Source: Chloroflexota bacterium (GTDB lineage: Bacteria; Chloroflexota; Dehalococcoidia; DSGV01). Taken from it: a stretch of 34,998 bases of DNA. The DNA lies in the NCBI GenBank assembly GCA_021787985.1, contig JAJYLG010000028.1, forward strand, positions 1 through 34,998, given 5' to 3'. Positions 1-34,998 of this stretch are shown one piece after another. Both the position numbers and the translations under genes were made by a program. A model generated the notes under the pieces. That model was given only the letters and a program-made list of their open reading frames with translations. It did no database searches and was not told where the DNA came from. Positions within the stretch are counted from its first letter, which is position 1. Each line of letters opens with the position of its first letter.

Positions 1-592
1 CATCGAGCCGGTCGCCGGGCCGAGCCGCATCCACGCCCGCGGGCGTCCCCGTGTAGATGATGTCGCCCTCGTCGAGCGTGAAGATCCGCGACAGGAAGGC
101 GATCTGCTGCGGGATCCGCCAGATCATCTCGGCGGTCGAAGCCTCCTGGCGCACCTGGCCGTTGACCCGCAGGCCGAACCGGATGGCGTGCGGGTCTGCC
201 ACCTGTGAGGCCGGGACGAACTCGGAGACCGCCGCGCTGGTGTCCCAGGCCTTGGCAAGCGTCCAGGGCCATCCGCCCTCGCGCAGGTCCTTGAGCAGCG
301 CCAAGTTCATGTCCAGCCCGACGGCGTACCCGGCGACGCACCGCATCGCGTCCTGCTCGGCGATGTGGCGGCCACCCTCACCCAGCAGCACCACGATCTC
401 GACCTCGTGTGTCAGCTCGGGGAAGGCGGACGGCGGACGGATGGCCTCGCCCTCCCAGACGATCGACGTCGGCAGCTTCAAGAAGACGATCGGCTCGGGC
501 CGCTGCCGGTCGCCGTAATTGGCGGCGAGGCCGATAACCTTGGGCACGCGCACCGGCTCGGTCCGCCCGCGAAGGCGCACATGGGACTGCAC
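1..592 (-). CDS. Fumarylacetoacetate hydrolase (FAH) family protein, 3' end cut by window
   Basis: About 197 residues are visible; the C-terminus lies beyond base 1. The protein matches the short FAHD1/YcgM-type FAH fold, whose members hydrolyse or decarboxylate acylpyruvates or oxaloacetate with a bound divalent metal. Visible landmarks are KVIGLAANYGD near the N-terminus, the acidic metal-binding stretch THEVEIVVLLGEG, GYAVGLDMN, and the family signature GDIIYTGTPAGVDAARPGDR at the edge. Family members have about 200-220 residues, so little is missing. The GTG at 592 is chosen because an AGAGG Shine-Dalgarno lies 8 nt upstream; a second in-frame GTG at 601 is possible. The gene starts 46 nt after the response regulator on the same strand, so co-transcription is plausible. 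The substrate cannot be inferred. A longer FAH-family gene lies at 31402-32169. Confidence 0.88.
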   Translation of the reverse strand, partial: MQSHVRLRGRTEPVRVPKVIGLAANYGDRQRPEPIVFLKLPTSIVWEGEAIRPPSAFPELTHEVEIVVLLGEGGRHIAEQDAMRCVAGYAVGLDMNLALLKDLREGGWPWTLAKAWDTSAAVSEFVPASQVADPHAIRFGLRVNGQVRQEASTAEMIWRIPQQIAFLSRIFTLDEGDIIYTGTPAGVDAARPGDRLD

Positions 593-638
593 AGCGGCCA
601 CCTCTCGAAGGTCGTGCTGCCTTCGAGTCTACCAGCCG

Positions 639-2207
639 TCAGTCGTTGGGCAGGGACTGGTCGAAGCGCGGCATCCGCCCCGCGCGGGCGAGCCCCACCA
701 CGGTCGCGACCAGGCGCGGGTCGTACGCTTTGCCGGACTGGGCGCGCAGCTCGTCGACGATCGCTGCCGCGGGAACCGGCTGTTCGGCGCCGGGCGCCAC
801 GGCCTTGCCGGCCCATGCCTCGGCGACGGCCACCACGCGGGCCGCGAAGGGGATGCCGGCGCCGGCCACGCGGTCCGGGTAGCCGCCGCCGTCCCAACGC
901 TCGTGGTGGTAGCGCACGGCGGCCACGACGTCGGCGGGGAAAACGCCGTGCACCAGCGCCTCGCCGGCGAGCACGTGACCGCCGAGCCGACGTGCCATGT
1001 CGGGCGAGTGCGGCCGAGGCGCTTGGACGAGGGTGTCCGGCATGAGCGCCATGCCGATGTCGTGCAGCAGCGCGCCCTCACGGAACACTTGTAGCTCCCA
1101 CGGGCTGCAGCCCAGCGCCTGTCCCAGGACGACAGCGACCGTCGCCACCCGCTGCGCGTGGAGGTAGGCCGCCAGGTCCTTCGCCTGCAGCGCACGCAGT
1201 AGCACCGTGGCCGCGCGCTCGCGCTCGGCCAGACTGCCGACAACATGCACCCGCTTGTTGCTTTCCGCGCGGCGCAGCACCCCGCCCCCCGACGCGCGCG
1301 CCTGCCAGAGCGCCTCGAGCGCGCGCAGCCACCAGCGGTCGGCGCCGATGTCAGCCGGCGCGCCCGCCCACCAGCCCGCCGAGACACCCATGGCGCCCTC
1401 GCTCCGCGCGAGCTTGTCGATCCCCTTCCAACAGGTCTCGGCGACGGCGGGGTCCTCGGCGGTCGAGGTCCAGACAACTGAGAACTCGTCCGGGCCGGTG
1501 CGCGCCACGAGCGACGCGACGGGAGTCGCCTCGCGCAGCTTGTCCGCGACCGCCACGAGCAGCGAGTCGCCCGCGCTACGGCCGTGCACCGCCTGGAGCG
1601 CGGTGAAGCCATCGAGATCCGCGACCAGCAGACCCAGCTCCGTGCCGGGCGCCGCGCCGGCGGCCGCCTCACGGACGCGGTAGTAGTTGGCGAGACCCGT
1701 CAGCCCGTCGGTGCGTTCGAGCGTGTGCATCTGCTCCATGACGCGCGCCAGCTCGTCGGCCTGGCGCTCGCGCTCGAGGTGCAGGGTGCGCACGTCGTCC
1801 AGGACGGCACGCGCGACCTCGGCTGGCACGTACGACTCGCCCGCCAGGACGCCGCGGATGCACTGCACGAGCTGCCGTGCCGGGCCGCCCTTGAGCACGT
1901 AGCTACGCGCGCCGGAGCGGACCATGTCGGAGACGAGGCTCAAGTCGCTGTAGGCGGTGTGGGCCAGCACCTGGACGTCGGGCCGCTCGCGCAGGATCTG
2001 CGCGGTTGCCGCGATGCCGTCCATCCGTGGCATCTTGACGTCCATCAGCACCACGTCCGGCTTGAGCTGGCGCGCCAGCTCGACCGCCTCCTCGCCGTCG
2101 GCCGCCTCACCGACCACGTCGAAGTCCTCCTCCACGGTGAGCAGGTCGATCAGCGAGCGGCGCAGCGCGTGATTGTCGTCGACCACCAGCAAGCGAAAGC
2201 GTCCCAT
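639..2207 (-). CDS. Response regulator: REC, degenerate GGDEF, HD-GYP
   Basis: 522 residues in three modules. The REC domain (about 3-120) has phospho-acceptor D56 in VVLMDVKMPRMDG and the conserved Lys in SYVLKGG. After a helical linker comes a GGDEF-like domain (about 165-300) that begins TDGLTGLANYYRV, but its active-site motif reads TGPDEF instead of GGDEF, so cyclase activity is doubtful. The C-terminal HD-GYP domain has LLHDIGM near 380 and HHERWDGGGYP near 430, both intact, which predicts c-di-GMP phosphodiesterase activity. There is no DNA-binding domain. The ATG at 2207 has a GGAGGG Shine-Dalgarno inside the end of the upstream kinase gene, only 4 nt away, so the two are very likely translationally coupled partners. 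Confidence 0.93.
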   Translation of the reverse strand: MGRFRLLVVDDNHALRRSLIDLLTVEEDFDVVGEAADGEEAVELARQLKPDVVLMDVKMPRMDGIAATAQILRERPDVQVLAHTAYSDLSLVSDMVRSGARSYVLKGGPARQLVQCIRGVLAGESYVPAEVARAVLDDVRTLHLERERQADELARVMEQMHTLERTDGLTGLANYYRVREAAAGAAPGTELGLLVADLDGFTALQAVHGRSAGDSLLVAVADKLREATPVASLVARTGPDEFSVVWTSTAEDPAVAETCWKGIDKLARSEGAMGVSAGWWAGAPADIGADRWWLRALEALWQARASGGGVLRRAESNKRVHVVGSLAERERAATVLLRALQAKDLAAYLHAQRVATVAVVLGQALGCSPWELQVFREGALLHDIGMALMPDTLVQAPRPHSPDMARRLGGHVLAGEALVHGVFPADVVAAVRYHHERWDGGGYPDRVAGAGIPFAARVVAVAEAWAGKAVAPGAEQPVPAAAIVDELRAQSGKAYDPRLVATVVGLARAGRMPRFDQSLPND

Positions 2208-2211
2208 GGGC

Positions 2212-3822
2212 TCACCCTCCGTCCACGCTCAGCGGCAGCTCCACGAACAAGGTGGTGCCGGCGCCTTCCACACTCTCCCAGCGAGCGTTCCCCCCCAGCA
2301 GCCGGGCGCGCTCGATGATGCCTGCCACCCCGTAGTGGCCGGCTGCCAGCAGTCGGGCCGGGTCGACCGTCGGCATACCGACCCCGTCGTCCGTGACCAT
2401 CAGGTGCGCCCAGCCGCCTTCCACCGAGAGGGAGATGCGGACCGCCTGCGCCCCCGCGTGCTTCTGCACGTTGGTCAGCGCCTCCTGTGCGATGCGGTAC
2501 AGTGTCACCTCCAGCGGGCTCGGCAGCCGCCCCTCGACGCAGGCATCGACGCGCACGTCGGGCCCGCTCGACGCCCGCAAGGCGGAGGCCTGGTCCTCCA
2601 GCGCCGCGGCCAGCCCTCGTTCGTCCAGCGCTGGCGGGCGCAGTCGCTGCATCATCGCCCGCAGGTCCGTGACCGTCTGCGTGACGCCGAGCTCGACCGT
2701 CTCTATCGCCGCGGTCGCCTCGTTCTGCCGGCCCAGCTCCAGCAGACGGCTCGACCGGGCCGCCTCGAGCCCAACGCGCGCCAAGGCCTGCACCGGACCG
2801 TCGTGCAGGTCGGCCGCCATGCGGTGCCGTTCGTCCTCTTGAGCGCGCACCACCCGCTCGTACAGCAGCCCCCGCGCGATGTCGCGCTCGCGGACGAGGG
2901 CAGCCAGGCGGTACGTCTCGCGCGCGGTGAGGAGCATGCGCAACGCCAGCACCACCAGCAACAACGCGCCGGCGAACGCCAGCACCATCCGTCCGGCCGT
3001 GTCGAGGCGCGAGTCGAAGGCGAGGAAGGCGAGAACGGCAAAGGCGGCGCCGTGCAAGCTCAGGAAACGGACGACGTCGCCCACGCCGGCGATGGCGTTA
3101 CGCCCGCGGCCAAACCGTAGCCCAGAGGTGACGACCAGCGCGCCGATCGCCGCCGCAAGCGCGGCCAGCGGCCATATGGCGCGGCCTGCCGTCGCCGGGC
3201 TGATGCGCGCCGACTGCGCGCAGACCGCCCAGCCAGCGATCCACATCGCCGTCCACTGCCGCGACCAGCGTGGCGCCGCCGCGACGGACCGGTACGTTGC
3301 CACGGCAAATGCCAGCAGCTCGCCCGTGAGCACCACGACCAGCAGCGCACGTTGCCGCTGCCCGCCGCCGCCCCAAGCCGGCGCGAACGCCAGGGCGGCC
3401 ACCGCCGCCGCGACGGCCACGACGATCACCGTCCAGTCGAGGAATCGCACGGCCGAGGGGCGCAGCTCGTGGCGGCGCGTGTCGGATAGCGCGCCCAGGG
3501 CGATTCCCAGCGCGCCAACCATCCAGAGCAGGTCGGCCAGGCCAAGCCGCGCCGACGCGAACTCGCTCGCCCACGCGAAGCTGGCAGCGCCAAAGCCGCT
3601 GGAGACCAGCGTGACCGTTGCCGTGGCATGGCCGCGCAGACCGCGGACCACGCCGACGACAGCCGCGGCACCCCAGACGCCGAACGCCAGCCAGCGAGCC
3701 GGGACACCGGGCAGCGCGAGCCCTGCAAGGAGCCCGGCCGCGCCGAGTCCCGCCAGGCTCACCGCCACCGTGGTGAGCTGCCGCGAGCCGACGCGGCGGG
3801 CCGTGACCAGCTCCGGCGTCAC
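2212..3822 (-). CDS. Membrane sensor histidine kinase, NarX/DesK (HisKA_3) type
   Basis: 536 residues. The first 300 are a multi-pass membrane region with about eight to ten hydrophobic segments and no recognisable periplasmic ligand domain. A helical linker leads to a HisKA_3 dimerisation/phosphoacceptor block, DERHRMAADLHDGPVQALA, with the predicted phospho-His at about 340. The HATPase_c domain follows, with the N-box EALTNVQKHA and the G-box VTDDGVGMP, and ends in ELPLSVDGG. The start is GTG at 3822, with GAGGAG about 7 nt upstream. Kinases of this family normally pair with NarL/FixJ-type regulators carrying HTH output; here the adjacent partner is an HD-GYP protein. The signal is unknown, and the many-helix N-terminus suggests a membrane or lipophilic cue (inference). 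Confidence 0.93.
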   Translation of the reverse strand: MTPELVTARRVGSRQLTTVAVSLAGLGAAGLLAGLALPGVPARWLAFGVWGAAAVVGVVRGLRGHATATVTLVSSGFGAASFAWASEFASARLGLADLLWMVGALGIALGALSDTRRHELRPSAVRFLDWTVIVVAVAAAVAALAFAPAWGGGGQRQRALLVVVLTGELLAFAVATYRSVAAAPRWSRQWTAMWIAGWAVCAQSARISPATAGRAIWPLAALAAAIGALVVTSGLRFGRGRNAIAGVGDVVRFLSLHGAAFAVLAFLAFDSRLDTAGRMVLAFAGALLLVVLALRMLLTARETYRLAALVRERDIARGLLYERVVRAQEDERHRMAADLHDGPVQALARVGLEAARSSRLLELGRQNEATAAIETVELGVTQTVTDLRAMMQRLRPPALDERGLAAALEDQASALRASSGPDVRVDACVEGRLPSPLEVTLYRIAQEALTNVQKHAGAQAVRISLSVEGGWAHLMVTDDGVGMPTVDPARLLAAGHYGVAGIIERARLLGGNARWESVEGAGTTLFVELPLSVDGG

Positions 3823-3875
3823 ACGGCTGCTCCTCGTGGGAGGTCCCCCGGGGATTCTCGGTTGGGCGGCGGGTC

Positions 3876-3905
3876 GGCAGGAGGGCGCCGCCAGCCCCTC
3901 CTGCC
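3876..3905 (-). terminator. Hairpin after the DUF4349 gene
   Basis: A perfect 9-bp inverted repeat (GGCAGGAGG / CCTCCTGCC, 12-nt loop) starts directly after the stop codon of the DUF4349 lipoprotein gene and lies before the kinase gene on the same strand. No U-run follows, so it may be a weak terminator or an mRNA-stabilising 3' structure rather than a full intrinsic terminator. Confidence 0.45.
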
Positions 3906-3906
3906 C

Positions 3907-4848
3907 TCAGGCCGCGCGAGCAGCCCTCCGCCGCCGCACGCGCCACATCACCAGCGCGGCCACCAGCGCCGGCGCGGCCAGCCAGACCAGCACCACGCCG
4001 ACCACGACTGCCGCGTAGCCCAGGTAGCGCACCACGAGCAGCGAGGCGGACCACGCGCGCGCCAGCACGGCGCCGAGACCCGGCAGCCCGCCGCCCGCCG
4101 GGGTGACCGCGACGGCCGTTGACAACGTTACGTCAAGCGTCGCCAGGTCTGACAAGTTGTCCAGCAGCTTGATCCGCCCCTGCGTCTGCTCGATCTCGCC
4201 CCGCACCTGGTTCAGCCGATCACTCACCGTCAGGATGTCCTGGATGCTCTTCGCCTGCTCCAGCAGACGCAGGTAGCCCTGCTCGGTCGCCTGCAGGTTG
4301 CGCAGTCGGCTCTGCAGGTCGGTGTATTCACCCGTCACCTCGCGCGACCCCGAGCTCTCCTGCATCACCTTCGCCCCCGGCAGGCCCCGCAGGTCCGCCA
4401 GCACCTGCCCGAGCGCCGTCGCGGGCACCCGTAGCCGCAGCGTCGCCTGCGGACGCTCGCTGCCGCCGTCGCCCCGACCGGTGAGCTTCGAGCTCTCGAC
4501 GAACCCTCCCGCGCTCGCCGCCGCGCGCTCGACGTCCGCGAAGGCGCGCTGCACGTCGCCCACCTGCAGATCGAGTGAGGCGTTGAGGATCACCTTCCGT
4601 CCCAGGAGCTGGTCCGAGGCCGAGCTGCCGGAGACGGTCGCTCCTTGGGCCGACTTCGCCGACGTGGCGACCGCGGCCGGAGCGGCGGCCTGCTCATCAG
4701 TCGTCCGCACGGCGAGCCCGCCGTCTCCCGGAGAGACCCCGCCGCCACGTGGTGCTGTCTGCTTCGCACCACCTCTGCTGCACGCCGCGGCCATCGCCAT
4801 CACCGCCAACAGCGCGAATACGATCGCGGCCCGCTTTCTCCTCGACAT
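3907..4848 (-). CDS. DUF4349 domain lipoprotein
   Basis: 313 residues from the ATG at 4848, which has a GGAGGTG Shine-Dalgarno 6-8 nt upstream; the open frame extends further upstream but without signal-peptide sense. The N-terminus is a lipoprotein signal (basic MSRRKR, hydrophobic stretch, AAAC with C23 as likely lipid anchor). A low-complexity Ala/Ser/Gly linker leads to the DUF4349 domain (about 75-260), with LQVGDVQRAFADVERAAASAGGFVESS near its start and a coiled-coil rich in Gln/Leu (LQSRLRNLQATEQGYLRLLE). A C-terminal transmembrane segment and an Arg-rich tail (RVRRRRAARAA) finish the protein, so it would be anchored at both ends. The family is widespread and of unknown function. A TetR-like palindrome lies about 150 bp upstream. 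Confidence 0.88.
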   Translation of the reverse strand: MSRRKRAAIVFALLAVMAMAAACSRGGAKQTAPRGGGVSPGDGGLAVRTTDEQAAAPAAVATSAKSAQGATVSGSSASDQLLGRKVILNASLDLQVGDVQRAFADVERAAASAGGFVESSKLTGRGDGGSERPQATLRLRVPATALGQVLADLRGLPGAKVMQESSGSREVTGEYTDLQSRLRNLQATEQGYLRLLEQAKSIQDILTVSDRLNQVRGEIEQTQGRIKLLDNLSDLATLDVTLSTAVAVTPAGGGLPGLGAVLARAWSASLLVVRYLGYAAVVVGVVLVWLAAPALVAALVMWRVRRRRAARAA

Positions 4849-4962
4849 CGCGCCCACCTCCACGGCGCCCGTGCGCCTCTTGTACCTCCTGTAACGCATA
4901 TCGCGCCCTACAGGTTCCGGCGTCGAGTGGGGCCACGGCCTGGCGGCACTGACCTGATACGC

Positions 4963-5012
4963 ATACCGACCGACCAAGATCTACTGCGAGAGTCGTATTG
5001 ACCGGTCGGTAT
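4963..5012. promoter_or_regulatory. TetR-like operator palindrome plus extra half-site
   Basis: Bases 4996-5011 (TATTGACCGGTCGGTA) match the perfect palindrome TACCGACCGGTCGGTA at 14 of 16 positions. A further half-site, ATACCGACC, lies at 4963-4971 and is the inverse of GGTCGGTAT at 5004-5012. Palindromes of this form are typical of TetR-family operators. The sites lie between the divergent DUF4349 gene (minus) and the secreted-protein gene (plus). No regulator gene is adjacent, so the binding protein is unknown. Confidence 0.4.
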
Positions 5013-5014
5013 TG

Positions 5015-5423
5015 CTACGTCACGCTCGAATCGCGCGGCCGCTCGGGGCAGCAGACGCCGTTCTCAGCGAGGGGCACGCCCCGTGAGCGGCCAGCCAGTG
5101 ATCAACGAGTTGGTGGCTGACCGCGCCGCCACCAACCCGAGGCGGGGTACGTGCACGCCGGCCACCGCCGACTGCATCCGCCCCGGGAAAGGAGTTCGCC
5201 CGACCACCCGCCGTGACGCGCGTGGCAGCGCGCGCCGCGGCCCCGACGCCCACTAGTGGCGTCTGCCGCCTTTCTCCCGAGTCCGTCCACGCGCCCGTCC
5301 GACTCGAGACGAATTCGAGCACGGCACTCCCGTGTGCCGCGCGGCGGGCGCTTGTTATCGCGCGGCGGCTCGTCCGAAGGCAGGTCGGTGGTCTGGCGCT
5401 GAACGCGGATTGAGGAGTATCCG
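5015..5423. other. Gene-free spacer upstream of secreted protein
   Basis: About 400 bases without a convincing coding frame, promoter match or repeat. The only clear signal is a GAGGAG Shine-Dalgarno just before the gene at 5424. The short frames crossing this stretch have no start signals or recognisable protein features. Confidence 0.5.
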
Positions 5424-6335
5424 ATGGCGCTACGTTCGTGGCTCAAGCTGACGATCCCGGTGGTGCTCGCCATGGTCTCACTGCTGGCGGGCCAATCCAC
5501 CCTCGCCCTGCCCGCGGGCGGGCACGGCTGGAGGGGAGGAGTGGCCAACGCCGCGGGCACGCAGCCGTACCGATACGAGCCCGGAGTTCGCTGGTATCTC
5601 CACCTGTGGGCGGGCACCGATCTCCCAGACACGGTGGTCGCCGTGCGCGCGGCGATCTACCTGGCTCCAGACAACGCGGTCCCGACCGACACGACCACCT
5701 ACATCGCCAACTGGGTCGGGACCGATGTAGCAGGCCGACCGGCCCCTGAAGGCTTCGTGCAGATCGGCTACAAGGTCGATGCCCGCAAAACGGACGCGTT
5801 CGCCTACACCTACAGTCCACGCGCGGTACGGTGCCTGGACGGGACGAGCTACTCCAGTGGCCGCGGCGGCGTCGGCTGCTATGCGTCGCTGGCGACGCTC
5901 AACATGGAGATCGACCACACGTACACGTTCGAGATCGTGGCCTTTGCCGGCAGCGTCTTCCTGCAGGCCAACGGCGTCACCCTCATGCAGGTCGACGACC
6001 CGGCACCGCGGGGTCTGAACGTGGGCTATGTGGACGCCGAGGTGAGCAACGCGGGTGAGCATTCGCTCTCGGATCTGGCCGCGCGCGGCCTGAAGATCAA
6101 GAGTGCGTTCCCCCGCCTGGAGTACCTGGACCTGACCAGCGGCCGGTTCGTCCAGGTGCCACGCATGTACGCGTATCGCACGATCTACGGCGTCCATGGC
6201 GGCAGGACCGAGGGCGGCGCGGGCTGTCCGGCATACCGGCAGGCCGCGGGCGTTTTCGGCACACGCTCGTTCTACGTGGCGGGCAGCTACGACGTGCCCA
6301 CCTCATGCGTGGTGTCCGGGATGCGGCTGTCGTGA
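5424..6335 (+). CDS. Secreted protein of unknown function
   Basis: 303 residues. The ATG at 5424 follows GAGGAG with 8-nt spacing. An N-terminal signal peptide (MALRSWLKLTIPVVLAMVSL, probable cleavage near the ALP motif around 30) predicts export. The mature part looks beta-rich, with many aromatic/Gly residues (for example VRWYLHLWAGTDLPDTVVAV and HTYTFEIVAFAGSVFLQANG), suggesting a jelly-roll or concanavalin-like surface fold, but no family could be named. Cysteines occur in spaced pairs (RCLDG/GCYAS, GCPAY/TSCVV) and could form disulfides. It stands alone, facing the T-box promoter region downstream. Function unknown. Confidence 0.75.
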   Translation: MALRSWLKLTIPVVLAMVSLLAGQSTLALPAGGHGWRGGVANAAGTQPYRYEPGVRWYLHLWAGTDLPDTVVAVRAAIYLAPDNAVPTDTTTYIANWVGTDVAGRPAPEGFVQIGYKVDARKTDAFAYTYSPRAVRCLDGTSYSSGRGGVGCYASLATLNMEIDHTYTFEIVAFAGSVFLQANGVTLMQVDDPAPRGLNVGYVDAEVSNAGEHSLSDLAARGLKIKSAFPRLEYLDLTSGRFVQVPRMYAYRTIYGVHGGRTEGGAGCPAYRQAAGVFGTRSFYVAGSYDVPTSCVVSGMRLS

Positions 6336-6403
6336 CGTCCGGCTCCCAGCGCTCCGCAGCGGCCCGCCCGCGGCCGGCAAGAGTGTCGGACGGATCCGGG
6401 ATC

Positions 6404-6417
6404 TGAGACTTGAGACT
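6404..6417. repeat. Short tandem repeat TGAGACT x2
   Basis: Two perfect adjacent copies of TGAGACT followed by the near-copy TGAAAT. They lie in the spacer between the secreted-protein gene and the T-box promoter. No function is suggested. Confidence 0.6.
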
Positions 6418-6486
6418 TGAAATCGGAGGCGGACCGGACGCCAGAGCCGCCGTCCTGCCGAGGGCAAGAAACCAGCCCCCACGCGC

Positions 6487-6516
6487 TTGACAGCGGAAAG
6501 CGCTCGCGACTACCCT
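6487..6516 (+). promoter_or_regulatory. Sigma70-like promoter of the ilv-leu operon
   Basis: A consensus -35 (TTGACA, 6487-6492) is separated by 18 nt from a -10-like TACCCT (6511-6516). Transcription would start near 6523, just before stem I of the T-box, which is where a T-box transcript should begin. The perfect -35 hexamer is rare in this GC-rich window. Confidence 0.7.
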
Positions 6517-6522
6517 CCAAAC

Positions 6523-6760
6523 TGTACAGCCGTGAACGGGAGCAGTACGGGTCGGCCGGCCCCAGCGAGCTGGCGGCGGTGCAAGCCAGCGGCGAAGCCC
6601 GACCCCGAACTCGCCCGGGAGCTCGTCGCCTGAGCGGATCGCCAGGGCGGCGCGGGTACGCCCGTTACAGCGCAGAGTGCCCGCCGGCAGGTCCGGCGGG
6701 AACAAGGGTGGTACCGCGGGCATTCCGGCCCGTCCCTTCGGGGACGGGCCGTGTTGTTTG
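6523..6760 (+). ncRNA. T-box riboswitch, leucine (CUC) specifier
   Basis: The T-box core AAGGGTGGTACCGCG is at 6704-6718, with the UGGU that pairs with the uncharged tRNA acceptor end at 6709-6712. The antiterminator can be drawn exactly: AAGGG (6704-6708) with CCCTT (6734-6738), and GCGGG (6716-6720) with CCCGT (6729-6733). It competes with the terminator at 6727-6750. Stem I is recognisable by GGGAGCAGTACGG (6538-6550), the helix GGGTCGG/CCGACCC (6549-6555 / 6599-6605) and the distal hairpin GCTGG/CCAGC (6569-6573 / 6586-6590). The specifier loop reads CGAA-CTC-G, giving CUC (6610-6612), a Leu codon. Established role: uncharged tRNA-Leu stabilises the antiterminator, so the ilv-leu operon is read through under leucine starvation. 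The same specifier is known for the Bacillus subtilis ilv-leu T-box. Confidence 0.95.
6727..6760 (+). terminator. T-box terminator hairpin
   Basis: A perfect 10-bp stem, GGCCCGTCCC (6727-6736) with GGGACGGGCC (6741-6750), is closed by a UUCG tetraloop and followed by GTGTTGTTT. The 5' arm overlaps the 3' strand of the T-box antiterminator, so the two structures exclude each other. Confidence 0.9.
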
Positions 6761-6767
6761 GCGAAAC

Positions 6768-6836
6768 ATGAGCGGCGGCGCGGCGGTCCTCGTAGAGCTG
6801 ATCGTAGTGGGCCTGCTCCTTCGGGAGTCGGGATAG
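6768..6836 (+). CDS. Putative branched-chain-amino-acid leader peptide (22 aa)
   Basis: An ATG at 6768 opens a 22-codon frame ending in TAG at 6834-6836. Ten of the 22 residues are Val, Leu or Ile: VLV at 7-9, LIVV at 11-14 and LLL at 16-18. This is the composition of attenuator leader peptides for ilv operons. A hairpin terminator follows at 6870-6894. The sequence right after the stop (GCGCCC, 6837-6842) is complementary to the terminator 5' arm (GGGCGC, 6873-6878), the arrangement expected if ribosome position decides between terminator and antiterminator. Against it: no good Shine-Dalgarno is visible (GGCGAAAC before the ATG), and such a short frame could arise by chance. It would be transcribed only after T-box read-through. 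Confidence 0.5.
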   Translation: MSGGAAVLVELIVVGLLLRESG

Positions 6837-6869
6837 GCGCCCTGCTGCCAACGAACGGTTCGACGGACG

Positions 6870-6900
6870 GCGGGGCGCAGGGGAAGCGCCCCGCTCTGTT
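6870..6900 (+). terminator. Second attenuator terminator hairpin
   Basis: A perfect 9-bp stem, GCGGGGCGC (6870-6878) with GCGCCCCGC (6886-6894), has a 7-nt loop and is followed by TCTGTT. It lies 33 nt after the stop of the putative leader peptide and 243 nt before ilvB. A 14-bp perfect palindrome, GCTGGATATCCAGC, sits directly behind it (6901-6914). It is either a true second attenuator or a backup terminator for the T-box. Confidence 0.6.
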
Positions 6901-7057
6901 GCTGGATATCCAGCGTAAGGGCGAGAGGGGACAGGTGAAGGGCAGATTGAACGACGGACTCGCGGGCATCGGCGGCCGGCGCGATGGCGCGCGCAAGTCC
7001 ACCGCTGCGCCGGTCGCGCTTGTGCTACCTCGACGCATTTCGTACGGGAGAGGCTGG

Positions 7058-7096
7058 CCGCGGGTTGTCGCCCGCGGGGCGGTAGAGACCGTCCCC
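7058..7096 (+). promoter_or_regulatory. Two abutting hairpins ahead of ilvB
   Basis: CCGCGGG/CCCGCGG (7058-7064 / 7071-7077) and GGGGCGGT/ACCG(T)CCCC (7076-7083 / 7088-7096) share two bases, so they stack or compete. They end 47 nt before the ilvB start and may affect mRNA stability or ribosome access. The remainder of 6915-7143 holds no other clear signal. Confidence 0.4.
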
Positions 7097-7143
7097 CATC
7101 CGCCGGCGACGACCCGAAGTCAGACGAAAGGGACTCAGCACAC

Positions 7144-8856
7144 ATGACAGCGAAGCGAATGAACGGGGCGCAGATCCTGCTCGAGTGCCTGGCGCGCGAG
7201 GGCGTCGAGGTCATCTACGGCTACCCGGGCGGGGTCGTGCTGCCGCTGTACCACCGCTTTCCCGAGTATCCACAGCTCAAGCACGTGCTCGTCCGCCACG
7301 AGCAGGGCGCCGCACACGCAGCCGACGGCTACGCGCGGGCCTCGGGGCGGCTGGGCGTCTGCCTGGCGACCTCCGGGCCGGGCGCCACGAACCTGGTCAC
7401 CGGCATCGCCACCGCGTGGATGGACAGCGTGCCGTTGCTGGCCGTCACCGGCAACGTCGCCCGCAACCTGTTGGGCAAGGACGGTTTCCAGGAAGCGGAC
7501 ATCACCGGCATCACGATGCCGATCACCAAGCACAACTACCTGGTGATGGACGTCGATGACCTGGCCTACACCGTCCGCGAGGCGATCTATATCGCCACCA
7601 CCGGCCGGCGTGGACCGGTGCTCGTGGATATCCCCAAGGACGTCTTCATCGACGAGACGAGCTTTCAGTGGCCGGAGGAGGTGAGCGTCCGTGGCTACAA
7701 GCCCACCTACCACGGCCATGTCGGCCAGATGAGGAAGGCCGCCAAGCTCATCGACGAGGCGAGACGCCCCCTCATCCTGGCAGGCCACGGCGTCATCGCC
7801 AGCGGCGGGCACGACGCGCTGCGGGACTTCGCCGAGAAGGCCGGCATCCCGGTGCTCACCACGTTCCTGGGAATCGGCTCCTTCCCGGCCGACCACGTCC
7901 TCTCGTATGGCTGGATGGGCATGCACGGGGCCTATCACGCCAATCAGGCCGCCAACCACGCGGACCTCATCATCGCGATCGGCATGCGATTCGACGACCG
8001 CGCGATGGGCCGTTACTCAGACTTCAACCCGGGTTGCAAGATCGTCCACATCGACATCGACCCGGCGGAGATCGGCAAGAACCTGCCGGTCACGGTGCCG
8101 ATCGTGGGCGACGTCAAGGTCGTCCTCGCCGGCTTGATCGAAGAGGCGAAACCGAACAGCCACGTGGAGTGGCTGCACTGGATCGACAAGGTGCGGACGG
8201 AGCACCCCTCCTTCACCGTTCCGGAGACGGCGGGGCTGTCGGTGCAGTACGCGGTGCGTCAGATCTGGGAGGTCACGCAGGGCGAAGCCGTGGTTGTGAC
8301 GGGCGTGGGTCAGCACCAGATGTGGGTCGGTCAGCACTACCCGTTCCACAGGCCGCGCGCGCTGATCAGCAGCGGTGGTCTCGGGACCATGGGCTACGAG
8401 GTGCCCGCCGCGATCGGCGCGGCGATGGCCCGGCCGGGCGAGGTCGTCTGGTCGGTGTGCGGCGACGGTGGCTTCCAGATGACGGTGCAGGAGCTGGCCA
8501 CGGCGGTGGATCAGGACGTGAACGTCAAGTTCGCGGTCATGAACAACGGCTATCTGGGCATGGTCCGGCAGTGGCAGGAGCTCTTCTACCAGCACAACTA
8601 CGTCTCGGTGGACACGGCCCGCGAGCTGTGCCAGCCGGACTTCGTGAAGCTCGCCGAAGCCTATGGCATCCCGGCCAGGCGCGCCACCGCCCAGGCCGAG
8701 GCCCGCAAGGCGATCGAGTGGGCGCAGGCGACGCCGGGGCCCGTGCTGGTCGAGTTCGTGGTGGAACCCGAGGACAACGTCTGGCCCATGGTTCCCGCTG
8801 GCGCGTCGCTCGCCGAGACGATGGAGGAACCACGGCCGCAGGAGGTGCGCGCGTGA
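7144..8856 (+). CDS. ilvB: Acetolactate synthase large (catalytic) subunit
   Basis: 570 residues, normal family length. The ThDP- and FAD-dependent enzyme condenses two pyruvates to 2-acetolactate (Val/Leu) or pyruvate with 2-oxobutanoate to acetohydroxybutanoate (Ile). The N-terminal ThDP-binding half has GYPGGVVLPLYH and RHEQGAAHAADGYARA with catalytic E53. The central FAD-binding region spans about 190-340. The C-terminal half has the ThDP/Mg motif GDGGFQMTVQELATAV (from about 440) ending at NN. The ATG is preceded by AAAGGG at 11-nt spacing, slightly long. It is the first gene after the T-box leader and overlaps ilvN by 4 nt (GTGA). Confidence 0.97.
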   Translation: MTAKRMNGAQILLECLAREGVEVIYGYPGGVVLPLYHRFPEYPQLKHVLVRHEQGAAHAADGYARASGRLGVCLATSGPGATNLVTGIATAWMDSVPLLAVTGNVARNLLGKDGFQEADITGITMPITKHNYLVMDVDDLAYTVREAIYIATTGRRGPVLVDIPKDVFIDETSFQWPEEVSVRGYKPTYHGHVGQMRKAAKLIDEARRPLILAGHGVIASGGHDALRDFAEKAGIPVLTTFLGIGSFPADHVLSYGWMGMHGAYHANQAANHADLIIAIGMRFDDRAMGRYSDFNPGCKIVHIDIDPAEIGKNLPVTVPIVGDVKVVLAGLIEEAKPNSHVEWLHWIDKVRTEHPSFTVPETAGLSVQYAVRQIWEVTQGEAVVVTGVGQHQMWVGQHYPFHRPRALISSGGLGTMGYEVPAAIGAAMARPGEVVWSVCGDGGFQMTVQELATAVDQDVNVKFAVMNNGYLGMVRQWQELFYQHNYVSVDTARELCQPDFVKLAEAYGIPARRATAQAEARKAIEWAQATPGPVLVEFVVEPEDNVWPMVPAGASLAETMEEPRPQEVRA

Positions 8857-9431
8857 CGCCGAAGCACACGCTGGTGGCGCTGGTGGAGGACCGGCCGGGC
8901 GTCCTGAACCGGGTCGCCAGTCTCTTCCGCCGGCGCGGGTTCAACATCCACTCGTTAGCGGTCGGCCCGACCGAGGTCGACGGCATCTCGCGCATGACCA
9001 TCGTGGTGGACGGCGCCACGACGCAGGTCGAGCAGGTCGAGAAGCAGCTCTACAAGCTGATCGACGTGGTGAAGGTCTCCGACCTCACGCACGACCGGAT
9101 GGTGGCGCGGGAGCTGATGCTCGTGAAGGTTCGCTGCAACAACCTCAACCGGGCGGAGGTCGTGCAGATCTGCGAGCTGTTCCGCGCCGATATCGTCGAC
9201 GTCGGCGAATCAACGCTCGTCATCCAGGCGGTCGGCGACGAGGAGAAGCTGGAGGCGCTGCTCGCGCTGCTGAAACCGTACGGCGTCCGCGAGGTCGCCC
9301 GCACGGGGCGAGTTGCGATGGCGCGCGGGCTGACGAGCACCAGCGTCGAGGCGGAGCCGCCCGATATCCACCTCCACCACATGCGCGTCGGGCGGCGGCC
9401 GGAGCGCCGGCTGCCGTACGTCAGCGACTGA
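8853..9431 (+). CDS. ilvN: Acetolactate synthase small (regulatory) subunit
   Basis: 192 residues. The start is the GTG at 8853, inside the GTGA overlap with the ilvB stop, with GGAGG 7 nt upstream. An N-terminal ACT domain (LVALVEDRPGVLNRVASLFR, then GISRMTIVVDG) binds valine for feedback control in known homologues and activates the large subunit. The C-terminal domain (about 80-165) includes ELMLVKVRCNNLNRAEV and TGRVAMARG, typical of the family. A tail of about 25 residues beyond that, basic and ending RRLPYVSD, makes it slightly longer than usual. Confidence 0.96.
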   Translation: MTPKHTLVALVEDRPGVLNRVASLFRRRGFNIHSLAVGPTEVDGISRMTIVVDGATTQVEQVEKQLYKLIDVVKVSDLTHDRMVARELMLVKVRCNNLNRAEVVQICELFRADIVDVGESTLVIQAVGDEEKLEALLALLKPYGVREVARTGRVAMARGLTSTSVEAEPPDIHLHHMRVGRRPERRLPYVSD

Positions 9432-9455
9432 GCACAAGGAGGGTACAACGCCGGC

Positions 9456-10469
9456 ATGGCACGGATGTACTACGACGACGACGCCGACCTGGGGCTGATC
9501 AAGGACCGCACGATCGCGGTCATCGGCTTCGGCAGCCAGGGACATGCACACGCGCTCAACCTGCGCGACTCCGGCTGCAAGGTCGTGGTCGGCCTCTATC
9601 CCGGCTCTCGCTCATGGTCACAGGCCGAGGCGCAGGGCCTACGCGTCCTGCCGGTCGACCAGGCCGCGCAGGAGGCGGAGATCATCATGGTGCTCGCGCC
9701 GGACCAGGTGCAGCGCCAACTCTACTACGACCACATCGAGTCCGGGCTGCGGGCCGGCAAGATGCTGATGTTCGCCCACGGCTTCAACATCCACTTCGCC
9801 CAGATCCAGCCGCCGCCCGACGTGGACGTGACCATGATCGCCCCCAAGGGCCCCGGTCACCTGGTCCGCCGCGTCTACGTCGAGGGGGGGGGCGTCCCGG
9901 CCCTGCTCGCCATCCACCAGGACGCCAGCGAGATGGCGCGCCAGGTGGCGATGGCCTACGCCAAGGGAATCGGCGCCACCCGCGCCGGCGTGATCGAGAC
10001 CACCTTCCGCGAGGAGACCGAGACGGACCTCTTCGGCGAGCAGAGCGTGCTCTGCGGCGGCGTGACCCAGCTCGTGAAGCTCGGGTTCGAGACACTGATC
10101 GAGGCCGGCTACCAGCCCGAAATCGCCTACTTCGAGTGCATGCACGAGCTGAAGCTGATCGTCGACCTGATGTACGAGGGCGGCATGGCGCAGATGCGCT
10201 ATTCGATCAGCGACACGGCCGAGTACGGCGACTACACGCGCGGCCCGCGAGTGCTCGACGAGCACGTGCGCGAGAAGATGCGCGGCGTGCTGCGCGAAAT
10301 CCAGGCGGGGGCCTTCGCCCGCGAGTGGATCCTGGAGAACCAGGCCGGCCGTCCCAGCTTCCTGGCGCTGCGCCGTCAGAACGCCCAGCACCCGATCGAG
10401 ACGGTCGGCGCCGAGCTGCGCGACATGATGAGCTGGCTGCGCAAGGGGAAGGAGCAGACCACGGTATGA
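9456..10469 (+). CDS. ilvC: Ketol-acid reductoisomerase, class I
   Basis: 337 residues, the class I length. It isomerises and reduces acetolactate or acetohydroxybutanoate using NAD(P)H and Mg2+. The Rossmann motif is [19 protein letters not shown] (about 22-40), followed by the cofactor-specificity loop GLYPGSRSW, where most NADPH enzymes have GLRxGSxSW. Mg-binding and catalytic stretches appear in the C-terminal knotted domain ([47 protein letters not shown]). AAGGAGGG lies 12 nt upstream of the ATG. A run of nine G (9884-9892) encodes the EGGGVPAL segment and keeps the frame. The gene is 24 nt after ilvN. Confidence 0.97.
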
Positions 10470-10612
10470 CGATCCAACCCGCCGTACGACGCCTCCGTCG
10501 GTCATTGCAGGCGCTCGCCCTTTAACGGCCCTCGCCCGCTGCCGTCGAGCAGATGGGGGGAGGGCCGCCCAGGACGACGCACCAGCAACGATCCGTCGGA
10601 GGAGTCGACACC

Positions 10613-12181
10613 ATGGCAGAACGCGTTTACATCTTCGATACCACGCTGCGCGACGGCGAACAGGCAGCAGGCATCGCCTACGCGCAGGAGGACAAGATCG
10701 AGATCGCTCGCCAGCTCGAGCGGCTCGGCGTCGATATCATCGAGGCCGGCTTCGCTGCCTCCTCACCCGGCGATTTCGACTGCGTCGCCGCCATCGCACG
10801 CGAGGTGCGCGGCAGCAGGATCGCGTCGCTCGCGCGCACGGTCGAGCAGGACGTCGACCTGGCGTGGCGCGCGATCGAGCACGCCGAGGCGCCACGCATC
10901 CACGTTTTCGTCTCGTCAAGCGACATCCACATCATGCATATGCTGCAGAAAGACCGCGAGCAGGTGCTCGACCAGGCGGTTGCCATGGTCAAGCGAGCGC
11001 GTGGCTATGTCCCGGACGTCGAGTTCAGCCCGCAGGACGCGACGCGGACCCAGCCCGAGTACCTCTACCGGATGCTCGAGGCGGTGATCGACGCGGGCGC
11101 CACGACGGTGAACATCCCGGACACCGTCGGCTACGCGATCCCGGATGAGTTCGCCGAGTTCATCCGTGGCGTCTTCGAAAACGTGCCGAACATCGACAAG
11201 GCGCGGGTTTCCGTCCACTGCCACAACGACCTGGGCCTGGCGACGGCGAACTCGCTCGCCGCGGTGCGGGTGGGCGCCCGGCAGGTCGAGGTCTGCGTGA
11301 ACGGAATCGGCGAGCGCGCCGGCAACGCCTCGATGGAAGAGGTGGTGATGGCGCTCAAGACGCGGCGCGACCATCTCGACGTCGAGATCGGCATCGACAG
11401 CACGCAGATCTACCGGACGAGCAAGCTGGTAGAGCGCCTGAGCGGCTTCACGATGCAGCCGAACAAGGCAATCGTCGGCCGAAACGCGTTCCGCCACCAG
11501 TCGGGCATCCACCAGGACGGCATCCTGAAGCTTCGCCAGACCTACGAGATCATGGACCCGAAAGAGATCGGGATCCCCGACGGCACGCAGCTCGTGCTCG
11601 GCAAGCTCAGCGGGCGACACGCCTTCCGCAAGCGGCTCGAGGAGATGGGTTACGAGCTCACCCAAGAGGAGCTGAATCGCGCCTTCCTGGCCTTCAAGCA
11701 GCTCGCCGACCGCAAGCGCGACATCGACGACCGCGACCTCGAGGCGATCGTGGCAGACAAGATGCGCAGCAACGAGAGCGCGTACCGGCTCGAGATGGTG
11801 CAGGTTACGTGCGGCACGGAGGGTCAGCCTACCGCCACCGTGAAGCTGGTCACGCCCGGCGGGCAGGTCGTCGCGGACGCGGCCCTCGGCGATGGACCGG
11901 TCGATGCCGTTTACCGGGCGATCAACCGCGTCGTCAACGTCGAGAACCGGCTCACCGAGTTCAGCGTCAAGTCCGTCACCGAGGGGATCGATGCGCAGGG
12001 GGAGGTCACGATCCGGATCGAGCGGGACGGGCGGACGTTCACCGGCAGAAGCGCCGACACGGACATCGTGGTGGCCAGCGCCCGCGCCTACATGGACGCC
12101 CTCAACCGGCTGATCCTGGCGCAGTCGAGAAGCAACGGCGGAACCCGACCGGCCACGGTACTACGCGAGACGACCCCGTGA
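10613..12181 (+). CDS. leuA: 2-isopropylmalate synthase
   Basis: 522 residues from the ATG at 10613, chosen because GGAGGAG lies 8 nt upstream; the frame is open further upstream but without family similarity. It condenses acetyl-CoA with 2-oxoisovalerate in the first committed step to leucine. The TIM-barrel catalytic domain starts with DTTLRDGEQ (9-17), and the metal-binding HCHNDLGLATANS begins at 202. VCVNGIGERAGNASMEEVVM and GRNAFRHQSGIHQDGILK follow. The C-terminal LeuA regulatory domain (about 395-505) binds leucine in homologues. It sits 143 nt after ilvC, a gap without a clear terminator. Confidence 0.95.
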   Translation: MAERVYIFDTTLRDGEQAAGIAYAQEDKIEIARQLERLGVDIIEAGFAASSPGDFDCVAAIAREVRGSRIASLARTVEQDVDLAWRAIEHAEAPRIHVFVSSSDIHIMHMLQKDREQVLDQAVAMVKRARGYVPDVEFSPQDATRTQPEYLYRMLEAVIDAGATTVNIPDTVGYAIPDEFAEFIRGVFENVPNIDKARVSVHCHNDLGLATANSLAAVRVGARQVEVCVNGIGERAGNASMEEVVMALKTRRDHLDVEIGIDSTQIYRTSKLVERLSGFTMQPNKAIVGRNAFRHQSGIHQDGILKLRQTYEIMDPKEIGIPDGTQLVLGKLSGRHAFRKRLEEMGYELTQEELNRAFLAFKQLADRKRDIDDRDLEAIVADKMRSNESAYRLEMVQVTCGTEGQPTATVKLVTPGGQVVADAALGDGPVDAVYRAINRVVNVENRLTEFSVKSVTEGIDAQGEVTIRIERDGRTFTGRSADTDIVVASARAYMDALNRLILAQSRSNGGTRPATVLRETTP

Positions 12182-12215
12182 GGCCACGGGGCACAGGCAA
12201 GTGGAGCCTCACGAT

Positions 12216-12233
12216 CCGCCGGTGCGCCGGCGG
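12216..12233 (+). promoter_or_regulatory. Intergenic hairpin between leuA and leuC
   Basis: A perfect 7-bp stem (CCGCCGG / CCGGCGG) with the tetraloop TGCG lies in the 91-nt leuA-leuC gap. No U-run follows, so an mRNA processing or stability role is more likely than termination. Confidence 0.4.
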
Positions 12234-12272
12234 CGTCCGCGGGGCCGAGAACACACGCTCGGGAGCAGGACG

Positions 12273-13559
12273 ATGGGCATGACGATGGCCGAGAAGATCC
12301 TGGCCGCCCACAGCGGGCGCGCCGGGGTCGAGCCCGGCGAGCTGATCAACGTGAAGGTCGACCTGGTGATGGCGAACGACGTTACGGCGCCGATCGCGAT
12401 CCAGAACTTCCGCAGGCTCGGTGTGAGCCGCGTGTTCGACCCGGAGCGGGTGTGCCTGGTCCCGTCCCACTTCGCGCCGAACAAGGACATCCGCTCGGCC
12501 GAGCAGATGAAGGTGATGCGCGAGTTCGCCCGGGAGCAGGGCTGCGTCTACTACGAGCAGGGCCAGGCGGGGATCGAGCACATCCTGCTGCCGTACCGCG
12601 GCCACGTGGTGCCGGGTGACGTCTACGTCGGCGCGGACTCGCACACCTGCACGTCGGGCGCGCTCGGCGCCTTCGCCACCGGCATGGGCAGCACGGACAT
12701 CGCCGTCGCCATGGCCACGGGCGAGATCTGGATGAAGGTGCCGGAGACGCTGCGCGTCATCTACCACGGCAAGATGGGCAGGTGGGTACGCTCCAAAGAC
12801 CTGATCCTGCACACCATCGGCCAGATCGGCACCGACGGCGCCACCTACTGCGCCATGCAGTTCGAAGGCGAGGCGCTCGCCGAGATGTCGATCGACGCCC
12901 GCTTCACCATCACCAACATGGTGGCGGAGGCCGGCGGCAAGACCGGCCTGATGCGCGTCGACCAGACCACCCTCGAGTACGTGCGGCCTCGCGCGAGGCG
13001 GCGGTGGACCGCGTACGAGCCCGACCCCGACGCGCGCTACTGGCAAACGATCGAGCTCGACGCGTCCGCGATCGACATCACGGTGGCGATGCCCTACAGC
13101 CCGGGCAACACGAGGCCGCTGAAGGAGCTGCTCGGCGGCCCGGAGCTGCCGATCGACCAGGTGTTCATCGGCTCGTGCACCAACGCGCGCATCGAGGACC
13201 TGCGCGAGGCGGCCGAGATCATGCGCGGCCGCCGGGTGGCGCAGTGGGTGCGCTGCATCGTCATCCCGGCGACGCAGGACATCTACCTGCAGGCGCTGCG
13301 CGAGGGGCTGATCGAGGTGTTCACCGAGGCGGGCTGCGCGGTCAGCACCAGCACCTGTGGCCCCTGTCTCGGCGGCTACATGGGGGTGCTGGCCGAAGGC
13401 GAGCGCTGCGTCTCCACCAGCAACCGCAACTTCCCCGGCCGGATGGGACATCCCAAGGCTGAAAGCTACCTGGTGAATCCGCCGGTCGCCGCGGCCTCTG
13501 CTCTGCTGGGCCGGCTGGCGCACCCCGACGAGGTCGCCAGCGTGGCGGCCACACGCTGA
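12273..13559 (+). CDS. leuC: 3-isopropylmalate dehydratase large subunit
   Basis: 428 residues from the ATG at 12273, with GGGAGCAGG just upstream; the frame upstream shows no family similarity. With LeuD it isomerises 2-isopropylmalate to 3-isopropylmalate and probably also citramalate to methylmalate for the CimA route. Aconitase-type [4Fe-4S] ligands are C302 (GSCTN), C362 and C365 (TCGPCLGG). VGADSHTCTSGALGAFATG and GTDGATYCAMQFEGEAL are family motifs. The length fits the shorter archaeal-type subfamily rather than the E. coli form of about 466 residues. It is followed after 22 nt by leuD. Confidence 0.96.
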   Translation: MGMTMAEKILAAHSGRAGVEPGELINVKVDLVMANDVTAPIAIQNFRRLGVSRVFDPERVCLVPSHFAPNKDIRSAEQMKVMREFAREQGCVYYEQGQAGIEHILLPYRGHVVPGDVYVGADSHTCTSGALGAFATGMGSTDIAVAMATGEIWMKVPETLRVIYHGKMGRWVRSKDLILHTIGQIGTDGATYCAMQFEGEALAEMSIDARFTITNMVAEAGGKTGLMRVDQTTLEYVRPRARRRWTAYEPDPDARYWQTIELDASAIDITVAMPYSPGNTRPLKELLGGPELPIDQVFIGSCTNARIEDLREAAEIMRGRRVAQWVRCIVIPATQDIYLQALREGLIEVFTEAGCAVSTSTCGPCLGGYMGVLAEGERCVSTSNRNFPGRMGHPKAESYLVNPPVAAASALLGRLAHPDEVASVAATR

Positions 13560-13581
13560 ACAGAAGGGCAGGGACGAGCAC

Positions 13582-14085
13582 ATGGCATTTCGCGGCACCG
13601 CGCACAAGTTCGGCGCGCACGTGGACACCGACCAGATCATCCCCGCACGCTACCTGAACATGAGCGACCCGCAGGAGCTGGCCGCCCACGTCATGGAGGA
13701 TGCCGACGCGACTTTCGCCGGCCGGGTGCAGGCGGGCGACATTGTCGTGGCCGACGTCAACTTCGGCTGCGGCTCTTCGCGCGAGCACGCGCCCATCTCG
13801 ATCAAGGCGGCGGGCGTCTCCTGCATCGTCGCCAAGTCGTTCGCGCGCATCTTCTTCCGCAACTCGATCAACCTCGGCCTGCCGGTAGTCGAGTGCCCGG
13901 AGGCGGTGGAGGCGACGGACGAGGGCGACACGCTCCAGGTCGATCTCTCCGCCGGCACGGTGACGAACATGACCAAGGAGCGAAGCTTCACCGCCAAGCC
14001 GTACGAACCGTTTATGCTCGAGCTGCTCGATGCTGGCGGCTTGGTGGAGTACACCAAGCGGAGGCTGCAGGCCGCCTCGCGCTGA
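13582..14085 (+). CDS. leuD: 3-isopropylmalate dehydratase small subunit
   Basis: 167 residues, matching the short LeuD form that partners the short LeuC. It carries the swivelling substrate-recognition domain of the isomerase. Signature stretches are GAHVDTDQIIPARYLN near the N-terminus, NFGCGSSREHAP (about 60-70) and FARIFFRNSINLGLP. An AGGGCAGGGA purine tract precedes the ATG. The last recognised function of the tight ilv-leu block; a GC-rich hairpin follows at 14147-14172. Confidence 0.96.
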   Translation: MAFRGTAHKFGAHVDTDQIIPARYLNMSDPQELAAHVMEDADATFAGRVQAGDIVVADVNFGCGSSREHAPISIKAAGVSCIVAKSFARIFFRNSINLGLPVVECPEAVEATDEGDTLQVDLSAGTVTNMTKERSFTAKPYEPFMLELLDAGGLVEYTKRRLQAASR

Positions 14086-14146
14086 GCTGTAACTCACCGC
14101 CGAGGCGCGGCAAACGCCAAGGACGGAAGTGCAAGTAGTAGCCCGT

Positions 14147-14172
14147 GGGGGCAGGCCCGCGTGCCTGCCCCC
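14147..14172 (+). terminator. Strong hairpin between leuD and the small Cys-rich ORF
   Basis: GGGGGCAGGC (14147-14156) pairs perfectly with GCCTGCCCCC (14163-14172) around a 6-nt loop. No U-run follows. The hairpin ends at the base before GGGAG, the Shine-Dalgarno of the small ORF at 14185, so it could attenuate transcription, protect the leuD 3' end or control access to that site. Confidence 0.5.
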
Positions 14173-14184
14173 GGGAGCAAGCCG

Positions 14185-14355
14185 ATGAGCAGGCAAGGAC
14201 CACGCGTCCGCCCGAGCGTCCGGGGCGTGCTCGGCAACTGGCGCAGCCATGACGCCCCATTCCTGACCAAGCTCCGCCTGACGGCGCGCAACAACTGGAC
14301 GAAGCTCCGGACACGGCAGCGCTGCTGCGGCAACCCCGGCCAACCCGGCTGCTGA
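14185..14355 (+). CDS. Small basic Cys-rich protein (56 aa)
   Basis: 56 residues from the ATG at 14185, which has GGGAG 7-9 nt upstream; an in-frame GTG at 14161 lies within the hairpin and is less likely. The protein is strongly basic (RPSVRGVLGNWRSHDAP, LTARNNWTKLRTRQ) and ends in a cysteine cluster, CCGNPGQPGC. The spacing of Cys with Gly/Pro suggests a small metal-binding knuckle or a bacillithiol/thiol-linked role (inference). I recall similar small C-terminal CCGxxGxPGC proteins in Chloroflexi-like genomes but cannot check this. It sits between leuD and leuB, in the same direction. Function unknown. Confidence 0.6.
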   Translation: MSRQGPRVRPSVRGVLGNWRSHDAPFLTKLRLTARNNWTKLRTRQRCCGNPGQPGC

Positions 14356-14590
14356 GCGCTCCCGCCAGAGTCCGGTCCGGACTCCTCCCCTCAGACGTAG
14401 GGCGGGGACGCGTCTCGCGCGCGATACGCGTGCGACGGAAGCCACGGGCGGGCCCGGCGCGCAGCGCGCCTATCTCTGCGCCTTGCGGCGCGGCCTGCCG
14501 CTCCATATGCGTTCATCTGTGGCGCGCTGCCGCTGCCCGTAAGCCGCGGCGGCGCTACACTCACAGCAGCTTCGCTCTGGAGGTCGATCG
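14356..14590. other. Spacer before leuB
   Basis: Non-coding as far as can be seen. It contains TACACT at 14556-14561, a possible -10 element about 30 nt before the leuB start, but no matching -35 hexamer at the right distance. GGAGGT provides a strong leuB ribosome binding site. Confidence 0.4.
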
Positions 14591-15685
14591 ATGGCGCGCT
14601 TCCGCATTTCCGTGCTCCCCGGCGACGGCATCGGGCCGGAGGTGACGCGCGAGGCGCTGCGCGTCCTTGACGCCGTGGCGGAGCGCTGGAGCCATCGCTT
14701 CGACCGCGAAGAGGACCTCGTCGGCGGCGCTGCCATCGACCGCTACGGGACGGCCCTCCGCCAGGAGACTCTCGAACGAGCCCGCAAGGCGGACGCGGTG
14801 CTCTTCGGTGCGGTCGGCGGCCCCAAGTGGGACGACCCACGAGCGCCAGTCCGGCCGGAGCAAGCGCTCCTCGGCCTGCGCAAAGGCCTCGGGCTGTTCG
14901 CCAACCTGCGGCCCGTCCGCGCCCACGATGAGCTCCTCGACGCCAGCCCACTGCGGGCTGAGGTCGTGCGAGGCACGGACATGCTCGTCGTGAGAGAGCT
15001 GACCGGTGGCCTCTACTTCGGCCGGCCACAGCGCCGCTGGCGAAGCGCCGTCGGCCGTCAGGCCGTCGACACGATGCGCTACTCCGAGCCGGAGATCCTC
15101 CGCGTGGCCCAGGTCGCGTTCGAGCTCGCCCGCGGCCGACGCAAGCGCGTCACGCACGTGCACAAGGCCAACATCCTCGACACCAGCCGGCTCTGGCGTG
15201 AGGTCGTGGAGGAGGTGGCGCGCGGCTACCCCGATGTCGAGCTGGACCATCTGCTGGTCGACGCCTGCGCCATGCACCTCGTGCGCCGCCCGGCATCATT
15301 CGACGTGATCCTCACGGAGAACATGTTCGGTGACATCCTCACCGACGAGGCGTCGATGGTCGCCGGGTCGATGGGCATGCTGCCGAGCGCCTCGCTTGGC
15401 AGGCGCCGGTCGGACGGCACCGGCAGGGGCCTCTACGAGCCGATCCACGGCTCCGCGCCGGACATCACCGGCAAGAGCATCGCCAATCCGCTGGCGATGA
15501 TCCTCAGCACCGCCCTGATGCTGCGCTACTCCTGCGGCCTGCCACGCGAGGCCGAGGCGGTGGAGGCGGCCGTCGATTCGGTCATCGCGCGCGGGCTGCG
15601 CACGCCCGACATCGCCGCGCCGGGCCAGCGCTCCGTCTCCACACCCGAGATGGGTGACGCCGTCGTCGCGACGCTGCGGAGCTGA
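14591..15685 (+). CDS. leuB: 3-isopropylmalate dehydrogenase
   Basis: 364 residues; GGAGGT lies 8 nt before the ATG. It oxidatively decarboxylates 3-isopropylmalate with NAD+ to 2-oxoisocaproate. Motifs: [40 protein letters not shown], the substrate-binding [12 protein letters not shown], and [20 protein letters not shown] with metal-ligand Asp residues. [20 protein letters not shown] is the dinucleotide-binding block. [12 protein letters not shown] replaces the more common VDNAAMQLV form, a mild variation. It may also act on methylmalate from the CimA route. Separated from leuD by 505 nt, it may have its own promoter. Confidence 0.96.
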
Positions 15686-15735
15686 GGCGCCGACAGCGAG
15701 CGGCACGCCTTCCGCACCCGCGGCTGGCCGGGTGT

Positions 15736-15764
15736 TTGACTTCGCGCTAGCGGGCGGCCATGAT
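15736..15764 (+). promoter_or_regulatory. Promoter of the Asp-box protein gene
   Basis: TTGACT (15736-15741), a 17-nt spacer and CATGAT (15759-15764) give 5/6 and 4/6 matches to the sigma70 consensus. The predicted start near 15771 leaves a 35-nt leader to the GTG at 15806, with GGAGGAG in between. It would make this gene independent of the leu operon. Confidence 0.55.
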
Positions 15765-15805
15765 CGCGCCAGTATCTGGGCTCCCGGAACGGAGGAGCAC
15801 TGGCG

Positions 15806-17425
15806 GTGCGAAGACTCATCGGGTCAACGCTCGCGCGATTCTTCCACCGGGTATCTCCCCGGTTCGGGGTTGGAATCGTCCTCGCCGGCGCAGTGCTGGT
15901 CGGCTTGTCACTGGTGTTCGTTACGTCCACACGCCACGCGAACCAGGGCAAGGCCGCGCCCTCGAAACCGGCCCCGCCGCGAGTCGTGCTGCAGCGGGAC
16001 GCGCCAGTCCAGCCAGCGGCCGTCACGCTGTTGGGAGCGTGGCGGATCGCCACGCAGGCGGCACACACCTGGGAGCCCGGAGCGGCGCTGCTGCAGCTTC
16101 AGTCGGTGGATGGGACGGGCGACGCGGCCCCAGGCGCAACGCCCGGCGCGGATGGCCGGCGCACCACCTGGCTTGGCCTGGCTGCGGCACCGGGTCGGCA
16201 AGATCGCGAGCTCCGCATCAAGCTCGTGAACGGCGTGGTGGTTTCCGCGGTCGACGAGCCGCGGGCTTCGTCCTTGGCGGCACCGCCGGGTGAGCCCACG
16301 GTCGACAGCCCGCGGGCGCTGGCTGAGGCCCAGGCCGCGCGACTGAGCTTCGGGCCGGGCACCGTGAAGCTGCGCGGCTACGGTTTCTTCGCCGAGATGG
16401 AGCAGCCGGGACTCGTGGTCGGCGTCGTCGGCGAGTACCGCTGCTTCCCCGCGCGGGTGACGTTCGACGGCCTGACCGGCCGTCTGCTCGCGGCGCAGGT
16501 AGCTGCTCCCGAATCGCACCTTTTCGTTTCGGGCGACCTCGGCGAGCATTGGTCCAGTGCCTCCATTGGCCCCGGCTTCGTGACGGGGATCGCCACGGAC
16601 GGCACGAGCGGGACAGCGTTCGTCGTCGTCAACACGGTCACGTCCATCGAGCTGTGGAGCACAACCGACGGCGGCCGCTCGTGGACGAAGGCCGGCCTGC
16701 TGCCCGAGGCAGCGGCAACGTGGGCGTACGGCCTGGCGCTGGCTCCCGACAAGCGCCTGGCCTTGGGCGCAGCCACGGGGCTGTGGCTCTCCAGCGATGA
16801 GGGGCGTTCCTGGCGCAAGGCCAGCGGTCTGCCGGCCGGACCGCCACAGTGGATCGTCGCCGTCGAGACGGCAGTGGCGCGCGGGCTGGCCGTGAGCATC
16901 AGCAGCGGGCCGGACGCCGGCGTGTATTTCTCGGCCAACCTGCAGAGCTGGAGCCGGCTGGCGCAAGGCGTGTACCGTCTCTCCCCCACCGGCGACGGCC
17001 GCGTCGTCGCGCTGGCGGACGGTCCGCAAGGCGCCGGGTTCGTGATCGTCGGCCCCCAGGCCCGCCCGGTTACGGTGCCCGCCGGCAGCCTGCGAGCGGC
17101 CGGCTCGTTCAGCCCCGGCGGTTGGTCGCTCGCGGAGAGCCCGTCCGCGATCGAGGTGTCGCCCGACGGCGGCGCCTCCTGGAGCGAGGCACTGCGCGGA
17201 CATGCGACGAGCCTCGCGGTGGCGCACGGCGCGTCGCAGGACGTCGTCGTCGTCGGCATGGCGGCCGGCGCGGTCGCGCGGTCGGTGGACGGCGGCCGGA
17301 CGTGGATCCAGGCATCGCCGCCCGCCATGCGCGGAGCAGGGACCGTGAGCATACTGGCCTTTCTCTCGCGAAGCGTCCTCCTGGCTGCCGCGGAGGGGGA
17401 AGCGACATCATGGCAAGGCTTCTGA
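15806..17425 (+). CDS. Membrane-anchored Asp-box (BNR/sortilin-like) beta-propeller protein
   Basis: 539 residues; GTG start with GGAGGAG 8 nt upstream. One N-terminal transmembrane anchor (about 18-42, GVGIVLAGAVLVGLSLVFV) is followed by a Pro/Ala-rich linker and a region of about 180 residues of unknown fold. The C-terminal half has at least five Asp-box motifs (S-x-D-x-G-x-x-W) near 240, 285, 329, 452 and 493, for example TTDGGRSWTKA and SVDGGRTWIQA. Such repeats form beta-propeller blades in sialidases, sortilin/VPS10 and Ycf48-like assembly factors; no catalytic sialidase residues were recognised. It is probably an extracytoplasmic binding or scaffold protein (inference). It overlaps the next small ORF. 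Confidence 0.82.
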   Translation: MRRLIGSTLARFFHRVSPRFGVGIVLAGAVLVGLSLVFVTSTRHANQGKAAPSKPAPPRVVLQRDAPVQPAAVTLLGAWRIATQAAHTWEPGAALLQLQSVDGTGDAAPGATPGADGRRTTWLGLAAAPGRQDRELRIKLVNGVVVSAVDEPRASSLAAPPGEPTVDSPRALAEAQAARLSFGPGTVKLRGYGFFAEMEQPGLVVGVVGEYRCFPARVTFDGLTGRLLAAQVAAPESHLFVSGDLGEHWSSASIGPGFVTGIATDGTSGTAFVVVNTVTSIELWSTTDGGRSWTKAGLLPEAAATWAYGLALAPDKRLALGAATGLWLSSDEGRSWRKASGLPAGPPQWIVAVETAVARGLAVSISSGPDAGVYFSANLQSWSRLAQGVYRLSPTGDGRVVALADGPQGAGFVIVGPQARPVTVPAGSLRAAGSFSPGGWSLAESPSAIEVSPDGGASWSEALRGHATSLAVAHGASQDVVVVGMAAGAVARSVDGGRTWIQASPPAMRGAGTVSILAFLSRSVLLAAAEGEATSWQGF

Positions 17426-17562
17426 CCGCACTCTACCGGGTAGCTCTGGCCGCGGCTGCCGCCGTCGGCGCAACGGCGACGGGCACTGCCGCCTCGGACG
17501 AGGGATGTCGACCGCTCCAGGCGGGCCCTCTTCCCGCAAACCTGTCGCGGGACGCCCTGTGA
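17410..17562 (+). CDS. Tiny putative secreted peptide (50 aa)
   Basis: 50 codons, with the ATG at 17410 inside the last codons of the Asp-box protein gene, preceded by GGAGGGGG at about 10-nt spacing. The N-terminus looks like a signal peptide (MARLLTALYRVALAAAAAVG, then ATATGTAASDEG), leaving a short mature part with one Cys. The overlap implies translational coupling. No family is recognised, and a chance frame cannot be excluded. Its end overlaps the promoter of the GYD gene. Confidence 0.45.
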   Translation: MARLLTALYRVALAAAAAVGATATGTAASDEGCRPLQAGPLPANLSRDAL

Positions 17563-17587
17563 CACGCGCCCGGCGTGGGATTACTAT
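17559..17587 (+). promoter_or_regulatory. Promoter of the GYD-domain gene
   Basis: GTGACA (17559-17564), an exact 17-nt spacer and TACTAT (17582-17587) give 5/6 and 4/6 consensus matches. Transcription would begin near 17594, at the Shine-Dalgarno GGGAGG, so the leader is very short. Confidence 0.5.
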
Positions 17588-17607
17588 CCAGCCGGGAGGT
17601 GGCCGCC

Positions 17608-17940
17608 ATGCCGAAGTTCGCAGTTCTCTTCTCCCTCAAGGGCGAGGCGATCGCGGCCATGATGGAGCGACCCAGCGACCGGGAGGCGATGGTCAGACGA
17701 GTTATCGAGGCGGCCGGCGGCAAGCTGGAGGCCTACTACTGGATGTTCGGCCAATACGATGGCCTGGTCATCGCCGACCTTCCAAGCTCCGGTACAGCCG
17801 CCGCGGTTAGCCTGGCGACGAGCAGCAGCGGCGCCTTCGCTCGCATCGAGACCCACGAGCTGATCCCGGCGGGGGACGTCAACACGCTGCTCGAGCGAGC
17901 AAAGGGGTTGAAGGGCGCGTACGCGCCCCCGGGACTCTAG
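17608..17940 (+). CDS. GYD domain-containing protein
   Basis: 110 residues from the ATG at 17608, with GGGAGGT 7 nt upstream. The protein is a single small alpha/beta domain of the GYD family (MPKFAVLFSLKGEAIAAMM, then YYWMFGQYDGLVIADLP, where QYDG stands for the eponymous GYD). The family resembles dimeric alpha-beta barrel proteins, has no established biochemical role and often occurs as a stand-alone cytoplasmic protein. It lies between the leu genes and cimA with its own likely promoter. Confidence 0.85.
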   Translation: MPKFAVLFSLKGEAIAAMMERPSDREAMVRRVIEAAGGKLEAYYWMFGQYDGLVIADLPSSGTAAAVSLATSSSGAFARIETHELIPAGDVNTLLERAKGLKGAYAPPGL

Positions 17941-18206
17941 CCTGGCTCGTCGACGCGAGGTGCTCCGCTCACTCATCGTTGCGCTGGCGTCGGCCTCCGT
18001 CACACGCTATCCTGCGGAGTAAGCGCGCGAGCGTGAGGTTGACGTGACGCAGCCCCTTGATCGTGCTCCGGAGGTGACACTCACCGCCCGTGCCTTTGCC
18101 GGCCGGGCGGGGGCCATCGCGGCGCGCCCTGCTCCCCCGCAGGACCCGCGAGAGTAAACCCAGCGTCCGCCCGCTCCGGGCGCGGCGCTGCACCCGGAGC
18201 GAATCG

Positions 18207-19820
18207 ATGACCTCCCGACATGTAGACCTATACGACACGACCCTGCGTGATGGCTGCCAGATGGAGGGCATGTCGCTCTCCGTCAACGACAAGCTGCAGA
18301 TCGCCCGCAAGCTCGATGAGCTGGGCGTGCACTGGATCGAGGGCGGCTTCCCCGGCTCGAACCCTCGCGACGCCGAGTTCTTCACCCGCCAGGACGAGCT
18401 TCACCTCCGGCACGCGAAGCTGGCCGCGTTCGGCGGCACGCGGCGCGCGGGCGTACGGGCCGAAGACGACCCGAACATCCAGGCGCTCGTTCGCGCGGAC
18501 ACGCCCGCCGTCACCTTCGTCGGCAAGGCGAACGAGTGGCAGGTGCGCTACATCCTCGAGACGTCGAACGAAGAGAACCTGGCGATGATCGCGGACTCGG
18601 TCCGCTACATGCGATCGCTGGGCAAGACGGTCTTCTTCGACGCGGAGCACTTCTTCGACGGCTACCTCGTGAACGCCCGCTACGCGATGCAGTGCCTGGA
18701 GGCGGCCGCCCGCGCGGGCGCCGACTGCCTGGTACTGTGCGACACGAACGGCGGCATGATCCCGCCGCGGCTCTTGGAAGCACTGGAGGAGGTGCGGCGG
18801 CTCGGCGCTCCGTTCGGCATCCACTGCCACAACGACACCGGGCTCGCCGTCGCCAACAGCCTGGCCGCGGTCGAGGCCGGCGCCGCGCAGGTGCAGGGCT
18901 GCATCAACGGCTACGGCGAGCGGTGCGGCAACACCGACTTGGTCACGACCATCGCGGACCTGCAACTGAAGATGGGCATCCCGGTGCTTGCCGACCAGCA
19001 GCTCGGCCGGCTGGCAGAAGTGTCGCGGTTCGTGGCCGAGATCGCCAACCTGCCGCACGACGCGCAGCAGCCCTACGTCGGCGAGTCCGCCTTCGCCCAC
19101 AAGGCCGGCTATCACGTGGCCGCCATCGTCAAGGACGCGTCCGCGTACCAGCACGTCGACCCGACGGCGGTCGGGAACGACAAGCGGGTGCTCGTGAGCG
19201 ACCTCTCGGGCCAGCGCAACATCGTGGCGAAGCTCCAGGAGCAGGGTGTGGACATCCCGCTCAGCAAGGAGGAGGTCCGCGACCTGCTCGAACGCGTCAA
19301 GCTGCTCGAGGCGCGCGGCTACCAGTACGACGGCGCCGAGGCGAGCTTCGAGCTGCTCGTGCGGCGCAGCCAGGCCGACTACGAGCCGCTCTTCGAGCTG
19401 GAGGACTTCCTCGTGGTCGAGCGGCGGCGGCACCGCCATTCCGGCGACGCCATCGAGAACGAGATGATGGCCGAGGCGATGGTCAAGGTGCGCGTCGGCG
19501 ACGAGGTGCTGCAGACCGCTGCCGAGGGCAACGGGCCAGTGAACGCCCTCGACACCGCCGCTCGGAAGGCGCTCCTGCAACTTTACCCTGACCTGGCGCG
19601 GGTGCGGCTGGTCGACTACAAGGTCCGCATCCTCGACAGCGACACGGGCACGGCCGCCAGCACCCGCGTGCTCATCGAGTCGAGCGACGGCCACGAGCAC
19701 TGGCGGACCGTCGGCTCGAGCACGGACGTGATCGAGGCGTCGTGGCTCGCGCTGTACGACGCCCTCGAGTGGTGGCTGCTGCGCAACCGCTCCACGCCGA
19801 AGAACGCGGCCCACGGCTAG
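18207..19820 (+). CDS. cimA: (R)-citramalate synthase
   Basis: 537 residues from the ATG at 18207 (CGGAG upstream); the frame upstream has no family similarity. It condenses acetyl-CoA and pyruvate to (R)-citramalate, giving 2-oxobutanoate for isoleucine without threonine. The HMGL-type barrel begins DTTLRDGCQMEGMSLSVNDK, which is CimA-like rather than LeuA-like. The metal-binding HCHNDTGLAVANS begins at 206, then CINGYGERCGNTDL and ESAFAHKAGYHVAAIVKD, also CimA signatures. The C-terminal allosteric LeuA-type domain (about 405-520) suggests isoleucine feedback. LeuC, LeuD and LeuB upstream can provide the following steps. The preceding 17941-18206 holds a small hairpin (CGCCCG-CTC-CGGGCG) but no clear regulatory RNA. 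Confidence 0.93.
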   Translation: MTSRHVDLYDTTLRDGCQMEGMSLSVNDKLQIARKLDELGVHWIEGGFPGSNPRDAEFFTRQDELHLRHAKLAAFGGTRRAGVRAEDDPNIQALVRADTPAVTFVGKANEWQVRYILETSNEENLAMIADSVRYMRSLGKTVFFDAEHFFDGYLVNARYAMQCLEAAARAGADCLVLCDTNGGMIPPRLLEALEEVRRLGAPFGIHCHNDTGLAVANSLAAVEAGAAQVQGCINGYGERCGNTDLVTTIADLQLKMGIPVLADQQLGRLAEVSRFVAEIANLPHDAQQPYVGESAFAHKAGYHVAAIVKDASAYQHVDPTAVGNDKRVLVSDLSGQRNIVAKLQEQGVDIPLSKEEVRDLLERVKLLEARGYQYDGAEASFELLVRRSQADYEPLFELEDFLVVERRRHRHSGDAIENEMMAEAMVKVRVGDEVLQTAAEGNGPVNALDTAARKALLQLYPDLARVRLVDYKVRILDSDTGTAASTRVLIESSDGHEHWRTVGSSTDVIEASWLALYDALEWWLLRNRSTPKNAAHG

Positions 19821-19837
19821 CGCCAGCGCGCCCTCGG

Positions 19838-19849
19838 CACGCCGGCGTG
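19838..19849. repeat. Palindrome between convergent units
   Basis: CACGCCGGCGTG is a perfect 12-bp palindrome between the cimA stop and the end of the opposing frame at 19855. It may be a short shared terminator hairpin; there is no U-run on either side. Confidence 0.3.
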
Positions 19850-19854
19850 GGCGG

Positions 19855-20220
19855 TCACGACTGCAGTCCCGGCGGCGTGGTCATCGGCTGTGGCGGCTGC
19901 GGGAACGGCAGGACTCCGGCGCTCAGGCCGGGAATGAAGGGGGCGAGCCGGGGGATCAGGCTCCCGATGGCGGGTGGCAAGCTACCGAGACCGCCCAGCG
20001 CCAGGCCTCCCACCCGGACCACGGTCAGCGCGTTGATCGAGCCGCTTCGGGTGACGACCAGCACCGGGTCGCCGGCCGCCAACCGCGAGCTGTCGAGCGC
20101 GGGGATGCCTGAACCAGCTACCGGCAGCGTGAACTGCCGCTGCCCACCGTCGTTCAGGTTGGCGGTGACGCGGTTGCCGTTCCGCGTCTGGCCGGTGTGC
20201 CCGCGCAGGCGTTGTAGGTG
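19855..20220 (-). pseudogene. Frame-disrupted DUF5666-like remnant downstream of the PDZ gene
   Basis: An open frame of 121 codons with no plausible start codon at its beginning (first candidate TTG at 20082). Residues such as GQTRNGNRVTANLNDGGQRQ, a short linker, LAAGDPVLVVTRSGS and INALTVVRVGG read like the OB-fold-like DUF5666 pattern (hydrophobic-Gly-Asp, LxxGDxVxV). A Pro-rich tail follows (PFPQPPQPMTTPPGLQS). It begins directly after the stop of the tandem-PDZ gene in the -1 frame relative to it, so a single missing base could have cut it from that protein. It could instead be a separate gene with a non-standard start, or a chance frame. Confidence 0.4.
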
Positions 20221-20222
20221 AC

Positions 20223-21107
20223 CTATTGGCCGTTCTCCTGCGCGCGAGCCTGGCCGCCGCCGAACGTGCTGAATCCGCCAAAGCCCCCAAAGCCGGGCCC
20301 TTGGTGGGCGGACGAGGTGGCGCCGCTCGTGCTTCGCAGGCTCACCTCCACCTGGCGCCGCTGCCCGCCGCGCTCACACGTGACCTCGATTCGGTCACCC
20401 GGCCGGTGCTCGCGCACGACCGCCCGCAGATCGGCGGCCGACGCCACGTCGCGCCCGCCGGCGCGCACGATCACGTCACCCTGCTTCAGCCCGGCCACGG
20501 CGGCGGCAGAGCCCGGCTCGACGGCGACGATCACCGCCCCGCGGTCGGTCGTGAAGCCGTACTGCTGCTTCAGGGCCGGCGTCACGTCTTCCACCGATAC
20601 CCCAAGAACGGCCTCACCGGTGAGCGCCCGGCCGCGACTCGGCGCCTGCGCCGAAGGCGCCGGCAGCGCGCCGAGGATCGAGGGGTTGCCGAGTTTCACG
20701 CTGACCTCGCGCGTGCGACCTCCGCGCGCGATCAGCACGCGCGCAGTGTCGCCGCGGTGATGGTCGGCGAGCGCGGCGCGAACGTCTTCCACCGAGTTCA
20801 CCACCCGGGAGTCCACCGAGACGACGCGGTCGCCGACTCGGATGCCGGCATGAACGGCCGGCCCGCCGGGCGCGACGGCAACGACGATCACCTGCCCGTC
20901 CCGCTGCTCCACCGCGATGCCGAGCACCGCTCGCTGCGACGAGGGCGCCGGTGTCGTCGCGGCGGTCGGCGCCCTTGCCGGGCCCGCGCTGGACGTGGTC
21001 CCGGTCGTCAGAACCACGATGGTGGCGGTGGTCGCCAGCACGACCAGAACCGCCAGCGCGACGACCAGCCGCGCCGAGCTGCGCGCTCTCAATCGGCCGA
21101 TCGTCAT
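20223..21107 (-). CDS. Membrane-anchored tandem-PDZ protein without protease domain
   Basis: 294 residues. An N-terminal transmembrane segment (about 13-36) is followed by a Thr/Ala/Pro linker and two PDZ domains (about 60-140 and 165-250) with [29 protein letters not shown] and PGSAAAVAGLKQGDVIVRAG. The arrangement resembles the PDZ pair of HtrA/DegQ proteases, but no trypsin-like catalytic domain is present. The C-terminus is Gly/Phe-rich (GFGGFGGFSTFGGGQ). The start overlaps the kinase stop as ATGA, so the protein is translationally coupled to the two-component pair and probably works with it, for example in envelope sensing or as an adaptor (inference). A frame-disrupted domain follows. 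Confidence 0.85.
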   Translation of the reverse strand: MTIGRLRARSSARLVVALAVLVVLATTATIVVLTTGTTSSAGPARAPTAATTPAPSSQRAVLGIAVEQRDGQVIVVAVAPGGPAVHAGIRVGDRVVSVDSRVVNSVEDVRAALADHHRGDTARVLIARGGRTREVSVKLGNPSILGALPAPSAQAPSRGRALTGEAVLGVSVEDVTPALKQQYGFTTDRGAVIVAVEPGSAAAVAGLKQGDVIVRAGGRDVASAADLRAVVREHRPGDRIEVTCERGGQRRQVEVSLRSTSGATSSAHQGPGFGGFGGFSTFGGGQARAQENGQ

Positions 21108-22609
21108 CGAGGTCCCTTGCCTTTGGCTGCCGCCCGATCGGACGGCGCCGATGGGCCGCGCGTGGGCAGCACGACGCGAAACGTCGTGCCGGTGTCGCGA
21201 TCGCTCTCCACGCGGATGGTGCCCTCGTGCGCGGCGACGACCTCGCGCGCGATCGCGAGGCCAAGGCCGCCCGCGCGGCCGTTGCGGCTGCGCGCCCGGT
21301 CCACCTGGTAGAAACGCTCGAAGATCCGCTCACGGTCCTCGGGCGCGATGTACGAGCCCGTGTTGTGCACAGCGAATTCGGCAGTCTGCGGCTCGGCCTG
21401 GAGGGCACGCAATGTGACGACGCCTCCCGCCTGAGCATGCCGGATGGCATTCTGCACCAGGTTCGCCGCCACCTGCTCCAAGCGTCGCGCGTCGCCGCGC
21501 ACCGCCGGACCGGCCGCCGGGGCGTCCACGCGCACCGTCCTGCCGCCCCTCGCAACCATAGGCGACAACCGCTCGACCGTGCCGCGTAGCAGCTCGCCCA
21601 GGTCCACGCGGGTGAGGTCGAGCGGCGCCATGCCGGCCTCGATGCGCGAGAGGTCGAGCAGGTCCTCGATCAGCGTGCGCATGCGGTCTGCTTCCTCATT
21701 GATGGCGCGCGTCGCGATAGAGCGGTCGGCGTCCGTGCGCGCGGCGCCCTCGGAAAGGGCCTGACTGAAGCCCTGGATCGACGTGAGCGGCGTCTTCAGC
21801 TCGTGCGCCACGTTCGCCAGCAGGTCCCGCATGGAGCGGTGCGAGCGGCTAACCTCGCGCGCCATGTGGTTGAACGCCCGGGACAACCGGCCGACCTCGT
21901 CATGCCCGCTCTCGGGGATGCGCTGGTCGTACTCGCCGCGGGCCATGGCCGCGCTGGCGCGCGTCATGCGAGCGAGCGGCCGGGTCACCGAGCGGGCGAC
22001 CACCGCGGCGACGGCTACGCTCAGCACCGCGGCGACGAGAGCGGCGAGGGCCAGTCGCGGGGCGAGGGCCAGCCAGGCGCCCTGGATGGTGCCGGCCGGC
22101 ACGGCCACGACGACGCCGTACTGTTGCGGGACGAGCTCCGGGGCGGTCACCACCGTGCTCGAGCTGCCCGGCACGCCGAAGACCACGTACGTGCGGCCGC
22201 TCTCCACCCAGGTGGTATAGATGAAGCCGCCCTCCGGCTGATGCTCCCGGCGCTCGTGCAGCCACTTGGCCAGGTCCTGGCCGGACGCGTCCTCCAACTG
22301 CTTCCCCTGTAGCGTGTGGGAGCTGTCGGCCACGACGCGCATCGACTGGTCGACCAGAATGGTGCGCACGCCGAACTCCTGCGCGCGCCTGGACAGGAAG
22401 CTGGCGATGTAGTCGGCGCTGTAGCCTGCCCTGGCGAGCTGCTGCACCTGGTACTGCAGCGGCTGAACGATCAGGCCAACGCGCTCGCGCGCCGCCGCGA
22501 CCTCGCGATCGCGCAGCAGGTAGAGGAAGCCGGCACTGGCGGCCACGAGGCTGACGAACGTGACAACGCCGAACGCGACGATGAGCTTAGCTGTCAGGCT
22601 GCGGAACAT
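21104..22609 (-). CDS. Transmembrane sensor histidine kinase (HAMP, HisKA, HATPase_c)
   Basis: 501 residues from the ATG at 22609, with GGAGG 5 nt upstream; the frame is open further upstream inside the regulator gene. Topology: TM1 (about 8-30), an extracytoplasmic sensor region of about 150 residues, TM2 (LAALVAAVLSVAVAAVVA), HAMP, then HisKA with LLANVAHELKTPLTSIQG (phospho-His about 269). HATPase_c has the N-box QVAANLVQNAIRHA and the ending GLGLAIAREVVAAHEGTI. The G1 box reads VHNTGSYI, lacking the usual Asp of DxGxGI. It overlaps the response regulator by 23 nt and the PDZ gene by 4 nt. The membrane signal is unknown. Confidence 0.93.
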   Translation of the reverse strand: MFRSLTAKLIVAFGVVTFVSLVAASAGFLYLLRDREVAAARERVGLIVQPLQYQVQQLARAGYSADYIASFLSRRAQEFGVRTILVDQSMRVVADSSHTLQGKQLEDASGQDLAKWLHERREHQPEGGFIYTTWVESGRTYVVFGVPGSSSTVVTAPELVPQQYGVVVAVPAGTIQGAWLALAPRLALAALVAAVLSVAVAAVVARSVTRPLARMTRASAAMARGEYDQRIPESGHDEVGRLSRAFNHMAREVSRSHRSMRDLLANVAHELKTPLTSIQGFSQALSEGAARTDADRSIATRAINEEADRMRTLIEDLLDLSRIEAGMAPLDLTRVDLGELLRGTVERLSPMVARGGRTVRVDAPAAGPAVRGDARRLEQVAANLVQNAIRHAQAGGVVTLRALQAEPQTAEFAVHNTGSYIAPEDRERIFERFYQVDRARSRNGRAGGLGLAIAREVVAAHEGTIRVESDRDTGTTFRVVLPTRGPSAPSDRAAAKGKGPR

Positions 22610-23285
22610 CGTCCTCCGCCACCAGTTTGTAGCCGAAGCCCCACACGGTCTGAATGCGCGCCGTCGCCGCGGAAAGCTTGTCACGCAGCCAAGCGATGTG
22701 CACGTCCAGGGTGCGGCCGTCGCCGAAGTAGTCGGCGCCCCAAACCTGGTTGAGCAGCTCGTCGCGCTTCATGGCGACTCCGGTGTGAGAGGCGAGCGCC
22801 ACGAGCAGGTCGAACTCCTTGGCACGCAACGGCACCGCCCTGCTGCCTACCGCCACCGTGCGGCCCAGCACATCGATGCGCAGATTACCGACATCGAGGA
22901 TGCGGGTCGGGCGGCGGCCGGTCTCGTACCGGCGCAGGACCGCTTTGACGCGCGCCACCAGCTCGCGCGGGTTGAACGGCTTGGTTACGTAGTCGTCGGC
23001 GCCCAGCTCGAGGCCGACGATGCGGTCCACATCCTCGCTGCGGGCCGTAAGCATGATGACCGGGATGTCGGACTCCCGGCGGAGCTGACGGCAGACCTCG
23101 AGCCCGTCGATCTCGGGCATCATGATGTCGAGCACCACGAGATCGGGCCGAAGCGCGCGCGCGCGCTCCAGCGCCTCCCGCCCGTCGTAAGCTGCTTCGA
23201 CGCGGAATCCCTCGTTGTTCAGGTACATACGAGCGAGCTCGACAATGTTGCGCTCGTCATCGACAACCAGCACGGTGGCACTCAC
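22587..23285 (-). CDS. OmpR/PhoB-type response regulator
   Basis: 232 residues from the GTG at 23285 (VSATVLVVDDERN); a longer frame to 23324 is open but adds non-family residues. The REC domain (1-120) has the acidic pair DDE, phospho-acceptor Asp in LVVLDIMMPEIDG, and the conserved Thr and Lys (MLTARS, DDYVTKPF). The winged-helix DNA-binding domain (about 130-225) includes LRAKEFDLLVALASHTG and VDVHIAWLRDK-type recognition-helix residues, ending WGFGYKLV. Length and layout are normal. It pairs with the overlapping kinase gene. A structured leader with three inverted repeats lies just upstream. Confidence 0.94.
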   Translation of the reverse strand: MSATVLVVDDERNIVELARMYLNNEGFRVEAAYDGREALERARALRPDLVVLDIMMPEIDGLEVCRQLRRESDIPVIMLTARSEDVDRIVGLELGADDYVTKPFNPRELVARVKAVLRRYETGRRPTRILDVGNLRIDVLGRTVAVGSRAVPLRAKEFDLLVALASHTGVAMKRDELLNQVWGADYFGDGRTLDVHIAWLRDKLSAATARIQTVWGFGYKLVAEDDVPQPDS

Positions 23286-23312
23286 GCGACACCCCAGCCC
23301 TCTGGCATGACA

Positions 23313-23433
23313 ACGGCGAGGCACGGGCGCCAGCCCATACCTCGCCGTGTTGATTTCCTGCCCCCGCGGAAGGCGCCCCGTTCCTTTGCCATCATCCGCG
23401 GGGGAGGGTCACGTGCCAGTAGTCCTGGCACGT
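23313..23433 (-). ncRNA. Candidate structured leader: three successive inverted repeats
   Basis: Three perfect inverted repeats lie in the spacer before the regulator gene. They are ACGGCGAGG/CCTCGCCGT (23313-23321 / 23340-23348), CCCCCGCGGA/TCCGCGGGGG (23361-23370 / 23395-23404) and ACGTGCCAG/CTGGCACGT (23411-23419 / 23425-23433). On the minus strand the first encloses GGGC-TGGC-GCCC, giving a 9-bp stem, a 3x3 internal loop, a 4-bp stem and a tetraloop. It ends 28 nt before the GTG at 23285. No known riboswitch class was recognised. The 9-bp outer repeat could instead be a protein-binding operator. Confidence 0.4.
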
Positions 23434-23496
23434 TCAGTTTCGTTCCACACGGCGCAGGAATGGGCTAACGGGTGCCCATCCTCTTCTTAAGATAGT

Positions 23497-23537
23497 GCAA
23501 AATCGCCGCGGGCCGCGTCCCGAACGCGGCCCGCGGC
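23497..23537 (-). terminator. Intrinsic terminator of the CapD-like gene
   Basis: A perfect 14-bp stem (23505-23518 with 23524-23537) with a 5-nt loop is followed on the minus strand by GATTTTGC. It lies about 65 nt after the stop of the nucleotide-sugar dehydratase gene and separates that unit from the two-component operon. Confidence 0.85.
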
Positions 23538-23603
23538 TGTACAGGCGCCGCTCGGCGAAGGCGTCTCGCTGTGGCTCGCGCGTGTGGCGCGGCGCAGATC
23601 CGG

Positions 23604-25490
23604 TCAGACGGCGGCATCGCCCTCGCGACGGTCGACACGGGCGCCCGCCCTGGGCTCGGGTTCGCCACCTGCGCCCGGCTCCAGCCGCGCCAGTGCGTGC
23701 AGCGCGCGCGCGAGCCGCGCCGGGTCGTGCTGCATCCTGGCGAGGCGCTCCACCTCGGCCACGAGCACACGCGCGTCGGCAGCGCGCTCAGTCGCCATGA
23801 GCAGCACCTTCGGATGCGAGGTGGGACGCACTTCCTCGTGGTCCGCCACCAGCACCTCGCGTAGCTTCTCGCCGGGGCGCAGCCCGGTGTAGACGATCGG
23901 GATGTCCTCACCCGGGCGCAGCCCCTTGAGGCGGATCATGCGCTCCGCCAGGTCCGCGATCCGCACCTCCTCGCCCATGTCCAACATGAAAGTCTCCCCC
24001 TGCCTCGCGAAGGCCGCCGCCTGGATGACGAGGCTCACCGCCTCGGGGATCGTCAGGAAATAGCGCATCATCTCCGGGTGCGTCAAGGTCACCGGGCCTC
24101 CGCTGGCGATCTGCCGCCAGAACGTGGGGACAACGCTCCCCCGGCTGCCGATCACGTTGCCGAAGCGCACGGTGCAAAAGACCGTTTCCGAGCGTTCGGC
24201 CATCGCCTGTACGAGCAGCTCGCCCACGCGCTTGGTCGCCCCGTAGACACTCGCGGGGTGGACCGACTTGTCCGTGCTGATGAACACCAGCTTACGCGCG
24301 CCGTACAGGTCGGCCGCCTGGCAGACGTTCAGCGTGCCGACCACGTTGGCGCGGAACGCCTCGTCCGGGTGCAGCTCCATCAGGTCGACGTGCTTGTACG
24401 CCCCGGCGTGGAACACCAGGTCGGGCCGCGCCTGGCTGAAGACCTGCGCCGTCTTGGCGCGTTCGGCGACGCTCCCGATCCAGAGCTTGATGTCGCACTC
24501 GCCTCGCGCCGGCGCCAGCTCGACCTGCAGGTCGTGCAGGCCCGACTCGTTGATGTCCAGCAGGTGCAGCGCCGCCGGGCCGAGCGCCAGCGCCTGGCGC
24601 GCGAGCTCCGTGCCGACGCTGCCGGCAGCGCCCGTGATCAGCACCGACGCGTTGTGAACCACCGCCGCGCAGCCGGCGAAGTCGATCTCGACCGGCTCCC
24701 GCCCGAGCAGGTCCTCGACCGTCAGCTCGCGCAACTGCCCGACGCTCAGGTTGTCGCGGACGACCTCGGGCAGGCCGGGCACCATTCGGACCGGCACGTT
24801 CGCCGCCTCTGCCAGCGCGGCGATCTCGCGCACCTTCGCCCCGCTCACGCTCGGCAGCGCGATCGCCACCAGGTCGGCCTCGACGCGGCGGGCGATACGG
24901 GGCAGGTCGGCGATCGCGCCCAGCACCGGCACGCCGTGGATGCGGCTGCCGCGCTTGCCCGTGTCGTCGTCGACGAATCCGACCGGCCTCAGTCGCCAGA
25001 CCCGGTGCTGCTGGAACTCACGCGCCACGAACTGCCCCGTGGCGCCCGCGCCCGCGATCAATACCCGCTGGACCCCGTCCACATCTCGCAGCGTCGGGCG
25101 GTGAGCGAGCAGCCGCGGCGACAGCTTCACGAATGACATCGCGAGAAAGCTCAGTGGTCCGGAGACGAGCGTAACCGAGAGCGGAATGTCGCGCGTTCGC
25201 GGCAGCACGTTGATTCCTGTGACCACGATCGTCGCCACCATCACGGCGGCGCCCAGGCGCACCGCCTCGATCACGCTGGCGTAGCGCCAGGCGATACGGT
25301 AAATGCCAAGCAGCCAGTTCGCCAGGATGAAAGCGAGCGCGATGCCCGGATAGACTCGAGCGAAGGCGTGCCAACTCTGCGTCGGGACATGGCCGTCGAA
25401 CCGAAAGAGCAGGGCAGCGACGTAGGTAGCCGCAACGATCGCCACATCCAGCAGCGCGGCGGCGAGGGAGCGGAGCAGCCGCTGTCTCAC
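23604..25490 (-). CDS. CapD/PglF-type membrane nucleotide-sugar 4,6-dehydratase or epimerase
   Basis: 628 residues; GTG at 25490 with AAGGA close upstream. Four N-terminal transmembrane helices (about 10-130) precede a CoA-binding-like Rossmann domain (VLIAGAGATGQFVAREF) and a second, SDR-type Rossmann domain (ITGAAGSVGTELARQAL, about 283-). Catalytic-region motifs are FISTDKSVHPASVYGATKR (about 402-420) and RPGEKLREVL. Homologues such as WbpM, CapD and PglF convert UDP-GlcNAc to the 4-keto-6-deoxy sugar that aminotransferases use. Many WbpM-type enzymes have Met in the MGATK position; here YGATK keeps the SDR tyrosine. It probably feeds the aminotransferase and sugar-transferase genes at 26633-28503. 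The product sugar is inferred. Confidence 0.9.
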   Translation of the reverse strand: MRQRLLRSLAAALLDVAIVAATYVAALLFRFDGHVPTQSWHAFARVYPGIALAFILANWLLGIYRIAWRYASVIEAVRLGAAVMVATIVVTGINVLPRTRDIPLSVTLVSGPLSFLAMSFVKLSPRLLAHRPTLRDVDGVQRVLIAGAGATGQFVAREFQQHRVWRLRPVGFVDDDTGKRGSRIHGVPVLGAIADLPRIARRVEADLVAIALPSVSGAKVREIAALAEAANVPVRMVPGLPEVVRDNLSVGQLRELTVEDLLGREPVEIDFAGCAAVVHNASVLITGAAGSVGTELARQALALGPAALHLLDINESGLHDLQVELAPARGECDIKLWIGSVAERAKTAQVFSQARPDLVFHAGAYKHVDLMELHPDEAFRANVVGTLNVCQAADLYGARKLVFISTDKSVHPASVYGATKRVGELLVQAMAERSETVFCTVRFGNVIGSRGSVVPTFWRQIASGGPVTLTHPEMMRYFLTIPEAVSLVIQAAAFARQGETFMLDMGEEVRIADLAERMIRLKGLRPGEDIPIVYTGLRPGEKLREVLVADHEEVRPTSHPKVLLMATERAADARVLVAEVERLARMQHDPARLARALHALARLEPGAGGEPEPRAGARVDRREGDAAV

Positions 25491-25601
25491 TGTCCTTCTT
25501 CTCGGCGATCAGCCGGCCGCGCGCACCAGCGGGTGCGCCCGGGGGATCACATGCCAAGTCCCGGCGGGCCAGACGAGGCGCTGCCGCCGCACTTCTCACC
25601 C

Positions 25602-25631
25602 ACTCTAGGCGCGCCCCGCGCCGCCGGTCAA
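25602..25631 (-). promoter_or_regulatory. Promoter of the CapD-like gene
   Basis: On the minus strand TTGACC (25631-25626), an 18-nt spacer and TAGAGT (25607-25602) match sigma70 elements at 5/6 and 4/6. A start near 25595 leaves a leader of about 105 nt. The rest of 25491-25771, between the divergent CapD-like and uppS genes, shows no other clear site. Confidence 0.5.
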
Positions 25632-25771
25632 ACTCACCAGGGATGCGCCCCGCCCCTCCCGCCAGCACGCGGGACTTCCCGCCGCGCGCAGCCGTGTACG
25701 CTGACAGCCGGGACGTCGGCGATCGCATCCGCTGACGCGCGACGCAAGAACGGCGAACGAGGGTCTTCCAG

Positions 25772-26542
25772 TTGGTGCGTAGGGAGCGGCAGCTAGCCCC
25801 CAGCCAGGAGGCGGCCCTGCCGCGCCACGTGGCGATCATGATGGACGGCAACGGCCGCTGGGCCCAGGCCCGCGGCCTGAGCCGACTGGCCGGGCACCGC
25901 GCCGGCACCGAGAACCTGCGCCGCGTCATCGAGCACTTCAGCCGGCGGGGGATCCCATACCTGACCCTGTACGTCTTCTCGACCGAGAACTGGCGCCGCC
26001 CCCGCCAGGAGATCAACGGCCTCTTCCGCCTGCTCGCCCGCACCCTTGACCGCGAGCTCGACCGGCTCCACGCGAACGGCGTCCGGCTCGCCCATCTTGG
26101 CCGCCTGGACGGCATCCCCGAGCATCTGCGGCGCAGGATCGAAGATGCCATCGATCTCACCCGCCACAACGACCGGATAACCGTGTCCATCGCATTCAAC
26201 TACGGCGGCCGCGCCGAGCTCGTGGACGCGGCCCGGCGCGTGATCGCCAGCCGCGTCTCGGCAGGCTCCGTCACTGCCGAGCTCTTCTCGCGCTACCTCT
26301 ACGCGCCAGATCTGCCCGAACCAGACCTCATCATTCGCACCGGGGGCGACCAGCGCCTCTCCAACTTCCTGCTCTGGCAGTCGGCCTATTCGGAGCTCTA
26401 TTGGACGCCGATCTACTGGCCGGACTTCGACGTCGCGGCCATCGAAGACGCGCTCGCGGAGTATGCCGCGCGGCGCGCCGCCTTCCGCGGGGGCGACCAC
26501 CGCCAGCCTCGCTCCGAATCGTTCACCCGCCGCGGGCCCTGA
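25772..26542 (+). CDS. uppS: Isoprenyl (undecaprenyl) diphosphate synthase
   Basis: 256 residues. The start is TTG at 25772 (GAGGG 8 nt upstream) or the adjacent GTG at 25775. The cis-prenyltransferase adds isopentenyl units to farnesyl diphosphate to make undecaprenyl diphosphate, the lipid carrier for cell-wall and glycan assembly. Signature motifs: HVAIMMDGNGRWA (about 19-31) with the catalytic Asp, GHRAGTENLR, YVFSTENWRRP, SIAFNYGGRAELVDA, and DLIIRTGGDQRLSNFLLWQ plus SELYWTPIYWPDFD near the C-terminus. It is the only plus-strand gene in the glycan module. It points towards the sugar-transferase gene, 90 nt away. Confidence 0.96.
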   Translation: MVRRERQLAPSQEAALPRHVAIMMDGNGRWAQARGLSRLAGHRAGTENLRRVIEHFSRRGIPYLTLYVFSTENWRRPRQEINGLFRLLARTLDRELDRLHANGVRLAHLGRLDGIPEHLRRRIEDAIDLTRHNDRITVSIAFNYGGRAELVDAARRVIASRVSAGSVTAELFSRYLYAPDLPEPDLIIRTGGDQRLSNFLLWQSAYSELYWTPIYWPDFDVAAIEDALAEYAARRAAFRGGDHRQPRSESFTRRGP

Positions 26543-26632
26543 CCAGCGGTCGGCGTTTGATCTCGCGCCCCGCCGCGACGATGGGGGGACAGCGGCGCGT
26601 GAACGCGGCATCCCAGCCAGGCGAGCCTTCGG

Positions 26633-27343
26633 TCACCGCGCCCCTTCATGCTTCAGCACCGCGCGGACCGACCGCGCCAGGATCTTCAGATCCCCCAGGT
26701 GAGAGCGCGTACGCGCGTACTCCAGGTCGTAGGCCAGCCCCTGCTCGTACGTCAGATCGGCCCGGCCGCGCGCTACCGCCAGGCCCGCCATCCCCGGACG
26801 GACGCGATGACGCAAATGGTATGCGGGCCGGTCGTACTGCTGAACGATCTCCGGGATCTCGGGCCGGGGGCCGAGCAGGCTCATGTCGCCGCGCAGCACG
26901 TTGAGGAGCTGCGGCAGCTCGTCCACGGTCGACCGGCGGAGGGCCGTTCCCAGTCGTGTCCGCCGCGGGTCGTGTCCGCCGGGGTTGAACACGAACGTGG
27001 AGAAGTCCTCGACGCGCCAGTCCGGCTGCGCCACGTCCGTGCGCATCGTTCGGAACTTGTAACAACGGAACCGGCGCCCTCCCAAGCCGACGCGGTCCTG
27101 GACGAAGAGCGCCGGCCCGGGGGAGTCCAGTCGGATGAGGAGCGCCAGCAGCGCACCCACGGGGGCGAACGTCACGAGCGCCAGCCCCGCCACCGTGACA
27201 TCCAACAACCGGGATTGGAGCCGCGGGGCGGGCTCCACTCGCCGCAGAGGCCGGCGGTGACCCTCAGCATCTGTCTGCCCGCCGGCGTCCTCCGTCGCTG
27301 AGGGATGCGCGGTCCCCGCCGACGAGTGGGGAGCGTCTGGCAT
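26633..27343 (-). CDS. Undecaprenyl-phosphate sugar phosphotransferase (PglC/WcaJ core)
   Basis: 236 residues from the ATG at 27343, which overlaps the upstream aminotransferase stop by one base (TGATG) behind GAGGTGA. A hydrophilic N-terminal tail of about 55 residues is followed by one hydrophobic (re-entrant) helix, LLDVTVAGLALVTFAPVGA, and the bacterial sugar-transferase domain. Motifs: FVQDRVGLGGRRFRCYKFRTM, RRSTVDELPQLLNVLRGDMS with the DE catalytic dyad, and LLGPRPEIPE. The family moves a phosphosugar from a UDP-sugar to undecaprenyl phosphate and so starts lipid-linked glycan assembly. The compact size fits the monotopic PglC type. Confidence 0.93.
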   Translation of the reverse strand: MPDAPHSSAGTAHPSATEDAGGQTDAEGHRRPLRRVEPAPRLQSRLLDVTVAGLALVTFAPVGALLALLIRLDSPGPALFVQDRVGLGGRRFRCYKFRTMRTDVAQPDWRVEDFSTFVFNPGGHDPRRTRLGTALRRSTVDELPQLLNVLRGDMSLLGPRPEIPEIVQQYDRPAYHLRHRVRPGMAGLAVARGRADLTYEQGLAYDLEYARTRSHLGDLKILARSVRAVLKHEGAR

Positions 27344-28503
27344 CAGCTCACCTCGCGCACGATGTCGACGACCGCCCGGCACACGCGGTCCACGTCCTGG
27401 TCAGTCATCGAGGGATAGATGGGCAGCGAGACGAGGCCGGCGTACGCCCCCTCCGTCACGGGGAAGTCGCTGGCGCTCCAGCCCCAGCCTTCGCGGTAGT
27501 AGGGGTGCCGGTGCAGCGGGATGAAGTGCACGCTCGTCCCGATGCCGCGCCCGGTGAGCCGCCGAATGAGCTCCGCGCGGTCGATGGCGAGGGCGCCTGG
27601 CAGCAGCCGGACCGGGTACAGGTGCCACACGTGCGAGACCTCGGGACGGGCGGTCGGCAGCCGCAGCGCTTCGACCTCCCGCAGGCGCTCCGAGTATGCC
27701 GCCGCGATGGCGGCACGACGCGCGTTCAGCTCGGGCAGCCGGCGGAGCTGGACGATCCCAAGCGCCGCCTGCAGGTCGGTCATGTTGTACTTGTAGCCCG
27801 GCGCTGTGACCTCGTAGTACCAACTGCCCTCGGCCGAGTAGCGTTTCCAGGCGTCGCGGTCCATCCCATGCAACGCCATCTGCCGCGCGCGCTCGGCGAT
27901 CTCGGCATGGCGCGTGGTGAGCATGCCGCCCTCGCCGGTCGTCAGGTTCTTCGTCGCGTAGAACGAGAACGCGGCCGCGTCGCCAAGCCCACCGACTGGC
28001 CGGCCCCGGTACGCCGCACCGCTGGCGTGCGCGGCGTCCTCGAGGACGCGCACGTCCCGACCCGCCAGGACGCGTTCGATCTCGTCCATGCGACACGGCT
28101 GCCCGCCGTAGTGCACCACCATCAGCGCACGCGTCCGCGAGCTGAGCCGGTGCTCGACGTCTGCCGGACTGATGCAGAGATCGTCGGCGCACACGTCGGC
28201 CAGAACCGGTCGGGCGCCGAGCTGCACGACCACGTTGGCGCACGCGGCAAAGGTGAGCGACGGGAGGATCACCTCGTCTCCCGGGCCGACGCCCATCGCC
28301 TCCAGCGCCAGGTGCAGCGCCGCGGTCGCCGAGCTCAACGCGACGGCGTGCGGCGTCTCGGCCAGCGCCGCCATCCGCGTCTCGAACTCGCCGACCCGCG
28401 GTCCGGTGGTCAGCCAGCCGCTGCGCAACGTCGCGACGACGGCCTCGATCTCCTCCTCCCCCACTGCCGGCCGGTAGAAGGGAAGCGGCGCCTGCTCGCT
28501 CAC
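27343..28503 (-). CDS. DegT/DnrJ/EryC1/StrS-family aminotransferase
   Basis: 386 residues from the GTG at 28503, inside a 4-nt overlap (GTGA) with the methyltransferase stop. PLP-dependent sugar aminotransferase: LRSGWLTTGPRVGEFE, ALSSATAALHLALEAMGVG, LPSLTFAACANVVVQLGARP, VLEDAAHASGA, and the Schiff-base Lys in FSFYATKNLTTGEGGML. GYKYNMTDLQAALGIVQLRR and HPYYREG fit the PglE/PseC/ArnB-like branch that aminates UDP-4-keto sugars. With the CapD-like gene it would make a UDP-4-amino-4,6-dideoxy sugar. No acetyltransferase of the PglD type is in the window. Confidence 0.93.
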   Translation of the reverse strand: MSEQAPLPFYRPAVGEEEIEAVVATLRSGWLTTGPRVGEFETRMAALAETPHAVALSSATAALHLALEAMGVGPGDEVILPSLTFAACANVVVQLGARPVLADVCADDLCISPADVEHRLSSRTRALMVVHYGGQPCRMDEIERVLAGRDVRVLEDAAHASGAAYRGRPVGGLGDAAAFSFYATKNLTTGEGGMLTTRHAEIAERARQMALHGMDRDAWKRYSAEGSWYYEVTAPGYKYNMTDLQAALGIVQLRRLPELNARRAAIAAAYSERLREVEALRLPTARPEVSHVWHLYPVRLLPGALAIDRAELIRRLTGRGIGTSVHFIPLHRHPYYREGWGWSASDFPVTEGAYAGLVSLPIYPSMTDQDVDRVCRAVVDIVREVS

Positions 28504-29180
28504 GACTCCCCCCGCGGAACGATCACGCACAGCAGGTGGCTGCGCAGCCACGGCAACCGGTACGCGAGCGCGTGGAGCCGCGACGCGCAGCGCGCCAACG
28601 GGCGCGCCAGCGGCGGCGCCAGCGTCACCCTCCGCACGACCGTCGCGGCGCCCGGGAAGAGATCCCGGACGTCGCGCGCGCCCAGACCGCGCGTGTCCCG
28701 GTTCAGTGGGTTCCAGAGGAAGTCATACCACAGCACCACGCCGCCGGGCCGCAGCACGCGCAGCGCCTGCCGCGCCGCGGCGCCGCGGACGGCTGGGTCC
28801 AGCACGGATGAGAAGACCGTGAACTGCGAGACCACGTCGAAGCTGTCGCCGCGATACGGCAGTCGATCGATGGCGGCCCGGACCACGGCGGCACCGCCGG
28901 CGGAGGCCAGCTCCGCGCGGAGATCGCAGCCGTGCCGCCTCTGCGGCGGGACGCCGCGCGCGGCCAGCGTGCGCAGCCACCACCCACCGCCACAGCCCAG
29001 GTCAAGCCAGCGCAGGTCGGCGGCCAGGCGGCCGGTCGCCTCCTCAACCAGCGCGAACGCCTCGCGCTCGAGCGCTTCCAGCCGCAGCCGGTTCGCCGGA
29101 TCGTCCGCTGCGTAGCGGCGGCTGGCGTCGCGGGCCGCACGGGCGCGGTACACCCGCAAGACGCGATCGAGCTCACCCAC
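28500..29180 (-). CDS. Class I SAM-dependent methyltransferase
   Basis: 226 residues from the GTG at 29180, 7 nt behind GGGAGG and overlapping the glycosyltransferase stop by 8 nt; frames further upstream are shadows. An N-terminal helical stretch (VLRVYRARAARDASRRYAAD) precedes the Rossmann-like core with motif I WLDLGCGGGWWLRTLAARG (about 59-75), an acidic position in the CDLRAELA segment, and YRGDSFDVVSQFTVFSSVLD. LRVLRPGGVVLWYDFLWNP is post-motif III. It is probably an O- or N-methyltransferase for a sugar or lipid-linked glycan intermediate, judged only from its place in the operon. Confidence 0.88.
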   Translation of the reverse strand: MGELDRVLRVYRARAARDASRRYAADDPANRLRLEALEREAFALVEEATGRLAADLRWLDLGCGGGWWLRTLAARGVPPQRRHGCDLRAELASAGGAAVVRAAIDRLPYRGDSFDVVSQFTVFSSVLDPAVRGAAARQALRVLRPGGVVLWYDFLWNPLNRDTRGLGARDVRDLFPGAATVVRRVTLAPPLARPLARCASRLHALAYRLPWLRSHLLCVIVPRGES

Positions 29181-30210
29181 GCGCGGCCTCCCGGCGTCGT
29201 CGGAGCTGCGCGGCCACCTCCGGCGCGAAGCGGACGCAGCCGGCCAGGAATCCCGCCCCGTAGCAGACGTGCATCGCCGCATAGGCCGCGGGCAGCAGCG
29301 GCAGCAGATCCCACCCCTGGCGCGACGCCTGCCGGACCGAGGCGGCCAGGTTAGCCAGCGCGTACGCGCCCGCCGTGCCCGCAAGTAACGCCCGCGCGGC
29401 TCGCGACCAGGGCGCGCCGAACAGTCCCACGCCAAGTGCCGCCACGAGCGCGGAGGGCGCCAGGTGCCTCGCGCGGAGCTGGCCCGGGTGGCGCACCGCG
29501 ACGCGCACCTTGGGATAGCCGTAGCGAAGGTACTGCCTCGCCAGCCCGGCGAGCGTGCGGCGTCCGTGGTAGCGCACCTCGATCCGCGGCGAGAGCCACA
29601 GCGTCCCGCCCGCCTCGCGCAGGCGGTAGTTGAGCTCGTCGTCCTCCACATTCAGCAGCGACTCGTCGAACCGCCCGATCCGCTCGAAGACCGAACGGCG
29701 GTAGGCGCCGTAATTCACGGTGTCGACCGGCCCTTCGGATTCGGCGTACCGGTAGCGAGCATCGCCGACCCCGAACGGCGACGACATCGCTGCCGCAACC
29801 GCCCGACCCAGCAGACCCTCCGCCGGCATCCGCACCGGCCCGCCGACGACGTCGGCCCCCGTGCGCTCGAGCGCGGCCACGTTCTCCTCGATGAAGCGCG
29901 GCCCCACCTCGGCACGTGCGCCCAGCAGGACGATGACCTCGCCCCGCGCCGCGTCGAGCGCGACGTTCAGCCCGCAGGGCGTCGTCCGGCGGGGGTTGGC
30001 CAGCGCCTTGCCCGGCAGGCCGGCGTCCCGCAGCAGGGCCGCGTCCTGCTCGACCCGGCCCGCGTCGCCTTCCGCTACCAGCACCTCGATCCGGTCGTGT
30101 GGGTACGTCTGGGCGGCAAGCGAGCGCAAGCAGCGCGCCAGCGCGTCCGGCTCATCTCGGACCGGGATGAGGACAGACACGAGCGGTCGGGGCGGCGGCT
30201 CGGACGTCAC
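29173..30210 (-). CDS. Family 2 glycosyltransferase with C-terminal membrane segments
   Basis: 345 residues from the GTG at 30210; another in-frame GTG at 30237 would add nine residues. The 30210 start is favoured because TACACT, a -10-like hexamer, lies 7 nt upstream, fitting a leaderless transcript. The GT-A domain has LVSVLIPVRDEPDALARCLR, VLVAEGDAG and the DDELNYRLREAGG region, which contains the usual catalytic-base ED(D)E. The ARGEVIVLLGARAEV stretch stands where DxD is usual, but as LGARAEV, so the metal motif is atypical. About 100 C-terminal residues contain two to three membrane helices. It is the first gene of a four-gene minus-strand operon and diverges from lipB. Confidence 0.9.
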   Translation of the reverse strand: MTSEPPPRPLVSVLIPVRDEPDALARCLRSLAAQTYPHDRIEVLVAEGDAGRVEQDAALLRDAGLPGKALANPRRTTPCGLNVALDAARGEVIVLLGARAEVGPRFIEENVAALERTGADVVGGPVRMPAEGLLGRAVAAAMSSPFGVGDARYRYAESEGPVDTVNYGAYRRSVFERIGRFDESLLNVEDDELNYRLREAGGTLWLSPRIEVRYHGRRTLAGLARQYLRYGYPKVRVAVRHPGQLRARHLAPSALVAALGVGLFGAPWSRAARALLAGTAGAYALANLAASVRQASRQGWDLLPLLPAAYAAMHVCYGAGFLAGCVRFAPEVAAQLRRRREAARG

Positions 30211-30287
30211 GCCTATCAGTGTACGCAACACGGTCACCGCGGCCGGAACACTTGTCGGCCTCGTGACGGTCGGGACAGAATGATGGC

Positions 30288-30956
30288 ATGAATGTGGCCA
30301 CCGCGACCCTCGCCCCCCTGCATTTCGCGTGGTGGCCCCGGTCGGAGTACGGCGCGGCGCTGGACGCCATGCGGCGGCTGCACGCCGACGTGGCCGGGGG
30401 CGCGCCGGACGCGCTGGTGCTGACGGAGCATCGGCCGGCCGTCACGCTCGGGCGGCACACCCCGCCCGACCTCGCGCTCGCCCTCGAGACGGCGACGGCC
30501 CGCGACTGGCCCGTGTTCCGCGTCGAGCGCGGCGGGAGCGTCACCGTCCACGGTCCGGGACAGCTCGTCGCATACCCGGTGGTGCGTCTGCGCGAGGACG
30601 AGCGCGACCTGCACCGCTTCGTCAGCGCGCTCGAGGACGCGGTGATTCGGCTCGCGGCCGAGTACCACGTCCGGCTGGCGCGCAGATCCGGGTACCCGGG
30701 ATGCTGGGCCGAGGACGGCCGCAAGGTCGCGTCGGTCGGAGTCCACGTGGCACGCTGGACGACGATGCACGGGATCGCGGTGAACGTGTGGGGGGTGCCC
30801 GAGCCCTTCCGCCACGTGGCGCCCTGCGGCCTGCCGGGGGTAGTCGCCACGTCGATCGCCGATCTGGGCGGCACGGTCGCGACCCGCGAGGCTGCGGCCC
30901 TTCGCCTGGCGCGGCTCGTCGCTGCACGATTGGGTCGAGAGCTGGTCGGCGAATGA
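30288..30956 (+). CDS. lipB: Octanoyltransferase (lipoate biosynthesis)
   Basis: 222 residues. It transfers octanoyl from acyl carrier protein to the lipoyl domains of dehydrogenase complexes and GcvH. Motifs: TLGRHTPPDL, RGGSVTVHGPGQLVAYPV, catalytic K146 (RKVASVGV) and catalytic C180 (APCGLPG). Length is typical. The ribosome binding site is weak (GGGAC upstream of the ATG at 30288). LipA is not in the window. The stop overlaps the next gene as ATGA, putting lipB at the head of a four-gene overlapping unit. Confidence 0.95.
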   Translation: MNVATATLAPLHFAWWPRSEYGAALDAMRRLHADVAGGAPDALVLTEHRPAVTLGRHTPPDLALALETATARDWPVFRVERGGSVTVHGPGQLVAYPVVRLREDERDLHRFVSALEDAVIRLAAEYHVRLARRSGYPGCWAEDGRKVASVGVHVARWTTMHGIAVNVWGVPEPFRHVAPCGLPGVVATSIADLGGTVATREAAALRLARLVAARLGRELVGE

Positions 30957-31405
30957 CCCACGCCCAGGCGTTCTGGCGGCCGATCGACGAGGCGTTCGGC
31001 GAGGCGTACGCGCGCATCGCGCCGCTCGCCGCCCGACCCGACGTCCGGTCGCTGCTCGTTCACCTCACCGCGAGCCACCGAGGCTATCGCCAGTTGACCC
31101 GCCTGGTGCGGGAAGGCCAGTACGACCTCGACCGCGCGCGCGCTCAGCAGGTGGAAGGCTGGCAGGAGTCGCAGCTCGCGCGCTACGCCGCCCGCAGCCC
31201 GGGCGACTTGCTCCAGGAGTGGTGCGGCTGGCACGAGGAGCTGCGCGCCGAGCTCGACGCGCTCGACGACCGCCTGCTCCCCACGGTCGTCTACCGTCCG
31301 GACCTCGGCGACGTGACGCTCGAGCGGTTCCTCGACGACATCCCGCGCCACGTTCGCGCGCACATCGCACAGATCAGTCCTTCTAGCCGGGAGGCGGCAC
31401 GTTGA
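30953..31405 (+). CDS. DinB-like helical-bundle protein
   Basis: 150 residues starting inside the lipB stop (ATGA at 30953). It is predicted to be an all-helical four-helix bundle of the DinB/YfiT superfamily, with His residues at SLLVHLTASHRGY and RHVRAHIAQI placed like the metal-binding triad of the family. Members include thiol-dependent S-transferases (bacillithiol or mycothiol) and metal-dependent enzymes of unknown role. A short tail (SREAAR) ends it. Overlapping TTGA couples it to the FAH-family gene downstream. Assignment rests on overall pattern, so the family call is moderate. Confidence 0.72.
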   Translation: MTHAQAFWRPIDEAFGEAYARIAPLAARPDVRSLLVHLTASHRGYRQLTRLVREGQYDLDRARAQQVEGWQESQLARYAARSPGDLLQEWCGWHEELRAELDALDDRLLPTVVYRPDLGDVTLERFLDDIPRHVRAHIAQISPSSREAAR

Positions 31406-32169
31406 AGCTCTGTCGGTTCACTGTCCAGGATCGCGCCCCGCGCTACGGCATCATCGAAGGAGACGAGGTCGCCGCCGCCGTCGGTGATCTCGCCGCTGGC
31501 TTCACGACCACGAGCGAGCGCTACGCCCTGGCCGCGGTCCGCCTACTCGCGCCGGCCACACCATCGAAGGTGATCGCCGTGGGGCTGAACTACCTCAGTC
31601 ACCTCGGCGACCAGCCGCCGCTGCGCGATCCCGGCCTCTTCTTCAAGCCGCCGTCGGCGACCGTCGGCCCGGATGAGACGATCCTGCTGCCGCGGGACGC
31701 CGGCCGCGTGGACTACGAAGGTGAGCTGGTGGCGGTCATCGGCCGAACGGCGCGGGACGTCCCGGAGGAGTCGGCGCTCGACCATGTCTTCGGCTTCACC
31801 TGCGGCAACGATATCTCGGCCCGCGAGTGGCAGAAGAACGACCTGCAATGGTGGCGAGCGAAGGGCACGGACACCTTCGGCCCGATGGGCCCCTGGATCG
31901 TGACCGGGCTCGACCCGCGGTCGCTCGAGCTCTGGGTCCGCGTCAACGGCGAGCTGGTGCAGCACACCACCACCGACCTGATGATCAACAGCGTGGCGCG
32001 CATCGTCGCCTTCGCCGCGCGCCGCATGACCCTGCTTCCGGGTGATGTGATCTACACCGGCACGCCCGGCGAACCGCGGCAGGCGCATCCCGGCGAGACC
32101 TGTGAGGTGGAGATCTCGGGGATCGGCGTCCTGCACAACAACACCGCCTGGGAGGACGAAGGTGAGTGA
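31402..32169 (+). CDS. Fumarylacetoacetate hydrolase family protein
   Basis: 255 residues; TTG at 31402 overlaps the DinB-like stop and has GGAGGC 6 nt upstream. It is the longer FAH form with an N-terminal beta domain (MKLCRFTVQDRAPRYGIIEG) and a catalytic domain with the metal-ligand stretch VDYEGELVAVIGRTA, GFTCGNDISAREWQKND, WIVTGLDP and GDVIYTGTPGEPRQAHPGE. Known members cleave C-C bonds in acylpyruvates, 2-oxohept-3-enedioates or fumarylacetoacetate, or hydrate related compounds. The substrate here is unknown. Downstream, a CN-hydrolase overlaps its stop, suggesting a joint catabolic step. Distinct from the FAH gene at 1-592. Confidence 0.92.
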   Translation: MKLCRFTVQDRAPRYGIIEGDEVAAAVGDLAAGFTTTSERYALAAVRLLAPATPSKVIAVGLNYLSHLGDQPPLRDPGLFFKPPSATVGPDETILLPRDAGRVDYEGELVAVIGRTARDVPEESALDHVFGFTCGNDISAREWQKNDLQWWRAKGTDTFGPMGPWIVTGLDPRSLELWVRVNGELVQHTTTDLMINSVARIVAFAARRMTLLPGDVIYTGTPGEPRQAHPGETCEVEISGIGVLHNNTAWEDEGE

Positions 32170-33715
32170 CACGGTTCGGGTCGCGGCGGTCCAAATCGAA
32201 GCGCGCGACCTCGAGGACGCTCCCGCGACGCTCGATGAGCTGCTGCGGCTGGTGGACCAAGCGGTCGACGCCGGGGCGCAGATGATCGTCACGCCCGAAT
32301 GCGGCTACCCCGCGTATTTCATCGGCCTGCGTAACGCCGAGACGGTTGATGCCCGGGAAGCGCTCGCGCCGCTGGCCGAGCGCGCCCGCCGCGGCCGCTG
32401 CACCATCGTCGCCGGGCTAGCGCTGCGCGATCACGAAGGCGTGCTGCGCAACGCGGCGGTATGCATCGGCCCCGATGGCGAAGAGCTCGGGCGGACGGGC
32501 AAGTCGTTCCTCTGGCACTTCGACTGGCTCTGGTTCCGCGCGGCCAGCGAGTTTCCCGTGTGGCACACACCCATCGGGCCGGTGGGCGCCCTGGTGTGCG
32601 CCGACGGTCGCCAGCCGGAGGTCGCGCGCATGCTGGCGCTGCGCGGCGCGCGCATCCTGGCCGACTGCACCGCCTGGGTGGCCTGGGGCGCGACGTCCGA
32701 GGCGCTCGACAGCGCCCACTGCCAGTACTTCATGCCTGTTCGGGCGCAGGAGAACGGCTGCTGGGTGGTCGCCGCCGACAAGTGGGGCGTGGAACGCGAC
32801 AGCATCGTCTACGCGGGACGCTCGACCGTCATCGACCCCGACGGGAACACGGTGAGCTGCCTGGGACCGACCGGCAGCGGAGTGCTCGTGGCGGACATCG
32901 ACGTGGCCCGCGCGACCGGCCCGCGGCTTCGCCGCCGCCCCGAGCTGTATGGCCTCCTCACCGAGCCCACCTCGCGTCTGCCCGTCCTGCGCGGGCTCGG
33001 CGCGCCGGAGGTCCTGCGCGCGCCCGACCGGCGCGCGGCCGCCGCTGCCGGAATGTGGACGGACCACGCGCGGCTGGCGCACCTCTGGGAGGCGCTGCGC
33101 GATGCCGCCTGCGCGCTCGCCGTGCTCCCGGTCGCCGCCGACGGTGAGGCAACCCTCGCGGCCGCGCGCCGGCTGACTGCGCAGGGTGGCGGCGAGATCG
33201 TGGTCGCCGGCGCGCCCGCGGGCGGGCCGACCTGGACCGCGCTCGTCCGCCACGGCGAGGTCGCGCTCCGACGGGAGGATAGCCACGCGGCCAGCGCGAG
33301 CGGGCCACTGCCCGAGGTGGTTCAGACGGGCCTCGGTCGCAGCGCGTTGCTGGTGGGCGACGAGCTGTTCGTGCCCGAGGTGGCGCGCCACGCGGCGCTC
33401 TCCGGCGCCGAGGTGCTCTGCTGGAGCGGCCTGCGCGCGCCGGCCGACCTCAAACGCTGGGCTCGCGCGCGCGCCGACGAGAACCGCGTCTGGGTGATCG
33501 CCGCCAGCCCCGACGAGGCGCTCATCGTCTCCCCCGCCTCGGCGGTGGTCGCGCGCAGCCTGCGCGGCCGGACGATGGCAGCCAGCGCCCAGGTGTGGCG
33601 CGCGCTCGCCCACCACAAGGAGATGGCGCCGGGCACGGATGTCGTGCTCAGCCGCATCCCGGAGGCGTACGGGCTGATGTGCCGCGTGCAGGCGGTAGCC
33701 GGCGCGGCCGGCTGA
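32162..33715 (+). CDS. Tandem carbon-nitrogen hydrolase (nitrilase superfamily) protein
   Basis: 517 residues from the GTG at 32162, overlapping the FAH stop by 8 nt, with GGAGGACG upstream. The first domain (1-270) is a full nitrilase-type amidohydrolase with Glu-Lys-Cys triad E46 (TPECGYP), K114 (GRTGKSF) and C146 (LVCADGRQPEVARM), and a normal tail (VERDSIVYAGRSTVIDPDGN). The second half (about 285-510) repeats the fold in weak form: SALLVGDELFVPEVARHAA, ENRVWVIAASPDEA, IVSPASAVVARSLRG. There the Cys position is Gly, so it is probably inactive. Ordinary members have 260-330 residues. The substrate is unknown: an amide, nitrile or carbamoyl compound. Confidence 0.88.
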   Translation: MSDTVRVAAVQIEARDLEDAPATLDELLRLVDQAVDAGAQMIVTPECGYPAYFIGLRNAETVDAREALAPLAERARRGRCTIVAGLALRDHEGVLRNAAVCIGPDGEELGRTGKSFLWHFDWLWFRAASEFPVWHTPIGPVGALVCADGRQPEVARMLALRGARILADCTAWVAWGATSEALDSAHCQYFMPVRAQENGCWVVAADKWGVERDSIVYAGRSTVIDPDGNTVSCLGPTGSGVLVADIDVARATGPRLRRRPELYGLLTEPTSRLPVLRGLGAPEVLRAPDRRAAAAAGMWTDHARLAHLWEALRDAACALAVLPVAADGEATLAAARRLTAQGGGEIVVAGAPAGGPTWTALVRHGEVALRREDSHAASASGPLPEVVQTGLGRSALLVGDELFVPEVARHAALSGAEVLCWSGLRAPADLKRWARARADENRVWVIAASPDEALIVSPASAVVARSLRGRTMAASAQVWRALAHHKEMAPGTDVVLSRIPEAYGLMCRVQAVAGAAG

Positions 33716-33731
33716 GGGCGCCCGGCCTGGC

Positions 33732-33775
33732 CCCCCGCGCGCGGGCCTGTGACACCGATCACGCCCGCGGGGCCC
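33732..33775. terminator. Interrupted GC-rich inverted repeat after the nitrilase gene
   Basis: GC-rich arms around 33732-33746 and 33763-33775 can pair imperfectly (CCGCG/GCGGG-type) on either side of GTGACACCGATCAC. It may act as a terminator for the lipB unit; there is no U-run. It encloses the CRP-like site listed next. Confidence 0.3.
33748..33763. promoter_or_regulatory. CRP/FNR-like operator
   Basis: TGTGA-CACCGA-TCACG matches the CRP-family consensus TGTGA-N6-TCACA at 9 of 10 fixed positions. Its centre is about 63 nt before the ATG at 33819, so it could lie near -60 from a short-leader start, as in class I activation. A GATAGT (33804-33809) is a possible -10. No CRP-family gene is in the window. 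Confidence 0.4.
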
Positions 33776-33818
33776 GCCTCTCATCATCGACCGGCCCAGG
33801 ACCGATAGTCACGGAAGG

Positions 33819-34998
33819 ATGGACCGACAGGGGGCCAGGGCGACATCGGGGCTGGGGGATGCGCTATCGCAGGTCCACCGCTGGTGGCGCTGGCATGTCG
33901 CCTTGCTCACGGCCGGCGCCGCGGCCTGGACCGTCGTCGGGCTGGCAGGGATCCACCACCCCGAACAAGCCGAGATAGCTCTGCCACTGGTAGTCGCCGC
34001 GGGAGCGATCCTCATCTACGTGGCCCAGTCGCGGGACCGCCGCCTCGTCCGTCGCGGCGTCGGATTCTCCGAGCTCGCGATTGCCCTGCTCGCGGCGGAT
34101 GACGTCGAGACGGCACACCGCACCGTCGAGCGCTTCCTGCGCGACGTTCTGTCCGCATCGGCCACGCGCTTCGAGCTGGCCGGACACGACGCGGTAGAGT
34201 CGAGCACCGCGCCGGGAGTCGGCGCTCCCGCGAGCCCCGTGGTGACCGAGCTCCAGGTCCCCCTCGACGGCGCAAGCTCGCTGCGGGCCGACGTGACCTG
34301 GCCGAAACCGCCCGACGCGCTCGCCCTCATGCTTACCAGGCAGGCCGTCGAGCTGCTGGCGTCCCGCTGCGCACAGCTCGATCTGCTGACGCGTGACCGT
34401 GAGGCGCTTCGCCTGTGGGCGGCCGCGATGGCGACGATCGCCAATCCGGTATTCATCACCGACCGCGACGGCCGCATCCAGTGGGTGAACGAGGGCTTCG
34501 TGCGATTGAGCGGCTACCCGGTGGAAGAGGTCCTGGATCGCACGCCGGGATTCCTCGGCTCCGGGCAGCACGAACCGGAGCTCTTTCGCGAGCTGTGGAG
34601 CACCATTCTCAGCGGCCGCGTCTGGCATGGCGAAGTGGTCAACCGGCGCAAGGACGGAAGCCTTTTCACGGTCCAGGAGACGATCACCCCCCTCCGCGGC
34701 GCGGACGACGAGATCACCCACTTCGTGGCCGTCCACGAAGACATCACCGCCCGGAAGGCAGCGGAAGGCCGCATTCGCCAGATGGCGCTCTACGACTTCT
34801 TGACGGGGCTGCCCAACCGCGCGCTGTTCGAGCGCCGGCTCACCGAGGCGATGGCGGGCGGGGACGGCGGCGGCCATGGAGTGGCCGTGCTCTTCATCGA
34901 CCTGGACCGTTTCAAGACGATCAACGACACGCTTGGCCACCGGGTCGGCGACGAGTTGCTCAAGGCCGTGGGCCAGCGGCTACGGGAATGCACCCGCG
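33819..34998 (+). CDS. Membrane PAS-GGDEF protein (diguanylate cyclase), 3' end cut by window
   Basis: 393 residues are visible from the ATG at 33819; the frame continues past the end of the window. Two transmembrane helices (about 24-45 and 52-71) precede a GAF-like or linker region (about 75-200), a PAS domain (about 205-320: IANPVFITDRDGRIQWVNEG, DGSLFTVQETITPL, then HEDITARK), and the start of a GGDEF domain (LYDFLTGLPNRALFERRL, VLFIDLDRFKTINDTLGHRV, GDELLKAVGQRL). The first Asp and substrate-binding Asn are present; the GGDEF motif itself lies outside. A following EAL domain is possible, so cyclase versus phosphodiesterase is undecided. GGAAGG directly abuts the ATG, suggesting a short leader. 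Confidence 0.9.
   Translation, partial: MDRQGARATSGLGDALSQVHRWWRWHVALLTAGAAAWTVVGLAGIHHPEQAEIALPLVVAAGAILIYVAQSRDRRLVRRGVGFSELAIALLAADDVETAHRTVERFLRDVLSASATRFELAGHDAVESSTAPGVGAPASPVVTELQVPLDGASSLRADVTWPKPPDALALMLTRQAVELLASRCAQLDLLTRDREALRLWAAAMATIANPVFITDRDGRIQWVNEGFVRLSGYPVEEVLDRTPGFLGSGQHEPELFRELWSTILSGRVWHGEVVNRRKDGSLFTVQETITPLRGADDEITHFVAVHEDITARKAAEGRIRQMALYDFLTGLPNRALFERRLTEAMAGGDGGGHGVAVLFIDLDRFKTINDTLGHRVGDELLKAVGQRLRECTR

Follow-up and report, generated by a model that had tools for sequence, protein, structure and literature searches.

The E. coli ilv-type attenuators are ribosome-mediated: a short open reading frame (ORF) with a run of Val, Leu and Ile (V/L/I) codons is followed by alternative hairpins. 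Leader peptides are also found ahead of ilvB in Actinobacteria, where their mechanism is unclear; the similar leader peptide of S. coelicolor ilvB is reported not to respond to control-codon mutations (PMC1262725). T-boxes and leader peptides occur as lineage alternatives at the same genes (PMC2965389), and for the S. aureus BCAA leader peptide the option of a T-box was weighed and discarded (PMC5794164). Tandem T-boxes and contiguous riboswitches are known 5' of ilvB (PMC12452182), and in Dehalococcoides ileS and trp genes are known to have T-boxes (PMC2494555). The two kinds of sensor meet in B. subtilis rtpA/yczA (anti-TRAP, at), which combines a Trp T-box with a Trp leader peptide (PMC11255114, which cites Chen and Yanofsky 2003, 2004): T-box antitermination is followed, in one leader, by a peptide on which the ribosome stalls when that same tRNA is uncharged, with Trp sensed at both steps and the second one controlling the initiation of translation.

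Here we describe an ilvB leader in which a Leu T-box and a putative BCAA leader-peptide attenuator follow one another, an arrangement in series that we consider the likely best explanation of the sequence. It lies in a 34,998-nt stretch of DNA (the window; all features below are on its forward strand) from a 3.5-Mb Chloroflexota MAG, the sole representative of its order among the genomes compared; among named sequences, its IlvB best matches those of Dehalococcoidia, Thermoflexaceae and further Chloroflexi MAGs. Like leaders of the B. subtilis ilv-leu type, this one has a full-length Rfam match, a Leu specifier and an intrinsic terminator ahead of a BCAA operon, but a second tRNA-charging sensor would stand between T-box and ilvB. 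Tandem T-boxes likewise place two starvation sensors in series; there both are RNA aptamers, whereas here one would be a translating ribosome. The short V/L/I-run ORF and alternative hairpins are shared with the Actinobacteria ilvB and E. coli ilv-type leaders, which lack a T-box, and the Chloroflexota leaders differ from those attenuators in GTA-rich codons, a hairpin starting from the stop codon and the absence of any Rfam match apart from the T-box at the 14 loci scanned, peptide-only leaders included. The earlier note on this DNA knew of no T-box and peptide attenuator in one leader; rtpA (PMC11255114) supplies a precedent. The window departs from rtpA in its BCAA operon, Leu T-box, V/L/I peptide and probable second transcription stop, and 307 nt separate its leader stop from the ilvB start, whereas an rtpA-type peptide lies close to the structural-gene Shine-Dalgarno (SD) sequence and controls it. 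A T-box with a peptide attenuator on a BCAA operon was not found in the literature searched, whose coverage leaves out most subscription papers, and a BCAA operon with a T-box plus a probable second transcription attenuator is probably new.

The T-box (6523..6740; T-box sequence AAGGGTGGTACCGCG) matches RF00230 over model positions 1-219 of 219 (E 1.6e-19), its 93.8 bits exceeding the curated gathering score of 93, and is the only RNA found by Rfam in the window. Its specifier can be read in the sequence as GAA-CUC (Leu), which fits the regulated pathway, and its intrinsic terminator (6726..6751; 11 bp, UUCG loop, U-rich tail TGTTGTTTGG, dG -24.7) is the sole call in a terminator scan of 6340-7200. 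A full Leu T-box ending in a UUCG terminator, as the earlier note had it, is thus borne out: judged from sequence, architecture, specifier and terminator all mark a T-box leader of the transcriptional type, with binding of uncharged tRNA-Leu and antitermination predicted. On other contigs of the same genome (L002, L003, L004), three weaker T-boxes lie 5' of leuS and of genes for a PALP-family enzyme and a class I aminoacyl-tRNA synthetase.

The operon begins with ilvB (acetolactate synthase large subunit, 7144..8856; Pfam TPP_enzyme N/M/C) and by Pfam continues with ilvN (ALS_ss_C/ACT), ilvC (KARI), leuA (HMGL-like/LeuA_dimer) and leuC (Aconitase). A pattern scan places a probable leader promoter, TTGACA - 18 nt - TACCCT, at 6487..6516, a site that a strict consensus promoter scan did not call; the same kind of scan finds TTGACA 16-18 nt from TANNNT just 5' of the T-box at 15/15 loci with both T-box and peptide. 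We looked for a second promoter between the T-box and the ORF or ilvB, which would break the series; neither the window nor the other 14 loci have a TTGAC..TA...T site there. With a single promoter 5' of the T-box, the peptide stage would be reached only by transcripts that have passed the T-box.

The candidate leader-peptide ORF (6768..6836), recognised by its BCAA density, its codons and its relatives, encodes MSGGAAVLVELIVVGLLLRESG in 22 codons and ends with TAG at 6834-6836; its ATG lies 16 nt past the T-box terminator stem. The ten V/L/I residues that first drew attention to this frame all fall inside 12 consecutive codons, GTC CTC GTA GAG CTG ATC GTA GTG GGC CTG CTC CTT at 6786-6821, and 0/3000 dinucleotide shuffles of the post-T-box leader reach ten (maximum 7). 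The frame is open from TTG 6417 to TAG 6836, running through the T-box, so that its openness alone is no evidence and the BCAA run is. Taken as a protein, the 139-aa open frame 6417-6836 has no Pfam match and crosses the T-box, and we rejected it. The lack of an SD, which the earlier note had called its weak point, was confirmed for ATG 6768 in the window; relatives G050 and G179 have AGGAG ahead of the leader ATG, and in several peptide-only relatives (e.g. L195, L210-L212, L232) the ATG is ~9-12 nt past the -10 box.

Codon choice in the leaders also departs from that of the genes they precede. Counting the last 12 codons of each leader, Val is encoded by GTA in 30/47 cases versus 19/912 in the ilvB genes (p 5e-32), and Leu by CTT, CTA or TTA in 41/150 versus 28/752 (p 3e-17). 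The window ORF follows the same trend relative to the operon genes counted (GTA 2/4 versus 4/174; CTT 1/5 versus 1/133). A starvation sensor would be expected to rely on codons whose tRNAs are scarce.

Beyond the ORF, two RNA structures compete for the same bases. Stem A, antiterminator-like, pairs 6837-6849 with 6865-6878 (6837..6878; 13 bp, dG -29.7); its first base is directly 3' of TAG, and its 3' arm overlaps the 5' arm of hairpin B (6870..6894, GCGGGGCGC-AGGGGAA-GCGCCCCGC), a candidate second terminator whose perfect 9-bp stem (dG -22.6) has 6870-6878 in common with stem A. The complementarity previously seen between GCGCCC (6837-6842) and GGGCGC (6873-6878) proves to be part of this larger 13-bp stem, whose pair probabilities are >= 0.99 when the RNA past the stop is free. 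The second hairpin and its weak U-tract are also as originally described: the hairpin is strong, but its tail TCTGTTGCT is weak and, with 4 T in 8 (TCTGTTGC), falls just below the threshold of a U-tract terminator scan, so our claim is that the leader works like a ribosome-mediated attenuator, as a putative member of that class. Between hairpin B and ilvB, some 240 nt of GC-rich leader (6900-7143) fold strongly.

We modelled the switch by stepwise removal of 5' RNA, mimicking ribosome cover. The probability of hairpin B is 0.001 as long as the ribosome's 3' edge has not passed 6839, and it is 1.0 once the edge is at 6842 or beyond, so that in silico hairpin B forms only once the ribosome is at the stop codon. 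The ribosome footprint extends 15 nt; a ribosome terminating at 6834-6836 would cover the RNA to ~6846, and one halted while any of the control codons occupies its A site would cover it to ~6798-6831, positions at which the probability of B is mostly <0.2 (~0.3 at the first Val codon). Shuffling 6837-6900 gives as many switching pairs (those gained with the first 9 nt masked) in 45/1000 cases, and the fold energy of this segment lies at z = -3.2 relative to shuffles. Without any ribosome the window RNA likewise folds into A, and poor translation would therefore mean constitutive read-through. The stop-codon switch recurs in relative G024, built from a sequence unrelated to that of the window, the probability of its downstream hairpin being 0.00 at edges -15 to +3 past the stop and 0.95 at +15. 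In G055 the fold favours hairpin B wherever the ribosome stands; this leader lacks a bistable fold, and the two-state switch is thus not general. Across leaders, a stem beginning <=3 nt from the stop beats shuffles at p<0.05 in 16/32.

These features suggest two tRNA-charging sensors acting on one ilvBNC-leuAC transcript. Uncharged tRNA-Leu would read the CUC specifier and stabilise the T-box antiterminator, transcription otherwise stopping at 6726-6751; polymerases past the T-box would go on to make the leader-peptide attenuator. A ribosome on MSGGAAVLVELIVVGLLLRESG stalled at Val/Leu/Ile codons would leave 6837-6849 free for stem A, preventing hairpin B, whereas a ribosome reaching the stop codon would cover the 5' arm of A, allowing B to form and transcription to end at ~6895. 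We infer that the ORF is translated, that transcription terminates at B and that the two stages form an AND gate with a shared Leu signal and a steeper, multiplied response. The earlier note had the operon respond to tRNA-Leu charging and then to ribosome stalling at Val/Ile/Leu codons; if both stages terminate transcription, wiring in series predicts AND logic in place of independent answers to Val or Ile: a Leu shortage is necessary, and a shortage of Val or Ile alone should not open the operon. This raises the question of why one starvation should be sensed twice: the options are a multiplied fold-range, a Leu-only sensor widened to Val and Ile, or separate checks of tRNA charging and of translation capacity.

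We surveyed ~140 ilvB leaders for the two sensors. A T-box, T-box terminator and Leu/Val-rich ORF behind a single promoter occur together at 14 firm loci and one weak one, with the GAACTC signature found by string search at 12 of these 15. The nearest IlvB relatives, G024 (74%) and G055 (70%), both have a Leu T-box, a terminator and then an ORF, ending in AILLPVRSLVLLPLPLI before the stop in G024 (L006) and in ALPLVALVVLLLGP in G055 (L007). The BCAA run of G055 (9/12) is above all 3000 shuffles, and that of G024 (8/12) is reached in 3/3000. A separate order, that of G050, has the combination in six f17 genomes, four f66 genomes and one f50 genome, with T-boxes identified by Rfam (those of f66 carry ACCGTCC), and in one weak case (f60 G168). 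ORFs of this order end in Leu runs (for example SSALLPLVLLALPL, GLLPLVLLGLAL and GLLLLGGLRM, each followed by the stop), vary in length with the frame kept, and conserve the motifs LEVTP and R.RVV. The nearest relatives and f17/f66/f50 share a hairpin that starts at the stop codon of the short ORF. On the IlvB tree the combination appears in two separate clades.

Other leaders carry one sensor or none. The ORF is present without a T-box in f66 G248 and f60 G099; in G248 the promoter (TTGACA..TAGACT) lies 9 nt 5' of the leader ATG, a placement from which the T-box seems cleanly absent between promoter and leader ORF. Family f2 and its allies have the peptide only, with an ORF ending LVLVLT, a hairpin A from the stop codon and then a hairpin B. 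A T-box without peptide is found in G035, f30, f4 and others, and the control T-box leader of G035 (L010) has no such BCAA-run ORF; f33 and most other leaders have neither sensor. Sensors usually seen as replacing each other thus share a leader in 14 genomes or more, from two clades, and their single-sensor relatives make the order of and reason for stacking open to study.

The earlier note had proposed conservation in relatives as a check, with a frame unconserved beside a retained T-box to count against its reading. The T-box, its terminator, a BCAA ORF and a hairpin at the stop do recur, while the frame is not conserved in the narrow sense: leader ORFs are 22, 33, 35 and 44-53 codons long across families, and the peptide sequence is not alignable between them. 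Position, BCAA content and codon bias are retained, and the comparison on the whole favours the earlier reading. Covariation, also suggested as a check, is seen as compensatory changes in both hairpins of the peptide-only f2 leaders: over 13 pairs, 97.9% of cells are paired, 5 pairs have changes on both sides, and the covariation score is reached by 0/500 shuffles. The synonymous-site comparison contributed little, dN/dS on leader ORFs being uninformative or nonsynonymous-rich, as expected of leader peptides; outside control codons and motifs no purifying selection on leader amino acids was seen, and 10/12 changed codons between the L238 and L239 ORFs are nonsynonymous. Classical A/B mutual exclusion was sought and not found in f2, f66 and G055; A and B do not overlap in f2 and f66 and so cannot be simple terminator/antiterminator alternatives there.

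Because related bacteria carry the same two-sensor arrangement, the sequences make it very unlikely that T-box and peptide are paired by accident, and the two-sensor leader is very probably real and of wider occurrence than the window. That the T-box alone functions here, the BCAA ORF and hairpins being chance or decayed remnants of a GC-rich leader, seems to us quite improbable. Such a reading would account for the missing SD, the weak U-tract, a frame that opens upstream through the T-box and cannot be aligned to relatives, and leaders with only a T-box do exist; it leaves unexplained the result of the 3000 shuffles, the preference for rare codons, the A/B switch at the stop codon and a like ORF that both nearest relatives and an independent order carry at this position. 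We give still less credence to the idea that the ORF is no leader peptide but codes for a small functional (membrane) protein, which is hard to believe when its amino acids are unconserved between families, with only BCAA content and position kept, always 5' of ilvB, when change between close relatives (L238/L239) is mostly nonsynonymous and when the rarest Val and Leu codons are preferred, even though it has a 12-residue hydrophobic stretch and LEVTP is conserved in the f17/f66 peptides.

A different second stage deserves more weight, though we hold it to be unlikely: T-box and peptide would act in series, but the peptide would work on translation or RNA stability, a stalled ribosome keeping the ilvB ribosome-binding site open. 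rtpA (PMC11255114) offers a precedent, the f17/f66 leader stop is only ~100-125 nt 5' of ilvB, and in f66 hairpin B lacks any U-tract. At 12/12 loci computed, the SD is predicted to be less accessible with the whole leader free than with a stalled ribosome on it, a difference that is partly trivial, as removing upstream RNA takes away pairing partners. Against this mode in the window stand the 307 nt between leader stop and ilvB start and a leader fold whose A/B switch closes with a terminator-like hairpin. An rtpA-like translational mode is possible in f17/f66. Returning to the T-box and peptide attenuator as two transcriptional stages, we put at about even the broader proposition that Dehalococcoidia-like Chloroflexota of at least two lineages combine a Leu T-box with a BCAA peptide attenuator, both transcriptional, as an AND gate, the single-sensor sister lineages recording its assembly or loss.

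Translational masking of the ilvB SD in f17/f66 was considered as a candidate and dropped, stalled and stop positions giving no clean separation. In f66 (L231, L232, L234, L236), the hairpin A 5' arm GGTYCTCGG complements the ilvB SD region CCGAGGAGG in several genomes, which hints at translational control. The non-BCAA motif LEVTP in leaders L231, L234, L238, L239, L243 and L240 (f17, f66) is encoded by GGAGGTNAC, an SD-like string within the ORF; R.RVV is the second motif common to these families.

The survey also yielded, as a by-product, BCAA leader peptides 5' of ilvB across this class of Chloroflexota that are absent from Rfam and of which we found no description in the literature searched. 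Those ending LVLVLT have the core CTCGTACTCGTACTTACCTAG, followed by the hairpin GGCGRCG..CGYCGCC and the hairpin CCCGCGTGYCGGG (L193, L195, L196, L199, L204, L206, L207, L210-L214, L014 and L015, and further L163, L168, L066, L067, L069 and L074); A and B do not overlap, and the members scanned have no Rfam family. In L006/L007, ~80-100 nt 5' of ilvB, an extra hairpin shows a compensatory change (CCGTCCCG..CGGGACGG versus CCGCCCCG..CGGGGCGG) and has GGTAGC 3' of it; a comparable GC hairpin and GGTAG occur near 7056-7085 in the window.

Follow-up and report, generated by a model that had tools for sequence, protein, structure and literature searches.

A Candidate Structured Leader RNA Upstream of a WalRK/MtrAB-like Two-Component Operon in a Chloroflexota Bacterium

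Three hairpins that directly precede the gene for an OmpR-type response regulator in a Chloroflexota genome are read here, with moderate confidence, as a lineage-specific structured 5′ leader RNA of a regulator–kinase–PDZ mRNA, transcribed from the promoter of a WalRK/MtrAB-like operon that controls its own expression, and probably acting in cis. The DNA analyzed, referred to throughout as the window, is one whole contig (34,998 nucleotides) of a 3.5-Mb assembly of 189 contigs. In three families of relatives within the same class (f2, f33, and f17), the interval between a direct-repeat box and the orthologous regulator gene holds a structured element that covaries. Labels beginning with L, G, and f denote anonymous loci, genomes, and families, respectively, and the coordinates of all features are collected in Table 1.

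Table 1. Positions of the Features Discussed in the Text
Feature	Position	Strand	Basis or score
Hairpin 1: 9-bp stem, 5-nt loop	23411..23433 (arms 23411-23419/23425-23433)	minus	z -6.2
Hairpin 2: 10-bp outer stem, inner GGC/GCC, AAGGAACGGG within tip	23361..23404 (arms 23361-23370/23395-23404)	minus	z -1.8 alone
Hairpin 3: 16-bp helix, two U-G pairs, tetraloop	23313..23348 (perfect 9-bp arms 23313-23321/23340-23348)	minus	z -7.1
Possible -10 element GAAACT (speculative)	23436..23441	minus	by eye
Direct-repeat box, four repeats 11 bp apart: TTTTGCA, CTTAAGA, GATGGGC, GTTAGCC (last two weak)	23459..23502	minus	score 11 of 12 at -216; 1-mismatch match; extent by eye
Inverted repeat over repeats 3 and 4 of the box	23460..23479	minus	inverted-repeat scan
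14-bp stem then GATTTTGC, probable terminator of the upstream polysaccharide gene	23505..23537	minus	inverted-repeat scan and reading of the tail
OmpR/PhoB-type response regulator	22587..23285	minus	Response_reg and Trans_reg_C; GTG start 23285, aligned with orthologues
Histidine kinase ORF (true start probably inside the ORF)	21104..22684	minus	HAMP, HisKA, HATPase_c
Two-PDZ protein, PDZ part HtrA-like	20223..21107	minus	domain and NCBIfam profile matches
Polysaccharide biosynthesis gene, CapD-like, upstream of the regulator	23604..25490	minus	Polysacc_synt_2
f17 RNA copies	L008 1345-1424; L009 1346-1427; four more f17 leaders		f17 model

Gene Neighborhood of the Leader

An earlier note on this DNA had placed the hairpins in the leader of a two-component operon, and the domain content agrees with such an operon, the regulator being followed by a histidine kinase and then by a two-PDZ protein. 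The polysaccharide gene is likewise found upstream of the regulator in G055. Farther along the operon, one f50 locus (L187) has a PDZ gene as well, whereas a nucleotidyl transferase gene comes next in one f17 locus (L181).

Among NCBIfam models, the regulator scores best with MtrA, YycF (WalR), RpaB, and PhoB, and the kinase with WalK, PnpS, and MtrB; none of these scores reaches its cut-off. The operon resembles WalRK in that WalK is the best NCBIfam match of the kinase and an HtrA-like PDZ gene adjoins, and differs from it in that the equivalog cut-offs are unmet (YycF, 228.9 of 340 bits; WalK, 261.1 of 725 bits) and no PAS domain is detected in the kinase. Similarly, it resembles MtrAB, a system of actinobacteria, in that MtrA is the best match of the regulator and the alignment of the kinase with MtrB spans almost the whole profile, but both matches again fall below the curated equivalog cut-offs (233 of 300 bits and 221.5 of 450 bits, respectively), as does the match to PhoB (222.8 of 296.2 bits). 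We note, in addition, a short ORF (ATG CCA GAG GGC TGG GGT GTC GCG TGA, 23284-23308, minus strand) that overlaps the GTG start of the regulator and could couple translation.

Three Hairpins Upstream of the Regulator

Perfect inverted repeats of 9, 10, and 9 bp had been described within 121 nt upstream of the regulator, and all three are present at the positions in Table 1, with stem 3 lying 27 nt from the GTG start. That these stems go beyond chance, as had also been claimed, is confirmed by first-order Markov shuffles of the 121-nt segment (n = 5000), in which perfect stems of at least 9 bp with loops of 3–40 nt occurred zero times in 4864 shuffles, once in 136, and never twice; elsewhere in the window, nowhere do more than one such stem fall within 125 nt. 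An origin by chance in a GC-rich genome, or from a dispersed palindromic repeat, is thus very improbable in our judgment, the first part being opposed by these shuffles and the second by a DNA search of the organism's own genome with the leader, which gave no second hairpin copy at E 0.001 (two lesser matches lie in query bases 7–100, upstream of the hairpins).

The minus-strand leader folds with a z score of -5.6 over 231 nt and of -6.3 over 148 nt. The plus strand folds almost equally well (z -5.2), and therefore the strand is not decided by folding energy alone. Hairpin 2 is weak when taken by itself, with 10 of 200 shuffles folding as well or better. Stem 3 had been described as a nested form, in which a 9-bp stem, a 3 × 3 internal loop, a 4-bp stem, and a tetraloop follow one another. 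The hairpin and its tetraloop stand, but the open internal loop does not: the minus strand has UAU opposite GUG at this point, which closes as U-G, A-U, and U-G in RNA of the regulator's strand, so that stem 3 is a continuous 16-bp helix, whereas the outer positions are A-C on the plus strand.

This pairing bears on whether the hairpins could instead be DNA-level elements, either cruciforms or inverted-repeat operators, as the perfect palindromes, the near-equal folding of the plus strand, and the further inverted repeat that overlaps the direct-repeat box might be taken to indicate. We consider such a role highly unlikely, given that, in RNA of the regulator's strand, both non-Watson–Crick positions of stem 3 form U-G pairs and that G-U exchanges exceed A-C exchanges in the relatives (see below).

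Orthologous Leaders

A match to the regulator at E 1e-80 or better was obtained in 77 of the 393 genomes of the class, and upstream regions were read from 74 of these, window included (three f33 genomes were left out). The leaders comprise 25 from f2, 16 from f33, six each from f17 and f66, two each from f25, f60, and f50, one each from f8, f27, f22, and the window, and 11 others. The relatives found share only the class with the window and none belongs to its order; the order of the closest genome holds two genomes only.

Across the 73 orthologue leaders, the mean folding z score is -1.69, compared to -0.61 for 93 control leaders (p 3e-6), which is a modest excess, and values below -3 occur in 17 of the 73 and in 7 of the 93, respectively. 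The overall folding excess is small or absent in most f2 leaders, and by eye no comparable element was found in f60, f27, and several of the 11 others. Neither a single alignment across families nor one of 24 f2 leaders at once gave a usable structure, and alignments were instead made family by family.

Covarying RNAs in Three Families

Covariation analysis of homologous leaders, which the earlier note had named as a check, shows that pairing is conserved in the f2, f33, and f17 relatives. The f2 model rests on 14 of 25 leaders, those that could be aligned well, and the f33 model on 15 of 16, with the left-out leader, L017, found by the finished model at 78 bits. In the model-fitted f2 alignment (24 sequences), both partners have changed in 17 of 25 pairs, and pairing is found in 93.3% of cells, compared to 79.7% in shuffles; in the unfitted alignment (14 sequences), the corresponding values are 10 of 25 pairs, and 91.7% compared to 84.4% of cells. 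Changes on both sides are seen in 12 of 24 pairs for f33 (15 sequences) and in 6 of 21 pairs for f17 (six sequences). The covariation score is greater than that of 500/500 shuffles in all four alignments, with slid controls far lower, but the count of further pair types is reached by 108/500 shuffles for the unfitted f2 alignment and by 37/500 for f17, although these shuffle figures are not probabilities because the sequences are related. Finally, G-U cells outnumber A-C cells by 43:10 (f2 fitted), 23:9 (f2 unfitted), 25:1 (f33), and 10:0 (f17), and this excess favors an RNA on the regulator's strand.

The three elements differ in their makeup. The f2 element has three helices, an invariant TGGTGGGAGCGGTTGCGA, and a run of 18 consecutive invariant positions in the 14 aligned sequences. 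The f17 RNA is approximately 80 nt long and present in one copy per genome; a stem of 15 bp closes it, and it contains a small hairpin of variable sequence as well as a conserved AGGGTGTGAC...TTGAGGCAGGGAGTGA. In the 15 aligned f33 sequences (L016, L149, and others), an invariant CGCATACT stands directly after the covarying hairpin, which is itself preceded by a second hairpin with an invariant ACGGCC stretch; it is possible that the f33 hairpin extends over the -35 region of a promoter farther downstream. We also considered reading the conserved f2 and f17 stretches as small ORFs, which was set aside because length changes in these alignments do not come in threes.

When the 393 genomes were scanned with the models under strict filters, at which weak matches are lost, the f17 model matched in six genomes, the f2 model in 18, and the f33 model in 24, at one place each and each within its own family. 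All 48 of the 48 matched loci hold the regulator gene, 12–211 nt downstream of the RNA and on the same strand. By local search, the f2 model finds 24 of the 25 f2 leaders (missing L145) and the f33 model 16 of 16.

Two further links between families gained no clear support from the f17 model. The f17 model scores 27–35 bits in five of the six f66 leaders, compared to 24–33 bits for f17 elements on the wrong strand, and because f17 elements score alike on the wrong strand, the f66 score reflects mainly the palindromic stem; by eye, a GGAGGCAGGG-like stretch is common to f17 and f66. The f50 score with this model (20.1 bits) lies below that of an off-leader match in L125 (20.8 bits). Individual leaders also have layouts of their own. 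The L121 RNA (f17; 2362-2444, minus strand) has an attenuator-like layout, in which its 3′ arm has an alternative partner, a copy located downstream of the RNA and followed by TTTT. In L010 (G007), the 290 nt ahead of position 1501 include a perfect stem of approximately 25 bp with a 3-nt loop, upstream of the regulator and followed by TATAAT, unlike the other families.

Searches against Rfam 15 gave ten matches to the window leader at E ≤10, all below the gathering threshold, and in the orthologues a single tRNA among 11 loci and a single tRNA among six loci at E ≤1, with the leaders unmatched. In line with the previous statement that the hairpins fit no recognized riboswitch class, no Rfam family matches the leader. 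A 2017 list reportedly contains 224 candidate RNAs, and the comparison here extends to it as far as Rfam holds it. At the gathering threshold, the window as a whole yields only a T-box leader at a distance from the hairpins (RF00230, 6523-6740, plus strand, 93.8 bits against a threshold of 93). Two ORFs that follow it resemble, by eye, acetolactate synthase (7144) and ketol-acid reductoisomerase (9456), respectively; this is an ordinary branched-chain amino acid operon.

Relation of the Window Leader to Its Relatives

The f2, f33, and f17 models (R1–R3) give no match to the window hairpins. One match of the f33 model in the window (28419-28497, plus strand, 26 bits, E 0.0025) lies outside the leader, inside an aminotransferase gene of the other strand, and is probably due to chance. 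A DNA search of the leader in 40 relatives likewise gave no match beyond the window itself, and L006, the regulator of which is 71% identical and as close as that of L007, shows no folding excess (z -0.7) and no leader similarity.

The sole relative that resembles the window leader, and weakly so, is L007, which shares with it TTAGCCCAT in the box and AAGGAACGGG in the tip of hairpin 2, in collinear order. A shared word of at least 10 nt with L007 arises in 351 of 3000 shuffles, and a 10-mer at a similar offset in 77 of 5000; both words together arise in 0 of 5000, in a test set after the words had been seen. The alignment of the two leaders has a z score of 2.9, the best of 300 shuffles being slightly higher. 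We have therefore taken care to group the window hairpins with the RNAs of the relatives by position, box, and folding, and not by proven descent, so that membership in one class is a putative assignment. The previous proposal of an orphan cis-regulatory RNA is supported in part: by f2, f33, and f17, where the element covaries, is single-copy, lies on the regulator's strand, and matches no Rfam family, and in the window itself by position, box, U-G pairs, folding, and the weak likeness to L007.

The absence of a match between the models and the window, together with the very high stability of stems 1 and 3, would also agree with hairpins that are only 5′-end or mRNA-stabilizing stems, with no sensing role and unrelated by descent to the RNAs of the relatives. 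We regard this account as doubtful: the 18 consecutive invariant positions in the 14 f2 sequences exceed the needs of stability, although they belong to the f2 relatives and not to the window.

Direct-Repeat Box and Promoter Signals

TTWRCA-like hexamers 11 bp apart are present in the leaders of eight groups (the window, f25, f17, f66, f60, f50, f2, and f33), with the best hexamer pair of the window box at 23485-23501. The earlier note had mentioned neither this box nor the additional inverted repeat and 14-bp stem listed in Table 1. A box score of 11 or 12 of 12 is reached in 28 of the 59 leaders of these groups, compared to 0.2 expected from shuffles, and a score of at least 11 in 2 of 91 control regulators (0.9 expected); since the consensus was read from the same leaders, the controls and the constant position outweigh the raw score. 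The best sites in f17, f66, f33, and f2 lie mostly at about -160 to -245, with exceptions at, for example, -122, -137, -265, and -21. In the remaining orthologues, which belong to none of these groups, the box is mostly missing (score of at least 11 in 2 of 14). The alternative suggestion that the hairpins form a multi-site operator does not fit them, because OmpR-type regulators bind direct repeats and a box of just this kind lies upstream.

Searched with up to one mismatch, the organism's own genome contains six box sites, compared to seven for a reversed control. The exact pattern occurs twice in G016 (once at the regulator gene; control 0) and once in G050 (at the regulator gene; control 1), and is absent from G000 and G055. 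From these genome-wide counts, no regulon is claimed. The second exact copy in G016, at C7:20463-20479 (L212), lies near ORFs that resemble secreted or surface proteins by eye.

No consensus promoter was found in the window leader, and no terminator-like site on the minus strand between 22400 and 23900. By eye, however weak, a -10-like hexamer lies between the box and the structured RNA, and the order of box, hexamer, and RNA suggests a regulator-activated transcript that starts with the RNA. Farther downstream, 6/6 f17 and 6/6 f66 leaders have a TATA box in the stretch that separates the RNA from the gene (approximately 1.4 expected), so that in these families a second promoter probably bypasses the RNA; downstream of the RNA, such a box is found in 0/25 f2 leaders and 0/1 for the window.

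These signals are central to the main rival of a leader RNA, namely that a separate small RNA is made from the box-controlled promoter and acts in trans, while a promoter of its own, farther downstream, serves the regulator gene. The TATA box in 12/12 f17 and f66 leaders, the invariant CGCATACT between RNA and gene in the 15 aligned f33 sequences, the copy in G084 that lies 211 nt from the gene, and the L121 copy followed by a stem and TTTT all point this way, but the RNA is strictly linked to one gene, the downstream TATA box is absent from 25/25 f2 leaders and from the window, and there is no TTTT between RNA and gene in 17 of 25 f2 and 5 of 6 f17 leaders (the testable ones, L121 not being among them). 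Taking both sides into account, we find a trans-acting small RNA unlikely, and a leader that modulates an autoregulated transcript to be the simplest reading.

Comparison with Known RNAs and Regulatory Systems

No such RNA is named in the titles and abstract openings of the matches listed in our literature search, and the terms searched for do not occur in the available part of PMC8632094. Orphan structured leader RNAs obtained by comparative genomics are presented in the accessible portions of PMC2864571 and PMC11109978. The terms "response regulator" and "two-component" are absent from the available main text of the former, and in the corresponding part of the latter "two-component" appears in a reference only, while a Dehalococcoides motif (rdhA) is described upstream of reductive dehalogenase genes. 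As far as these portions describe them, such RNAs are like ours in being covarying RNAs upstream of one gene family with no ligand assigned, and unlike ours in that the RNAs described here belong to the gene of a two-component regulator that also has a direct-repeat box. With riboswitches, which are defined in addition by a ligand and an expression platform, our RNAs share the leader position and, in the f2 and f17 relatives, conserved and partly unpaired stretches.

The TTWRCA-N5-TTWRCA box resembles the reverse complement of the WalR box, given as TGTWAH-N5-TGTWAH in the available text of PMC9210968 (WalRK being YycFG). According to the same text, wal operons are not autoregulated in Firmicutes, unlike the operon here, which we read as autoregulated.

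Proposed Mechanism and Implications

In the leader RNA that we favor, the regulator would bind its own direct-repeat box and, when bound, would drive a transcript beginning near hairpin 1, the leader of which would then act in cis on the amount of regulator and kinase. Possible routes include the binding of a protein or small molecule, mRNA stability, and translation. Because the leader diverges fast, the fold at this one place differs from family to family.

A structured leader RNA is of a known kind; what appears to be new is that such RNAs differ between families and yet stay at one two-component regulator. More speculatively, and as a tentative proposal that we think has a limited chance of being correct, the two-component operon of this class would carry a second, RNA-based sensor in its leader. 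The sensor would consist of orphan aptamers, different in each family, by which an autoregulated envelope-type regulator is gated and which have been remodeled or replaced between families while position and operator stayed fixed. Structured RNAs ahead of a two-component regulator would give a post-transcriptional layer to a circuit for which phosphorylation and promoter feedback are the usual explanation. The three covarying RNA families, which match nothing in Rfam and are each linked to a single gene, offer concrete targets for probing, and the f17 RNA is a good one in itself; likewise, how the fold came to change while its position stayed the same is an evolutionary question that is now testable.
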